Positions 1-64,000 of a stretch of DNA of 64,000 bases are shown piece by piece (position 1 is the first letter of the stretch; every line of letters starts with the position of its first letter). The notes under the pieces were generated by a model. The model was not told the origin of the DNA, did no database searches, and saw nothing but the letters and a program-made list of their open reading frames with translations. The stretch comes from Onthophagus taurus (Eukaryota > Arthropoda > Insecta > Coleoptera > Scarabaeidae), in contig NC_091976.1 of assembly GCF_036711975.1 (NCBI RefSeq), positions 34,924,217 to 34,988,216 on the forward strand, given 5' to 3'. The position numbers were made by a program, and so were the translations under genes.

Positions 1-852
1 TGTCGAATTTTTGAGTTATGTGCTTTCTAGTAAAAAATGATCCTGTGTGATTCTATCTTCTCTAAATTCGCTCTGTGATTTTTGTAGTCGACCAGGTAAA
101 CATTAACCGCCGCAAGACCACTCGTTATTTACTTGGTTGTCTGCCTTGCGAAAAATCTAAGGGGCGGACCATCGTAGAGTTTATGTTACCGTTTCGTATT
201 TCCACTCGTCTTTAACACTGAATACGAAAAGAAAATTCTATTAATTTCCTGGAAAATTAATTAATCTTTTGATTATTATCGTCAATAATTTAATTTTCAA
301 CTGGAAGTGCCAGAAAAATATAAGTGTCGACACTATTCTTTTAATCGGCGTTTATTTAAAACGATAAAACTAGTAGTATTGTTTCTATGTGTGTCACACG
401 ACCAGTTTTTTTTCTTTCTTCTCGTTGATTTTATTTTCCAAATACACCTTGCGTTACGAAACAGCACGCCTCTTGCTTAGCGTTCTCGAATGGTTTTTTT
501 TCCATTTTCAACTTCACTTACCATTTTCTTTAAAATCTAAAAATAAAAATCAAAATAGAAATAACTTCCGCCGATTTCGTTTTGAGTTTGTGTGGGTTTC
601 CTTATCTCTACAACTACACCTTATCGATACCCGTTCGTCAATATGCACTTCATACCAAGTGATTTTCCTTGTTGCCGATATTTTATTATTTTTTTTTTTT
701 TTTTTGTTGAAAATTCTTATTTATTAATTAGTCATTTCTTTCATTGAACATCTGTGCATGTTATGATACAAAAAATGATTAAAATTAATGTTTATGTAAA
801 ACGCTTTTAATTAAATAAATAAAGATTAATAACACATTTATTTATTTTATAG
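1..852. other. upstream flank of bbx, no coding region
   Basis: AT-rich DNA without a supported reading frame. A good 3' splice site ends at 852 (T/A-rich tract, then ATAG), so 853-906 is probably the 5' UTR part of the first coding exon of bbx and an untranslated exon should lie further upstream. A possible donor (CCAG then GTAAAC) is at 95/96, but nothing confirms that it pairs with this acceptor. Long T runs near 400-430 and 690-705 are simple sequence. Confidence 0.45.
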
Positions 853-906
853 ATTTATAAAATCCATCCAAATTTAAAAAAAATTATCAAGAAAACAAAT
901 CGAAAT

Positions 907-2753
907 ATGAATACAATTGAAACAAATTGCTCAAGTTGCTTTGAAGAAGAACAACAGGAGCAACAAAATGAACCTGAAAAATATACGCACAATTTAGAAA
1001 CTTCCTCGGATATAAACACCGTTTGGTCAAAGGATACATTTAGTAACAATAATAGTAATAAAAAACCAGCCAAACACGAAATAAGCTTAAAAATGGGTTG
1101 GAGAAATCAAACGGGGGATGTTTCCGGGGAAGAAAACTTAACGACAACGGGTGTTAATATCATTAATAATATCAAAGAGAAAGACGGAGAGAAGGAAGAG
1201 AAAAAATGTCCTGCTGTGAGTACGCCAACGTCTCCAATAGTACTTGAAAACGAGGGAGCTTCTCCGGCGCATCACGCTCGTCGGCCAATGAACGCTTTTT
1301 TAATTTTTTGTAAAAAACATCGGCCAATTGTAAGAAAGAAATTTCCAAATTTGGAAAATCGAGGGGTAACAAGAATCTTGGGGGAATGGTGGGCGATGTT
1401 GGATAATTGTGATAAGGAACCATATCAGGATTTAGCAAAAGAGGTAATTAAAAAAACTACTTTTTACATTAATAAAAAATAGTTTTGAGTAATGTCTTAA
1501 TTTTTTTTTAGTATAAAGATGCATTTTTCTCTGCGAATCCCGGATTTAAATGGTATAAGCTGCCAGCACCGCCTTTAAGAACGTTGGTAACGCGACCGGG
1601 AAGCGTTCAAAAGGAACCTTTACTGCCTCATCAATGTTCGACGACAACTTTATCCACAAATCAAAGGCACGAATCCGAATTTACACCGGGAAAATTAGCC
1701 GACGAGTCTCAATTGGGGAACTTAACCTCATTAATGCAATCCACTTTTGGAAAGCGTTTTGAAAACAGTTTAGAAGATCAACATCCGGAAAGTCCTCCAA
1801 ACGTAACGGATGATCCAAATCCGGCTGTGGTACCATCAAAACCGATTAAAAAACGAAAAGATTTCGAGATGGACACCAAAAAAATTGTGAGAAATATTTT
1901 CGAAACTACAAAGATATCGAATATATCGAACATATCGAGTGTTGACGAGAAAATTAGTAATCAAGAATTAATGGATAAAGTGGTTGAAAATATGATTTTA
2001 AATCAAAGTTTTGTGCCTCATTTGGAGTCATCGAATGGTGGTGTTGATAGTAATAATCTATTAAGAGAACCGAGAAAATCGGAGCGATCTTGTAAAGGAT
2101 TAAAGTATATCGAATTTATGTCTAACGGAAAATTACTGAAAAATAAACGCGAAAAACAACAATTTCAAACAATCCCTGACATTGTCACCTTTAAAAAAGA
2201 CGAAGAAAAACTAGAAAAACTCGATTTACAACAAACGATTCGTCGCTTAGCCGAAAGGACCAACAAAACTATTCCCGACTTCACACATAATCATAATCTC
2301 AACAACCATAAAGAAAAAGAAAAAAATTGTCGCCCGCAAAGAATTTACACAAATTCCGAGTCGTCTTCCGAAGAAAATTTTTCCTCGAAAAGTGATTTTA
2401 ACCTCGAGGATCGTATCTCGGGCTTACCCACTCTAAATTACGACGTTTACATGCAAAGAAAACGTGAGAGTAAAAAACGAAAGTTACCAAAAACTAAACA
2501 GAATGCGTCCGGGGTTGAAGCGAAACACCCAAAACTCCAAAGTGTCGCTTCCAGTCTTAATAATAATAACAATAATAATAATAATAATATCTTGATTGGA
2601 TCGCAAAAACGGAAAAATAAAAGAAGCATAACTCATTTGGGTATGACGAATGATGAAAAAGTTAATAATAATAATAATAATTTGGTTCCAACTGATTTGT
2701 CGGGTCTTACAACTCTTGCTGAAATTGCCGCTAACTCACAAAAGATCAATTGA
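907..2753 (+). CDS. bbx: bobby sox-like HMG-box protein (two coding exons)
   Basis: The coding sequence joins 907-1443 and 1512-2753 (592 residues). The 68-bp intron 1444-1511 has donor GAG|GTAATT and a nine-T tract before its AG, and the phase is 0. The joined protein has one HMG box at about residues 124-192, beginning [17 protein letters not shown] and crossing the junction ([16 protein letters not shown]) into [12 protein letters not shown]. That extended HMG form is typical of the bobby sox/BBX family rather than of Sox, HMGB or HBP1 proteins. The rest is low-complexity and basic: KKRK-type nuclear signals, serine/glutamate stretches, two poly-Asn runs from AAT repeats (about 2565-2590 and 2663-2683) and a short C-terminal [11 protein letters not shown] segment. 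It is expected to be a nuclear DNA-binding regulator. It is shorter than vertebrate BBX (over 900 residues, from memory). The ATG at 907 is the first in-frame Met after the splice acceptor at 852. Confidence 0.86.
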
Positions 2754-3111
2754 GACAAGTATTAAATATTATTTAGTGATAAGAAAAGAATATATTATTA
2801 TTACCATTTTTATTCACATTGTTTATTGGATATATTTTGGAGACGTTGTGCACAAAAATGGTTAATAATAATAATGTAAGTAATATTCCTGTGCCTATAT
2901 TTACTCATAAGGATGTTTTTTTTGCACTTTTTGTTTTATCTCTATTAATTTAATATTGTTTTTATCAACAGTTTTATTGTTTAGTTTAATTTTACGATTA
3001 TTATTAATTTGTTATTGTTGTTCCATAAGTTTAAAATCAAAAATTTGAAAACCTTTGAAAACATCACGTTAGTTCAAATTGACGTATTAGGCTCACTTGG
3101 TAACCATCTGT

Positions 3112-3144
3112 AACATCCTGATAACTGTAGTTTATCAGGATGTT
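3112..3144. repeat. perfect 13-bp hairpin downstream of bbx
   Basis: AACATCCTGATAA, a 7-base spacer, then its exact reverse complement. It lies about 360 bp past the bbx stop codon, so it could be in the 3' UTR. It is too short for a microRNA precursor; it may be a structural element or a transposon relic. Confidence 0.6.
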
Positions 3145-4626
3145 GCTAATATTGAGTCTTAATTTAATTAAAGTTTACAGGGTGATTAAAAAATAATCGA
3201 CAAGAATATTTTTAGACACATTCATATTAAAAAAATAAGGCCAAATATTATTAACATACGAACGTTTTGTTTTTTATTATTTTTTAGTCAGTATGTTACT
3301 GGAACCAAATCAAACTGCTAGTTTTTTTTTGTATAATTTTATGTTATAAGTGTTAACTGTACAGAGACAAATATTTACTATTAATTATTACTAAAAAGAT
3401 GAGATAAAAATTTATTGAATGTTATGATATGCAATAATTTTTAAGATTAAAGTAGATATTTTATTACAAAAAAAAGTAATTATATGTATTAAAAAACAAA
3501 ATTGTTGATCTGATTGGGATCTAGGAATATTCTAATAATTTTAATTATTATTATTATTAAAAATTTAAACTTCTTAGTCATTATCTATATTTTAACGATC
3601 AGAGTAGGTTTGTTATTTACATACATAAAGCATAAACACCCTCTTTTAATCAAACACACACACACAAGAGAAAGGAAAATTGTAATTTTGCACTTTAATT
3701 ACGATTAAGTACTACAATGTGTTGATTAAAAAAACAAAATGTTTTCCGATAATGTCTTAAACTGCTCTTTTTGTTCGTTGACAAATTTGATTGAGAGGAA
3801 CCCACGTTGAATAGATTAAAAGTGTTGGAATGAATGCGCGCGTAGAATTCTAAGACGACAGTTAACTGTACAAAATGACCAAAAAGATTTTTATCATAAG
3901 ATATAAGCCTTATAGTCATTGATAGTCAACGTACCTATTTACTATTAATTAAACAAAATCTTACAATTAGTTAGTGATCGAATCGAGTTGTAAATTTAAA
4001 ATTAAATTTCAAGTTAGAATCAGGATGAAAGAAAGTAACTTTCTCTGTTGAGTGACCAATTAAATTTTAAACACTCCCGCAATAACAATATAATTATCAT
4101 AATATTGTTACAAAAACAAATAGTTTTATAGGGTCTTTTCCGTGGTCTGATAATTAATATTGGGGGGAAAAAATCAGCAGTGAAAATGAAAGAAACACTC
4201 TTGGAATTGGTGTGGACACAAAGGGTGATGATATGCAACAGAATGTGATATTTTATTTTTGTATCGTGAGCAGGGAAATGAAAATAACTTTATTTATATA
4301 AATATACATAAAAAAGTAAATAATTAAAGTCAAAAGAGAGAATTAAAACCATGTTTAAAAGATTTAACGATGAGAAAAAAATCTAAATAACTTTATATAC
4401 ATAGATGGTGCCTTTTTATTTATTTTTTAAATGATTCTGAACGTTATGCCTTTTTAGTAATACAAAATATATAGGAGTTTACCTGACGTTTCTAATTAAA
4501 ATAAAATTAATATTTTAACCAAACTTTTATTTGTTCTTTTAATATCCGACTCTATTCATCCTTAATAAATCAATTTTTTAATATTTTGAATTTGTATTAA
4601 GATTTAATTAAATTAACGATTACTTT

Positions 4627-4637
4627 TGGCGCCATCT
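4627..4637 (-). promoter_or_regulatory. AGATGGCGCCA motif, CTCF-like (inverted copy)
   Basis: The minus strand reads AGATGGCGCCA, which resembles the insect CTCF core (AGRKGGCGC, from memory). An identical motif in the opposite orientation lies 664 bp away at 5291-5301, and both are between the convergent bbx and Tis11 genes. Binding is inferred, not shown. Confidence 0.35.
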
Positions 4638-5290
4638 CTTGACACAAAAAAAATTATAAAAATATTACTCGAAATATATTATGTAGTTATATTATACAGA
4701 AAGGACATTCAAAGAATAACAGAAATTATTCATATTTAAATTGGTCAGAACTACGTCCTTTAAGTAAATTAAAAGAATCTTATTGAATAATTTTACTCCA
4801 TCTACCGAAAAATAAAGGTACTTACGACTTCATGTATTTTGTTTTATATAATGCAGGTCTGCCTTATTATAACATAATATATAGTAATTCTTTTTATTTA
4901 TTTTATTTTCCGACATATTATTTACATGGCTGGACTGAATTTTAGAAAAATAAACAATCTAAATTCTTGAATTTTATTAACATCTGTTAACTCATAGATG
5001 TCGTTAGGTGTACAAATTTAAAATATTCATTTAATTAATATAAAGTACTGATTATATTAATTTTTAAAAAAAGAGTAAGATGATAAACGTTTGTAAATTA
5101 TATAGTCATTATTTTAAAAGGTGATGTGATTAAAGATTATTACTTTTAATGTATGGTTAATGTCTAAATAATAAATACAGAAATAGTTGTAAATGAAAAT
5201 AAAGAAAACAAGGAAAACATGTTTTATACGTTTATATTCGTCAGGTGATTATAAAAGGACATGACTTTCAATGATCTTGCCCGAAGGCAT

Positions 5291-5301
5291 AGATGGCGCC
5301 A
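5291..5301 (+). promoter_or_regulatory. AGATGGCGCCA motif, CTCF-like
   Basis: The + strand reads CATAGATGGCGCCAGTC. It is the partner of the inverted copy at 4627-4637. Weaker relatives occur at 4403 (AGATGGTGCC) and at 7645 (AGATGGCGTT, upstream of Tis11). The block around it (about 5280-5320) is more GC-rich than its surroundings. Confidence 0.38.
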
Positions 5302-6192
5302 GTCGTGGTGCGCAGCAGTAAAAACTGTTCACATCTGGAAATGTTTGAACACGTTTTTGGGTTTAAAAGGAGGTTTTAAAGGGGTTTTGAATGGATTATC
5401 GGTTAAAATTTTTATAAAATGACAAAACTAAAGCATTAAGAACAAAATATAATTTATTGATTATTCTAGAAATACATATTAGCTAATATAAATAATATAC
5501 AGGTAGTGGACAAATGTTACGAATTGTCCCATTTTTTGAAAGGATGATATTTTTAATGCGATGATTCACACTAGTCACTTAACTACGATAATTATTGCGG
5601 TATATAAATAAGTTACAATATAAATTACAATAATAATAAAATAACTATATAAAAACATAAACATATCAGTAGTGAGAAACACGAGAAATTAAATAATGAT
5701 TTTTTTAAAGTAACAAAGTAAAAAATCAAAATTCCGCAATCATCGGTCAGATGCATTTTTTGTTTATAAAAAGTAGAACGGAAAATGAATGAGCCTTGAA
5801 AAATTAAAAAAAAAAACGGAATGTTCAAGATCGAGACCGATGTTTAAAAAAAATAAATAATCTATTCTAAAAAAAATCTTTCCAAAGTTTTTTCCTCTCA
5901 ATATAACAGGCAAACGTTTACTCCTAAATCATAGATAATATTGTATATTTTATATATTTATATATATATATATATATATTATTAGAAAGAAATCACAAAA
6001 ATATCAAAATCACTTTCCCCCCTTTATTAGAAGGTTTGATTGTTATCATTTAATGACCTTATTAAAAAATAAATTAGACGCGCGGATCATAAATAAAAGA
6101 AAATGCAAAAAGTTGAGTGGTTTTTTCCCAAAAATATTAAAGTAAAAAATTGATTTGAAAAAACGTGTAAAAAAACTTCAGGCTATAGTAAT

Positions 6193-7294
6193 CTATAGCC
6201 TGAGATCTCCAAGGGCGAGAAGAGGTGCTGCTAATCTGTTAAAAACTGGTAATCTTTGCTCTTCGATCCCTGGACTATGTAATTCTGGTTCGCTACTAAA
6301 AAAAGAACCCATCGATGAGGTAGGAGACTGACTTAAACTACATGGTGGACTTGGACTATCCAAAGATAACGAAGGGCTCAATGCGACAGGCCTCGGCCTC
6401 GTTACCGGCCTGCCACCAATCAAAGCCGCACTAACTTGATGTTGCTGTTGTTGTTGATGATGTTGCACCCTTCCGTGTTGTTGCAACACCTCATCTTGGT
6501 TGTGCACAAAATGGCATCTTGGACCGTACGGACAGAACCCGACCGTGTGGTACGTCCTGCAGAGCTCCGTCTTGTACTTGGGATGTCTCGCGAGACTTCT
6601 CAACTCGGCAACTCCATGAGCAAATTGACACTTATCTCCATATTTACAAACACCGAACTCCTCATACGGTCGACACAACTCCGTTTTATACCTTGAAGTA
6701 TTTACGGTTGTCGCCGCAACCGCCGCGGATGGCGCCGGGGCGGATTGCGTCCTCTCCAACCTTCGATGTTGTTGTTGCTGCTGCTGTTGTACTTGTATAT
6801 TGGTCGTCATCGTTATTAAAGAGACCAAATTTGCCGCCGTCGAGGAGGAACCCACGGGAGTCGATGGCATACGTGTTAATTTGTATCTCGCCGCTGGGGC
6901 TCCCACCGCCAACGGCACTCCTGAAGACAATTCAGATTGTGAATTCTGAAAAGTAACGAGAAATGGGTAAAATTTAATATATTTAAAATCGAAAAGATTA
7001 AACACTTTCATCTTTAAGCGACTACTATCGCCGGAGGTTGTAAACACAATTGGGAAAAGTTGTTCTAAAAGCCTACTTTCTCGACGACAACGTTCTTTAA
7101 GAACGTTGGCGACGAAGAACTTATTTGAGAAAGCCGGGAGAGGAAGGCGTGATCAAATGAAAAACAACCAACAACTATCTATGTTCTTTCGAGGAAGGAA
7201 AAAGTATCTATATACTCTTTTTTATATATATAATTACCTTAATAATATCCCCGAATTCATACATGGCACTTTGTGACATCACCGCCGTAGACAT
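6193..7294 (-). CDS. Tis11: Tis11, tristetraprolin-family CCCH zinc-finger RNA-binding protein
   Basis: The coding sequence joins 7294-7238 (exon 1, 19 codons, [19 protein letters not shown]) and 6945-6193 (exon 2), giving 269 residues. The 292-bp intron has donor AAG|GTAATT and acceptor TTACTTTTCAG. The family binds AU-rich elements in mRNA 3' UTRs through tandem CCCH fingers and recruits the CCR4-NOT deadenylase. Finger 1 is C110-X8-C119-X5-C125-X3-H129 and finger 2 is C148-X8-C157-X5-C163-X3-H167; each follows the (R/K)YKTEL lead-in and the spacing is 18 residues, all canonical. The C terminus has RLPVFNRL, matching the CNOT1-binding motif of vertebrate family members. Between the parts are Gln-rich (about 72-78 and after finger 2) and Ser/Pro-rich stretches. 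Reading exon 2 open into the intron would add an unrelated N terminus; the spliced Met start fits the family better. AU-rich 3' flanking DNA is compatible with autoregulation. Confidence 0.93.
7088..7108. promoter_or_regulatory. perfect 21-bp palindrome in the Tis11 intron
   Basis: A 10-bp arm, one central base and the exact complementary arm; the core reads AACGTTCTTTAAGAACGTT. It lies in the intron about 185 bp downstream of the Tis11 start codon. The GTTC/GAAC half-sites suggest a dimeric transcription-factor site; no factor is assigned. Confidence 0.5.
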
Positions 7295-8129
7295 TCTGAT
7301 AAATCCTTATTTATTTAATAATTTTGCTCACTTTTCCTTTGAAAAAAATTTATTTTTTTCTTAATTAAACTTTGCGCACTGCCCGTACAACCGACAACTC
7401 GAACTGAGATTTTTCTCTTTCTCTCTCCACAACCGTATACAATATGAATGAGTGTTATATTTTCGAGAACCGTCGCACTCAACTTGAAAAAGTCTCTTTT
7501 TACTCTCTCGACAAGTACGTTTCGCTCGCAGCGCTGTTCCGGCTCGACTCTGCGCTGAATAGGCTTGCCGTCAGACAACACTCAGTAGGTTTGATCCCCA
7601 CTTCTCTCTCTAAAGGAGTGGTGGGGGGTTTGTGACGTTTACATAGATGGCGTTTGTTTCTTTTTTAGAGGGAAACGTTGTATTTTCGACCTTAGCACTC
7701 TCCGTCCACTATTATTGAGTTAATAAAGTTGATTCGAAAATGAGTTTTAAAAAGAAATAGGGAAAGTTTTGGTTTCAACATTTCTTTTTAACATTAAATT
7801 ATTATTGATCAAATCAAGAAATAAAGGAATTCTTAAAAACGGAATCCTATTAAAAAGCATTTTACTTTGAAATTGTGATTATTATATTTACATGTTCTTA
7901 AAAACAATAAAATTAAAGTACTTCCCGGAAGGCCAATTAAAATGTTATGCAACTAAATTACCTGAGCTCGTTGTCGATTCCGTTGTGTACAAAACAACGG
8001 TGACTCAGCGATTTATTTTGTGTTTATGTTTTATATCAAATTTGAAATTTTATTTTAACTTTAATATATACATATTTTAACATATATCTAAAACAACAAC
8101 GAATAATTCTGATTGTGTTCAGTCACAAA
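7295..8129. promoter_or_regulatory. Tis11 5' UTR and promoter flank
   Basis: Sequence upstream of the Tis11 start codon (the gene is on the - strand). About 7380-7680 is richer in GC and CpG than its surroundings, as expected for a promoter and 5' UTR. I cannot fix a transcription start or TATA box. An AGATGGCGTT motif lies at 7645-7654. Beyond about 7700 the sequence is AT-rich with nothing recognisable. Confidence 0.4.
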
Positions 8130-8275
8130 ATTAACATCTCCAAGTGTCTCATCGAGTCGAAAGCCTTCTCAAACTCGATGAATACCCTACCATGCTGTGT
8201 TCTTTTGATTCGTTAAACAGAAGAATCATATGATATGCTCTCGAAGAATATGCGGTCCCTCTGAATGTCATCAAG
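8130..8275 (-). mobile_element. decayed RTE-like reverse transcriptase fragment
   Basis: The minus strand encodes VFIEFEKAFDSMRHLE (about 8186-8138), which matches the reverse transcriptase box with the first catalytic Asp (F-[IV]-D-F-x-K-A-F-D-S) of RTE-type non-LTR elements; the first Asp is Glu here. A weaker match to the preceding box (DRIFF-like) continues to about 8270 with stops. It is a broken relic, opposite in orientation to the fragment just downstream. Confidence 0.55.
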
Positions 8276-8335
8276 AGATATATGAGGGGTATAAGTGTAC
8301 CGATCCTCAATAGTTACTTAGGCAAATTCTGAAAG

Positions 8336-8625
8336 CAAGCGAATACAGAGAGCAAATGAGGTCTTCATGCAATCGTACCCTATCTAAGTAGCGAAATAAG
8401 ACATATGTACATTTCAAAAAGAACTAAACTTCGCTTGCTCAACAGCGTAACTCAACAATGTAAAGTCAGTCCTCCTGTATAGGTATGAAACATGGAATTA
8501 CAGGTATTATTCATTAATCAATGCCTGCAGTGCAATGACGCATTATAAGCGTGAGGTGCTATCCAATGCCTTTACTGTTGCCCTATGCTACGCCAGGAGC
8601 GACAGGAAGTAAGTAAGTAAGTATC
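8336..8625 (+). mobile_element. 3' part of a decayed RTE-clade retrotransposon
   Basis: In shifting frames the + strand gives RIQRANEVF, NVKSVLLY-YETW, FINQCLQ and finally ALCYARSDRK-stop. This is the order seen in the region after the reverse transcriptase of RTE elements (A-R-x-AF, VKSVLLYGCETW, FINKCLR, terminal CxxRSD-like end). It ends in four AAGT units (8607-8622), as expected of RTE elements, which finish in short tandem repeats rather than poly(A). There are many stops and frameshifts and an internal deletion before the last block. Recognition is from memory. Confidence 0.55.
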
Positions 8626-8639
8626 TCATCAATAAATAT

Positions 8640-11600
8640 AGTCGGAATGGAAGCTAGGAACTAAACCAACATAAGAGACAATTTCAAAGTAAAAGAGCAA
8701 AAGTTAGAATACTCTATAATAAAGTATCAAACAAGAGGTAATATCTGAAAATATTCAAGCAAGCGGAAGTTATTGTCATACAAACAAGAACAATCTTTGC
8801 TAACATCATTTAAACCAACCTATTTACTTGCTAATTTAGATTGATTCAAGAAAAGCTGTCGTTTACAAGGCTAACTTCGTATAGGTGATTTGTAACCTAA
8901 TTTTAAACAAGTTAGACATTTTTATAACCTTAATTTAAAAGTTCACTAAAAAATAGTAACAAGTCCTTTACGATATACTTAAATACTTTTTAGATTTTCA
9001 TGAAAAATATTGACATGATTAAACAGAATCCTTTTCGATAAACACTTGAAATGTATTGTTTAAAAAAACTAATTTATTTACGAAATTCAATAAACTGATA
9101 ACTACATTGTGACGCAACCGGAAAATTACTTGGTTCGATTTAACAAAAAATAGTGTTAAACAAATTTATACTTACAAAAGTAAAATCGAAACCATCCATC
9201 TTTAACATTTCCGTTTTTAAAATTTATTAAATCCAATCGTTAAAGATAAAAGAAATCTTTCACTTTAACTTTAATAACGTTATAACGTTTTAAAAAGTAA
9301 TTTTCATGAAGGAAATCGATTCGTTCTCGTTCATGTCTTTTATCGAACTGGATATTATTTTAAAAACTTGTTTCTTTTTATTTTAAAACATCTGGGTTGT
9401 AGCCGGTTTTATATTTTTTGAAATTTAAAACGTAAGTAAAGAGTTTTTAAAAACTTTTCCGTTGATCTCTAAGAACAACAGGTAGATTTCGCATTGTCTC
9501 TGGAAAAAAGGGACTTCTATCGTAACTATCTTAAAAGAAAATTTCCTCCCCTTTTGACGATTCACCCCAATCTACCTGTTGCTTATCCTTTTTGCCCCTT
9601 GTACATACCTTATTCACGACCCTCATTTCTACCTGCTGATTTTGTTTTTGTAATAGATCTTGCATACTCAAGTAGATAGTTTATTCATTTTTTTTGGTTT
9701 TAAATGTACCGAGCAAATTTATTTGTATGTAAACTGTTTACAAAGTAAAGTGTAAGGGTTATTTAATAATATAGATTTCGTGCACTTTAACGATGTGAAA
9801 ATTATAACCCGATCCTCACCGTTTATTACATAGAAAATACGATTGCGTGAGATTCTTGCGTCGTTTTCTTACCTCCATGTGCTAATTGTTCCAGCAAATA
9901 CTTTGGTATCATTAATGTTAAGTAAACGGGTTATTTTTCGACTACATTGTATTCTCATTTTCAGCTGTAAATCTCTTCATTTGTTTAAAATCTTGGAAAA
10001 TATCAAAATTAACAATTCAAATGAATCAATAAATACAAAATTCACAATCGTCTTGCGTAAAGATTTGACGACCACGCAATATTTTTTTGCATATTTTATC
10101 TATGTTTCGCATATTATATGTAGTTATCCCAAGCATTACTAATCGTTGCGATAAGTTCAATTGAATCACCATTGAAAAAAGAAGAGGATACCAATTCATA
10201 CACGTTCGAATAATGTTATTCATCGTTGAACCGACCGTATTCGACCCGTTCATTATCGTTGTTGTATTAGTGCAATTAAACCGATGAAATGTTAACAGAA
10301 GCTTCTATTACAGAGCTCGCTAAACAAACACCATGTTTACAAATAATGTTAACACAATATTAGTTTTTTCGGATTTTTAGTTAAACTTCGTATTTAGTAG
10401 AGAGAGGTTTGGGTCAATCACCTTTTCTCGACTATAGTAAAGTTAGTAGATGGATTTGTTACAACATCTCTCTCATCGTTGAGAAATTTGAATGTTTAGG
10501 AAAAGAATTTAATCCTTGTTTGTCCCTGTTTGACGTGGAGAAAAGATAAGATTAATATAAATCCGTTTCGGAGGAAAAAATGATGCAGAAAATAGATTAT
10601 AAAAAAAAAACTGGTCTTTTCAAAATAATAATCTTAACGAGTTCATTAGTTAATTCAAGGTTAAAGAAATGTTCTGGGTTTCTGTTGACGTAGTTGTTTA
10701 AAACGTGTAAAAATCTAAATAGACATCGGCGTCACTTGGTTATTTACGAAACCAACCACATGTTCGACAGCGAAAGCCCATTCCTCAAACGTAATTTAAT
10801 GACGTACTCTTCAGAATGTCAACGATTTCAATTAAAATTTATTTTTTTTAAGAAATTTCATTTATATATAAAACGATTTTAATGCGAGCGATAACTTACG
10901 TCACATTACACAATTTTATTTCTCAAATCGTTTTGTAGTGGTCTCATCTTATAATTTACGTACGTCAAATGATTTAATAAAATGTATATAATGTTGGTAA
11001 ATCGATTAATTAAATTTGAATAAAACTTATTTTATTTTGTGATAGACGATGAAATATATAAAAAGATTATTTTATATTTCTCCGATAACAACAAGGTCAT
11101 CCATACCGGGAAAATCAAACCAAATTTTTTTTAAACGTTTGTTATTGCGAGTTAAAATATAACGTAGTATTTCGCAATCGAACGACTTTTTTTGCGCAAC
11201 ATACACCGAGTACGATAACGAGTAATTGTTTTCAACTTTTTCAATAGACTATAAAACGGATGATAAACCCGACCAAATATAGAAGCGAATGCAAACCACC
11301 TCTATTTTATTATTTTTATTAATATTGTTATTATTGAAAATGGCTAATTACGAAGATCGTCGTGTATACTATACTTTTTGGGTATGATTCACGGTTGTCA
11401 CGCAAAAATCACAGAAAACGTCAACGATGACGAGGAAAATAACCGTGTAATATGCCGCTCTCTATTCAATTCTCTCTATACAAGGTCATTGGATATGTTG
11501 GTTTCGTTCAAAATTAAAAACAAGAAATATTTAAAAATATTCATATCGACTGTATTTTTAAGAATCATATATATGATATTTATGTTCAATTGAAGCTCAA

Positions 11601-14600
11601 AGATTCTAATTTAAATCTCTCCTAAACTCCCTGATCTGGTCAAGAATTAACTCAGCCACTGGTAAAGAACATGTAATCTTTTCGAAGCTAAGACAAGAAG
11701 TTCAAAGAAAAGATTCATAAGTCAAAAATTGAAAAGTGATACGAATCAACCAAAATCAAATATAGTGCTAAAAATACTTGAAATGAATTCAGAAACACTC
11801 AAAACGTATAGTTATATCAAAATCTCAAGGTCGATTTTTTTTACAATTACGATACTGTTTATACACATCGTATATGCGACGAAATAAAAAGACAACGATG
11901 ATGAAGAATGAACTAAAAAATAATTCGTTATCATTTTATAAATAATATCTTATTTTTTTCAACTATTCTATAATAAACACATAACAAATTTGAAACGTTA
12001 CGAGAACTTATCTTTGAGCTGTGTGATAAATTTAACGAATTATCGACAATGTACGCCTCTTTCCCTCTGCTGCCATTTGAAAACAACCAGAGCAAATACT
12101 GATAATACGGCGGTCGGGTTGATAACGACGAAAATAGAACCATTTTTGTCGTAACTGTAGTTGTGTCGGAGATAACACAAATGTCGTGTGATATAGAGAG
12201 AGGCCAATTTCAGTATTTCTTCGATGCACACTGAACGTACACACAGACAGACGAAAGAATTGTTATTTGCTGTCGATAATGTTTTTGGATTGCAAGATCA
12301 ACAAAAATTAACTGTGGTTATCTGGGCAAGGACAACTTGTTGATGTGATAATTGTAGGATAAAATTTAATTTTTAAAATACCCATAAAAACAAAATCATT
12401 TATCATCATCATATTTAAATAATACGTCAATTTAGAAAAAAAAGTTTACATGTCGATACTTATTCCTCCTGGCTTTTCCTTCCGTAAATTATTTTCATTA
12501 TAAATTTTTGATAAACAACATATATATACATACATACGTATATGTATAGTAGGTTAAAATAATTATTTTCTAGTACGCGATTTGTATGAATCGGTAACTC
12601 TTGTTATTTAAGACACTTAATGAACCGTAAAAAGTAAATTACGTTGCAATCTAATTAAATTTATCTAATTAAACTACATTGAAGAAACGTGACGAAACTT
12701 ACAGTTTTTATCGTGAAATACAAGAAGAAATATAAACGAATTTTTAAAAACCCACTTTGTTTCTAATTTTGAACTCTTTATGGCCGAGTTATCACAGCGT
12801 GGGGTACATTACGCGTAGAGCCATTTTAGACAAGTTTTTTCGACCACTAACAAGGGCTAATGTTACTACGAGTATAGATATATTTATAGATGGACGATGA
12901 GGATCTCGGCACGCATCGTGTAACTCGATACGCGGCTGAAAAATCGAACAAAGTGTCCGAGAACACTAAAACAAAAAAAAAAAAAAAAAGAAATACCAGC
13001 ATGCACTTGTTGTAATGTGTTAGCAGGGGACGTGTTTAATGAAAGCGCAGATGCAGCTTAGCACATCTGGTTCCTTCGGTAACTTTGAGGAGAGAATGTT
13101 GAAATTAAAAACAAATGTAACAATAATTTCCCCAAAACGTTTTCTTTTTATTTCCTTCTTCAGTTTCTCGTTGTTCGTTTTCGGTTTAGTTTATTTGCGA
13201 AACTTAAAACAGGTGACACTCTCGATGTTGTGTAAATATAAACGACTTTCGTATTGTGTAAGCGAGAAATTTTAGTTACGTAACCGTTAGTTTTCCATTT
13301 TCGAAAAAAAAGGAACAGAAATGCTGCGCTATGTGTCAGTCACAGTTCGGGATTAGAATCGTCGCTACAAAAGGAACAATTTTGTCAATATCGGGACTCA
13401 ATTAGTTACCTTTTACATATACCGTTTTGTTGCATACAGAATCGAACGGATTTCTCAACGGTTACAGAAATTTCTTGAATAAAACCATTCAAATAATGAT
13501 TCATTTCAAATATTTCACACGCCATTTATATCTAGACCATCCACCACAGACATTTCTCTCATTTTCTTAACGACCTATTAAGCAAATTGTTAACATTAAA
13601 TTCTATCTCTTTATGAGATGTCAGAAAAGGGACGGAAACGTTCATTTATTTATACATGTGATGATTCAAAAATTACATAAACGACGGACAACAACATTTT
13701 AAGTAAGAACTACAAAATTTCAATAAACTTGTTGTTACAAAGCAGTTCAAAATATGACTAATTGAACAGAAAAACAATAAAAAAAAAGAATTGCCTTTCT
13801 TTTAATCAATAATGTTTACTAATTTGGTTGCTAACCTTAAATTTTTTAGTTTTTCTAAATATATGTATGACAAACTATATTTATGTCTGCAATATATCGT
13901 GGATAAACCGCAGTCTGTATGTCTGTATTGGTTATCACCGAGGAATAAAGTGACTCATCTATTTGGAACAATAGAATTCGCAGTACTTTTTTATCTCCCC
14001 GGAGACTTTTTTGATTCAAACCCAGGAGTTCAAGGTATTTAATTACAAAACTCTTTTATAGACATTGTTTGTCTATAATCTAATGAGGAAATGAAAAACG
14101 CACGTGGCCTTACTATTCTACACGTTTTCAAAAACATTGATAACATTTTATGTTGCTAGCAATCATTTAAATTTTTATTTTTTTAGCTAAAGAATTAGCC
14201 TTTTCATTGAGCGCGTTTCAAAGGTCAATTCTGTGAAAGCGACCGTTGATATTAAAAAGTTAAAACCACGAAGGGGAGACCGCGTCAACAGACATCATCT
14301 TTCTTTTAGGCCAATTGAAATCGTAAACGACTCGGTTTTAATAGATATATACAACACGAGACAAGATGACATGATATCCTGTGTAAACCAAAAATTTTGA
14401 TTTTAAATCTGGTTTTATAGTAAAGAGCATCTTTATGAATCATTTTACTCGCTCCTTGTTGTGTTGAATCATAAAGCTACATATATAACCGTAGTTTTTT
14501 ATTTCTTATTGTTCCTTTATTATTCCTTTCGTTCTATATTTTTAAATTTTACTTATTTTCTCGTTTCTACAAGTACCTAATTGTTTTACAGTGGGAGTTA

Positions 14601-17600
14601 TGACATCGTTAGGTGCTGATTTCGTTAAAATACAATTTCCCGTTGCGTTTTTAAAACTGAAACAAAGACCGCCACTCACGACAAACGTGCTGACGTACTG
14701 CTACGTTCTTTTAGAGCGTTTTGCCGTTCCGTGTACGTATACGTAGTCGTGTGTTTTTGTCCACTCGTATATAAAATATGCAAACGTCTACATGTTGAAG
14801 GACTTCCACTTGCCCGTTGAATGTGTTTTGAGACTTTTTCTTCTTCATCTCGCGCATAATCCAACAACCGGATTTCGTACGTGGAATTATAAACGTTCTG
14901 GCTTTGTTAGAATATAAATAAACCATATTAAAAACAATAAAACGAAGGAATTGAAGTTCTTGAATTGCAATGATTAAGTAACCATACAATTAAAATAAAT
15001 TTGATATCGCAAGTTTAATGACAAGACAAGAAAAATCAAACAAGTGGCTTTGAGAGAACGGAAGATGCAACAAAAGAATCTCCTAATAGTTCACGTTGTA
15101 TAACTCGTAGAGGACGGATTTGGGAAAGAATATTTTTAGCCCATTGGGAACGCATCGTGGAATCAAAACAACGCGTTTCATTTCCCTCTTTGACATTTCA
15201 ACGACGACGAAAAAGACGAGGGTGGTTCAACCCCACTTGTACAGCTTTTCTTGTGGACGACGTCTTGTAATTCAACCTAACCTAGCCCAACTTTACGCAC
15301 ACATGCAGAAAGAAAGAAGAAGAAGGAGCGTGGGAAAGCCGACATGTGTACGAAACGTCTCAACAAATAAACACAGTGCGTCCACAAGGAACGCATCGGT
15401 GGTGCACATCTGGTAAACAGTGTAAAGACCTAGTGGTAGGATCACCACCCCACACACACATACAGAAAAAGAACTTGCTCCCTAAGAAATTAGTTTTGGT
15501 GCTGTGTACAATTTTAAAAAGAGGAAGGAAAACTTGTCAAAAAAAATCTACAGGTGGATTCATAAAATGTATTTATAAAGTCTATAAAATGTAAATAAAC
15601 TAAGTAACCTATAATGCGCAAGTGTTGAATAGTAAAAATATTCTTATATCTAATGGTTTTATCCTTGAATCTTTATTATTATATTTTATGAGTGTATCGG
15701 TGCGTGCAGTTTCTAAAAATCGCCTTCGTTTCGTTACGCTTAATCAAACCTCGGAGCGGTTACAAGTCGTGCTTTATCAGTGGTTACGCAGTTGTTTAAA
15801 AACGAAAAGAATAAAGAAAAAATAACTTTAAACATTGTTTAAAAAATATAAATCAAAGCTATTATTGTACGTTTAAAGCGAATCACGCTTAAAAAAATAA
15901 ATTCGTGTGTTTTTGCGTATACTAGAAAAACGTACATGTTTCATCATTTTAGTTTTTACAGGACATAGGAGGATTCGATGCGTGCACATTTTATGGTCGT
16001 CGTCCCAAAAAGGAGCCTTTTAAAATCCATCCTCTTCATTTGAAAGCACCTGCATGCCATAGAAACGGGGTTATTTCAAACATTCGTGTAAAGGGATGAT
16101 CAAAAGAAATATTTTAAATGTTGTATAATAAATTTTAGTTTTAATTTAATATTTTTAAGTACGAGAAAGTTGAGTGTTTACCATTCAGTTTATTTACAAC
16201 AAGTTATGTTGACATATATTTGCGATATAAGACATGTACATCCTATGTTATCGTTCCTTCAATTTTTATCAAATTCACTGCTCCTCTTGTCAAATATTGA
16301 CAAGACAGCTTCAACCAAGGAGACAATAAGGTGGCGACTGGGTATATACGTATACTTTGATTGGAACGATAATACAGGAAAAGTACACAAAACGAAGATA
16401 AGAAATACGAGTTTTTAAGTAGAAATTTATACACACAAATACTTAATGCTAAGATAAGATAAACATTTTACGACGGTTTATCTCGAAGATTCATTACTGG
16501 AAAACGATCTGGATGATTATATATGAAATACGTAAAATATTTCATTGTAAGTAATAATTAAAGTAAAAAAAAAACCGACGAAAATAATAATTGTTTCGGG
16601 ACAATGATGATATCTCTCACTCAAGTATAATGTAATTGAGATATCATTAAATATACTGTATTACTAAATTAATCATCATCATATTATCAAAAAAAATTAT
16701 AAAAATAAAAGGCATCATGAGACATCCGACGATACCAAAGGTCAACGCTGTATTTCGAGAATCTTCCACATGTGGTGCATTAAAAAAACCGAGCCAAGTA
16801 TCGAATGTCATAAACCGAGTCCTCTTCTTCTTTGCGACAAGTTTCTTCTCCCCCACGTGTTGTCCAGTCGTAAGTTTTCTATACAAACCTCTCCCCTCGT
16901 ATGGCAGACACCTGTTAGCTGCTAAAAGGACCTTAACCGTACCACATAATACCGTGATTTCTACAAGGGATTCCGACCCTTATATAAAGCTACCATAAAA
17001 ACGCGGAACCCTATTCACTGCGTTCCCTATTTTATTTTTTTCCTTTAGTAGGGACCTTTCCTTACAAAATTATTCACCGGTTTCGTGTTTTAATACGGAG
17101 ACCAAAAAAAGTTATTGAACACACGTTCTATACGGTTGCGGTTAAGGTTATGTTTCAAAAACCTAAACATTCGAAATTTCGTACGAAATTGCTCGTAACT
17201 CAGCAAGGCCCAACGAATACAACGTTCATATTACAAAACGAGTATTTTCAATTCCTTATATTGTTTTGTCTGCGGTAGAACGTGGTCGTTGGCCGAAACG
17301 TCGTTGTTGAGACTGCGCGCCGTACGCATACTATAACTCCACGCCACGCTGGTGTTCACCGCCCAAGGGCCAATGCATACGCAAAGATACGGCGAAACTA
17401 TACGTTGAATGCAAACTAGTACCACACCTATCCACAGTACGTGTATTTAATGCATAGCTATAATATAGTGCCTACGTAGTATATTGTAGTCAAACGAATC
17501 CGTTTTCTGCGTAAACTTTATCTCCCGATCTTTATGTAAATACGCAACAAATTACAAGACTTTATAAAGATGAAAATATGTTATTACAAGGAACTATCAA

Positions 17601-20600
17601 GATTGATTTGATAATTGACAAGGTTACAGTCATTAAATTAAGGTGTTAAAAAGTGAATGGAAAAAACATGTCTTACCATCCATTGGAAATTATATTTCAG
17701 AACGAGCGTACTCGATTTAAATATTATCTGTAAATCTTGTCATTAATCGATTTAATGTAGACAAGAGTAAGGTAGTTGAAAAATTTAATGAGTCAAGAAG
17801 ATGCTTTGAATTATCGAGATTTTGTATCACCATCACATCAATTATCGATTAAGATATAGTTTTTCAAAAATGGTTAGTGATTTCCTCGAATGTAACGAAT
17901 TTATTGTACATAAGTAATTATTTCAACAACTATGTTGTACGTACCTTTGCCATTTCACGCAAATATTGAGATACTAACGCAATTTACGGCAATAATATAC
18001 TGATGTAAATTCAAATTTATTTACAAATCATGCTTTACTACCATGGTAGTGTTAAGAAGGAAAACGAATGGGTAACGTTTATATCAAAGACAAATCGATA
18101 TTATCTGGTGAATGTGAATTTGTTGAGAATTCTAAACTCGATAATAAATGTCTCTTCTACAGTTTATGTTTTCGATTTAAAATTCAATACAATTTAACCG
18201 AATTAGTTAATTGGTTACAAACCTAACCTACACCTCGGTGAGTTTACGTTGGTCGGCTTTGTTTGTCGTACACACGTTTCGCATGGTTAACCGACACATA
18301 CATACATGCACACACCGTATCGTTCAATACGTTCCATTATAGTTTCAACTACAATAAATCAGCACGTGCTCTCTTTTGTGTCTAATACGTAAACAATGTT
18401 CAGTTTATTTTGGATTAGATACAGCCGTGGCTTTAGTGATTTTGTCACGTGCGATGTATAAAAAATATATTTAACAATTTCAATATTTTTCTATTGATAA
18501 TCAATATATTGAAAAGTATTAATACAATAAAATTTCAAGTTTTTGATTAAAATCGATTGCGTAACAAAAAGTTTTCTAGAAAGCAACAACCTGTATAGAA
18601 AGAAATAAATATAAATATACTACTTTCCTGGTTACTGTATTAAGAATATGTACGTGTAGAACCGCCAAAACTGCTTTCACTTTCTCCGTCAAGGCAACAA
18701 AGAAATGCGCGTGGATAGAACCACGCTTCCTATAATTTCTTCCTCTTTCTTCTTTATACGACCGCCAGATGTGTTATAACAATTGACTATTTGTACGAGT
18801 GAAAGTGTCGTGTATCACTCACACTTTTGCGGTGACATTATGATGCGCTTCGGTTGTGCAAAAAAATTATTGATGTAGAACATCGACTACCGGTTGCGAA
18901 ATTCAAACGATTATGGCGCCACCAACATAATAGTTTAGTTTAACTTTTACTTTTATTGTTACCTCTTTCATTAAATATTCGTGTAATGTATCATATTTGC
19001 ATTTAAGCTAGTAAGTATCTGGTACTACTAATGATACAAAAAATCTTTTCAAATTACATAAGTACCTACATAAGTCATAAACCTTTACTTTTTATACCTT
19101 CATAAATAATTAGTCGTTTGGTATTCAGGTGTCCCAGATTTATACTTAAGTTATGCTACTACCATGCACACACACTTTATTATAAATTTTTGTTAAAGAA
19201 CCACATGTTTTATTAAGTTCAAGAATTATACTAGTTAACTCGGAATCCTTGAGTTTTACAATTGCAAAACTTAACGATAGATTACAACTACGTTACATGC
19301 TGTTATCAATCGGTCGTCCTCAACAACAACAAAAAAGGGTTTAAAAAAAAATAAAACAACGAGCATTCAAGGTAGACCAAGCTCGAGGTGTGCCGCCACC
19401 GCGTTGCCGCTGCACAAGTAATTTGTATTTTACAGCTCCCCACTTCGACCGCTGTCATGTACGGTTCAACGACCTTTCGAGTCGCTTTCGTAACATATAT
19501 TTGTTTAGTACACAGAAAACATACTTGCACAGTCAGTTATCGCACCTCTGTAAATGCTGTTGGAACCTAGCGGTTCTAGAACCCTGTGCGTTTGACCATC
19601 TAACTTGCTTCAACATATGTATATTAGTACCTGTATTGGAAAGAAAAAGAAGAAAATTTCATTTTTTTACTTTATGCGCTATAATTACCGATGTGACTCA
19701 TGAAATGACAACTCACCATCAAAGAAAATGACTCAACATTTATATTAGTTGTGTTCATTTAAAAATATCGAGTGATCAAGATTTTGTTGTAAATAGTTAA
19801 TAGACCTTACAATAAACATTATTACTGCAATATAAATCAGTATATCTGTATAATTTTGCATAATAAATGATATAAAAAAATGTCAGGTCATCGAGTAAAA
19901 AGCGGGGATTAAGTTATGTCCTTAATAATTATAATTATATTGTTGAAAATATGTAATTAACTGTAGACAATGTCCGACGGCCATTACTACAGTTTTAGTG
20001 TCGTTTTAATAACGTTTGGTTCGAGAATTGTAAATCATAACAATTTGTTTAAATCACACAATTTCGATATGAAATCAAATACATATTTCTAAAGGTTTAG
20101 TTCGTTGTTTTTTCTATAATACTTGTCAATGTAAATTTTTTAGTGTTTCTGTTGGTATTATATAGGACCCTTATAAAATTTATGTTGTTTTCCTGATTTT
20201 TAGTAACATTTTCAGTAACCAAATAGTTGAGGTTAAAACACTAATAAATTTGTAGATAAATACGACTTTAACGAAGTACATATTTATTGTAAAAACGTGC
20301 TACAAAGTAATTAAATAGAACAAAACACCTTTTCTAGGTAAATAAATGGCAAATAAACACCCCGCAACATTTTTTATGCACCTTTTCTTTTTAAATAACG
20401 AAAGCTCAAACGTTAGTGTGACATATCTATTTCAAAACATGATAAAACAAAACACCCTGTTAATTTTGCAAACTTTACAACAAAATCACAGGTATTATAG
20501 AAAAAAAATGAACTCTAGTATGAAATCACAATAACTGAATTAAAAATCTCCCGTTTTGTATGCTGTCAGTTTATACATACTAAAATTTCGCTTATCGAAC

Positions 20601-22130
20601 GTTATTTTACTGGTAAGCAAATGTGCATTTTCATCGAAAGGTGAAAAGTGAAACGCAATAGGATATAGATGCACATATAGTAAATATGTTATGTAGCTAA
20701 ATATGTCGTGCACGTAACCTTTTTCTATTTTCAAAATCATTCTTTCAAATTCCATGAAACCAATTCGATATTTACGGTATTTAGGTGACTATGGAAACGC
20801 GCGAGGATTCTTTTAACAAATACTAAACGTTTTTGCGTTGCGAACATTATCTAAAACCGGTATTTTAAATAGTGTATTTGTGTTTGCAAAATAAACTTCG
20901 TGCTAGGTTCCATATACATATATGTATATATTTTTAAATTTAATTGGTTGGGAAATTTTCTCCCGTTTCCGACACGAAATCGAAAATAAAAATGATAACC
21001 ACATTCGTTCGAAAACATATTGGCCATTATTTACTTAGTGGATGATATCTTAGATATTTTTATACGTTTAGGTTATTTATTTTGGGTTCCTCTGAAGCAA
21101 ATAAATCATAAGACCCGTACAGATCTATGTCCTCTCAGGCGAGCGATAAGCTGCTATCTGTTTGACGAAAACCAGCCTCGATTTGATAACGCTCGCTTTA
21201 AGTACACCGGGAATATTCCCAAAAAAAGTAAAACGCATTTACGTCTTACTTTATTTTATTTTTTTTTAATTCATAAATTTGTTTTTAAACCGGGTTTAAA
21301 ATCTACTTAATTTTAATTACATTTTTAAAACGTTTTATTCCTATTAGTATTGTTGTTTCTAAGTAAAACTTATTTAAAATCTACTTTCTTTATTATCTTT
21401 AAAACGATACCAAAATAGAACAATAAAATTTTGTTTTTATCAATTATAGATACAGTATTGTATTCAAATTTTTAACAAATTATGATTTAGATATCATTTG
21501 AATCGGAAAGAATTTTCGAGATTGTGATAAAGACTTGCCTTCTTGGACACAAAGATAAATCGGCAGATGAAAAGGAGACAAAGCTGGTCTATTAATAAGG
21601 TGATTGTGTAGCACTAGAATACGGCGGGTCGAGTTTATCAAACTCCAGCAGCGTAAACGCGAGGTATATTTCACTGTAAGGTAACGTGATATTGTCCAGT
21701 CTCAGTTGACCGCTAAAGCAGAATAATGGAGACACTTTCAAAAATGAAATACTATCATATTGAATTAACCAATTGTATTGTACTCTCCCTTTAATGTTTC
21801 CGCAATTAAATTTTTTTTTAAATCCTTCGGATATAGGCTAGTAAATAAATATCTGTTAATAACTCGACTAAAATTCGATTATCGCTTTCAAAATTATTCC
21901 TTATCAATAGAGGTCTGGTTTACTTGCTTTAACTTTAACCCTTCTTTACTTATCATCTGTCGATACAAACACACCGCGACGTTTAGGTTTTGTAAAATCT
22001 CAAATGGTAGACAACGCGACTAAGCGCACGTAATAATTTAATATTTTTAAAAATAATCACCAAGAAAAACTTCATTCTTCATCGTATAAGTCGTTTCATA
22101 AAACGTCGTTTCATGAATATTTTAGGTTGC
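8640..22130. other. AT-rich non-coding region
   Basis: No reading frame here has a recognisable domain, a credible splice context or sequence unlike chance; frames of 60-113 codons occur on both strands as expected. A 17-A run is at about 12969-12985. Slightly GC-richer islands, such as about 12780-12960, 15120-15440 and 18220-18340, could be regulatory or untranslated exons but carry no signature I can name. It may be an intergenic desert or the intron of a gene outside the window. Confidence 0.4.
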
Positions 22131-22420
22131 GCCAGAGAGCGCTCGACAAAGATATTTAAAGAGGGAGTGAGATGAAACTCACAAGAAACCGATCAACTCA
22201 TTCTGCCATATAGCGATTGTAGTGATTTTATAGCAATAACAGGCTTGGTCAGTCAATAGACCGCTCGAAGCGTATGTATGTGTGTCCCGTGGGGCTCGGC
22301 GGGGGGCCAAGAGGTTCGAGGGGAGATCCCCGTTCAGAACGGGTTGACTTCCGCGGAGTAAATCCAAGGAGAACTGGCTGAAGCACCAACCCAGCAGCAT
22401 GTTGTCTGGTCCACAGAAAG
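22131..22420. other. GC-rich block of unknown function
   Basis: A compact block clearly richer in G and C than its flanks, including a G-rich stretch at about 22288-22325. On the minus strand it is open for about 100 codons (22487-22179, with segments such as FCGPDNMLLGW and SQPVLNGDLPSNLLAP), but I see no convincing donor and recognise no family. It could be an unannotated exon, a promoter or a transposon piece. TTATATAAGC at about 22647 could be a TATA box for a + strand promoter nearby. Confidence 0.25.
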
Positions 22421-25400
22421 ATTGCTTCAGATCCGTATTTAGTTTTAACTTATTTACATTTCCTATTTCATTTATAAATTCATTCAAAATAGTATTTTAT
22501 TTAAAAATGTCCTTTTTGATTTATAAAATATTTTCTTTTTTTGGAAATTTTACTGTTTACCGATTTTTCTTGCGATTTTAACAATTTCTTGCTCGATTCG
22601 GTTCTGTATTCAACACTCGCAGCGCCTTGCATCACGTCGGCCCTCTTATATAAGCTATAAGGATACCCACATATCTTGTAATTAATCGTACGGAACTGGT
22701 AATATGCGTCGCTTGGTTTTTTGTTTTGGATTGAAGAAGAACTGGTCGTCGTTACATTGTAAACCACCCCGCTTCACCTCCTCCCCTACACGATATAGGG
22801 TCGGCTGTCTAATGACTGGGCCAAGTTGTTTTGGAATACTAATGAGAAAAGAGTTCAGAACGAAACCCAGATTAATTTCGACATAGTCAAATGAAAGTCA
22901 AGCTTCCAAACTTTAGTTTGACGTAAAAATCATTTCGTAAATTTACTAATCAATAATATATAATCTTGTAACATAGAAATTATTTTTAATTTAAGAACTT
23001 TTTCTGATTTACTCCAGATTCTTCTTAGCTTACATTAAACGGCGGTGGAATTAAACATTAAATTATTTTAATTTAATACCGCAATTCATCCGAGAACGAA
23101 AAAACGTCAGCAAAAATAGCTTGAGGCAAATTATAGTCGCAAAGGATAAAATAAAACAAGAAAAAAACATTTAGACGCTGCCAATGAGGAAGCTCGTTTC
23201 TACCACTTTCTAAAGTAATATTATATTAAATATGCGTAATGGTCTAAAGGGATAAAACAAGAAGCGAGCTTCCAACAAGATTTATCGTGATGGAAATTTG
23301 CGTCGTTGACATTTTCGAATTTTTATAAACCAAATGAAGGTTATTGTTAAGAATAAAATTTGCTACTAATTTTTTTTTCTAAAGTATTCCGAATCCCGTG
23401 CTATATATCAGTGCACTATAAAAGTGGAATGGATGTCTTAGAAAATTATTTTTAAAATTGGAAGGTTTATAAAGGAAAATGGCGTCTAACTTTAATGGTG
23501 AGAAGTGGTTGTGAAAATAACTTTAGTTTATGAGTTATAATTTTTTGAATTCTTTGGAACATCAATCTGCAAAACTAATCGGGGTGATTCTCCCGTTTCT
23601 GTATGCATTTAAAAAAATAAGTATATTTTCTATGTATATGTGTTCATACATATATCATTTAGGTTCAGTTAATATTTTTTTTTCATTTAGTTCTTGTTGT
23701 TCCTTTTTAATACGTCATTGCTGTGTTCCGTAGAGCAATGTCCACACATTTCTAACATATTCTGTATACGATTACAATCGCACCGTCACATGAATAATGC
23801 AAGAATTTAATGTAAAAACTTCTATGGTATAGTAACGGAATGATAATTGCTAATTAATTTATTGTTAATTCTCGCAACCGAACAAAATGATCCATACGGT
23901 GATATAAAAAATAAAGAGTGTAAATTAATCTGATTGCTGTTTTTTTATTTTTTTATCATGATAATGTCAATTTTTAAAAACAACCACTCATGTGTTTATT
24001 ATCTATTTTATTCCCATCGAGATGATGGTATAAGTATTAGAAACTTTAGAAATAAAATTCTTGAAAGTTGAGTAAGCTTAACAAATTATACTATAATTAA
24101 TAGACTATTTATTTTTTAAAATAGAAAATCAACAGATATATATTTAATAGTATCAATAATATTCGCTAAAAATTTTTAGAAAAGGCAAATTAATGAAAAG
24201 CCTCGACGGAGAAAAAGTTATCAAATTTGTCTTTTAAAGAGTGTAAAATCACTTTCGCTGTACTTTCTTCGGTTGGAAAGTGGCTCTATTATTACGGTAC
24301 ATAATCTGATTGACGACGATTCAAGTTCAGCCAAGTTTTTTCTTTCCTAAACCGTTAAAAGATTACGCAACTTTTTTTCTTTTAATCGAGTAGATTTACG
24401 TCTTCACTTTCCACGGAAACTGTAAAACATCAGGTCGAGCTAAAAGACGGAGAGAGCTAGAAGAGAAAAGGACACGAAATAAAAAAAGGCGTACAAACTC
24501 ACGACTGCCATCTCACGTGATCCAAGGTACTTTGTGCATTAAGTCCCTCACCAAAGTGCTGGAATTAATGGGGGACGATAAATTAAATCTCTCGCCGGAT
24601 TTGCATTAATCAGCGATAAGCTTTGGGTTTATCTCGGGGCACTTTTAAGCAATATTAATGTTTTGGAACGTATGTTCATATGTAAACGGAATATAGATAT
24701 TGTTCAAACTGTGATTGGGAGTCTTCGATGACGATCCCATTCATCTTTCAATTCGACGCCGGAGCGACGACACTAGCAATACCTACATACTGGGTTTCCT
24801 ATGAGGAATAAATAATGTCTTATTGAAAGAACTTAATTTATATTAGGTTGAAACCGTCGCTTTAATGGTTGTACAGGTGGTTTACATAAAAGTGTAAAAG
24901 AAAAAAAAATACATTTCCATACACGGTATGTCACCTCAATCCTTCAGTTTGTAATTGCCGCATTAATTATGTATCCAGATAAGATACGTATATGCCCACG
25001 TAATATCATTGTTCTGAGAGAATACAAGTTCGAATGATGCCCGCGGGCGACCTTTTTACTGTAAGATTGTTTGTGTTTTGCGAATGAACGCGAAGTTAGC
25101 GGCAGTAAATAACGTTTTTTCTTTATCGTGACGCATACTCTATGTTAATTTAATTGATCTTTGTACGTGGTTCTTCTGCGTTTGACAATTTATTCGACGC
25201 TATTCACCTTCCTTTTTATAAACAACACAGAAACAAGCAACTTAGAACTGTGGAAAGAACTTTAAATTTTATCATCAAAATTTCTTAAAATCAATCCACT
25301 TTCAACATAGGATGACGGTCGAATATTCGTTTAATACCGCCATAGATTTAATTAACTTTATTGATTGTTACTAATAAACACCTTTTCTAACAGTTTTTAG

Positions 25401-28400
25401 GTGTCTGCTATTGTAAATTATATTCGTGATGTCGCATCGCTAAACGTTCACATTTAACGGCATCATTCAACATTCGTTCTGTTCGAAAACAAAACTATAA
25501 AGTTTTTACGGCCGCACCGTGTTCGCAACGATCAGAATGATGTAGAGATTTATTATGGTCAATGCGTTCCACGGAATTATTATATTTATTTATATTTCAT
25601 TTCGTAAATTCCAAAGAATTTTCCCTTTTATTAGTCACCTCCGCAATATTTTCTTTTCACTCTCCTATAATTAAATCTTTGACATTTTGTTGATCTCGGG
25701 TTCTCCGTCTCTTTCTTTTCCTCCTTCTTTGGACGACGACTCTTAATTACACAAAAACCAAGTATGGTTCGTTGGAAAATTAATTTATTCGAAACTATAG
25801 GAGTACCTGTTTGGGCGTTTCTCACTCGATTAATCGATTTCTGAACGCGTTTTATTTTATTTTTAACAATAAATGTAGGAACATTAACGATTCTATTCAA
25901 TAAGGCTACGTATTTAAATAGGGCAATGTTGACGCTAGTAAAAAAAATCGAATAAATACCTTGCACATTTGCCTACATTTTTCTTTCTGAAAAAAACTAC
26001 ATAACAATAATAAATTATTGTTTTAAAACTAATAATAGAACGGATATTGCGTCGTAGAAAACAATGGTTCATCAAGCGATAAAGATAAAACCACAGAAGT
26101 AAGATTGTTAAAGTCAAGTTTTTAGAAAAATAAAATTCTTCGATTGGTTGGATTCATGCACCACTCACAATCGGAATGTTATTTAAGAATAGACGGGGCG
26201 TCGCGACGCCGATCGCTTATTGGACGTCGTTTTCTGGCAACCTTATTGGTCGGCGTCGTAATTACTTTCTGAGTTTACGGCGCAGGCCAACGTCCTCTAA
26301 TCGATTCGATAAGAGTGGTTTATTAACGAGTTTATCTAGTTGAAATAAAAAACGAAAAATCTCGTTTAAACAATGTCGTACTGTCACCGAACAATTTGTA
26401 AGAAGATAACGATAGCGGTTTATGATCAGATCTAACTTGTTAGAACCTTGTTTGAAAACAAATTTGGATAGAAAATAAAAATGTACCGACTTAAAAAAAA
26501 TTGGTATAAATATTTAACCAAATATGTACAAGTACGGTGTTGAAGTACTCAAAAAACACATTACATGTGTAGGTAACTAAACGAGTTTTCAATTACGACG
26601 TTCTATTCAGAGTCTCCCACATGAACAACAGCTTCTAAATTTATATCGCTTTATTTATTATTTAACAACTTCGTAATTTTCTCGATAAAGATATTGTTTA
26701 TCGTAAAATATTAACACGTCCATATATTGCTGAGCAATAAACTCCTCTCTTATCTAACATATTTACACTGTTTTTTCCTTAGAACTCACAATCAACTTAA
26801 ATATTTCGAAATGTGGTTCGCCTCGTTTTATTTTATTCCAAGGAATTGTAAATCAAACGAAAATGTTCTTTGTGGTTATTCAGAAAGAGGATCGTTGTCG
26901 AATAGGTATTGACCGAAATCATCGCGCTCTTCGTCGATATTCAATTCAACGTTATGCAAAGGAAAACGAAGACGTACAAGAGAAGTTTGAAACGCACTCT
27001 CAGCATTAATATTAATGACACAAAGTATAAATAAACGTCGGTGGCGAGGGCTTTCCCTGTTGTATTGACGAAAATATACACGTTTACTTGCGGTGAATTC
27101 TAATAAAGTTATCCTCTTTGTTGTTTCACGATAAAATCTTTCTATTTTTGTCTGATTGTAGTGATGTTGACTTATTTATGTTAACTTAAAATCTATTGCG
27201 CTCTCGGATGGACTATGAAACCTTGTTTAATAACTTAAACAATACTCGTTTAATACAACTAATATGCTCGTTTTATCTAATCAGAAAATTATGATCATCA
27301 ACTTTTATTGCATGATATACAAGATCCATAGCGGGTCGTAAAACTGTAGGCAAATACTTTTTCTTATGGAAAACTACAAACAACCACTTAATTCTTTTAT
27401 TTATAGCTAATTGTTTTTTCCTTATCTTCTAATTATTGTTTTGTTCGTGTATAGACCTACGACACTAAAACAAACAAATTTACAAAATTTAATAAAAACA
27501 TATATTTTATAAAATATAGTGTGATTAAAGTGTGGTAAGTCTATTAGTGAAAACAAGGTTAGTTTCATTATTTTCTTGCAAATGATAGCGAGAGTGAGCT
27601 GGTTCTTTGCTCAACTGGCACCGATGAAAGTTTGCGTGTTCACATAAAAATTACTTTCTATTTTATTCTCTTAATTCTTAACTCAAGTTGTTATCATAAA
27701 TATTTAATATCGTCACGATATTATATCATCACCATGAAACGTTATAAATATAAGCGTTCTATGAATTAATTTTTTGTTTTTATCCTTAACCTTTTTCTTT
27801 ATATTTCGTTGAGCACGCTTTCTTGGAACGTATTAGCAGCGGTTTCATTATAAACGTAACATTAGACCGTGTTAAGCTCAAAACCTTTAAAAAATCTATG
27901 GAATAAAACGTATGTTCGACAGATGATTGCGCTTGAAATTTTGAAGTCACTGTATTAAATAATATAAAAACATTAATTCAGTAAAACTTGCTGTAAAAGA
28001 AACACATGATGTGCTCATTCCAGTTGAAACCTCTCTTAATTTTAGTCAATGCTAAAAAATAGTATTAATTATTTACTTATCGGTTTCCAATTACATAAAA
28101 CCAGCAAATAATTTTTCCATTGCCGAGTGGAAATAATTAAACCGCACCATAAAAAAACACGTACAGGGCATTGTCAGATTAGTAACCGATCTATTTATAG
28201 AGCTACTGTGTTATTCAAATGACATTTTCTTGTGTGTAGTTCGAACGATAAACGGTTCCATTATTAGCGGAGCTTATCAAGATCATCCTTGAAGGGAAAA
28301 CGTTGGCTCGACATCGAAACATTTCCAACGTTTTATTTATTTTTCTTTAATTTTGAACTTTTAATTTTTTGTTTCCGTAAATTAATAACGATTTTATCCT

Positions 28401-31400
28401 TAATCTAACCAACGCAACGTTGAGATATTAAGATTAACCAATTTAATTATCAGCTTATCTTAACTTAGTAAATCGTCGGTCAAGATTAATTTATCGATAT
28501 CTTTGAAACTGATGTTTTATTCATACACGGACGTAGCAAATTTAAGTGTATCTCAAAAGAGGTACACTTTAGTTAGATCTCGATGCTATGAAATTGATAC
28601 TCTCTAAGAACAGCAACTGCGTGTACAGACAAATAAGGAAACTTGCGTCAATAAGGGAGCCACAACACTGCTGGACACACGTCCGTCTTTCTGTGTTGCG
28701 CGTTGAATGAAAGGCCTAGGCGGAAACGGGTTCAAATAAACATATGGCGAGAGCTTTAATCGAACATTCTGCATTGTCAACGTAAAACGAATCGCTTCTC
28801 TTAAGCTGCTGCCATCTTCCCGCTATTACAGAGACGAGAATATAGTTACGTAAATCAAATTATTGCAGTTCTTCAATTCATTTCCGTATTATTATGTTCT
28901 ATTTGATTTATCCTTTTTTTTGTATGGAAGGTTAAAAACAACCAACCAGGAAGTTGTCAATAAGAAAAATCGAATGCCAAGGACCGATTTGGTAAAAGTT
29001 GATTTTCTTTGTTTACATAATATCGTATTTGAGGTGCCAAAAAGTGAAAGCTTCAATTCTGCGAGTATAAAACACAAAAAAAGCAGCTCAACAACAACGC
29101 CAAAGAGAAATTATAAAGCTATTGAACAGGATATCCTGTCGTTTATAGAAAACGTAATAATCGCACTTAATGCAATTATTTACACTTGAAGATTTGTTAC
29201 GTAATTTTAATATACTTTTTAATTTTTTGAAAAGATTTAACTTTAGTTAAACTTATTATTACTTAAAAAGACGAGATGTTTAAATATTTCGCGTCACAAC
29301 GAAACTTGTTTTGCTCTCCAACACGAAAGAAAAAGCTGCACTTTAACCTCTCTTTATTAACGCGAGCATTTAGATTACTACATTCACATCGGAGAAAGAA
29401 GAGATAAGATGACGTTCGTATAGCAAACAACTTGCTTATTAAATGCTCAAATGGTCACTGATAGTCTCGGCCTTTTACTTATAAATCCGAGAAAGGCAGA
29501 TTGTTTTAACACCGTCAACGAAACAGTCTGATGTTTATAAAAAACCACTTATCCTTATCAATCTCTTTAATATGTAAAAAAAAGCGATAGACGTGTAGAC
29601 GATACGACCGAGGGTTATCGGCTATATAAAAATATTAATAAACGATACCCTATCTTGACGTAAATTTATGTGTGCGTGAGAGATTTTTTTTTTATTTTTA
29701 TCGCAAAAGAAACGAGAAACCCTATCATTAGGAGTGTTTTTCCTGGTGAAAACACAAAATTATAGTTCTCCGTCGCCGTCTAACGTTTTTCTAAAAGTCT
29801 TTTTTTTAATTTTTTACTTTTGCAAACAGCTGATAATCCTGTTCAGCAGGTGCTTGCAAGTTCATTACTACTTACTACCCGCTATCCTTGATGATGGGCG
29901 TCCATCTTCCTTCACGTATGTAAAATTTTTGTAAGCGGGATTTCCTTATCTCCGGTCTCTTAATTAGTATTAATTGGCCGCGTTCGCGGTGACAACCACA
30001 CCGGTGTCATCTATAGACATTTGCGCAACTACAGTAAGACGAAAACAAACATCGCGCTGCCGCCGCACCTCCAACTCTCGTATGTGGTCGTATTGGACGG
30101 GCAGGTTTCACTTTTTACCTTACGGACTCCGTTCTACACGGGTTCGAACATTTTTCCTAAATTTAAAAAGTGAAACGTAGGGTCCAACACACTCAGGGCA
30201 CACCAAAGCAACCTCAAGAAGAATGAACGATATGTGTGTATGTATAATGTTTCAATAACTGTTGTGAAATTAAAAAAAATAAAACAAAATTATAAATCAT
30301 CTCTTGTTCCTACTTACTCTAATCGGTTCACAGAACAAATTTACCAGAAGACAAAAGTGTTAATTTTATCAACTTGAATTATGAATTGCAAATAGTTGCT
30401 AAAGATTTTTCGATGAATTGAAGAGGAAGAAACATGTCCGTCTTGACGAAGTCCATCTATAAATTCTCATTAAGCGCGGTTAAAGAACAGCAGCGAAATG
30501 ATATGACCTTCGCGCGAACAGGTACGTTTCTCGACTAGAAAATGGCCGAGTAATGAGCTGAGCAAGACGAATTGAATGTTGTGCTAGGCATTTAATAGAC
30601 GGATGACTGGCGATCCGAGAATGGCATAGGGTTATTAGGCCGCGATCGAAACGGTAACATTACCCTAGAGGAAATAAAGTTTTCTCGCACCGACAACGGA
30701 TTAAGCGGTCTTTCTATAAAAAGTGTAAGATAACTGAGTACGCTGGGTGTGGCTAAATACAACTAACTTTTGATTCTACCATAGAACATACATATATTTA
30801 ACAATTCTAAGATATAATTTGAATCTTTTTTGTATTTGATATATTAATTGATCACCCCGTATAATTACATATAGGGTGTTCGAAAAGGTATTCTAGGTAC
30901 TATAAATAAAAAAGGCTTTTGTAGGCTTCCAAGAAGTGCCGCGCAGCCGTACCGAACGAATTTACGACGGTTTTAGTGCCGAGTACGCGCGCGACAATGA
31001 GCCAGGCTCGGCCCGTTTTATTACAGATTGGACGCGTACCGTGATCGGAGCTTGATCGTAAAGATGATACGACTGTGCACTTTTTAATTAGTATTTTTTT
31101 CCATTGGCGGTTTTGGTTTCAACAGTACAGCAATACAACGAAAATATACCTACTATAAAAAAAAACCCTTCAGCGTGGACGAAAATCGTTCCGGATCAAA
31201 ATTATACCTAAAATAACAATAAATAAATTAATGACAAGACTGAATTTCTCTGTGTAATCTCTTGAATTTTTTTTTAATTGAGAGAGTAGCAAATGTCAAG
31301 ACGATATCGTTTATAATTGGCCGACAATCGTTCATCCGGCGAGTGACAGCCGGGTTTCGATTAGTACTCGGACCCATTTTTACAAAGAGACTAAGAGCAG

Positions 31401-33162
31401 AAGGAGAGCTTAACATGCTCCACTTCAGGAAGATATAGATCATTTGTTGTTAATAAACGTCCCGGTTTCTCGCGGCGATGATATACGGCGAAAACGGTTT
31501 TTGTATCGACTCGAGTCGTATTTTAATTTATTGACAAACAAGAAAACGAACAGATTTTTTTTTATTTCCACTTCTACGCACGGTAATGATAAAACAACGG
31601 CTGAATTGCGAGGAACTTTGTTGAGTCTCTGTTCGACTAGCGCAGTTATTTTAAGGATTCGAATGAATAATGAAATTGTTGGCAAGTTATGTAACGATAA
31701 GAAAGTGGAAAGGCGAACGGGAATGTTTAAAGAAATTCTATGGAAAGTATTCGAAAGTCCCTGTAATTTCTTTCTAAACAATTATTACTTGAAAAAATAA
31801 TCTTATTTTGTTTTAACATATTGATGAATTTTCAACAAATATGAAACTTTGGCTGATTAAATTAACATTTTATTAACATCCTTGATACTTGAACATTTTA
31901 TGTGTAAATATGCGTTTTTATAATGATAACGGCCACTTAGCGTAAAATTAGTGTAGAGTTAATTGAATTTTCCCTAAATACATAATTTACCTATATCATT
32001 TAAATATCAATACCATGGAAAATGCTAAGACTTTAAAAACGGTGTTATAGTAAAACTTGATAAGTTTCAGCACTATTTAGGAACGTAGTAGCCATCGTAT
32101 GTTTAAATCATTTTATCGTCAGAAACGCACGACCACATGTTACTAAAATTCCGTTAACTTTCCTAATATCTTCATGAGTTTCATGTTTTAGTGATTCATT
32201 TGTGGTTCATCATTGGAAATAACGTTGATTTTTTTAAATTTTTTTTAATCATTGTTGCGTTCGTATTAAGAAAAGGATTTGGCTGGTCGACGACATAGAA
32301 TACAAAAAAATACAAGTACACATTTAGCCACAAGTAATTTCGTTCGGAGGTTTATGCCGACATTTTACGAGTGCTGTAAAAATGACTTTAAACGTTCGCA
32401 GTTTGCTTTTAAGGCAGTATTTAAGCAACTTATTTTCTTATACTTTCACCCTGCTGATTACATTGTTTTTTTTTGTTAACGCAGAGATTTTTTTTCATTT
32501 GTTGATTGGAAAAAGTTTTAACTCGCGAGATATCGATTCACGTTTCCTGGATAAGAAAAAAAAACCTGTTTTTGTTTGCGAAGGAAATCCTTGATATTAT
32601 GCGTTACCTTCTATACAGTGGTAATTCTTTCGTTCAATAAACAACATTTTTTCCTGAATAAAATTTTAATTTCATTAGTTTTGTTCGATCAATGACCTTT
32701 TGAGAAAGGCAACGTATGCTGGTTGAAGTATTTTATATTAAAACTATATTTTTACTTTAGGTTATATATGAATAACAACCATTAAATATAAAATATATAA
32801 CTTTTTAAATTTCCTATCCAATTTTCGAATAATAAAGTTTCCATTAAAACAAAAACGGGCGGTTTGCTACGACCCTAAACTTACCCTTGGGATTAAACCA
32901 AAAAAAAAAAAACTTCCCGAAGAAGATAAATTTGCCTCCATGTCAAAACCAAACATTACCATACAAACAGGGGTCATCAAAGTTTTTTTTCAATGGTAAA
33001 TCTTTGTAAAAAGCATTTTTCATAAAATTACAATAATTGCAAACCAATTTAAATATACGATAAAAATGATCGATTAAAACAAGCATAAAAGATATTTGAA
33101 ATGAAATAATAAAGCATAAAATAAATTTATCTCAAAAAATAATTGTTTGAGAAGCGCTGAGC
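22421..33162. other. AT-rich non-coding region
   Basis: No supported gene. Blocks with a less AT-biased, conserved-noncoding look occur at about 24500-24660 (several TTTGCATTAAT and GCATTAA octamer/homeodomain-like cores), 26160-26330 (listed separately) and 30480-30730. Around 30853-30895, CACCCCGTAT and ATAGGGTGTTC face each other, resembling terminal motifs of DNA transposons. The open frame pair at 31440-31800 is open on both strands with no similarity I can name. Confidence 0.35.
26160..26335. promoter_or_regulatory. GC-rich CpG block with CCAAT boxes and a 14-bp palindrome
   Basis: It contains the perfect palindrome GGCGTCGCGACGCC (26197-26210), two ATTGG (reverse CCAAT) boxes in the repeated contexts CTTATTGGACGTCG and CCTTATTGGTCGGCGTCG, and a CRE-like GACGTC. 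That set is typical of a promoter or enhancer core in otherwise AT-rich DNA. No adjacent coding exon was recognised. Confidence 0.3.
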
Positions 33163-33430
33163 CCGTCGCGATCATCTACAAGTGTGCTCTGAGGTTGAAA
33201 AGCAGTTTGGGCTCAGAGTCTAAATGGCCTGGCCTTATCTGCACGCAGGCAAAGTCCCTTTCTGTATATACGCCGCTGTAGGGTATCTAAACTGATTTCC
33301 GCCTTCTCCCAAAGTATCTACAAGTGTTCACAGTTAACCAGTTGAAAAATCTTCTAAGATTAAATGCACCAGCGAGAGAAACCAACTGGCCGTTTTGATC
33401 GGCATAAATCCCGAAATGGTGAAATTAAGG
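33163..33430. mobile_element. possible degenerate transposon fragment
   Basis: A block with more balanced composition than its surroundings and a short direct repeat (ATCTACAAGTGT at about 33174 and 33316). Translations give broken coding-like segments in several frames, for example LKNLLRLNAPARETNW, reminiscent of the end of a non-LTR ORF2. The similarity is weak and I cannot assign a family. Confidence 0.2.
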
Positions 33431-33874
33431 GGGTTCCACAAAAAAGAAGTGATGAAACAAAAAAATTATATCTTTTAAATTGAATGTATTTTTAAATGAA
33501 CTTATGTATGTACATCTATGTAGAAAATCGTCGTTACGAGAACGGCCCAACAAAAATAGTTCAATTAAACGGAGAGACCAGGACCAGCTTACAATAGACG
33601 ACACAGAGCAAAAACTAAGCGGTAATTTATCTCGATTGACGCCAGTACAGCTGGTAGCCAATTGTTTTTATTAAAAGTGACCATCAGCGGGTCAACTCAA
33701 GACCCCATAAACCTCTATTAAGAGCCGTCTCGTTTGTTTTTGTCTTTTCTTCTTGAATTATTTTCGTTAAAAAGTTTAAAGCACGATGGCTTTCGCAAAC
33801 GTGACAAAATCCCGAAATCCCAAAATCAATTATCGCAGTCTTAAGTGGACGTGGTCCAAAATATACGAGCTTGT

Positions 33875-33917
33875 GTAAATTATGGTCGCAAGCAGCCGAC
33901 GGCTTGCCATAAATTAC
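33875..33917. repeat. 43-bp imperfect hairpin
   Basis: The outer arms GTAAATTATGG and CCATAAATTAC pair with one mismatch, continued by CAAGC/GCTTG after a small bulge. It lies 60 bp left of the MITE at 33978. It may be structural or another transposon relic. Confidence 0.4.
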
Positions 33918-33977
33918 TTCTTCTTATATGCGGTAAAGATACGAAAGCAGTTACTTTCTACTTAACCGACTGATATA

Positions 33978-34152
33978 CAGTGAAATTACCCTAACTCGAA
34001 CTTCTATATCTCGAATTATCCTCTAAATCGAATAATTTTCGTAAGCTCAAGCGTTTGACTAGGCTTCAAATGTGTTTTCTCTAACTCGAATTTTCCATAA
34101 CTCGAAGTTTTCTTCCGCTCCCTTAGTGATTCAAGTTAGGAGAATTTCACTG
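33978..34152. mobile_element. pogo/Tigger-type MITE, 175 bp, with TIRs and TA duplication
   Basis: Inverted terminal repeats of 23 bp (20/23 identical) begin CAGTGAAATT and continue into CCTAACT(C/T)GAA. The element is flanked by TA on both sides (33976-33977 and 34153-34154), the Tc1/mariner-superfamily target duplication. The interior carries several further (A)CTCGAA words. There is no coding capacity. The CAGT start and TCGAA-rich ends are typical of Tigger/pogo-derived miniature elements mobilised by an autonomous relative elsewhere. Confidence 0.85.
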
Positions 34153-34154
34153 TA

Positions 34155-36958
34155 TAAACAGATTTTAGATGAATTGTTCATAATATATTTAAAAGTTAAT
34201 TTTTGGCTTTAAGATACAAGTTAGTTATTTTTTAGGGGTTCTTTTTATTTAATCTTTTATGAAATATTTTGTGGTAAATTTCACAGAAGAACAGTAATAA
34301 TCGTTGGGTTTTCGTTTAATTTTTTTTGTCAATTCTCCAATTAGCATATTTAATTATGCATGCGCATATTAGGCGGGCCGTCCGTTTCGTCCTTAGACGA
34401 AAGAGTTAATTTTTCTTCCGAGCGAACTAAGGTACGGCTATTATGTAATTAGGAAGGTAGAGGGAATTCGCCGCTACTCTTGGGTCTTCCTACTCGATCG
34501 GCCAGTTAGAGGTTGTAAAATTTTTCGGCGAAACCGGTTTGCGTTCGACCGCCAAAACGAGAAAAAGAAATAAATAAAAATCCGAACGCTGAAGACCTGA
34601 AAGTTTTTAATCCGGGTCTCTACAAAAATTGAAAAAGAAAACAACACCTACTCTCGAAAAAGAAATAAAACAAAAAATGTTCAACAACAACAACAACAAC
34701 TTTCGCCGCTTTATTTCTTTATTTTATTTTATTTACTTGTATATATATATATATACTTTTTAGTTTTATTATCTCGCGTTCAGAAAGTGTGCGGTTAAAA
34801 TCGTTTCTTGTCTTTCTTTGTGTTACAAAAGAATTGCTGGGCTTTGCGATACACCATCATGTTTAAGAAAGAAAACAATACCTTTGCGGTTTCCGAACGT
34901 TTATTAAAATCGAAGCCTTTAATTTTGTGCCAGATATGAATTTAAATTTATTCTTAAACACATTTGTTTTATTTAAATATAATGTTCCCCTGAAGTGATA
35001 TGATTAAACTCAGAAACCACAATTAGTAATTTGAATGAAATAATAAAAATAAATTTAGAATGAAAAATGATTGAATAATGGAAATTCTTTTTGATACCTA
35101 TAAATACAATTAAAAAACTTTTAATTTTTTATTTTTTCGACTAATTTAACAACTTGACTTTGAAGCTAAAACGTTTACGTCGAAGAAAAAGAGAAGGAGG
35201 AGGATTCGTGAAGTGATAAACAATCCGAACAGGATCTATTTATAAAACTGGTTTTTTACGCAATCTCCCATTAGAGAAATAAAGACAAATCAAACCCAAG
35301 GTTACGACCATTATTTTAATTTGTTTGGTTCTCCGCCGTATTTGTCCAAGGTGTCACCATGTAGCTTATTCATAAACGATAATCTTTTCCATGTTCGATC
35401 ATCATTTGAAAAGCGAAAGATACTTTCTTTTCAATAGTCCTCGTAGTCATCATAGTTCTTAACTGTTTGGTTGGATGAACAAATTTTGTTTTTTTATATT
35501 TTTAATTGCCTCGTGTTTATGAATTATGATTGATTACGCCAATTGATTTTTATTTTCGTCCCTTTTACTGATTGATTTAAGTTTTGGTTGCCGAGCTGTG
35601 TTAATTATTTTACAGCAGCTATTTTAAATGAGTCACTATTTAAACGTACCTTAAAAATCTATCTGCTTGGATGAGTAATTGCGCAATTAATGAAAAATGA
35701 TTGTTTTTATTTCCTTAAAATCAAATGTCATCAATCATAGCAACAAAAACCGGTGAGATAGAGTCGACGTTACGCCGTAGACTACTATCAAGGGAACAAG
35801 GGAAACAACGATTTTTACCAGATATTATTTTTTCATATTCTATAATAAACCTGTAGCTGTTTATTTCACTTTTCTGAATATAACCTATTCAGAACTTATA
35901 GAAAACAGCCGACTACGTCATTTAATATACTTGAGTCAGAGTGCTGCTGCACCCACACTCCTATAGTATTCTAATAAAGGCGTAATCGGTCGGTTCAATT
36001 GAATAACAAGCAGCCGGTAGTTTTATAGTCGTTTAATTTTAATAGCTACAGAATCGCGCATATCATTGTCATTATAAGATTCAGGGAATCATCGACGTTC
36101 AGATCGATTTTGAATATTAATGAAATAAAAAATATCAATGAATATTAATGTTATAGAGAAAACTTGATCAGTAAACAGTAAACACTATTCAGTTCAAAAT
36201 TTTAGTAATGTTTACCATTTTTATTTGAGTCTATTATAAACCATAAGGCTGCTTCGGTAAGTGACCACAATTTACACTTTCGTTATCACTTGTGTAGAAA
36301 TACTTCTACTGATAAACACACAAATGTCTTTTCTGCGTCATATTGATTGCTTCACCAATTACATCATATGAAGCATAATCATTAAATTGTGTTAAAAACC
36401 GTTCAAGGTATTATTTCGTTAAATACACAATAGATTTAATAAAATTATATTAAGTAGGCAAAAAATTAATTTTTCGTTAAGCCCAAGTAAAGATTTTAAT
36501 TTAAGTACTGGGTGTTTTTTTCCTTGGCATTGATCCAAGTATTTGCCAAAAACGCAAACCCCAAAGTGAATGTACTCTGTGTGAGGACGAAAATATACAA
36601 TGCCGAAAACAACGGACCGCGAGGTTTATTTCGGTAAGTTCCTCGGTTATTTTTGAATTTACTACTACTGGCACAGATGCGTGCCAACTTGAAGCAGCAA
36701 GATAGGAACAAAGTTATATACTAATAATTACTCTTAAATAGTGTAATTTACCGGAACCTTGAATTGAATGTTTCGTGTACACGACGATTTTACTGTCTTT
36801 ACTATGCACGCAAAACTTAAAATGACCATGTACATACAGTTGTGTTTCTAGGAACGACTATCTTTCCTAACATATATATGTGGAACAAAATTTCATCCAT
36901 TTTAATTGATCAATATTTAGATAAATTATTGTTTAAATGAGAAAATGAAAAAAAAAAA
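34155..36958. other. AT-rich non-coding region
   Basis: No supported gene. About 34345-34560 is less AT-rich with a conserved-noncoding look (TTAATTATGCATGCGCATATTAG, then GC-rich words). Short CAA and TA microsatellites lie at about 34682-34700 and 34740-34756. The 71-codon minus-strand frame near 36500-36710 has no recognisable features. Confidence 0.35.
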
Positions 36959-37030
36959 TTCCGATACCGGGAATCGAACCCGGGTCTCCTGGGTGAGAGC
37001 CAGGTATGATAACCACTACACTATATCGGA
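36959..37030 (-). tRNA. tRNA-Glu-CTC: tRNA-Glu (anticodon CTC)
   Basis: A 72-nt gene on the minus strand. The acceptor stem TCCGATA pairs with TATCGGA, with discriminator A. The A box lies in GTGTAGTGGTTATCA, the anticodon arm is CCTGG-CTCTCAC-CCAGG with anticodon CTC, and the T arm is CCGGG-TTCGATT-CCCGG, containing the B box. There is no intron, and CCA is not encoded, as in eukaryotes. A long T run follows two bases after the 3' end on the transcribed strand, a strong polymerase III terminator. All invariant stems pair, so it should be functional. Confidence 0.96.
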
Positions 37031-40000
37031 CCGTACAGAGATTGTTACCAGAAATAATAGAAAATCCGTTTAAAAAAGTAATTTTTTATCTACAAAACGT
37101 ACATTTCAGAAAGCTGACCGAAAAGAAAACCGACACTTTCAACACACGCAGAGTAAACAAAACGTGTTTACTTCAAGATTTCCGTTCGTTCTTTAGTTTG
37201 CGCTGACAAAAGATTTTTGTGTTTGTTCCACTGACTCTGTAGATTTTATACCAACGTTCACGGAAGGATCACGTTTCAATGCTACTCGCAAAAAATAAAC
37301 AAATCAACGATTCACTCGTTTTGGTAACTTTAGAAAATGTAATTTGCCTTTTTAAACAAAAAAAAAAATTAAAAGTTTTAACCGAAGATAATCGGTAGAG
37401 CGCGCGAGTTTTGTAAGTTGAGCCTCGAGTTTCTTGAATCTCAATGGAGATGCACGATTTCCGATAAGTTACGGAAAGTACCTTTACTTTGCTTTACCCG
37501 CTTAAAAGCATTAAAACGTTTCATTAAGGCCGTAATAATCAATGTAATGGATATAATGTTCGTTGTAGATGTTGCACTGTGACATTATTGAGTTTACAGG
37601 AGAAATATAAATTAATAAATCATTCAGATTTAGACAATCCCTTAAAGATTCTGTTTTGAAATAGCTAAACATTTATGTTATAATCATCAAATTGAGGAAT
37701 TCTTTCATAAAAAATACCAAGAAAACGAAATTTCTTAAATTTGTTAATTATCAGGTGAAATATTTTCTTTTACGAGGCGCGATTTTTCTCGAAAAACAAA
37801 AAATTGACGGAGAAAAGTATAAAGAAAGAGAGATGGCAATGGTTGTTTGAACTCAATTAGCAACTTTTTTCGACGACGACAACGAGTAATGAGTTTTGCC
37901 TTCGGTTGTAAGTAGAAAATTACACAAAACGCGGCCAAACGGGGAGGTAAATACCGAGCGAGTTAAAAAAACAATCCGCAAGTTGGTCGAAAATATTAGT
38001 TTCGAGGCGTAGAAAATGTAAAAAAATAGAGTTTGTTAAATGTTGGAGTTGAGTTGAGACACTCAACGTCTACAGACACTCTAATTTCCTCATTTAACGT
38101 TCTTGGAAATTAGTAAGAACGAAAAAGCCTTCTGAACTATGAAAATTGTTTTAGGCAAATTACATTTTTGCAAAATGTAATCACGCTAAATAAACCTTAA
38201 AATAACTGATACAATTGTAGGGGATCGTTAATGAAATTTGGCAAATAAAAGCTAAATACGCAATAATAAGCCATGTTGATAAAATAAATAGTTTCAATTT
38301 GCAATGGACGGCTTACGTATAATAGAAAGTGGTATGACTTTTTTTGTAAATACCCCATGCACAATAATTTATTATACTATTCCGTTCAACGTGTTGCATT
38401 CCAAACTGTAATACAGGTGATAAATTAATTTCGGAATTGCTTTATCCAACAAATTATTTATCCCGCATCTATTCTAGTTTTAATATTATTATCTGAACGA
38501 CATTTTTGTCGCAGGATCCGCAACAACAGTACAAACGCCGTCGTCAAATAATATTTCCGTCAAATTGCGATAACATATCTTGAGGTCACTTGATGAACCA
38601 TTGTGGCGAGCCACCGCGTTCTCTGTATAGATGATTCGGAATCAAAAACACACCACGACTACAACCAACGGATGCTATCTCGATGGCATAAAAATATTTC
38701 TTACTAATTAAAACTGATTTATTGTCATTCTTTTCGAGCCTACCGAGAGCAATTCATCACCGAATGAAAAGACATTTAAAAAATTCTATACTGTTATACT
38801 TCTTTTAAATTCACTAAAAACGTGTTAAAAATTGATTTACTTTAATGACGATCCTGTAAAATCCAAAGAACAAACCTGACCGTAGGAGACCAAAGTGGAA
38901 CCTACAGTGAGATGAGAGGAGGCAGGGCAGGGTTAACAAAAAACTAGCCAAGGTTCGTGCAGTCCTTGAAACAAGCTTTAAAAGACTCTTTCTTGGCTGG
39001 GGGACCCTTCTACCTGTTCTTCGAACCAAGAGTGCTGCTGCTGAGAGAACGGGATTACTACACAACTACAGAACGAAAACCTGCCGCCTCTCGCCGCGCT
39101 CCCTTTCTCGTGATGCTTGAACCCGAACCACGAAAAAAAAAGACAAATGTATATATAATGTATATGTATATGGAATGGAGGCGTAATATAATATTTAAAT
39201 ATTTCAAATTTTAGATTAGATATACATTTTTTATTAACTTATAACGAAGTAGATAAGAAGAACACATGTTAACGAACCACTAAAATTGTTCTTAGTGACC
39301 CACAGGATGTCGCTCATCTATGGGAATTAATTTTATGACTCAAACGTCGAGACAAAGTTGGCAGTAAAGTTACCCTAAAGGGTTTTAAGCGGGGTTAGTT
39401 TATTGCTCGCTTTACGACTACTAAAAGTACTAAAAACGACGACTCGAAGGCACATTTTTTACAATTAGAATGTCTGGTAAGTAGGTAGCTGACCGTATTC
39501 TAATCGGTCACAAAAAATTTAAATTTGAAAATTTTTTCTTCCTATTCTTGTGGCGTAAAATAACGAAAGGGATAACTTAACGAAATATTTATTTAAACCT
39601 GTAGTTTTTCCATACTTTTTGTCAATTTTTTTCTTGCCCAACCTAACACTTATTGTACAAACACACCTTGACCTGTGGTATTTACGCAATTCTATTATGC
39701 AACATATACGGCGACCTTCTACAATATTGTGCTAAATTTTGATATGATTTTTATTAATTTCCTTAACAATAATAAACACAACATAATATTTAAAAATTTT
39801 AATCTAACGTTTTTGTTTAAAGAAAACGCATCGTTTATTTTTTCTTCTACCGTCAGGCTATAATTATGTTTCCTTAGAAAAGTGCGAACGTGCACTGAAA
39901 TATCTTTATGCCTTTCTCGACCGCGACTATTTCTATTTCTACTAGCGAGTTATTGCGACTTGGTTTGCATGTCCTTATAGTAATGCCTTCATACACCTGA

Positions 40001-43000
40001 CCCCGGTCAATGATTAATTGCTGTACTATAACCACGACAATCTGTGTTGCGTACCTTTACTCACAATAGAACAAGCAAAACAATCACATCGATTACGATG
40101 AGTTTTATAAAAATAACGTTTAAAAAACTAGTTGCTTCAATCTCTTCAACAAGAAAGTCATAGTTTTTTTGATGACGACCAACATAAATTTCTTTCGACA
40201 TGTTTCTTTTCGTATTTATATCAAAATTAAATAAAAAACACTTATATAAGAAGGTATATTAAGGCAAATTGAGGTTCAATCACGGTTCAAGTTGAGATTA
40301 TTCTTGAACCATTTTCCATTAAGTATTTCACACGATTGTCTTCGAAACGGTATGTAGATACAATAATTAGAATAAGTTGAATAAATTAACGATTTCGTTC
40401 TTGATGCAGTAGTTAATTGTTGTTATGTAAGTCTTTCTAAGAGGTTGAATTCAAAATCTTCTAGTAACGCGTTGAAATGTCACTAGCATCTCGGCAAAAT
40501 TGAGGTCATGACTATCCAACCAGCTCAATAATAATGAGTTTCATCACGGCAGGCCTTAGTATTGGTCAACAGCCGTTAGCTTAAGCGAAGAAAATAATAA
40601 TAAAAAAAAATACAACGCACAGAGAGTATTTTATTTCTATCAACCGGTAGAACTTGTTGAAACGTTTTTGTCGAGGTCAGTTCTGATACAAAATATACAT
40701 ATAGAATTGAATCAAGTCTATTATTGTACGAATTCACGTTTATCACCAGATATTGAAAGTATATATAATGTTTATATCATATGTCTGCATTTAACCGCAT
40801 ATTTATCCCTTCTCGTGATATTCAATATGTTTTTTAGCTAACTGCGTAGGGTTTGATCAAATATTAATATTGTAAAAGCGTGATAACATTACCCTTTGTA
40901 TATTTGGAACATATGGTAGGGAGCTTAATATAGGTGATTGAGTGTTGCTTTAGAAAATTATTCAATAAAAAGAGCTTCTTTGAATTTTACGGTGACATGA
41001 AGAGTCGTTGAGATTTTAATTGTAACCGGAACGATAACTACAAGATCCCGGTGACAAACTTAATAATCCCGTATACAAAAATATTTCACAACGCAAATAA
41101 CCCTTCCTCCTGACGCTAAAAGACCTTGAAGCAGAAATAGTCGAAACAAATCGCGAAATATCCTATCGCGACCTCAAACGCGCATCTAAAGAAAGTATTT
41201 TCTCTTTAGCTTGGAGTCGTATAAATGTTATTCGACAACAAAGGAAACGCGACAACCGCCGTCAATCCCTCCGACACGGTTTATACAGGCTATTAACGTT
41301 ATTCAGATGTAAAGGCGGAAGTGGCGAAAAAAAGAAATAATAACAATAAATGGAGGAACTGGAGCGCGCGGTTTCCGCGCAGATTCAATGGTTGTTTATC
41401 ATTATAACGGAGATTTACGAATCACGTCGATGAGTGAATTTAAGACAAAAATGATTTTTAATCACATCCACTAACCTATAAACTTGATTGTTAACAATTA
41501 AAGGAAAAGTTTAGCAACTTTCTATTTCACACATGATTAACAAGAACGAAACAATTTACATTTATCTTTAATAACAGACCGCGAGCTGCTCACTTAGACT
41601 TGGAGTATGTCGGTTCTGATGGAATGGTAATGAGTGTCGTTCTTGAGTCGATTCGTTTTAACTGGAAACGCGATTGGAAAGTCCCCGTTTAAACCGATTA
41701 TTATTATATATTACTAATGCAACAACGTTTTCCGAAACGATTTGAATACAGCGAATGCAGGTGGCTTATGTCACACGTAAAGACCTTTGCGTCATCTCAA
41801 ACTATGTTTTCAATCTGTTCTCAAATTCAGGAGTAAATCTGACACAAATCCTTCGAGCAAGTCCTGGCGGCTTCGACTGCGAGTTATGCTTTAACTTCGG
41901 TTGCTGTGTTATTCTGAGATTAATTCCGTGGTCGATTAGGCGGGCACAACGGTCAATAAAGGTCGATTTACGATCGGCATGGCAGCACATGCGCCTCACA
42001 GAGGGCATTAAATAAATTGATAGCGTTTTGTGTTTTTACAATACGTCATTACGTGTCTACGTTTGCATTGTTGAACGCAGCCAACTGCGTGCGTATACGA
42101 ACTGAAGAGTTTAAAGTAACCATAAATGCTTTCAGATAAGCTTTTCACGGTTTATAAACAATTGCACGTTTCTTTTTTATTGACATATTTGACCTGAGCA
42201 TGATGATCCATTGTTGTTAAACCTTCGCTACCGAGCAGCTAATAATATAAACAAATCGCTTTTGTAGGCATGAATCGATAACTTTACGTAAGATTGCAAG
42301 AACTTTTAAAATTTTCTGTTTCGATCGACACCGCTTCGTTAATTATCCACCAACAAATTGCAAAAACATCTCGTCTTGGCTTTCGCTTTCTTTCATCGCA
42401 TTTTTACCTCGCTGACGAAAAAGAAATTTTACTCTATTTGGTATGGAACTGGATGCCAAGGCATCGAACGACTGGTTCTGTGCTGGCGCAATCCACGACT
42501 GGATCGACCCGATGTGCAAAAATTGATTTCTAGAAAGGCAATTATCAACTGGCGGGAATGAAGGATGCCGAGCAGACTCCCTTTCAGCTTTTTCAGAGAT
42601 ATATTTCGAATACTCAGCACTCCTTTAAAAAAATGTCTCCACAAAACAATCTTCTCCATTGAGTTTTTTAATTATTATAGGACATTCAGTTTTTCTACAA
42701 CAAGACGTACGAAATAAATACTTTCACCCAGACCCCTCGATGTCTTAAAAGTGCACAACTCTCTCGCATCGTCATCAATTTGCCGTTTCCTAAGCGGGGT
42801 TAGTAACAACGACCACCTTTCACTTGTACGCCTACGACAATAATAACATCCATCGCTTCAATTAACTATAAAATAATCTTTATTGCTACTTATTACTATA
42901 CTTGAAAAATATTAAACTATTAAAACACTGCGGTTATTTTTGTATCTAAAACGATTAGCTAAAGTTACAATCAATAATAGTAAGTGTTTGGAAGCGCTTG

Positions 43001-46000
43001 CAAGGCGTCTCATAGACTAGGTCACGGTCGGCTACGGTTTTCACTGTTTTTAACCACGTGGTCACTTTCACCGCCTCCTTGTCTTGTGCGGAGAAATGTT
43101 TGCAAAGCGCTCGTGGTCGAGTGAAAATCGCGAGTAACCTTGAAAATTTTGAACTATGAAATAAAAAAAGATTTAAAAGTACCAAACATAGCCACAATTA
43201 TTTATTCCGCCTTTCTTTTACGTAATGTAGTATATTATTGTTTTAGCACCATCATTGAACATATTAAATGACATCATAAATACAGGTGTTTTTGATTTGT
43301 TTACATGACTTTTTTTAGGTAAGTAATGGTGGTGTTTTGACAACTTTACTTTAGTGAATAATGGCATTTTATAAATAGCATATTTTTTATTTTTTGCTAA
43401 AATATTATATTTTGTTATTATTAATTACGATCAATAACGTTATAATGGCTGCGGCTATCATTCCGTTTGTTAGTTTGACAAATTTCCTTGTTGGTCGCCC
43501 GATGTCGATAAGTATCGGTAGTACTGTATTTACAATAAACCGATGTATACATTTTTATAATACCGTGTGGTTTATTTTAACACCTATAGCAATATAAGAT
43601 ACCGTTAAGCCATAGTGCGTTGTGGAAACAATTATTTTCTTTTTCTTAAAACGTGTCGAAACGGTATCTATACGATCTCAGTGACTTAATCATTTAATTT
43701 TCTTTTGTACAAAATTTAGGTTAACTTTTATTATCAACAAAGACATTCTTTCGAATTATATTTTCTTTCATGATTATTAAAACAAGATCGAAAAATAAAA
43801 AGAACACTATCTTAATGTAATCGGGATGAATACGTCCTTGGTAGATTTTGTGACGGTACAGCCACCATTTCCGGCGGCTTATTTTTCACGGTTAGCTACG
43901 CGAAAAATAATTCTGTAACATACAGTTGCATTTTCAGCGATATTTAATACACAACTTCAAGGACAAAGCGTAAATAAAGAAAACATATATGAACTCGTTT
44001 AATAATTTATTTTGTACGACCAAATCCCTTGGCTAGTCGCGCACATACTAATCTAGCGTGGAGTTAGTAAACAACCCCTCACCAAGTTGTTGAAAATTAA
44101 GAAGGTTGGGATATGTCAAATCTGATTCTCATATTTTATGTTTAAACATGCTGTTTACACGTCAAAATACGGTTGATACAATCCCGTCTGTTGGACTTTG
44201 TGAGACAAGTTTATTGTTAGAAATATTTCTTCAGTAGGTACATCTCGAGAAAAAATGTCACCACAATTTCCCTACGGCTTAACGAATAACGTTTATTACT
44301 CTGTAGATTTATGGAGCAATAAGCGGGCTGTTCACGTGTCTTTTTGCGATGCGCGTACACACGGTGGAAGGGTTTAAGTGAGGTTTTCTATTTGTCCGCG
44401 AGCAACAGCAGGCAGCAGCTGCAAGCTCATACGGTTCCCAAGACCAAACGAAAATGTTCACTTCACTTAAGACATTTCCTAATATGAGAATAGCGAAGAG
44501 TAGACATCTCTTATGCCCATAACATGAAAGGGTACTACATACGTTCGTACACAAGTACAATTTTCCAGATAGGATTGCGATAAAGCGACTCTTTGAAATG
44601 CCCATGGTGTACGAGCCGTCGAATAAATTCAAATTCTATATGCGTACCGTTTTATAATGCCCACAATCGTACGTGCACGGAGTTTTGGCCCACGAGTATT
44701 TTATAACGATTTATTTTCACTTTCTTGTGCCATATACCTCTTACCCATAATCAGTAACAATAACAAAATTCATTTTAAAATCTCAAACACGATTCGCTTG
44801 CTATTACATTAATATGGTATAATATAAATACATAGGCTAGAGAAAACCGTTTCAAACAACCCGAAAACGTTCAAAGTGACCATATTTTTTAAAAACTTGA
44901 ACAAATAATGAATTTTACCACGACCCAGCTAATTATTGAATTTGTGGTATACAAAGTCAAAGTCAAGGACGAAAACGTTTCAAGTAAATATGTGTAAGAC
45001 CCGGGTCGTTTAATATTTATAAGCGGTGAGTAATCGTTTCTCAAAGGCATATAATAGTCGAGGTGAAATTAAAAAAAAAAATACTACACACAACAGTGAG
45101 AGAACAGTTTACGCGAAATTAGTTTACGAGAGAATAGTTTAAGAGAGAACAATTATGAGAGAATGGAGAGAGAAAAAAAAACGCTTTTTCAAAGAAGATT
45201 TAATATCACAACTTGTTGATATTTTGACTTATGGATATATTGATTTACGTAACGAATACGTTGTTTACAGCGGGTATCGTAGAGTAAGTTAATGGAAATT
45301 AAAATCATGTTAGTTACAAATATTGACGTTCGCTTTTGATAAATACTGATAAGACGCACTGAAAGATTAAATTAGGATTTCTTATTTTCTTGTAATTTTT
45401 TTTTAAGCATTTCTATTTATTTTTAGCAGACAACTTGCAAAAGCAGGCGATGAGAACTTTTTTTGCAATTTGCGTTCAAAATACGTTATCATTTGGAAAG
45501 ATACAAATTTTGTTCTATTAATCAACATTTTTTTCTTTTACACATTAAAACAAACCAATAATTTCAAAACACATTATTTTTTTGACGAGAATCACTGATA
45601 AGCCTTAAACAAAGCGATAACAAGTTCCTTTGAGGAAATAAAGTATGTATTAAAACCACAAGGATTATTGTTAAAAACAGGAAATTAGTTGATGTGTTTC
45701 TCTGTGCTGAACATTTTTTTTAAATAAAGTATGTGAATATACTAAACGCATCTGCTTTCTTAGGTAAAGAGGTGTATCTCCAAACGTAGATGTGGGTACC
45801 ATCTGGTCTGAGTATACAGGAATTCCGTATCCACTCGTCTAATTGTAGGTTACTAGTCGTCGTGTTGTTGTTGAAGCGGCAGCAGTAGTAGTTTGCAGAA
45901 GGCTTCGATGACCTTGAAACCATTTTCATAATCAATGAGATCCCGAGCTCGTTACCGAACCGGAGCCAAATTAACATTTTTTGTACGCCATGATGAGCAC

Positions 46001-46789
46001 ACATATAGGTTAGGTAACATTAATAATTCAATTTTTAAACGTAAATCACTCTTTCCTCTTCTCCTTGAAGAAGAAAAGAAGGAAGATAATATCGATGAAA
46101 AAGTAGAGGGAGAAACGTTGTTGTTTACGAACCAACACCTCCAACACGAGGAAATGTGTGTGTGTGTGTGCTACAAGACGAGAAGAAGAAGAAGAAGAAG
46201 AGGATGAAAAACGTAAAAACAAAAGCTCTACGCATTTAAAGGCCAAGGCCAACCGGGATACTACGTCACATTCGCCGAACCAGGGTTTTGTTACCGCTCT
46301 GAGCCTGACTTCGTGGACTTTTCCTCTTTTGGGCCACTCGAGAGAAAAAACTCCATCGTTTCGTACAGTTTTATTATTTTTTAGTTTTTAGCCATAACAG
46401 AACGTTTAAGCAGACGGTTATTATATTTTGTTATCCACCGAAAAATTACAAACGTAATCCCTTTGGGTTGGAAATTGTAAACTTGTTGCGTTTTGCGATT
46501 CTTGGTTATAGGTATACAACGTGAAGCGTTGCATCAAACATTGTAGCAGTATGGCTACAACAATAACAGTTAATTAAACGCGGAAGCTATCGTTTTTATT
46601 TCACCTTGAGTGTTTGTACATAAATTCTCAATTTCTATTGTTGAAAGTAATTACACCTTTGGTACCGGCAATATAAAATAGATATGGAATAAGTTGAAAA
46701 CAAAAATTTTTATTTCGCATATTAACAAGATTTAAAATTGATTTAAAAACCATTCAAATTCGTAATTTTTATATCTTCTTTTTCCCCTT
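37031..46789. other. AT-rich non-coding region
   Basis: No supported gene. GC-richer islands without an identifiable product lie at about 38860-39130 (open on both strands for 80-85 codons) and 41100-41400. The latter has an 80-codon open frame without a Met (about 41093-41338) and the near-palindrome GCGCGCGGTTTCCGCGC. A degenerate GAGAGAA/GTTTA repeat lies at 45090-45175, and TG and GAA microsatellites lie at 46155-46201. A 107-codon minus-strand frame at 44309-44632 has no recognisable domain. Confidence 0.35.
46155..46201. repeat. (TG)n and (GAA)n microsatellites
   Basis: A run of eight TG units followed within a few bases by seven AGA/GAA triplets. This simple sequence explains the small acidic/arginine-rich frames in this place. 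Confidence 0.8.
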
Positions 46790-47700
46790 TTCTTCTGGTC
46801 AGTTAGTTATGGTGTTGCCGAAAGTGGTTTTCTTGGACGATGGCCCGTCGTAACGAGTTTCGAGGCTCTTTTTTGCGTCGTGCAGATTCCTGGCGCGTAA
46901 GAGCAAAGCGGTTCCCGCGGCATCTACATCCACCAAAAACTGACCAGACGACGGTGCGCCTCCGCGTTCCCCTATACACCCCTCGATAAACCGTCTTCCA
47001 CCGCTGGCACGGGTCTTTTCTCGCAGGCACGAAGGCCCGTGAAGAAACAGGTTGTTAGGTGACCAAGTCACTGGATCTAGGAAAGAACCGATCCGCTGCT
47101 CCTCGTGCGAGAAGTCTCATTGGGGCCTCTGCGGGATTCGGGAGGCAACGGGCTCAAATAATCACGGTTTTACTACTCTACAACTCCACTATACGACCAG
47201 CCCGAAGAATAGCCGTTTCTACGCCGGCGCGCCGGATCCAAGGTTATCTGCCCGAAGCCAAGAAGATGAGACCGAAGAAAAAAGATTATTTAAAAGCAAA
47301 TAGAACCTCAAAAATATATGAATTAGGGCTTAATAAAGACTACCTAATGTGCGATTGATAACAAAAAAGGTTGAAACTCTCAATTTACAAACGGTAGCGG
47401 TTCGTTCGATGTCTACCGAAGCGTCTTTTTGAAAAGTCCTCTTCGATCGATGTCTTGGTTTCGTCCTCGACGTCTCCACCAACACCGGCTGCCCATTTTC
47501 GGTAAATATTATCACCGTCAACATCTGAACGAGCGAACGTCAAGGGAACCAGTTTCTGCGGCCGCTCCTCTTCTTCTTCTTCTTCTCACTTTGGCCTTTT
47601 TCTATCTTGGTTCCGTCGACGAGATGCGGGTACCGGCTCGATTACGCACTTTGCAGGGGTCGACTACGCGTCGCACTGGGCAATACGTTGCAGAAGCGAT
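46790..47700. other. 900-bp GC-rich, CpG-rich block, unassigned
   Basis: This is the longest GC-rich island in the 44-kb non-coding stretch. The minus strand is open at 47071-46799 (90 codons, including GQFLVDVDAAGTALLLRA and DGPSSKKTTFGN). The plus strand is open at 47429-47794 (121 codons, with a hydrophobic LLLLLLTLAFFYLG segment, but starting from a non-ATG codon). Both strands are open, there is no clear splice framework, and I recognise no family. It may be the promoter and untranslated first exon of a gene, or a gene fragment. Confidence 0.25.
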
Positions 47701-50700
47701 GACACAAACAAAAATAATCGATTTTTATAGGCAGAATTGGCGTGAATATAGTGAAAATGTTCGATTCTTCATTATCGTATTATACTTATCATGAATTCGA
47801 ATATGTCAAGTCTTCGCTGTTTTTATTGATCCGACGATTTGACAAGAAGCGTCCCAATCATCCTTAAATAAAAGCAACTGTACATATACAACTGATGGTC
47901 GTTAGTTATTAATATCTTTTTTATTTCAAAACCATGTTTTCCGAACCGAAACGACAGATAAGTTTGGAAGTGTGATAATTTGCTTCCTGTACGCTGAATA
48001 ACAAAATACAATATGTTAACTCTGGGACAACTGTTAGGATTAATGTAGAAAAATGTGAGAAAGTTGAGTATAGATAGTCTATTCCATTTAATTCTTTTAA
48101 CTTAACGCTTTGTTTCTATTTCGCCTTTTACATTATATACGCGCAACTTTCAATTCACACCGTCATGGCATTATGTAAGGAATACTTATTGGAAGATCAA
48201 ACATTGTGTTGCGTTCGTTTGAGTTGAGTACAAATATTTTCCGACTGTTAATTTGAGAGTCAGAAACCACTTTGAACGACTGTAAATTAAAGAACACGAC
48301 TATTAAAAGTACACACAACATTATTGTGTTTAATGTTATTAAATAAATATATAATAAAAAAATGCGCATAAAAATGTTGAATGAAATTAGAATGTAATTT
48401 GTATTGATCAATGATATTTTTTTGCTATAAATTCTTAATCAAAGTCGTTGAGTTATTTTTTCTAATCGTGAAACCTTGACACAAACGTCGAGCAGAAATT
48501 GCAAACTTCTCGGTTTAACGACTACGCTTAATTATGTAAATTAACAGGGAGAAGGAGTGTTGACTTGACCAATGCGATCGGGAGAATTGGAATTAAAAAA
48601 TTAACTAAAAATAATAATATTAATAATTTGAAATTTCGATGAAAGATAAATTAACTAGAAAATTTCAATTTCTCCTATGAATAAACTCTACGCAGTTAGA
48701 GTATTCAGTACTCGGTAGGGTTTTGGTTTTAAAATTTAAATTGCGCCATTGTAAATCGATTGTTTCTCAAATAAGTGGAGTACCACTGGTGGTTTCTAGT
48801 TATGCAAATTTATACTGTCCTTTTATGCGCGGTTGAATTGTATAGAGACGTGACTGGCTCGTTTACTCGGTTTTTAAAGCGGCCGTTTATAATTAATATT
48901 TTTTGATTCGTTGATGAACGATAAATATAGCCGAAAAGTATGGAAATTAATTAAGCGCGCGCGGAGAAAGTTTTAATCGGAAAGGAGAAAGTCCGGTATA
49001 AAAAATGTTTACGAGCGTATCTTGTGTGGATGAGGTAATCATTAATAAATTCACTTTCCATTTCTGCACACTACTAAAAATTTAAGATGGAAATTAAAAA
49101 TAACCGTTGAAAATAAGATGTTTAAAAAAAGTTTTCTTGGTATTTTTCCACGAAATTGTCTTTAGTAATATTTGCAATTTCTTTACACGCAACAACAAAC
49201 GGTAGCGACACTTTGGAATACTTATAAGAAGAGTGATTAATCCATTGTCTCTCGAATTGCCGACGTCGACGAGTTGCAAGTTATTAGTAAACATAGAGTA
49301 GGAAATGGGGTGCGGAACGTCTTCTCTCGAATATTAACGAACCGTGTAGGTATGCCGTGTGTGTAAAGCACGCGGGCGAATGATGTCCGAAGAATCGTCG
49401 GTAAATCGTCGAGTGCTACTCCGTGCATTTAAAATCTCAGTATCCGATAAAATCAAAAATACTAATGGAAATATTATTTTCAAATTCTTTTCCTTGTAAA
49501 AGCCATTACTTGTGCAATGTCGTTAATAAAAGGATAAGTTATCGGTTTCAAAATAGGATAATACTCGTCGACTAAAAGACTTGCGCGCATAAATCAATAC
49601 CACCCATTGTTAATGAATAGAACTCAATCAGCGTACTCCCGATCCCCTTACACGTATAATTTCTGCGAGATAATTGCCGTAGCACATAGGCCATCTCTCG
49701 TCGTCTTCTTCTTCGTTTGTTTTTTGCTATGCCTTAATAGCCGCCAGGCCGTGCGGATAATAAGAATTGATGAGAAGGAATGGCTCGGTTTTAAGGACAG
49801 CTTATGGGCTAGGTTCGCTTCGTTATCCCTACATCAATCTCCTTGGGTGCGATAGCAATCGATTCTCGACGAAACTAAACTAGTTACCTTTAAATTGAGT
49901 TCATAAAAAGGTAAGTCTCTCTTTTTTTGTAACTTATTTTGTCGCATTGCTTGCCTTTCAAGTAAAAAAAACAAAATGTGTGACACGTGACCCACCAGCA
50001 TATAATGTAGTAATCTAGGGGTGATTTTCACTCGTGAGATCATGAGGGACACACGTTACCATCCCTTAAAACATCACTACGTCAAACCCCTATATGCGGG
50101 TCGATTTGAACTACACCGGAATTACTTAATTGGATATATATAGGGTAGATTCCAATATAACGAGGGATTAAACAGTTATCACAATGTGAATGTAGTAGGG
50201 TAACCGGTTATGAGGGATTTATTAAGTGGTATTTCACGGTATCTGACAGGGGTAGGAATGCAAGAATAATAAATTTAAAAAAAAAGGTTTGTTTAAAATT
50301 CTGTGTCGTTCATTCATTGACACATTCTTCCTGTAAAATAGCGGAAACGCGATATCTAATAATAGTTCCTACGGCAATGCGGTATTCACACGATTATTTT
50401 AACTTTCACCCGCTGTGTTTCACAAATTATGGTTTCGATGTGACTAGAGGATAATACAAACTTCAAAGTGAAAACGGGCCAGCTTAGAGAAATATGGCTA
50501 CGGTAATGAACTATTACATGTTAAACATTACGTTCAAGAGTTCGAGGTCTAATTCCAAAGCAAACTTACTTCAACTTTAATATATAGAGAGCGCCGTGTG
50601 TCCATATAATAGTAATACACGAGTAGGTAATTATTAAACAAAAAGATCATTTTATTGGTGAATTTGATTTTCACAGTGGAGATCGAACAGTGGAGAGCAC

Positions 50701-51785
50701 AGGTTTAGAAAGTTCTGTTGCACGGTTGGCTGCTTGATCCACGGAGTTGTTTTTGAGCTTTTGAGCAGACTTCCTGAACAATTTTCCGCCAGCCGTAACC
50801 GAGAGAGACTGTCACCTCGCTCAAACGAGCTATTGATCTTCCTGGTCGGCTTGACCCGATAAAATTGTCAGCAATTATCGTCTCAAATCGACCAGAATAT
50901 AAGTTATCAATTAATACGAGGGTGTAATGAAAGTATTAAAATACTTCACCAGAAATTCTTATCTTCGTGCATTTATTATGATTCAAATTAGTATATTTCG
51001 ACGGCCTCCTAAATATTTATGTCCGCTGTTTCCTGTTTATACCTGAAGGCACTCAAACGACCTTACGAGTTCACGCACAGCAGAACTACGTGCATACATT
51101 TACGTATTTATTTTGTTTTGTACTTTCATTTACCTTAGATCAACAGGTATTAACATTTTTAAAAAGGACTATTTGAAATATTAGTGCCGCATATAATCCA
51201 AGAAGAAAAAATTAGGAGAAAAAAGCTGAAAAAACGATTTTCGCCCACGACTATATTGACCGGGCGTCATTGGCGTTACTTGCCACCACGCGCGCGGAAC
51301 ATTTGAATGCTGTAAAAATTCCGAACGGGTTTCTGGTTGCCGCAGACTTGGCTCGGTTCTAAAGCAGGAAACGTTGTTCATACCAACGGCTCCCGCGGCG
51401 ATAGTAACTTCGCAAATGGTTGTCGCTAATCAAAAGTAAATAAATAAAAAAATTGTAATACTCTAAAACTAGAAAGAGATTTGATACTATTAGTTCCCTC
51501 TGGTGAGTAGGTGCGCAAATAATAAATATTATTCGATTCAATTTATGTTGGACCCAACTCCAAATAGAGAACTGTAGTAAAATCAACAATAATAACTACA
51601 AATATGACTTTAAACCTACTCTAAAACGCGAACTTTTCTACCTACTATCTCCATCACTAAATAAAATGTATTACTATCATATATACTGCGTGCCCCGTAT
51701 TTTCCGCATCAGAGCATTATACGGTTGTAGGATACCTTATTCTGAAGCGATCTTTGTAATAAATTTTTTTCGAAATGTTTATCAT
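47701..51785. other. subtelomeric unique DNA, no gene
   Basis: AT-rich sequence immediately inside the telomeric repeats. No coding region is supported. About 48700-48990 has several conserved-noncoding-like words (ATGCAAAT, TTTATAATTAAT). About 50140-50260 has ATATAACGAGGGATT and GGTTATGAGGGATT words resembling a decayed Tigger-like element, too weak to call. I see no subtelomeric satellite. Confidence 0.4.
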
Positions 51786-51903
51786 AACCGCACGGAAACT
51801 GTTTAAAAGCGACCAATAGCGTTCACGGAAAAAGTTTATTTCTCTGTCTGTTTTGTTTAAACAGAACCGGAAAACAGTTTGTTTAAACAGTTCCCGTGCG
51901 GTT
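51786..51903. repeat. inverted repeat at the unique-DNA/telomere junction
   Basis: The left arm 51786-51807 (AACCGCACGGAAACTGTTTA...) and the right arm 51882-51903 are reverse complements at 21 of 22 positions, with a 74-bp spacer. The right arm runs directly into the first telomeric repeat and its last bases (GCGGTT) belong to it. The spacer holds a further copy of GTTTAAACAG (51855-51864), repeated at 51881-51890. Confidence 0.75.
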
Positions 51904-53681
51904 GGGTTCGCGGTTGGGTTGGGTTCGCGGTTGGGTTGGGTTCGCGGTTGGGTTGGGTTCGCGGTTGGGTTGGGTTCGCGGTTGGGTTGGGTTCGCGGTT
52001 GGGTTGGGTTCGCGGTTGGGTTGGGTTCGCGGTTGGGTTGGGTTCGCGGTTGGGTTGGGTTCGCGGTTGGGTTGGGTTCGCGGTTGGGTTGGGTTCGCGG
52101 TTGGGTTGGGTTCGCGGTTGGGTTGGGTTCGCGGTTGGGTTGGGTTCGCGGTTGGGTTGGGTTCGCGGTTGGGTTGGGTTCGCGGTTGGGTTGGGTTCGC
52201 GGTTGGGTTGGGTTCGCGGTTGGGTTGGGTTCGCGGTTGGGTTGGGTTCGCGGTTGGGTTGGGTTCGCGGTTGGGTTGGGTTCGCGGTTGGGTTGGGTTC
52301 GCGGTTGGGTTGGGTTCGCGGTTGGATTGGGTTCGCGGTTGGGTTGGGTTCGCGGTTGGGTTGGGTTCGCGGTTGGGTTGGGTTCGCGGTTGGGTTGGGT
52401 TCGCGGTTGGGTTGGGTTCGCGGTTGGGTTGGGTTCGCGGTTGGGTTGGGTTCGCGGTTGGGTTGGGTTCGCGGTTGGGTTGGGTTCGCGGTTGGGTTGG
52501 GTTCGCGGTTGGGTTGGGTTCGCGGTTGGGTTGGGTTCGCGGTTGGGTTGGGTTCGCGGTTGGGTTGGGTTCGCGGTTGGGTTGGGTTCGCGGTTGGGTT
52601 GGGTTCGCGGTTGGGTTGGGTTCGCGGTTGGGTTGGGTTCGCGGTTGGGTTGGGTTCGCGGTTGGGTTGGGTTCGCGGTTGGGTTGGGTTCGCGGTTGGG
52701 TTGGGTTCGCGGTTGGGTTGGGTTCGCGGTTGGGTTGGGTTCGCGGTTGGGTTGGGTTCGCGGTTGGGTTGGGTTCGCGGTTGGGTTGGGTTCGCGGTTG
52801 GGTTGGGTTCGCGGTTGGGTTGGGTTCGCGGTTGGGTTGGGTTCGCGGTTGGGTTGGGTTCGCGGTTGGGTTGGGTTCGCGGTTGGGTTGGGTTCGCGGT
52901 TGGGTTGGGTTCGCGGTTGGGTTGGGTTCGCGGTTGGGTTGGGTTCGCGGTTGGGTTGGGTTCGCGGTTGGGTTGGGTTCGCGGTTGGGTTGGGTTCGCG
53001 GTTGGGTTGGGTTCGCGGTTGGGTTGGGTTCGCGGTTGGGTTGGGTTCGCGGTTGGGTTGGGTTCGCGGTTGGGTTGGGTTCGCGGTTGGGTTGGGTTCG
53101 CGGTTGGGTTGGGTTCGCGGTTGGGTTGGGTTCGCGGTTGGGTTGGGTTCGCGGTTGGGTTGGGTTCGCGGTTGGGTTGGGTTCGCGGTTGGGTTGGGTT
53201 CGCGGTTGGGTTGGGTTCGCGGTTGGGTTGGGTTCGCGGTTGGGTTGGGTTCGCGGTTGGGTTGGGTTCGCGGTTGGGTTGGGTTCGCGGTTGGGTTGGG
53301 TTCGCGGTTGGGTTGGGTTCGCGGTTGGGTTGGGTTCGCGGTTGGGTTGGGTTCGCGGTTGGGTTGGGTTCGCGGTTGGGTTGGGTTCGCGGTTGGGTTG
53401 GGTTCGCGGTTGGGTTGGGTTCGCGGTTGGGTTGGGTTCGCGGTTGGGTTGGGTTCGCGGTTGGGTTGGGTTCGCGGTTGGGTTGGGTTCGCGGTTGGGT
53501 TGGGTTCGCGGTTGGGTTGGGTTCGCGGTTGGGTTGGGTTCGCGGTTGGGTTGGGTTCGCGGTTGGGTTGGGTTCGCGGTTGGGTTGGGTTCGCGGTTGG
53601 GTTGGGTTCGCGGTTGGGTTGGGTTCGCGGTTGGGTTGGGTTCGCGGTTGGGTTGGGTTCGCGGTTGGGTTGGGTTCGCGG
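51902..53681 (+). repeat. proximal telomere-variant array, 104 x 17 bp
   Basis: After a 12-bp partial unit (TTGGGTTCGCGG), the unit TTGGGTTGGGTTCGCGG repeats from 51914 to 53681, exactly 104 times 17 bp. The only departure I saw is a G-to-A change at 52326. Each unit is two telomeric TTGGG motifs plus a TTCGCGG variant. Because 17 is not a multiple of three and the unit lacks stops, long spurious frames run through it on both strands; none is a gene. This looks like a homogenised telomere-variant-repeat zone between unique DNA and the canonical telomere. Confidence 0.95.
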
Positions 53682-54768
53682 TTGGGTTGGGTTGGGTTGG
53701 GTTGGGTTGGGTTGGGTTGGGTTGGGTTGGGTTGGGTTGGGTTGGGTTGGGTTGGGTTGGGTTGGGTTGGGTTGGGTTGGGTTGGGTTGGGTTGGGTTGG
53801 GTTGGGTTGGGTTGGGTTGGGTTGGGTTGGGTTGGGTTGGGTTGGGTTGGGTTGGGTTGGGTTGGGTTGGGTTGGGTTGGGTTGGGTTGGGTTGGGTTGG
53901 GTTGGGTTGGGTTGGGTTGGGTTGGGTTGGGTTGGGTTGGGTTGGGTTGGGTTGGGTTGGGTTGGGTTGGGTTGGGTTGGGTTGGGTTGGGTTGGGTTGG
54001 GTTGGGTTGGGTTGGGTTGGGTTGGGTTGGGTTGGGTTGGGTTGGGTTGGGTTGGGTTGGGTTGGGTTGGGTTGGGTTGGGTTGGGTTGGGTTGGGTTGG
54101 GTTGGGTTGGGTTGGGTTGGGTTGGGTTGGGTTGGGTTGGGTTGGGTTGGGTTGGGTTGGGTTGGGTTGGGTTGGGTTGGGTTGGGTTGGGTTGGGTTGG
54201 GTTGGGTTGGGTTGGGTTGGGTTGGGTTGGGTTGGGTTGGGTTGGGTTGGGTTGGGTTGGGTTGGGTTGGGTTGGGTTGGGTTGGGTTGGGTTGGGTTGG
54301 GTTGGGTTGGGTTGGGTTGGGTTGGGTTGGGTTGGGTTGGGTTGGGTTGGGTTGGGTTGGGTTGGGTTGGGTTGGGTTGGGTTGGGTTGGGTTGGGTTGG
54401 GTTGGGTTGGGTTGGGTTGGGTTGGGTTGGGTTGGGTTGGGTTGGGTTGGGTTGGGTTGGGTTGGGTTGGGTTGGGTTGGGTTGGGTTGGGTTGGGTTGG
54501 GTTGGGTTGGGTTGGGTTGGGTTGGGTTGGGTTGGGTTGGGTTGGGTTGGGTTGGGTTGGGTTGGGTTGGGTTGGGTTGGGTTGGGTTGGGTTGGGTTGG
54601 GTTGGGTTGGGTTGGGTTGGGTTGGGTTGGGTTGGGTTGGGTTGGGTTGGGTTGGGTTGGGTTGGGTTGGGTTGGGTTGGGTTGGGTTGGGTTGGGTTGG
54701 GTTGGGTTGGGTTGGGTTGGGTTGGGTTGGGTTGGGTTGGGTTGGGTTGGGTTGGGTTGGGTTGGGTT
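53682..54768 (+). repeat. (TTGGG)n telomeric array, 217 perfect units
   Basis: 53682-54766 is 1085 bp, exactly 217 TTGGG units without a mismatch, plus TT up to the insertion point of the first retrotransposon. The G-rich strand is the + strand, placing the chromosome terminus to the right. TTGGG differs at one position from the ancestral insect TTAGG. Perfect homogeneity fits recent telomerase synthesis; the assembled length may not be exact. Confidence 0.95.
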
Positions 54769-55373
54769 AGTCGCAGTTAGACGTTCGCCGATGACGGATG
54801 GTGTTTTCCTGCGAGCTCCAATGAATGTGGTGTTTCTCACAAGTTTTACAACTTATAAGTGCAAATAATGGGGCAGAGACCACTATGTCACTAAATTATT
54901 CCTCCCCTGGGCCAAGGACCATTGTGGAAGGCTCTTAGTGGGTAACCTTTTCGCGATTTTGACGCTTGGTGAACCGCTAAAGACGAATTAACGTTCATAA
55001 ACGTAAGTAAAGTTTTGTTTATTTTATTCCGAGTAGACATGGCGCCATAAAACGCTAATGCGCGTGTGCGAGATCGGTCAGGTGAGATAAGATAAGATAT
55101 TTCGCGAGTTGAACGAACGCTCATTGCGGCGGCGGCCGCTCTAGCGGACGGGGCTCCCACGCCGTTTTTTGTTTTTTATTGGATTCGCGATCTTTTATTT
55201 TTGTTCTTGTGTCTTTTCTCCTTTTAAAACTAATTTATAGGCATCGGACCTTACTATAAAAAGAGAGAAAATTATAAATTATAAAAGGATAAACAATAAC
55301 GAGCGAAAACATCGCTGAAGAGCGCTCGATATAATAGAGGGTAAGCTAGGCCCCAAAAACAAAAAACTGCACT
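54769..55373 (+). promoter_or_regulatory. 5' UTR of retrotransposon copy 1 (intron-less form)
   Basis: It begins AGTCGCAGTTAG directly after the array. The first 130 nt (to 54898) correspond to exon 1 of the intron-containing copy, and the exon-exon junction is 54898/54899. Short upstream reading frames are present, for example 54791-54868 (25 codons from ATGACGG). A GC-rich GCGGCGGCGGCCGC segment and GATAAGATAAGATA lie in the second part. R1-clade elements usually carry an internal promoter at the 5' end; none can be pinpointed here. Confidence 0.7.
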
Positions 55374-57224
55374 ATGGAAGATAGAGCAGCGTTGGGGAAA
55401 GACCGAAAGCAGGAAGAGATGGATGAGGGGGACAAGGGTAGAAAAGAAGAAGGGGCGAGAGCACGTATTCGAAAGAGGGAGGAGGACGATGAAAGTGAAG
55501 AGGGAAGAGAGGGTAAGAGGAAACCCAGTGTGTCATTAGACAAAGAATTAGAAGCAATGAGAGGGATAGAAATGGAGAAAATGGAAAAGAAGGAAACTGA
55601 GAAAAAAGGAAAGACCACTAAAAATATCATAGATGATTTAACGAGAAAGATAGAGGAAATGGTAGGGTTAATACAACAGAACACTGCAGTTCCTTTAAAA
55701 AATAGAATTAGAGAATTTCATGGAGGGATAAAAGGGCTGCGGAGGATATATGAAAAAGAAGAAAGGGAAAGGGAGGAAAAAATGTATCTATTAAATACAC
55801 AGATAGATAAAATACAAAGTAATATAGAGATGAGAGTGGAATTGGGGAAAAAGATGACAGAGAAAGCTGAAAAAGGAACGCAAACTCAAATAAATAAAAA
55901 AGAAATAGCAACACAAACAAATATTGAAAGAATGTTTACACTACAAAGAACAGTGGAGAAGTATGAAGAGTTTAAAACAGTAAAAGAGGAAAAATGGACT
56001 AAGGAAAGTTATGAAAACACAGAAGTATTAATAGGAAATCCATTACACGCAAAGGATAGCACTGTATTGGTAGTTCTGGCTGACCCGGGAGATCCGAGGA
56101 TGGAGAGGGGCATACAGAGGAAATTTAAAGAAAGATACCCCGAGATAGAAGATATCGAAGAGAATATTGGTATCATTGAGCAGACTCACAAAATAAAAAC
56201 GAAAGGCCAAAGTGAAACAAGGCGAAGAAAAATAATAAAAATTACCTGTAAGGGAACTGATGAGGATCTCTTTGAAAGCTTTAGATTGCTAAGGGAGGAA
56301 GTAAAGGATGACGAACGCATATCATGTCATACAATAAAAGAAAGAGACACGAATACCATAAGAAAAATAATAGAATCAAATTTTCATGGTACAAAAACAA
56401 GGGTTGTGATATATGTACCAGAAATGGAAAAAATCAAGACTGTAGAGAAACAAGAAAGAAAAACATATGCCTTTGTCGTTGAAAATAAAGACAAGTCATA
56501 TACAGACACCCTAAAGGAAGTAAAAGAGAGGCTACAAAAGGGAAACATAGGAGAGGGAATAAAAAGTATTAGAAGTACCAGAAAAGGAAAACTATTAGTT
56601 GTAATGGATAAAGATAAAGACAAGATAGAAAAAATTAAGGAGGCCATAGTTGAAAATAAAGAGATGAAAGTGAAACAGCTGAGAGATGGAGATACAGACA
56701 CTATACATATAAGAGGTATGGACGCATTAGTGGAAAAATGTGAGGTACAGAAAGCCATAGAAGAGATGGTAGGAGAAGGGAGATACGATTTAAAAATGGG
56801 AGAACTCAGGCCAATGAGAGATGAGACAATGGCAATAACTATTAAAATGGAGAGAAAGGGTGCTGAAATGCTGTTAAGGCAGGGTAACATTAAGATCGGT
56901 TATGCGAGATGCAACTTGGAAAAGAGGGTAGAAATACAAAGGTGCTATAGATGCTGGGGACACGGTCACTCGAGCAAGGATTGCTCGGGACCGGACAGGG
57001 TTAAGCTCTGCTTTAGATGCGGGAAAGAGGGCCATGCAGCGAAGGACTGCAAAAATGAGGAGTATTGCCCAATATGTGAGCACAGTGGACATAGGGCGGG
57101 GTCAGGAAGATGCGAGAATTTTAAAAAGGAACTAAACACAAGAAGAAGGGCGGAAAGACAAGTTTGGAGGAAGGAATGGGCCAAAGAAACAAAGCAGGCC
57201 CAACAAACACAGATAACAAATTAA
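55374..57224 (+). CDS. retrotransposon ORF1 (gag-like nucleic-acid-binding protein), copy 1
   Basis: A 616-residue protein. The N-terminal part is extremely rich in Lys and Glu and probably coiled-coil (about residues 1-180). The middle has no family I can name. Three zinc knuckles lie near the C terminus: CYRCWGHGHSSKDC (524-537), CFRCGKEGHAAKDC (546-559) and C565-X2-C568-X4-H573-X6-C580. This array is the hallmark of R1-clade ORF1 proteins, which coat the element RNA and, in telomere-specific members, bring it to telomeres (family knowledge). The ATG has a good context (A at -3, G at +4). The stop codon is followed two bases later by the ORF2 ATG. It differs from copy 2 at one residue I could see (K404 here, E in copy 2). 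Confidence 0.93.
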   Translation: MEDRAALGKDRKQEEMDEGDKGRKEEGARARIRKREEDDESEEGREGKRKPSVSLDKELEAMRGIEMEKMEKKETEKKGKTTKNIIDDLTRKIEEMVGLIQQNTAVPLKNRIREFHGGIKGLRRIYEKEEREREEKMYLLNTQIDKIQSNIEMRVELGKKMTEKAEKGTQTQINKKEIATQTNIERMFTLQRTVEKYEEFKTVKEEKWTKESYENTEVLIGNPLHAKDSTVLVVLADPGDPRMERGIQRKFKERYPEIEDIEENIGIIEQTHKIKTKGQSETRRRKIIKITCKGTDEDLFESFRLLREEVKDDERISCHTIKERDTNTIRKIIESNFHGTKTRVVIYVPEMEKIKTVEKQERKTYAFVVENKDKSYTDTLKEVKERLQKGNIGEGIKSIRSTRKGKLLVVMDKDKDKIEKIKEAIVENKEMKVKQLRDGDTDTIHIRGMDALVEKCEVQKAIEEMVGEGRYDLKMGELRPMRDETMAITIKMERKGAEMLLRQGNIKIGYARCNLEKRVEIQRCYRCWGHGHSSKDCSGPDRVKLCFRCGKEGHAAKDCKNEEYCPICEHSGHRAGSGRCENFKKELNTRRRAERQVWRKEWAKETKQAQQTQITN

Positions 57225-57226
57225 AA

Positions 57227-60200
57227 ATGTCTCAAACAGTTAAAATAATGCAGGCCAATAAAAATCCAATAAAAATGCCGCAGAAAATAAAAATAATACA
57301 GATAAATGCAAACAGAAGCACAGAGGCCATGAATATGCTTGAGAGAAACATCGTTAAGAAAAGAATAGACCTGGCAATAGTATCAGAGCCGAATAAAAGG
57401 AAAACAGAAAACGGAAAGTGGCTCAAAAACAAGAACGCAAGCGTGGCAATTAAAATAATAAATAGCGACATAAAGGTGACAAACTGGAAAGAAGGAAGCT
57501 GCTATGTAGCAGTACAAATAGATATATGCAAAATAATAGGATGTTACCTACCGCCAAACACAACTATCGAAACTTTCCAAGAACAACTGGAAGAGATAGG
57601 AGGGGGTTTTGACGGAAGAAAGGAAGAAATCGTTGTCGTAGCTGGAGATTTCAACGCCAAATCGGCTGCATGGGGATCCAAAAGAGAGGACAAGAGGGGA
57701 ACCATCCTCAACGAATGGATGTCTGAGAAAGAACTTACGGTGGTGAACGCAGGAAATAAACCAACCTGGAGAAGAGGGGACCAGATATCAAATATAGATA
57801 TAACCATGTGCAACGAGAAAGCAATGAAAAACTTAACAGGATGGAAAATCGATGACGAGGAAAACTTGAGTGACCACCTAAACATATATTTTAATATTGA
57901 AAAGCTGAAAAAAGAGCAAACGCCGGAAGACGAGGGGAATATGCGATGGAGAAGAAGGGTGGACTTAGTGGAGAAATACAAAGAGACAATAGAAAGAAAA
58001 CTACAAGCAGTCAAATCTCTGACACCGGAGCTACTGACGACATTAACTGCGCAAGCTTGCGATGAAGTGTATGGCAAACCCAAAAGAAATACACCACGAC
58101 GGGGAAACATCTACTGGTACAACGACGACGTTAAAAAGGCTAAACAAGACGCCAATAGACATAGACGGGAATTGACGAGAATGAACGCAAGGGAGAGTAG
58201 TGGAGATGAAAAGCTGGAGATCAGCAAAAAATACAAGGACGCAAAAGCGGGGCTTAAGAGGGAAATAAAGAAGGCAAAGAGGGATGCATGGAGAAAGCTG
58301 TGCGGGGAATTAGAAGAAAACCCGTGGGGCGAAGCATATGTAATCGCGATAAAAAAGACAAAAAACATTCCAAAAACCACGCTACACAAAGATCAAGTGG
58401 AGAAATTAATAAAGGAATTATTTCCCGAAGGCGACAACATCGGATACGAACGGGGAATCCTAGGGGACAAAGAGCCCAAAGCCAAAAAGATAACGGAGGA
58501 AGAAATCAAAGAACTTGCGATGGGGATAAGAAATAAAAAAGCACCGGGACCAGATAAAATAACGGCTGAAATAATAAAAGATACCATCAGCACGAGAGGA
58601 ATTCAAAAAATAATAAAAATGTATAACGACTTATTACGGGCTAATGAATTCCCGGAAATATGGAAGACAGGGAGACTGGTGCTGATAGAAAAAAAACCGG
58701 GTACAGATAAATATCGGCCATTATGTCTTTTGAATTGCTACGGCAAGCTATACGAGGCCATAATTAAAAAGAGACTAGAGGAGGAAATAAATGCAAGGGC
58801 AAAAATATCAAGCTCCCAGTATGGCTTCACAAAGGGAAAGTCAACGGTAGACGCAATAGAAGATGTGTTGGGGAAAAGTAGGACGCTGCAGAAGTTCACG
58901 AGAGGGAAGCGAAAGAAATGTCTGCTAATTACTGTAGACGTTAAAAACGCATTCGGTACCGCACCATGGGGGAAGATAATGGACTCACTTCGGCGGAAAT
59001 ATATACCAAACAATCTTCTTAGTATAATGGCAAGTTATTTGAGCGAACGCTTCGTGGAACACCAGGGGAGAAAATATAGAATCAACAGAGGAGTCCCTCA
59101 AGGATCAATCCTGGGTCCTCTCCTCTGGAACGTGTATTTTGATCAGCTGCTTGAGGAAGAACAACGAGACAGCCTCGACGAGGGCAAGCTAGTGGCGTAT
59201 GCAGACGACCTGGCGATTGTTATAAGTGGCTGGAAAATAGATGAGATACAATTGAAGGCACAACAAATAATAGAGAGAGTGATGAAAAAAATGGAGGAGA
59301 TGGGCCTGGAAATTGCCCCGGAAAAGACAGAGGCGGTACTGCTCAAAAGTAGAAAAAGCAGAAAGGAAATAACGATTAACGTAAAGGGGCATAATATAAC
59401 AACAAAAAAATCACTAAAGTACCTTGGGGTCATGCTGGGAAAAGATCTCAACTGGAAAGAACACATCGAATATATACTAAACAAGACGCAGAAAACGGTA
59501 AATGCCCTCCACAGGGTGATGGGCCCGACTTACGGACCCAGGGAGGAAAAGAGGAAGCTTATCGCGTCGGTGGTGTACTCCCAGATACTATACGGATGCA
59601 GAGCATGGAGAGAAGCACTTAAAGTCAAAAACCTGAAAGATACACTCTCAAAAATCCAGAGAAGACTGGCAATTAAAACAACCAGCTCCTATCGAACCGT
59701 TTCTACAGAGGCACTCCTTGCAATAGGTAGCATACTTCCCGTCGACTTACTAGTTAAAAGAAGAAGCGTAAACCCAAATGGAAAGAACGAAGCGACAAAG
59801 GAAGTAATGGAAGAGTGGGAGACCAGATGGCGGGAAGATACAGGAAAAGCGCAGTGGACAAAGAAACTGATACCCACACTAACACCGTGGGCAACTAGAA
59901 AGTGGGGAGAATTGAGCTACGCTATGACTCAGTTTATGAGCGGACACGGGTGCTTTAGAAAATACTTGCACAAATTCAAAAGAGCAAACGACGAAATGTG
60001 TCTGTATTGCAAACACGTGGCCGACGACGCGGATCACACATTCTTTGAATGCGATAGATGGAGAGAAGAGAGAAGGAGCGTAAATAGAAAAATCGGGAAA
60101 ACACTGACGCCCGAAAACTGCGTTAACACCATGCTAGAGAGGGAAGAAAACTGGAATTGTATCGAGGCATATGTCAGGAAGGTGATAAAGACGAAAGAGG

Positions 60201-60316
60201 GAGAAGAAGAGAGTATGAGCGAGACCAGAGATACGGGGAACCCCATAGAACTGGTCGCTGACACAACTCCCGGGAATAAATTACACAGCCCTGGGAGAAG
60301 AAGAGGGGAGTCATGA
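57227..60316 (+). CDS. retrotransposon ORF2: APE endonuclease, reverse transcriptase, zinc knuckle, copy 1
   Basis: A 1029-residue protein from the ATG at 57227; an in-frame ATG at 57164 inside ORF1 would add 21 residues. The APE endonuclease covers residues 20-225: QINANR (N27), SEP (E54), GDFNA (140-144), NIDIT (D191) and SDH (215-217), all catalytic positions kept. The reverse transcriptase covers about 430-745: KAPGPDKI, YRPLCLLNC, TVDVKNAFG (D571), GVPQGSILGPLLWN and YADD (658-661), all intact. The C-terminal knuckle is C925-X2-C928-X8-H937-X4-C942. No RNase H is seen. By family knowledge, the endonuclease nicks telomeric repeats and the enzyme primes cDNA synthesis there. Start choice: TAA-AA-ATG coupling with ORF1 resembles the stop-start reinitiation reported for SART1 (UAAUG). 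The TGA stop lies in the loop of the first 3' UTR hairpin. Confidence 0.95.
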   Translation: MSQTVKIMQANKNPIKMPQKIKIIQINANRSTEAMNMLERNIVKKRIDLAIVSEPNKRKTENGKWLKNKNASVAIKIINSDIKVTNWKEGSCYVAVQIDICKIIGCYLPPNTTIETFQEQLEEIGGGFDGRKEEIVVVAGDFNAKSAAWGSKREDKRGTILNEWMSEKELTVVNAGNKPTWRRGDQISNIDITMCNEKAMKNLTGWKIDDEENLSDHLNIYFNIEKLKKEQTPEDEGNMRWRRRVDLVEKYKETIERKLQAVKSLTPELLTTLTAQACDEVYGKPKRNTPRRGNIYWYNDDVKKAKQDANRHRRELTRMNARESSGDEKLEISKKYKDAKAGLKREIKKAKRDAWRKLCGELEENPWGEAYVIAIKKTKNIPKTTLHKDQVEKLIKELFPEGDNIGYERGILGDKEPKAKKITEEEIKELAMGIRNKKAPGPDKITAEIIKDTISTRGIQKIIKMYNDLLRANEFPEIWKTGRLVLIEKKPGTDKYRPLCLLNCYGKLYEAIIKKRLEEEINARAKISSSQYGFTKGKSTVDAIEDVLGKSRTLQKFTRGKRKKCLLITVDVKNAFGTAPWGKIMDSLRRKYIPNNLLSIMASYLSERFVEHQGRKYRINRGVPQGSILGPLLWNVYFDQLLEEEQRDSLDEGKLVAYADDLAIVISGWKIDEIQLKAQQIIERVMKKMEEMGLEIAPEKTEAVLLKSRKSRKEITINVKGHNITTKKSLKYLGVMLGKDLNWKEHIEYILNKTQKTVNALHRVMGPTYGPREEKRKLIASVVYSQILYGCRAWREALKVKNLKDTLSKIQRRLAIKTTSSYRTVSTEALLAIGSILPVDLLVKRRSVNPNGKNEATKEVMEEWETRWREDTGKAQWTKKLIPTLTPWATRKWGELSYAMTQFMSGHGCFRKYLHKFKRANDEMCLYCKHVADDADHTFFECDRWREERRSVNRKIGKTLTPENCVNTMLEREENWNCIEAYVRKVIKTKEGEEESMSETRDTGNPIELVADTTPGNKLHSPGRRRGES

Positions 60317-60325
60317 TGGCTCCCC
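60305..60325 (+). promoter_or_regulatory. 3' hairpin 1 of the retrotransposon RNA, over the ORF2 stop codon
   Basis: GGGGAGTCA-TGA-TGGCTCCCC: a 9-bp stem with one G-U pair in RNA. The 3-nt loop is the ORF2 stop codon TGA (60314-60316). It is the first of three related hairpins. Confidence 0.7.
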
Positions 60326-60413
60326 CGGCCCGATGTGTCGACAACTTGAGAGCGCAAAGGGAAGGGAGGAAAATGACAAGATGCTGAAAGCAAAACATCT
60401 CGAAAGAAGAGGA

Positions 60414-60436
60414 GGGGGAGTCACGATGGCTCCCCC
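60414..60436 (+). promoter_or_regulatory. 3' UTR hairpin 2 of the retrotransposon
   Basis: GGGGGAGTCA-CGA-TGGCTCCCCC: a 10-bp stem with one G-U pair. It is followed by CCACCTGGTACG and a CAAAAAGTAA segment, both shared with the third unit. Confidence 0.7.
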
Positions 60437-60581
60437 CACCTGGTACGCATGGTAAGAAATAATCTTCTCAAAAAGTAACGGTTTTCTTTTTTTCTCCCTT
60501 CTTATATGTCGACATCGTGGACGTGTGGAGGGGGGAAGACAAAGCCAAACGCCGAAGATGCAACCCACTGCAAGAAGAGGA

Positions 60582-60604
60582 GGGGGAGCCACGATGGCTC
60601 CCCC
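60582..60604 (+). promoter_or_regulatory. 3' UTR hairpin 3 of the retrotransposon
   Basis: GGGGGAGCCA-CGA-TGGCTCCCCC: a perfect 10-bp stem. The units (hairpin plus about 100-145 nt) are imperfect tandem repeats. By analogy with R1-clade elements, 3' UTR structures could be recognised by the element's reverse transcriptase; this is inference. Confidence 0.7.
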
Positions 60605-60800
60605 CACCTGGTACGTATAGAAAGTAAGACCTGTTCAAAAAGTAATGGGATTTTTTGTTTTGCTGTTATCGTAACACCGGCAACGCGTGGAGGAAGAGAT
60701 GATGGGGAGGAGATAACGAGAACGATAAGTGAGGTAGCATAAAGTACTCAACTCCGAAGAAACGCCTCCCGGCGGATTCCGGAGATGAAAAAAGAGGGGG

Positions 60801-60924
60801 GGTTTTTAGTGGGTAGTTCGGGGCTAGAATAGTCCCACACTCCCGGCCGAAGAGAAGTTTTCCAATTAACATCTGAGGCGCCAACAGTAGGCCGGGGTGC
60901 GCAACGCATTTTCCCCTCCTCTGC

Positions 60925-60976
<52 letters not shown>
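60801..60976 (+). promoter_or_regulatory. 3' end of the retrotransposon with 50-nt poly(A)
   Basis: TTTTTAGTGGGTAGTTCGGG (60803-60822) opens a structured box: GTGGG (60809-60813) pairs with CCCAC (60834-60838) around an inner TAG/CTA stem. A box of this form near the 3' end is, from memory, recurrent in R1-clade elements. The 3' UTR ends CTCTGCGC, followed by 50 A (60927-60976) joined directly to GGGTTGGG. Confidence 0.7.
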
Positions 60977-60979
<3 letters not shown>

Positions 60980-61171
60980 TTGGGTTGGGTTGGGTTGGGT
61001 TGGGTTGGGTTGGGTTGGGTTGGGTTGGGTTGGGTTGGGTTGGGTTGGGTTGGGTTGGGTTGGGTTGGGTTGGGTTGGGTTGGGTTGGGTTGGGTTGGGT
61101 TGGGTTGGGTTGGGTTGGGTTGGGTTGGGTTGGGTTGGGTTGGGTTGGGTTGGGTTGGGTTGGGTTGGGTT
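60977..61171 (+). repeat. (TTGGG)n telomeric array between the two elements
   Basis: GGG plus 38 perfect TTGGG units (60977-61169), then TT to the start of the second element. It is in phase with the array left of copy 1 across the TT^GGG insertion point. Confidence 0.95.
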
Positions 61172-61301
61172 AGTCGCAGTTAGACGTTCGCCGATGACGG
61201 ATGGTGTTTTCCTGCGAGCTCCAATGAATGTGGTGTTTCTCACAAGTTTTACAACTTATAAGTGCAAATAATGGGGCAGAGACCACTATGTCACTAAATT
61301 A

Positions 61302-61412
61302 GTAAGTGAAGAGACCGGAAGGCAAAGAGAAGAGACGCTTAATTAGCGAGAAGTTAGCGAAAGTCTAATTAAAGTGTGGGTTCGTGATTGGGCTTGTTTT
61401 TTGTGCTTTAAG
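61302..61412 (+). other. 111-bp GT-AG intron in the 5' UTR of copy 2
   Basis: The segment is present in copy 2 and exactly absent from copy 1. It starts GTAAGT (consensus donor) and ends GTGCTTTAAG. CTAAT at 61365-61369 is a good branch-site match, 44 nt before the end, and a T-rich tract (TTGTTTTTTGTG) precedes the acceptor. No microhomology exists at the ends, so the boundary is unique and coincides with GT...AG. The length is normal for a small insect intron. Confidence 0.85.
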
Positions 61413-61887
61413 TTCCTCCCCTGGGCCAAGGACCATTGTGGAAGGCTCTTAGTGGGTAACCTTTTCGCGATTTTGACGCTTGGTGAACCGCTAAAGACGA
61501 ATTAACGTTCATAAACGTAAGTAAAGTTTTGTTTATTTTATTCCGAGTAGACATGGCGCCATAAAACGCTAATGCGCGTGTGCGAGATCGGTCAGGTGAG
61601 ATAAGATAAGATATTCCGCGAGTTGAACGAACGCTCATTGCGGCGGCGGCCGCTCTAGCGGACGGGGCTCCCACGCCGTTTTTTGTTTTTTATTGGATTC
61701 GCGATCTTTTATTTTTGTTCTTGTGTCTTTTCTCCTTTTAAAACTAATTTATAGGCATCGGACCTTACTATAAAAAGAGAGAAAATTATAAATTATAAAA
61801 GGATAAACAATAACGAGCGAAAACATCGCTGAAGAGCGCTCGATATAATAGAGGGTAAGCTAGGCCCCAAAAACAAAAAACTGCACT

Positions 61888-63738
61888 ATGGAAGATAGAG
61901 CAGCGTTGGGGAAAGACCGAAAGCAGGAAGAGATGGATGAGGGGGACAAGGGTAGAAAAGAAGAAGGGGCGAGAGCACGTATTCGAAAGAGGGAGGAGGA
62001 CGATGAAAGTGAAGAGGGAAGAGAGGGTAAGAGGAAACCCAGTGTGTCATTAGACAAAGAATTAGAAGCAATGAGAGGGATAGAAATGGAGAAAATGGAA
62101 AAGAAGGAAACTGAGAAAAAAGGAAAGACCACTAAAAATATCATAGATGATTTAACGAGAAAGATAGAGGAAATGGTAGGGTTAATACAACAGAACACTG
62201 CAGTTCCTTTAAAAAATAGAATTAGAGAATTTCATGGAGGGATAAAAGGGCTGCGGAGGATATATGAAAAAGAAGAAAGGGAAAGGGAGGAAAAAATGTA
62301 TCTATTAAATACACAGATAGATAAAATACAAAGTAATATAGAGATGAGAGTGGAATTGGGGAAAAAGATGACAGAGAAAGCTGAAAAAGGAACGCAAACT
62401 CAAATAAATAAAAAAGAAATAGCAACACAAACAAATATTGAAAGAATGTTTACACTACAAAGAACAGTGGAGAAGTATGAAGAGTTTAAAACAGTAAAAG
62501 AGGAAAAATGGACTAAGGAAAGTTATGAAAACACAGAAGTATTAATAGGAAATCCATTACACGCAAAGGATAGCACTGTATTGGTAGTTCTGGCTGACCC
62601 GGGAGATCCGAGGATGGAGAGGGGCATACAGAGGAAATTTAAAGAAAGATACCCCGAGATAGAAGATATCGAAGAGAATATTGGTATCATTGAGCAGACT
62701 CACAAAATAAAAACGAAAGGCCAAAGTGAAACAAGGCGAAGAAAAATAATAAAAATTACCTGTAAGGGAACTGATGAGGATCTCTTTGAAAGCTTTAGAT
62801 TGCTAAGGGAGGAAGTAAAGGATGACGAACGCATATCATGTCATACAATAAAAGAAAGAGACACGAATACCATAAGAAAAATAATAGAATCAAATTTTCA
62901 TGGTACAAAAACAAGGGTTGTGATATATGTACCAGAAATGGAAAAAATCAAGACTGTAGAGAAACAAGAAAGAAAAACATATGCCTTTGTCGTTGAAAAT
63001 AAAGACAAGTCATATACAGACACCCTAAAGGAAGTAAAAGAGAGGCTACAAAAGGGAAACATAGGAGAGGGAATAAAAAGTATTAGAAGTACCAGAGAAG
63101 GAAAACTATTAGTTGTAATGGATAAAGATAAAGACAAGATAGAAAAAATTAAGGAGGCCATAGTTGAAAATAAAGAGATGAAAGTGAAACAGCTGAGAGA
63201 TGGAGATACAGACACTATACATATAAGAGGTATGGACGCATTAGTGGAAAAATGTGAGGTACAGAAAGCCATAGAAGAGATGGTAGGAGAAGGGAGATAC
63301 GATTTAAAAATGGGAGAACTCAGGCCAATGAGAGATGAGACAATGGCAATAACTATTAAAATGGAGAGAAAGGGTGCTGAAATGCTGTTAAGGCAGGGTA
63401 ACATTAAGATCGGTTATGCGAGATGCAACTTGGAAAAGAGGGTAGAAATACAAAGGTGCTATAGATGCTGGGGACACGGTCACTCGAGCAAGGATTGCTC
63501 GGGACCGGACAGGGTTAAGCTCTGCTTTAGATGCGGGAAAGAGGGCCATGCAGCGAAGGACTGCAAAAATGAGGAGTATTGCCCAATATGTGAGCACAGT
63601 GGACATAGGGCGGGGTCAGGAAGATGCGAGAATTTTAAAAAGGAACTAAACACAAGAAGAAGGGCGGAAAGACAAGTTTGGAGGAAGGAATGGGCCAAAG
63701 AAACAAAGCAGGCCCAACAAACACAGATAACAAATTAA
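61888..63738 (+). CDS. retrotransposon ORF1 (gag-like), copy 2
   Basis: A 616-residue protein identical to ORF1 of copy 1 except for one residue seen (E404 instead of K). The same three CCHC zinc knuckles lie at 524-537, 546-559 and 565-580, the frame is intact and the TAA-AA-ATG junction to ORF2 is the same. In this copy the 5' UTR upstream of it contains the 111-bp intron. Confidence 0.93.
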   Translation: MEDRAALGKDRKQEEMDEGDKGRKEEGARARIRKREEDDESEEGREGKRKPSVSLDKELEAMRGIEMEKMEKKETEKKGKTTKNIIDDLTRKIEEMVGLIQQNTAVPLKNRIREFHGGIKGLRRIYEKEEREREEKMYLLNTQIDKIQSNIEMRVELGKKMTEKAEKGTQTQINKKEIATQTNIERMFTLQRTVEKYEEFKTVKEEKWTKESYENTEVLIGNPLHAKDSTVLVVLADPGDPRMERGIQRKFKERYPEIEDIEENIGIIEQTHKIKTKGQSETRRRKIIKITCKGTDEDLFESFRLLREEVKDDERISCHTIKERDTNTIRKIIESNFHGTKTRVVIYVPEMEKIKTVEKQERKTYAFVVENKDKSYTDTLKEVKERLQKGNIGEGIKSIRSTREGKLLVVMDKDKDKIEKIKEAIVENKEMKVKQLRDGDTDTIHIRGMDALVEKCEVQKAIEEMVGEGRYDLKMGELRPMRDETMAITIKMERKGAEMLLRQGNIKIGYARCNLEKRVEIQRCYRCWGHGHSSKDCSGPDRVKLCFRCGKEGHAAKDCKNEEYCPICEHSGHRAGSGRCENFKKELNTRRRAERQVWRKEWAKETKQAQQTQITN

Positions 63739-63740
63739 AA

Positions 63741-64000
63741 ATGTCTCAAACAGTTAAAATAATGCAGGCCAATAAAAATCCAATAAAAATGCCGCAGAAA
63801 ATAAAAATAATACAGATAAATGCAAACAGAAGCACAGAGGCCATGAATATGCTTGAGAGAAACATCGTTAAGAAAAGAATAGACCTGGCAATAGTATCAG
63901 AGCCGAATAAAAGGAAAACAGAAAACGGAAAGTGGCTCAAAAACAAGAACGCAAGCGTGGCAATTAAAATAATAAATAGCGACATAAAGGTGACAAACTG
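63741..64000 (+). CDS. retrotransposon ORF2, copy 2 (partial, N-terminal endonuclease part)
   Basis: It starts MSQTVKIMQANKNP two bases after the ORF1 stop. Only the first 86 codons are in the window, covering the QINANR (N27) and SEP (E54) motifs of the APE endonuclease; the sequence matches copy 1 over this part. The rest lies beyond the window. Confidence 0.9.
   Translation, partial: MSQTVKIMQANKNPIKMPQKIKIIQINANRSTEAMNMLERNIVKKRIDLAIVSEPNKRKTENGKWLKNKNASVAIKIINSDIKVTN

Follow-up and report, generated by a model that had tools for sequence, protein, structure and literature searches.

A putative 5′ UTR intron and a candidate spliced retrocopy in a SART-like telomeric LINE of the beetle Onthophagus taurus

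Introduction

Retrotransposed copies of RNAs that were spliced within the 5′ UTR are already known for human L1, in which three classes of these spliced integrated retrotransposed elements (SpIREs) account for 131 of the 6,609 annotated full-length L1PA1–L1PA6 copies (PMC5860796). As described in the same source, the L1 splice donor at position 98 is approximately 46 million years old, although splicing harms L1, and the RNAs spliced within the 5′ UTR are able to complete one round of retrotransposition.

Here, we describe two nearly identical copies of a telomeric LINE in the scarab beetle Onthophagus taurus, one of which lacks an exact 111-nt segment of the 5′ UTR with GT...AG ends. In this respect, the pair resembles L1 SpIRE97/622, likewise full-length LINE copies from whose 5′ UTR a GT...AG segment is exactly missing, a loss put down to the retrotransposition of spliced RNA, and the unspliced form is the main mobile form in L1, as we propose for the beetle element (PMC5860796). 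The same 5′ start, a poly(A) tail, and the target site, which are hallmarks of retrotransposition, are all found in the beetle element. Unlike the L1 SpIREs, however, it is not an L1 but appears to be an R1-type, telomere-specific insect element. The length spliced out would be 111 nt, as against 524 nt in L1, where position 97 is joined to position 622, and whereas spliced L1 copies have been shown to lose promoter sequences and function, the beetle copy without the segment keeps its first 132 nt (PMC5860796).

Two telomeric LINEs and one further group of retroelements also offer comparisons. As in SART1 of Bombyx mori, the sense strand of the beetle element is the G-rich telomere strand, there are two ORFs, the poly(A) abuts the G-rich part of the repeat, and insertion follows TT, between TT and AGG in SART1 and between TT and GGG in the beetle (PMC7265360). 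In contrast, the beetle repeat is (TTGGG)n, and the main text of the SART1 paper contains neither "intron" nor "splic-" (PMC7265360). Drosophila HeT-A is similarly a telomeric LINE with transcript splicing, which was observed there (PMC3235214) and is deduced here from genomic copies, but only antisense and no sense transcripts are reported as spliced in HeT-A, whereas the beetle GT–AG segment is on the sense strand. Penelope-like elements, like the element proposed here, are retroelements that keep introns through transposition; they have a GIY-YIG endonuclease and a proposed antisense template (PMC3846280), whereas the beetle element has an apurinic-type endonuclease and poly(A). No spliced retrocopy of an insect or telomere-specific LINE was found among the matches listed in our literature searches, which consisted of titles and abstract openings and covered few subscription papers. 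The papers containing the phrase "spliced integrated retrotransposed" dealt with L1, human or mammalian genomes, mobile elements generally, and one group II intron protein. Within the literature searched, a case of SpIRE-like splicing in an element other than L1, here a telomere-specific insect LINE, would be new.

Results

A tandem pair of element copies at the end of a contig

The window, that is, the whole 64,000-nt stretch of DNA analyzed, is the last 64 kb of a 34,988,216-bp contig (NC_091976.1, hereafter C11) in a 290.8-Mb assembly of 33 contigs. Its terminal part contains the following features.

54769..60976, + strand: copy 1, the full-length element; lacks the 111 nt, ends in poly(A), and lies within (TTGGG)n between TT and GGG
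54767..54898, + strand: exon-1 part of the copy 1 5′ UTR, 132 nt including two telomeric T; junction at 54898/54899
55374..57224, + strand: ORF1 of copy 1, 616 aa, with a CCHC zinc knuckle
57227..60316, + strand: ORF2 of copy 1 from its first ATG, with an apurinic-type endonuclease and reverse transcriptase
60317..60926, + strand: 3′ UTR of copy 1, with ~166-nt repeated units and a ~150-nt 3′-terminal module common to other families
60927..60976, + strand: 50-nt poly(A) tail of copy 1, abutting telomeric GGG
60977..61171, + strand: (GGGTT)39 separating the copies
61172..64000, + strand: copy 2, which includes the 111 nt and is cut off where C11 ends
61888..63738, + strand: ORF1 of copy 2, 616 aa, with E instead of K at residue 404

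The two copies stand in tandem, and copy 2 is incomplete because the window ends exactly where C11 ends, with no further part of copy 2 on the contig. When copy 1 from 54767 was globally aligned with 61170–64000 of copy 2, 2,720 nt were aligned in blocks of 132 and 2,588 nt, with one gap, of 111 nt, and two substitutions (copy 1/copy 2: T/C at 55102/61616 and A/G at 56583/63097). The gap lies in copy 1 at the junction 54898/54899, and the insert consists of nucleotides 61302–61412 of copy 2. Both copies begin at the same base after (TTGGG)nTT, the element proper starting at 54769 and 61172, with the flanking TT assignable to the telomere, and copy 1 ends with poly(A) followed directly by GGG. 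The first-pass annotation had placed a sister copy 6.5 kb away; the sister copy is indeed there, at a start-to-start distance of 6,403 nt.

C11 ends inside copy 2 and the joint between the copies is a simple repeat, as might be expected if they were two alleles of one insertion that had been joined in the assembly via the telomeric repeat. However, each copy has its own 5′ flank, a long (TTGGG)n array in the case of copy 1 and poly(A)50 with (GGGTT)39 in that of copy 2, and the exact GT–AG difference would persist even between alleles; we regard such an artefact as extremely unlikely. An array of 17-nt variant telomeric units (TTGGGTTGGGTTCGCGG type) extends from 51900 to ~53680, upstream of the pure (TTGGG)n leading up to copy 1, and the opposite end of C11 has a variant array with a 22-nt unit containing GCGGG (locus L037, 1790–2120).

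Domain searches identified Exo_endo_phos_2 and RVT_1 in ORF2 and matched one CCHC stretch in ORF1, where others may fall under the cut-off. The closest solved chain to ORF2 is TRAS1 ORF2p, with a match over residues 102–225. Among the 81 relatives of ORF2 (E up to 1e-20; 7,997 candidates scored), 14 are named, and the name type-1 retrotransposable element R1DM is borne by two (P0054 and P0065). The nearest named relatives of ORF1 are from O. taurus itself (P0002 and P0003, both at 59% identity, with query coverage of 64% and 35%, respectively). In its sense orientation, the element is aligned with the G-rich telomere strand: its 5′ end follows ...GGGTT, and its poly(A) is joined to GGGTT. Because this orientation and insertion arrangement match those of SART1 in (TTAGG)n, we term the element SART-like by target and orientation. 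It is probably an R1-type telomere-specific LINE, and its initial description as a telomere-specific non-LTR element is supported. The repeat (TTGGG)n has been reported as telomeric, or as a candidate telomeric repeat, in Onthophagus, Pachysoma, Canthidium, and Anoplotrupes (PMC8233369). A Penelope-like element was also considered and set aside, since Exo_endo_phos_2 was found instead of a GIY-YIG endonuclease. No Rfam family, 5′ ribozymes included, reached the gathering score in 54760–55400 or in L037, and the gathering search of the whole window returned one tRNA only (36959–37030).

The 3′ UTR contains ~166-nt repeated units at 60404–60660, with TACGTATAGAAAGTAAG...AAAAAGTAATGG, and by eye a similar unit is present in the 5′ UTR of family B. 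Its last ~150 nt (60780–60926) recur in at least 38 further places (L009–L036) at 78–87% identity, both telomeric and dispersed (40 of 108 candidates scored), and an A run follows in three of the four matches with printed sequence, L013 being the other. Judging by these matches, the 3′-terminal ~150 nt is a 3′ module common to several LINE families.

All copy counts in the assembly are lower bounds. The 5′ UTR query (607 nt) matched these two copies alone in the 290.8 Mb, and the 111-nt insert query gave a single match, so the count of forms called for by the first-pass annotation came to at least one intron-plus and at least one intron-minus copy. The DNA of ORF1 and ORF2 together returned 39 pieces, comprising the same two copies and 37 pieces at 66–87% identity (with the exception of one 30-nt piece at 97%), and this search of the assembly found no further close copy, again as a lower bound. 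A third near-identical copy was detected with the 3′ UTR query at C11:1145–1739 on the minus strand, with sequence to ~1788; it is 5′-truncated and has no vote on the intron because its 5′ UTR is absent. The three close copies found all lie at the two ends of C11 (C11:1145–1788, i.e., L037, and 54769–64000 of the window). The truncated copy starts within the 3′ UTR repeat, with AGT right after GGGTT (L037 1788–1790), like the full-length elements.

The 111-nt segment and its boundaries

The difference between the copies has the features of an intron in the 5′ UTR, as follows.

61302..61412, + strand: putative 111-nt intron, GTAAGT...TTTAAG, from the alignment, copy search, and chance control
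61365..61369, + strand: CTAAT branch-like site, whose A is 44 nt before the segment's 3′ end

The upstream flank GTCACTAAATTA is followed by an insert that runs GTAAGTGAAGAG...TTGTGCTTTAAG and then by the downstream flank TTCCTCCCCTGG, and the boundaries cannot be slid, by even one base, at either end. No target-site duplication, microhomology, or terminal inverted repeat was found at the insert ends (6 of 15 positions alike). The single 111-nt gap in the alignment and the position of the branch-like A confirm what had been noticed at first sight, namely a precise GT–AG segment with unslidable ends and a CTAAT 44 nt upstream of its end. Past this A, there is a single AG at 61373, 5 nt on, and the next AG is the terminal one. 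A GT donor, an AG acceptor, a branch-like site, and a T-rich tract are thus all present, with a weak exon end and a weak AAG acceptor: the exon side of the donor is TTA, and the acceptor AAG is followed by T. The donor ranked 112th among the 3,165 GTs of the + strand of the window outside the telomeric arrays, when scored with a donor matrix.

In the chance control, no 111-nt segment started with GTAAGT or GTGAGT and ended with AG, either in copy 1 (0/6,046) or in the host part of the window, 1–51800 (0/51,687), giving 0/57,733 in total, whereas plain GT...AG with unslidable ends occurred in 96 of these segments (12 in copy 1 and 84 in the host part). The rarity of the segment is therefore attributable to the full GTAAGT, plain unslidable GT...AG being not so rare. 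When 15 lengths from 60 to 200 nt were considered in the host part, 15 of 775,020 segments started with GTAAGT or GTGAGT and ended with AG. These counts bear on the possibility that copy 1, or its source, simply lost the 111 nt by a deletion that had nothing to do with splicing and has GT–AG ends by coincidence. Only a single event is seen, and the 96 plain unslidable segments are in keeping with such a coincidence, but the ends show no microhomology, and the exact GTAAGT...AG boundaries were matched by none of the 57,733 segments; we consider this explanation very unlikely.

Two other interpretations of the segment were rejected. An antisense intron does not fit, the complementary strand reading CT...AC. 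Nor is the insert an introner or other dispersed insertion sequence, because the assembly searches give the insert once and the 5′ UTR twice, and it has neither a duplication nor an inverted repeat.

Direction of change and related elements

The ORF1 products differ solely at residue 404, where copy 1 encodes K and copy 2 encodes E. This residue is covered by nine relatives (P0002–P0009 and family B of L037), among which it is D in six and E, Q, and S in one each, i.e., acidic in seven of nine and K in none; P0001, which is the element itself, was left out, and element E, which ends short of the residue, was set aside. This one site, the only one that could be polarized, gives a faint hint that copy 1 is the derived copy, which agrees with intron loss in copy 1.

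Element E (L059), found in one place (C11:6290794), has a GC-rich block downstream in its 5′ UTR in common with the two copies (39/49 identical), and its whole 5′ UTR aligned with that of either copy better than 40/40 shuffles. A conserved intron in element E is not supported: its 5′ UTR contained no homologue of the insert, 97 of 300 insert shuffles scoring as high as the insert alone. In another telomeric family, two near-identical 5′ ends (L069 on C16 and L071 on C6) aligned over 1,683 nt at 99.6% with no gap, and a third (L070) has 253 nt in common with L071, also with no gap. A difference of this type was thus not seen in the only other family open to comparison, which weighs against the spliced-RNA reading of copy 1.

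A second telomeric family group (L037 8654 to ~8500, minus strand; L066–L073) shares a GC-rich 5′ module that is conserved over ~150 nt and in most copies runs from CCTCAGGGGCC to ACAGGTGAAG. By eye, the changes within it look like paired stems, and in L066, L067, and L073 the module is partly repeated in tandem.

The comparison with relatives also bears on intron gain, in which the intron-less form would be ancestral and the lineage of copy 2 would have gained 111 nt that were or became an intron, for example by template-switch insertion during reverse transcription. That element E shows no old intron and that the intron-plus copy was found just once are both compatible with gain. However, a random insert must bring GTAAGT and AG exactly at its ends, which the chance control never produced; there is no source copy found in the assembly and no target-site duplication, and at residue 404 it is copy 1 rather than copy 2 that is marked as derived. 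Intron gain appears unlikely on these grounds.

A second candidate intron and proposed regulatory roles

A further segment with intron-like ends was noted by eye in the 5′ UTR of both copies.

55003..55240 (61517–61754 in copy 2), + strand: unproven second segment of intron-like appearance, GTAAGT...CTAATTTATAG, seen by eye in both copies

It ends in TATAG at 55240 (61754) after a long T-rich tract (by eye), and within it lies a block that is also conserved in element E. There is just one CTAAT nearby, with its A only 7 nt before the segment ends. Its donor at 55003 ranked 24th among the 3,165 GTs, above the score of the first donor, and the fact that this better-scoring donor has been kept unspliced in both copies argues against the spliced-RNA reading of copy 1.

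On the other hand, the retention of this second segment in both copies, together with the persistence of the first intron in a very young copy, would suit regulated splicing in the life cycle of the element, with the unspliced RNA as the template and the spliced RNA in an export or translation role, as in retroviruses. Several findings speak against it. Eight upstream ATGs are present in the spliced and unspliced forms alike, none of them inside the intron, and just two upstream frames become longer on splicing, one growing from 24 to 37 codons and the other from 4 to 17. With the ATG set unchanged by splicing, the control of upstream ORFs by the intron that was suggested in the first-pass annotation was rejected as unsupported. 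In the predicted RNA folding, the mean unpaired probability was 0.54 for the donor, higher than for the UTR (0.39) and the second donor (0.33); the donor is thus predicted to be rather open, and folding gives no support to masking of the donor. The apparent paradox of an intron retained by a retrotransposon was likewise overstated at the outset, since human L1 keeps splice sites within its 5′ UTR (PMC5860796), and because L1 shows both spliced retrocopies and lasting splice sites, a retained intron needs no regulatory role. It seems improbable, on balance, that one or two 5′ UTR introns are kept on purpose, with the intron-bearing RNA as template and the spliced RNA for another step. If this were true, splicing would switch the element at telomeres between being used and being spread.

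Discussion

The explanation that we favor, and consider likely given the two genomic copies, is that copy 1 is a retrotransposed spliced RNA and that copy 2 derives from unspliced RNA, the 5′ UTR containing a spliceosomal intron that is used part-time. Copy 1 would then be a SpIRE-type element outside L1. A single event, retrotransposition of a spliced sense RNA, would account for the precise boundary, the 5′ end common to both copies, and the poly(A) of copy 1, and for the removal of the intron from RNA it is the cDNA-like copy 1 alone that speaks. The origin of copy 1 from spliced RNA had already been proposed from the first comparison of the copies, and the exact GT–AG gap and the polarity of residue 404, at one site, lend it support. 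The near identity of copy 2 to copy 1 points to an unspliced RNA origin for copy 2, unless the intron was gained. The accompanying proposal that unspliced RNA retrotransposes too would follow if the intron is ancestral, an ancestry that we infer, together with splicing itself, the direction of change, and the partial or conditional use of the intron, from the sequences compared here.

In the proposed mechanism, the RNA of the element would start at its first base. Some transcripts would retain the intron (61302–61412) and would have given rise to copy 2 by target-primed reverse transcription between TT and GGG, and copy 1 would have arisen likewise, by reverse transcription of a transcript that came from a near-identical source and had been spliced. 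The simplest guess for the survival of the intron is that splicing is weak, owing to the AAG acceptor and the non-consensus exon end, and that unspliced RNA is dominant.

The two copies provide a clean natural intron-plus/intron-minus pair, two substitutions apart, in a non-mammalian LINE. Such a pair allows us to ask how a LINE keeps an intron across cycles, and whether the spliced RNA of a telomeric LINE is mobile for one round, as in L1, or for many, given that the first 132 nt are intact. Should other telomeres carry spliced copies with this same boundary, the rate of splicing per transposition would become countable.
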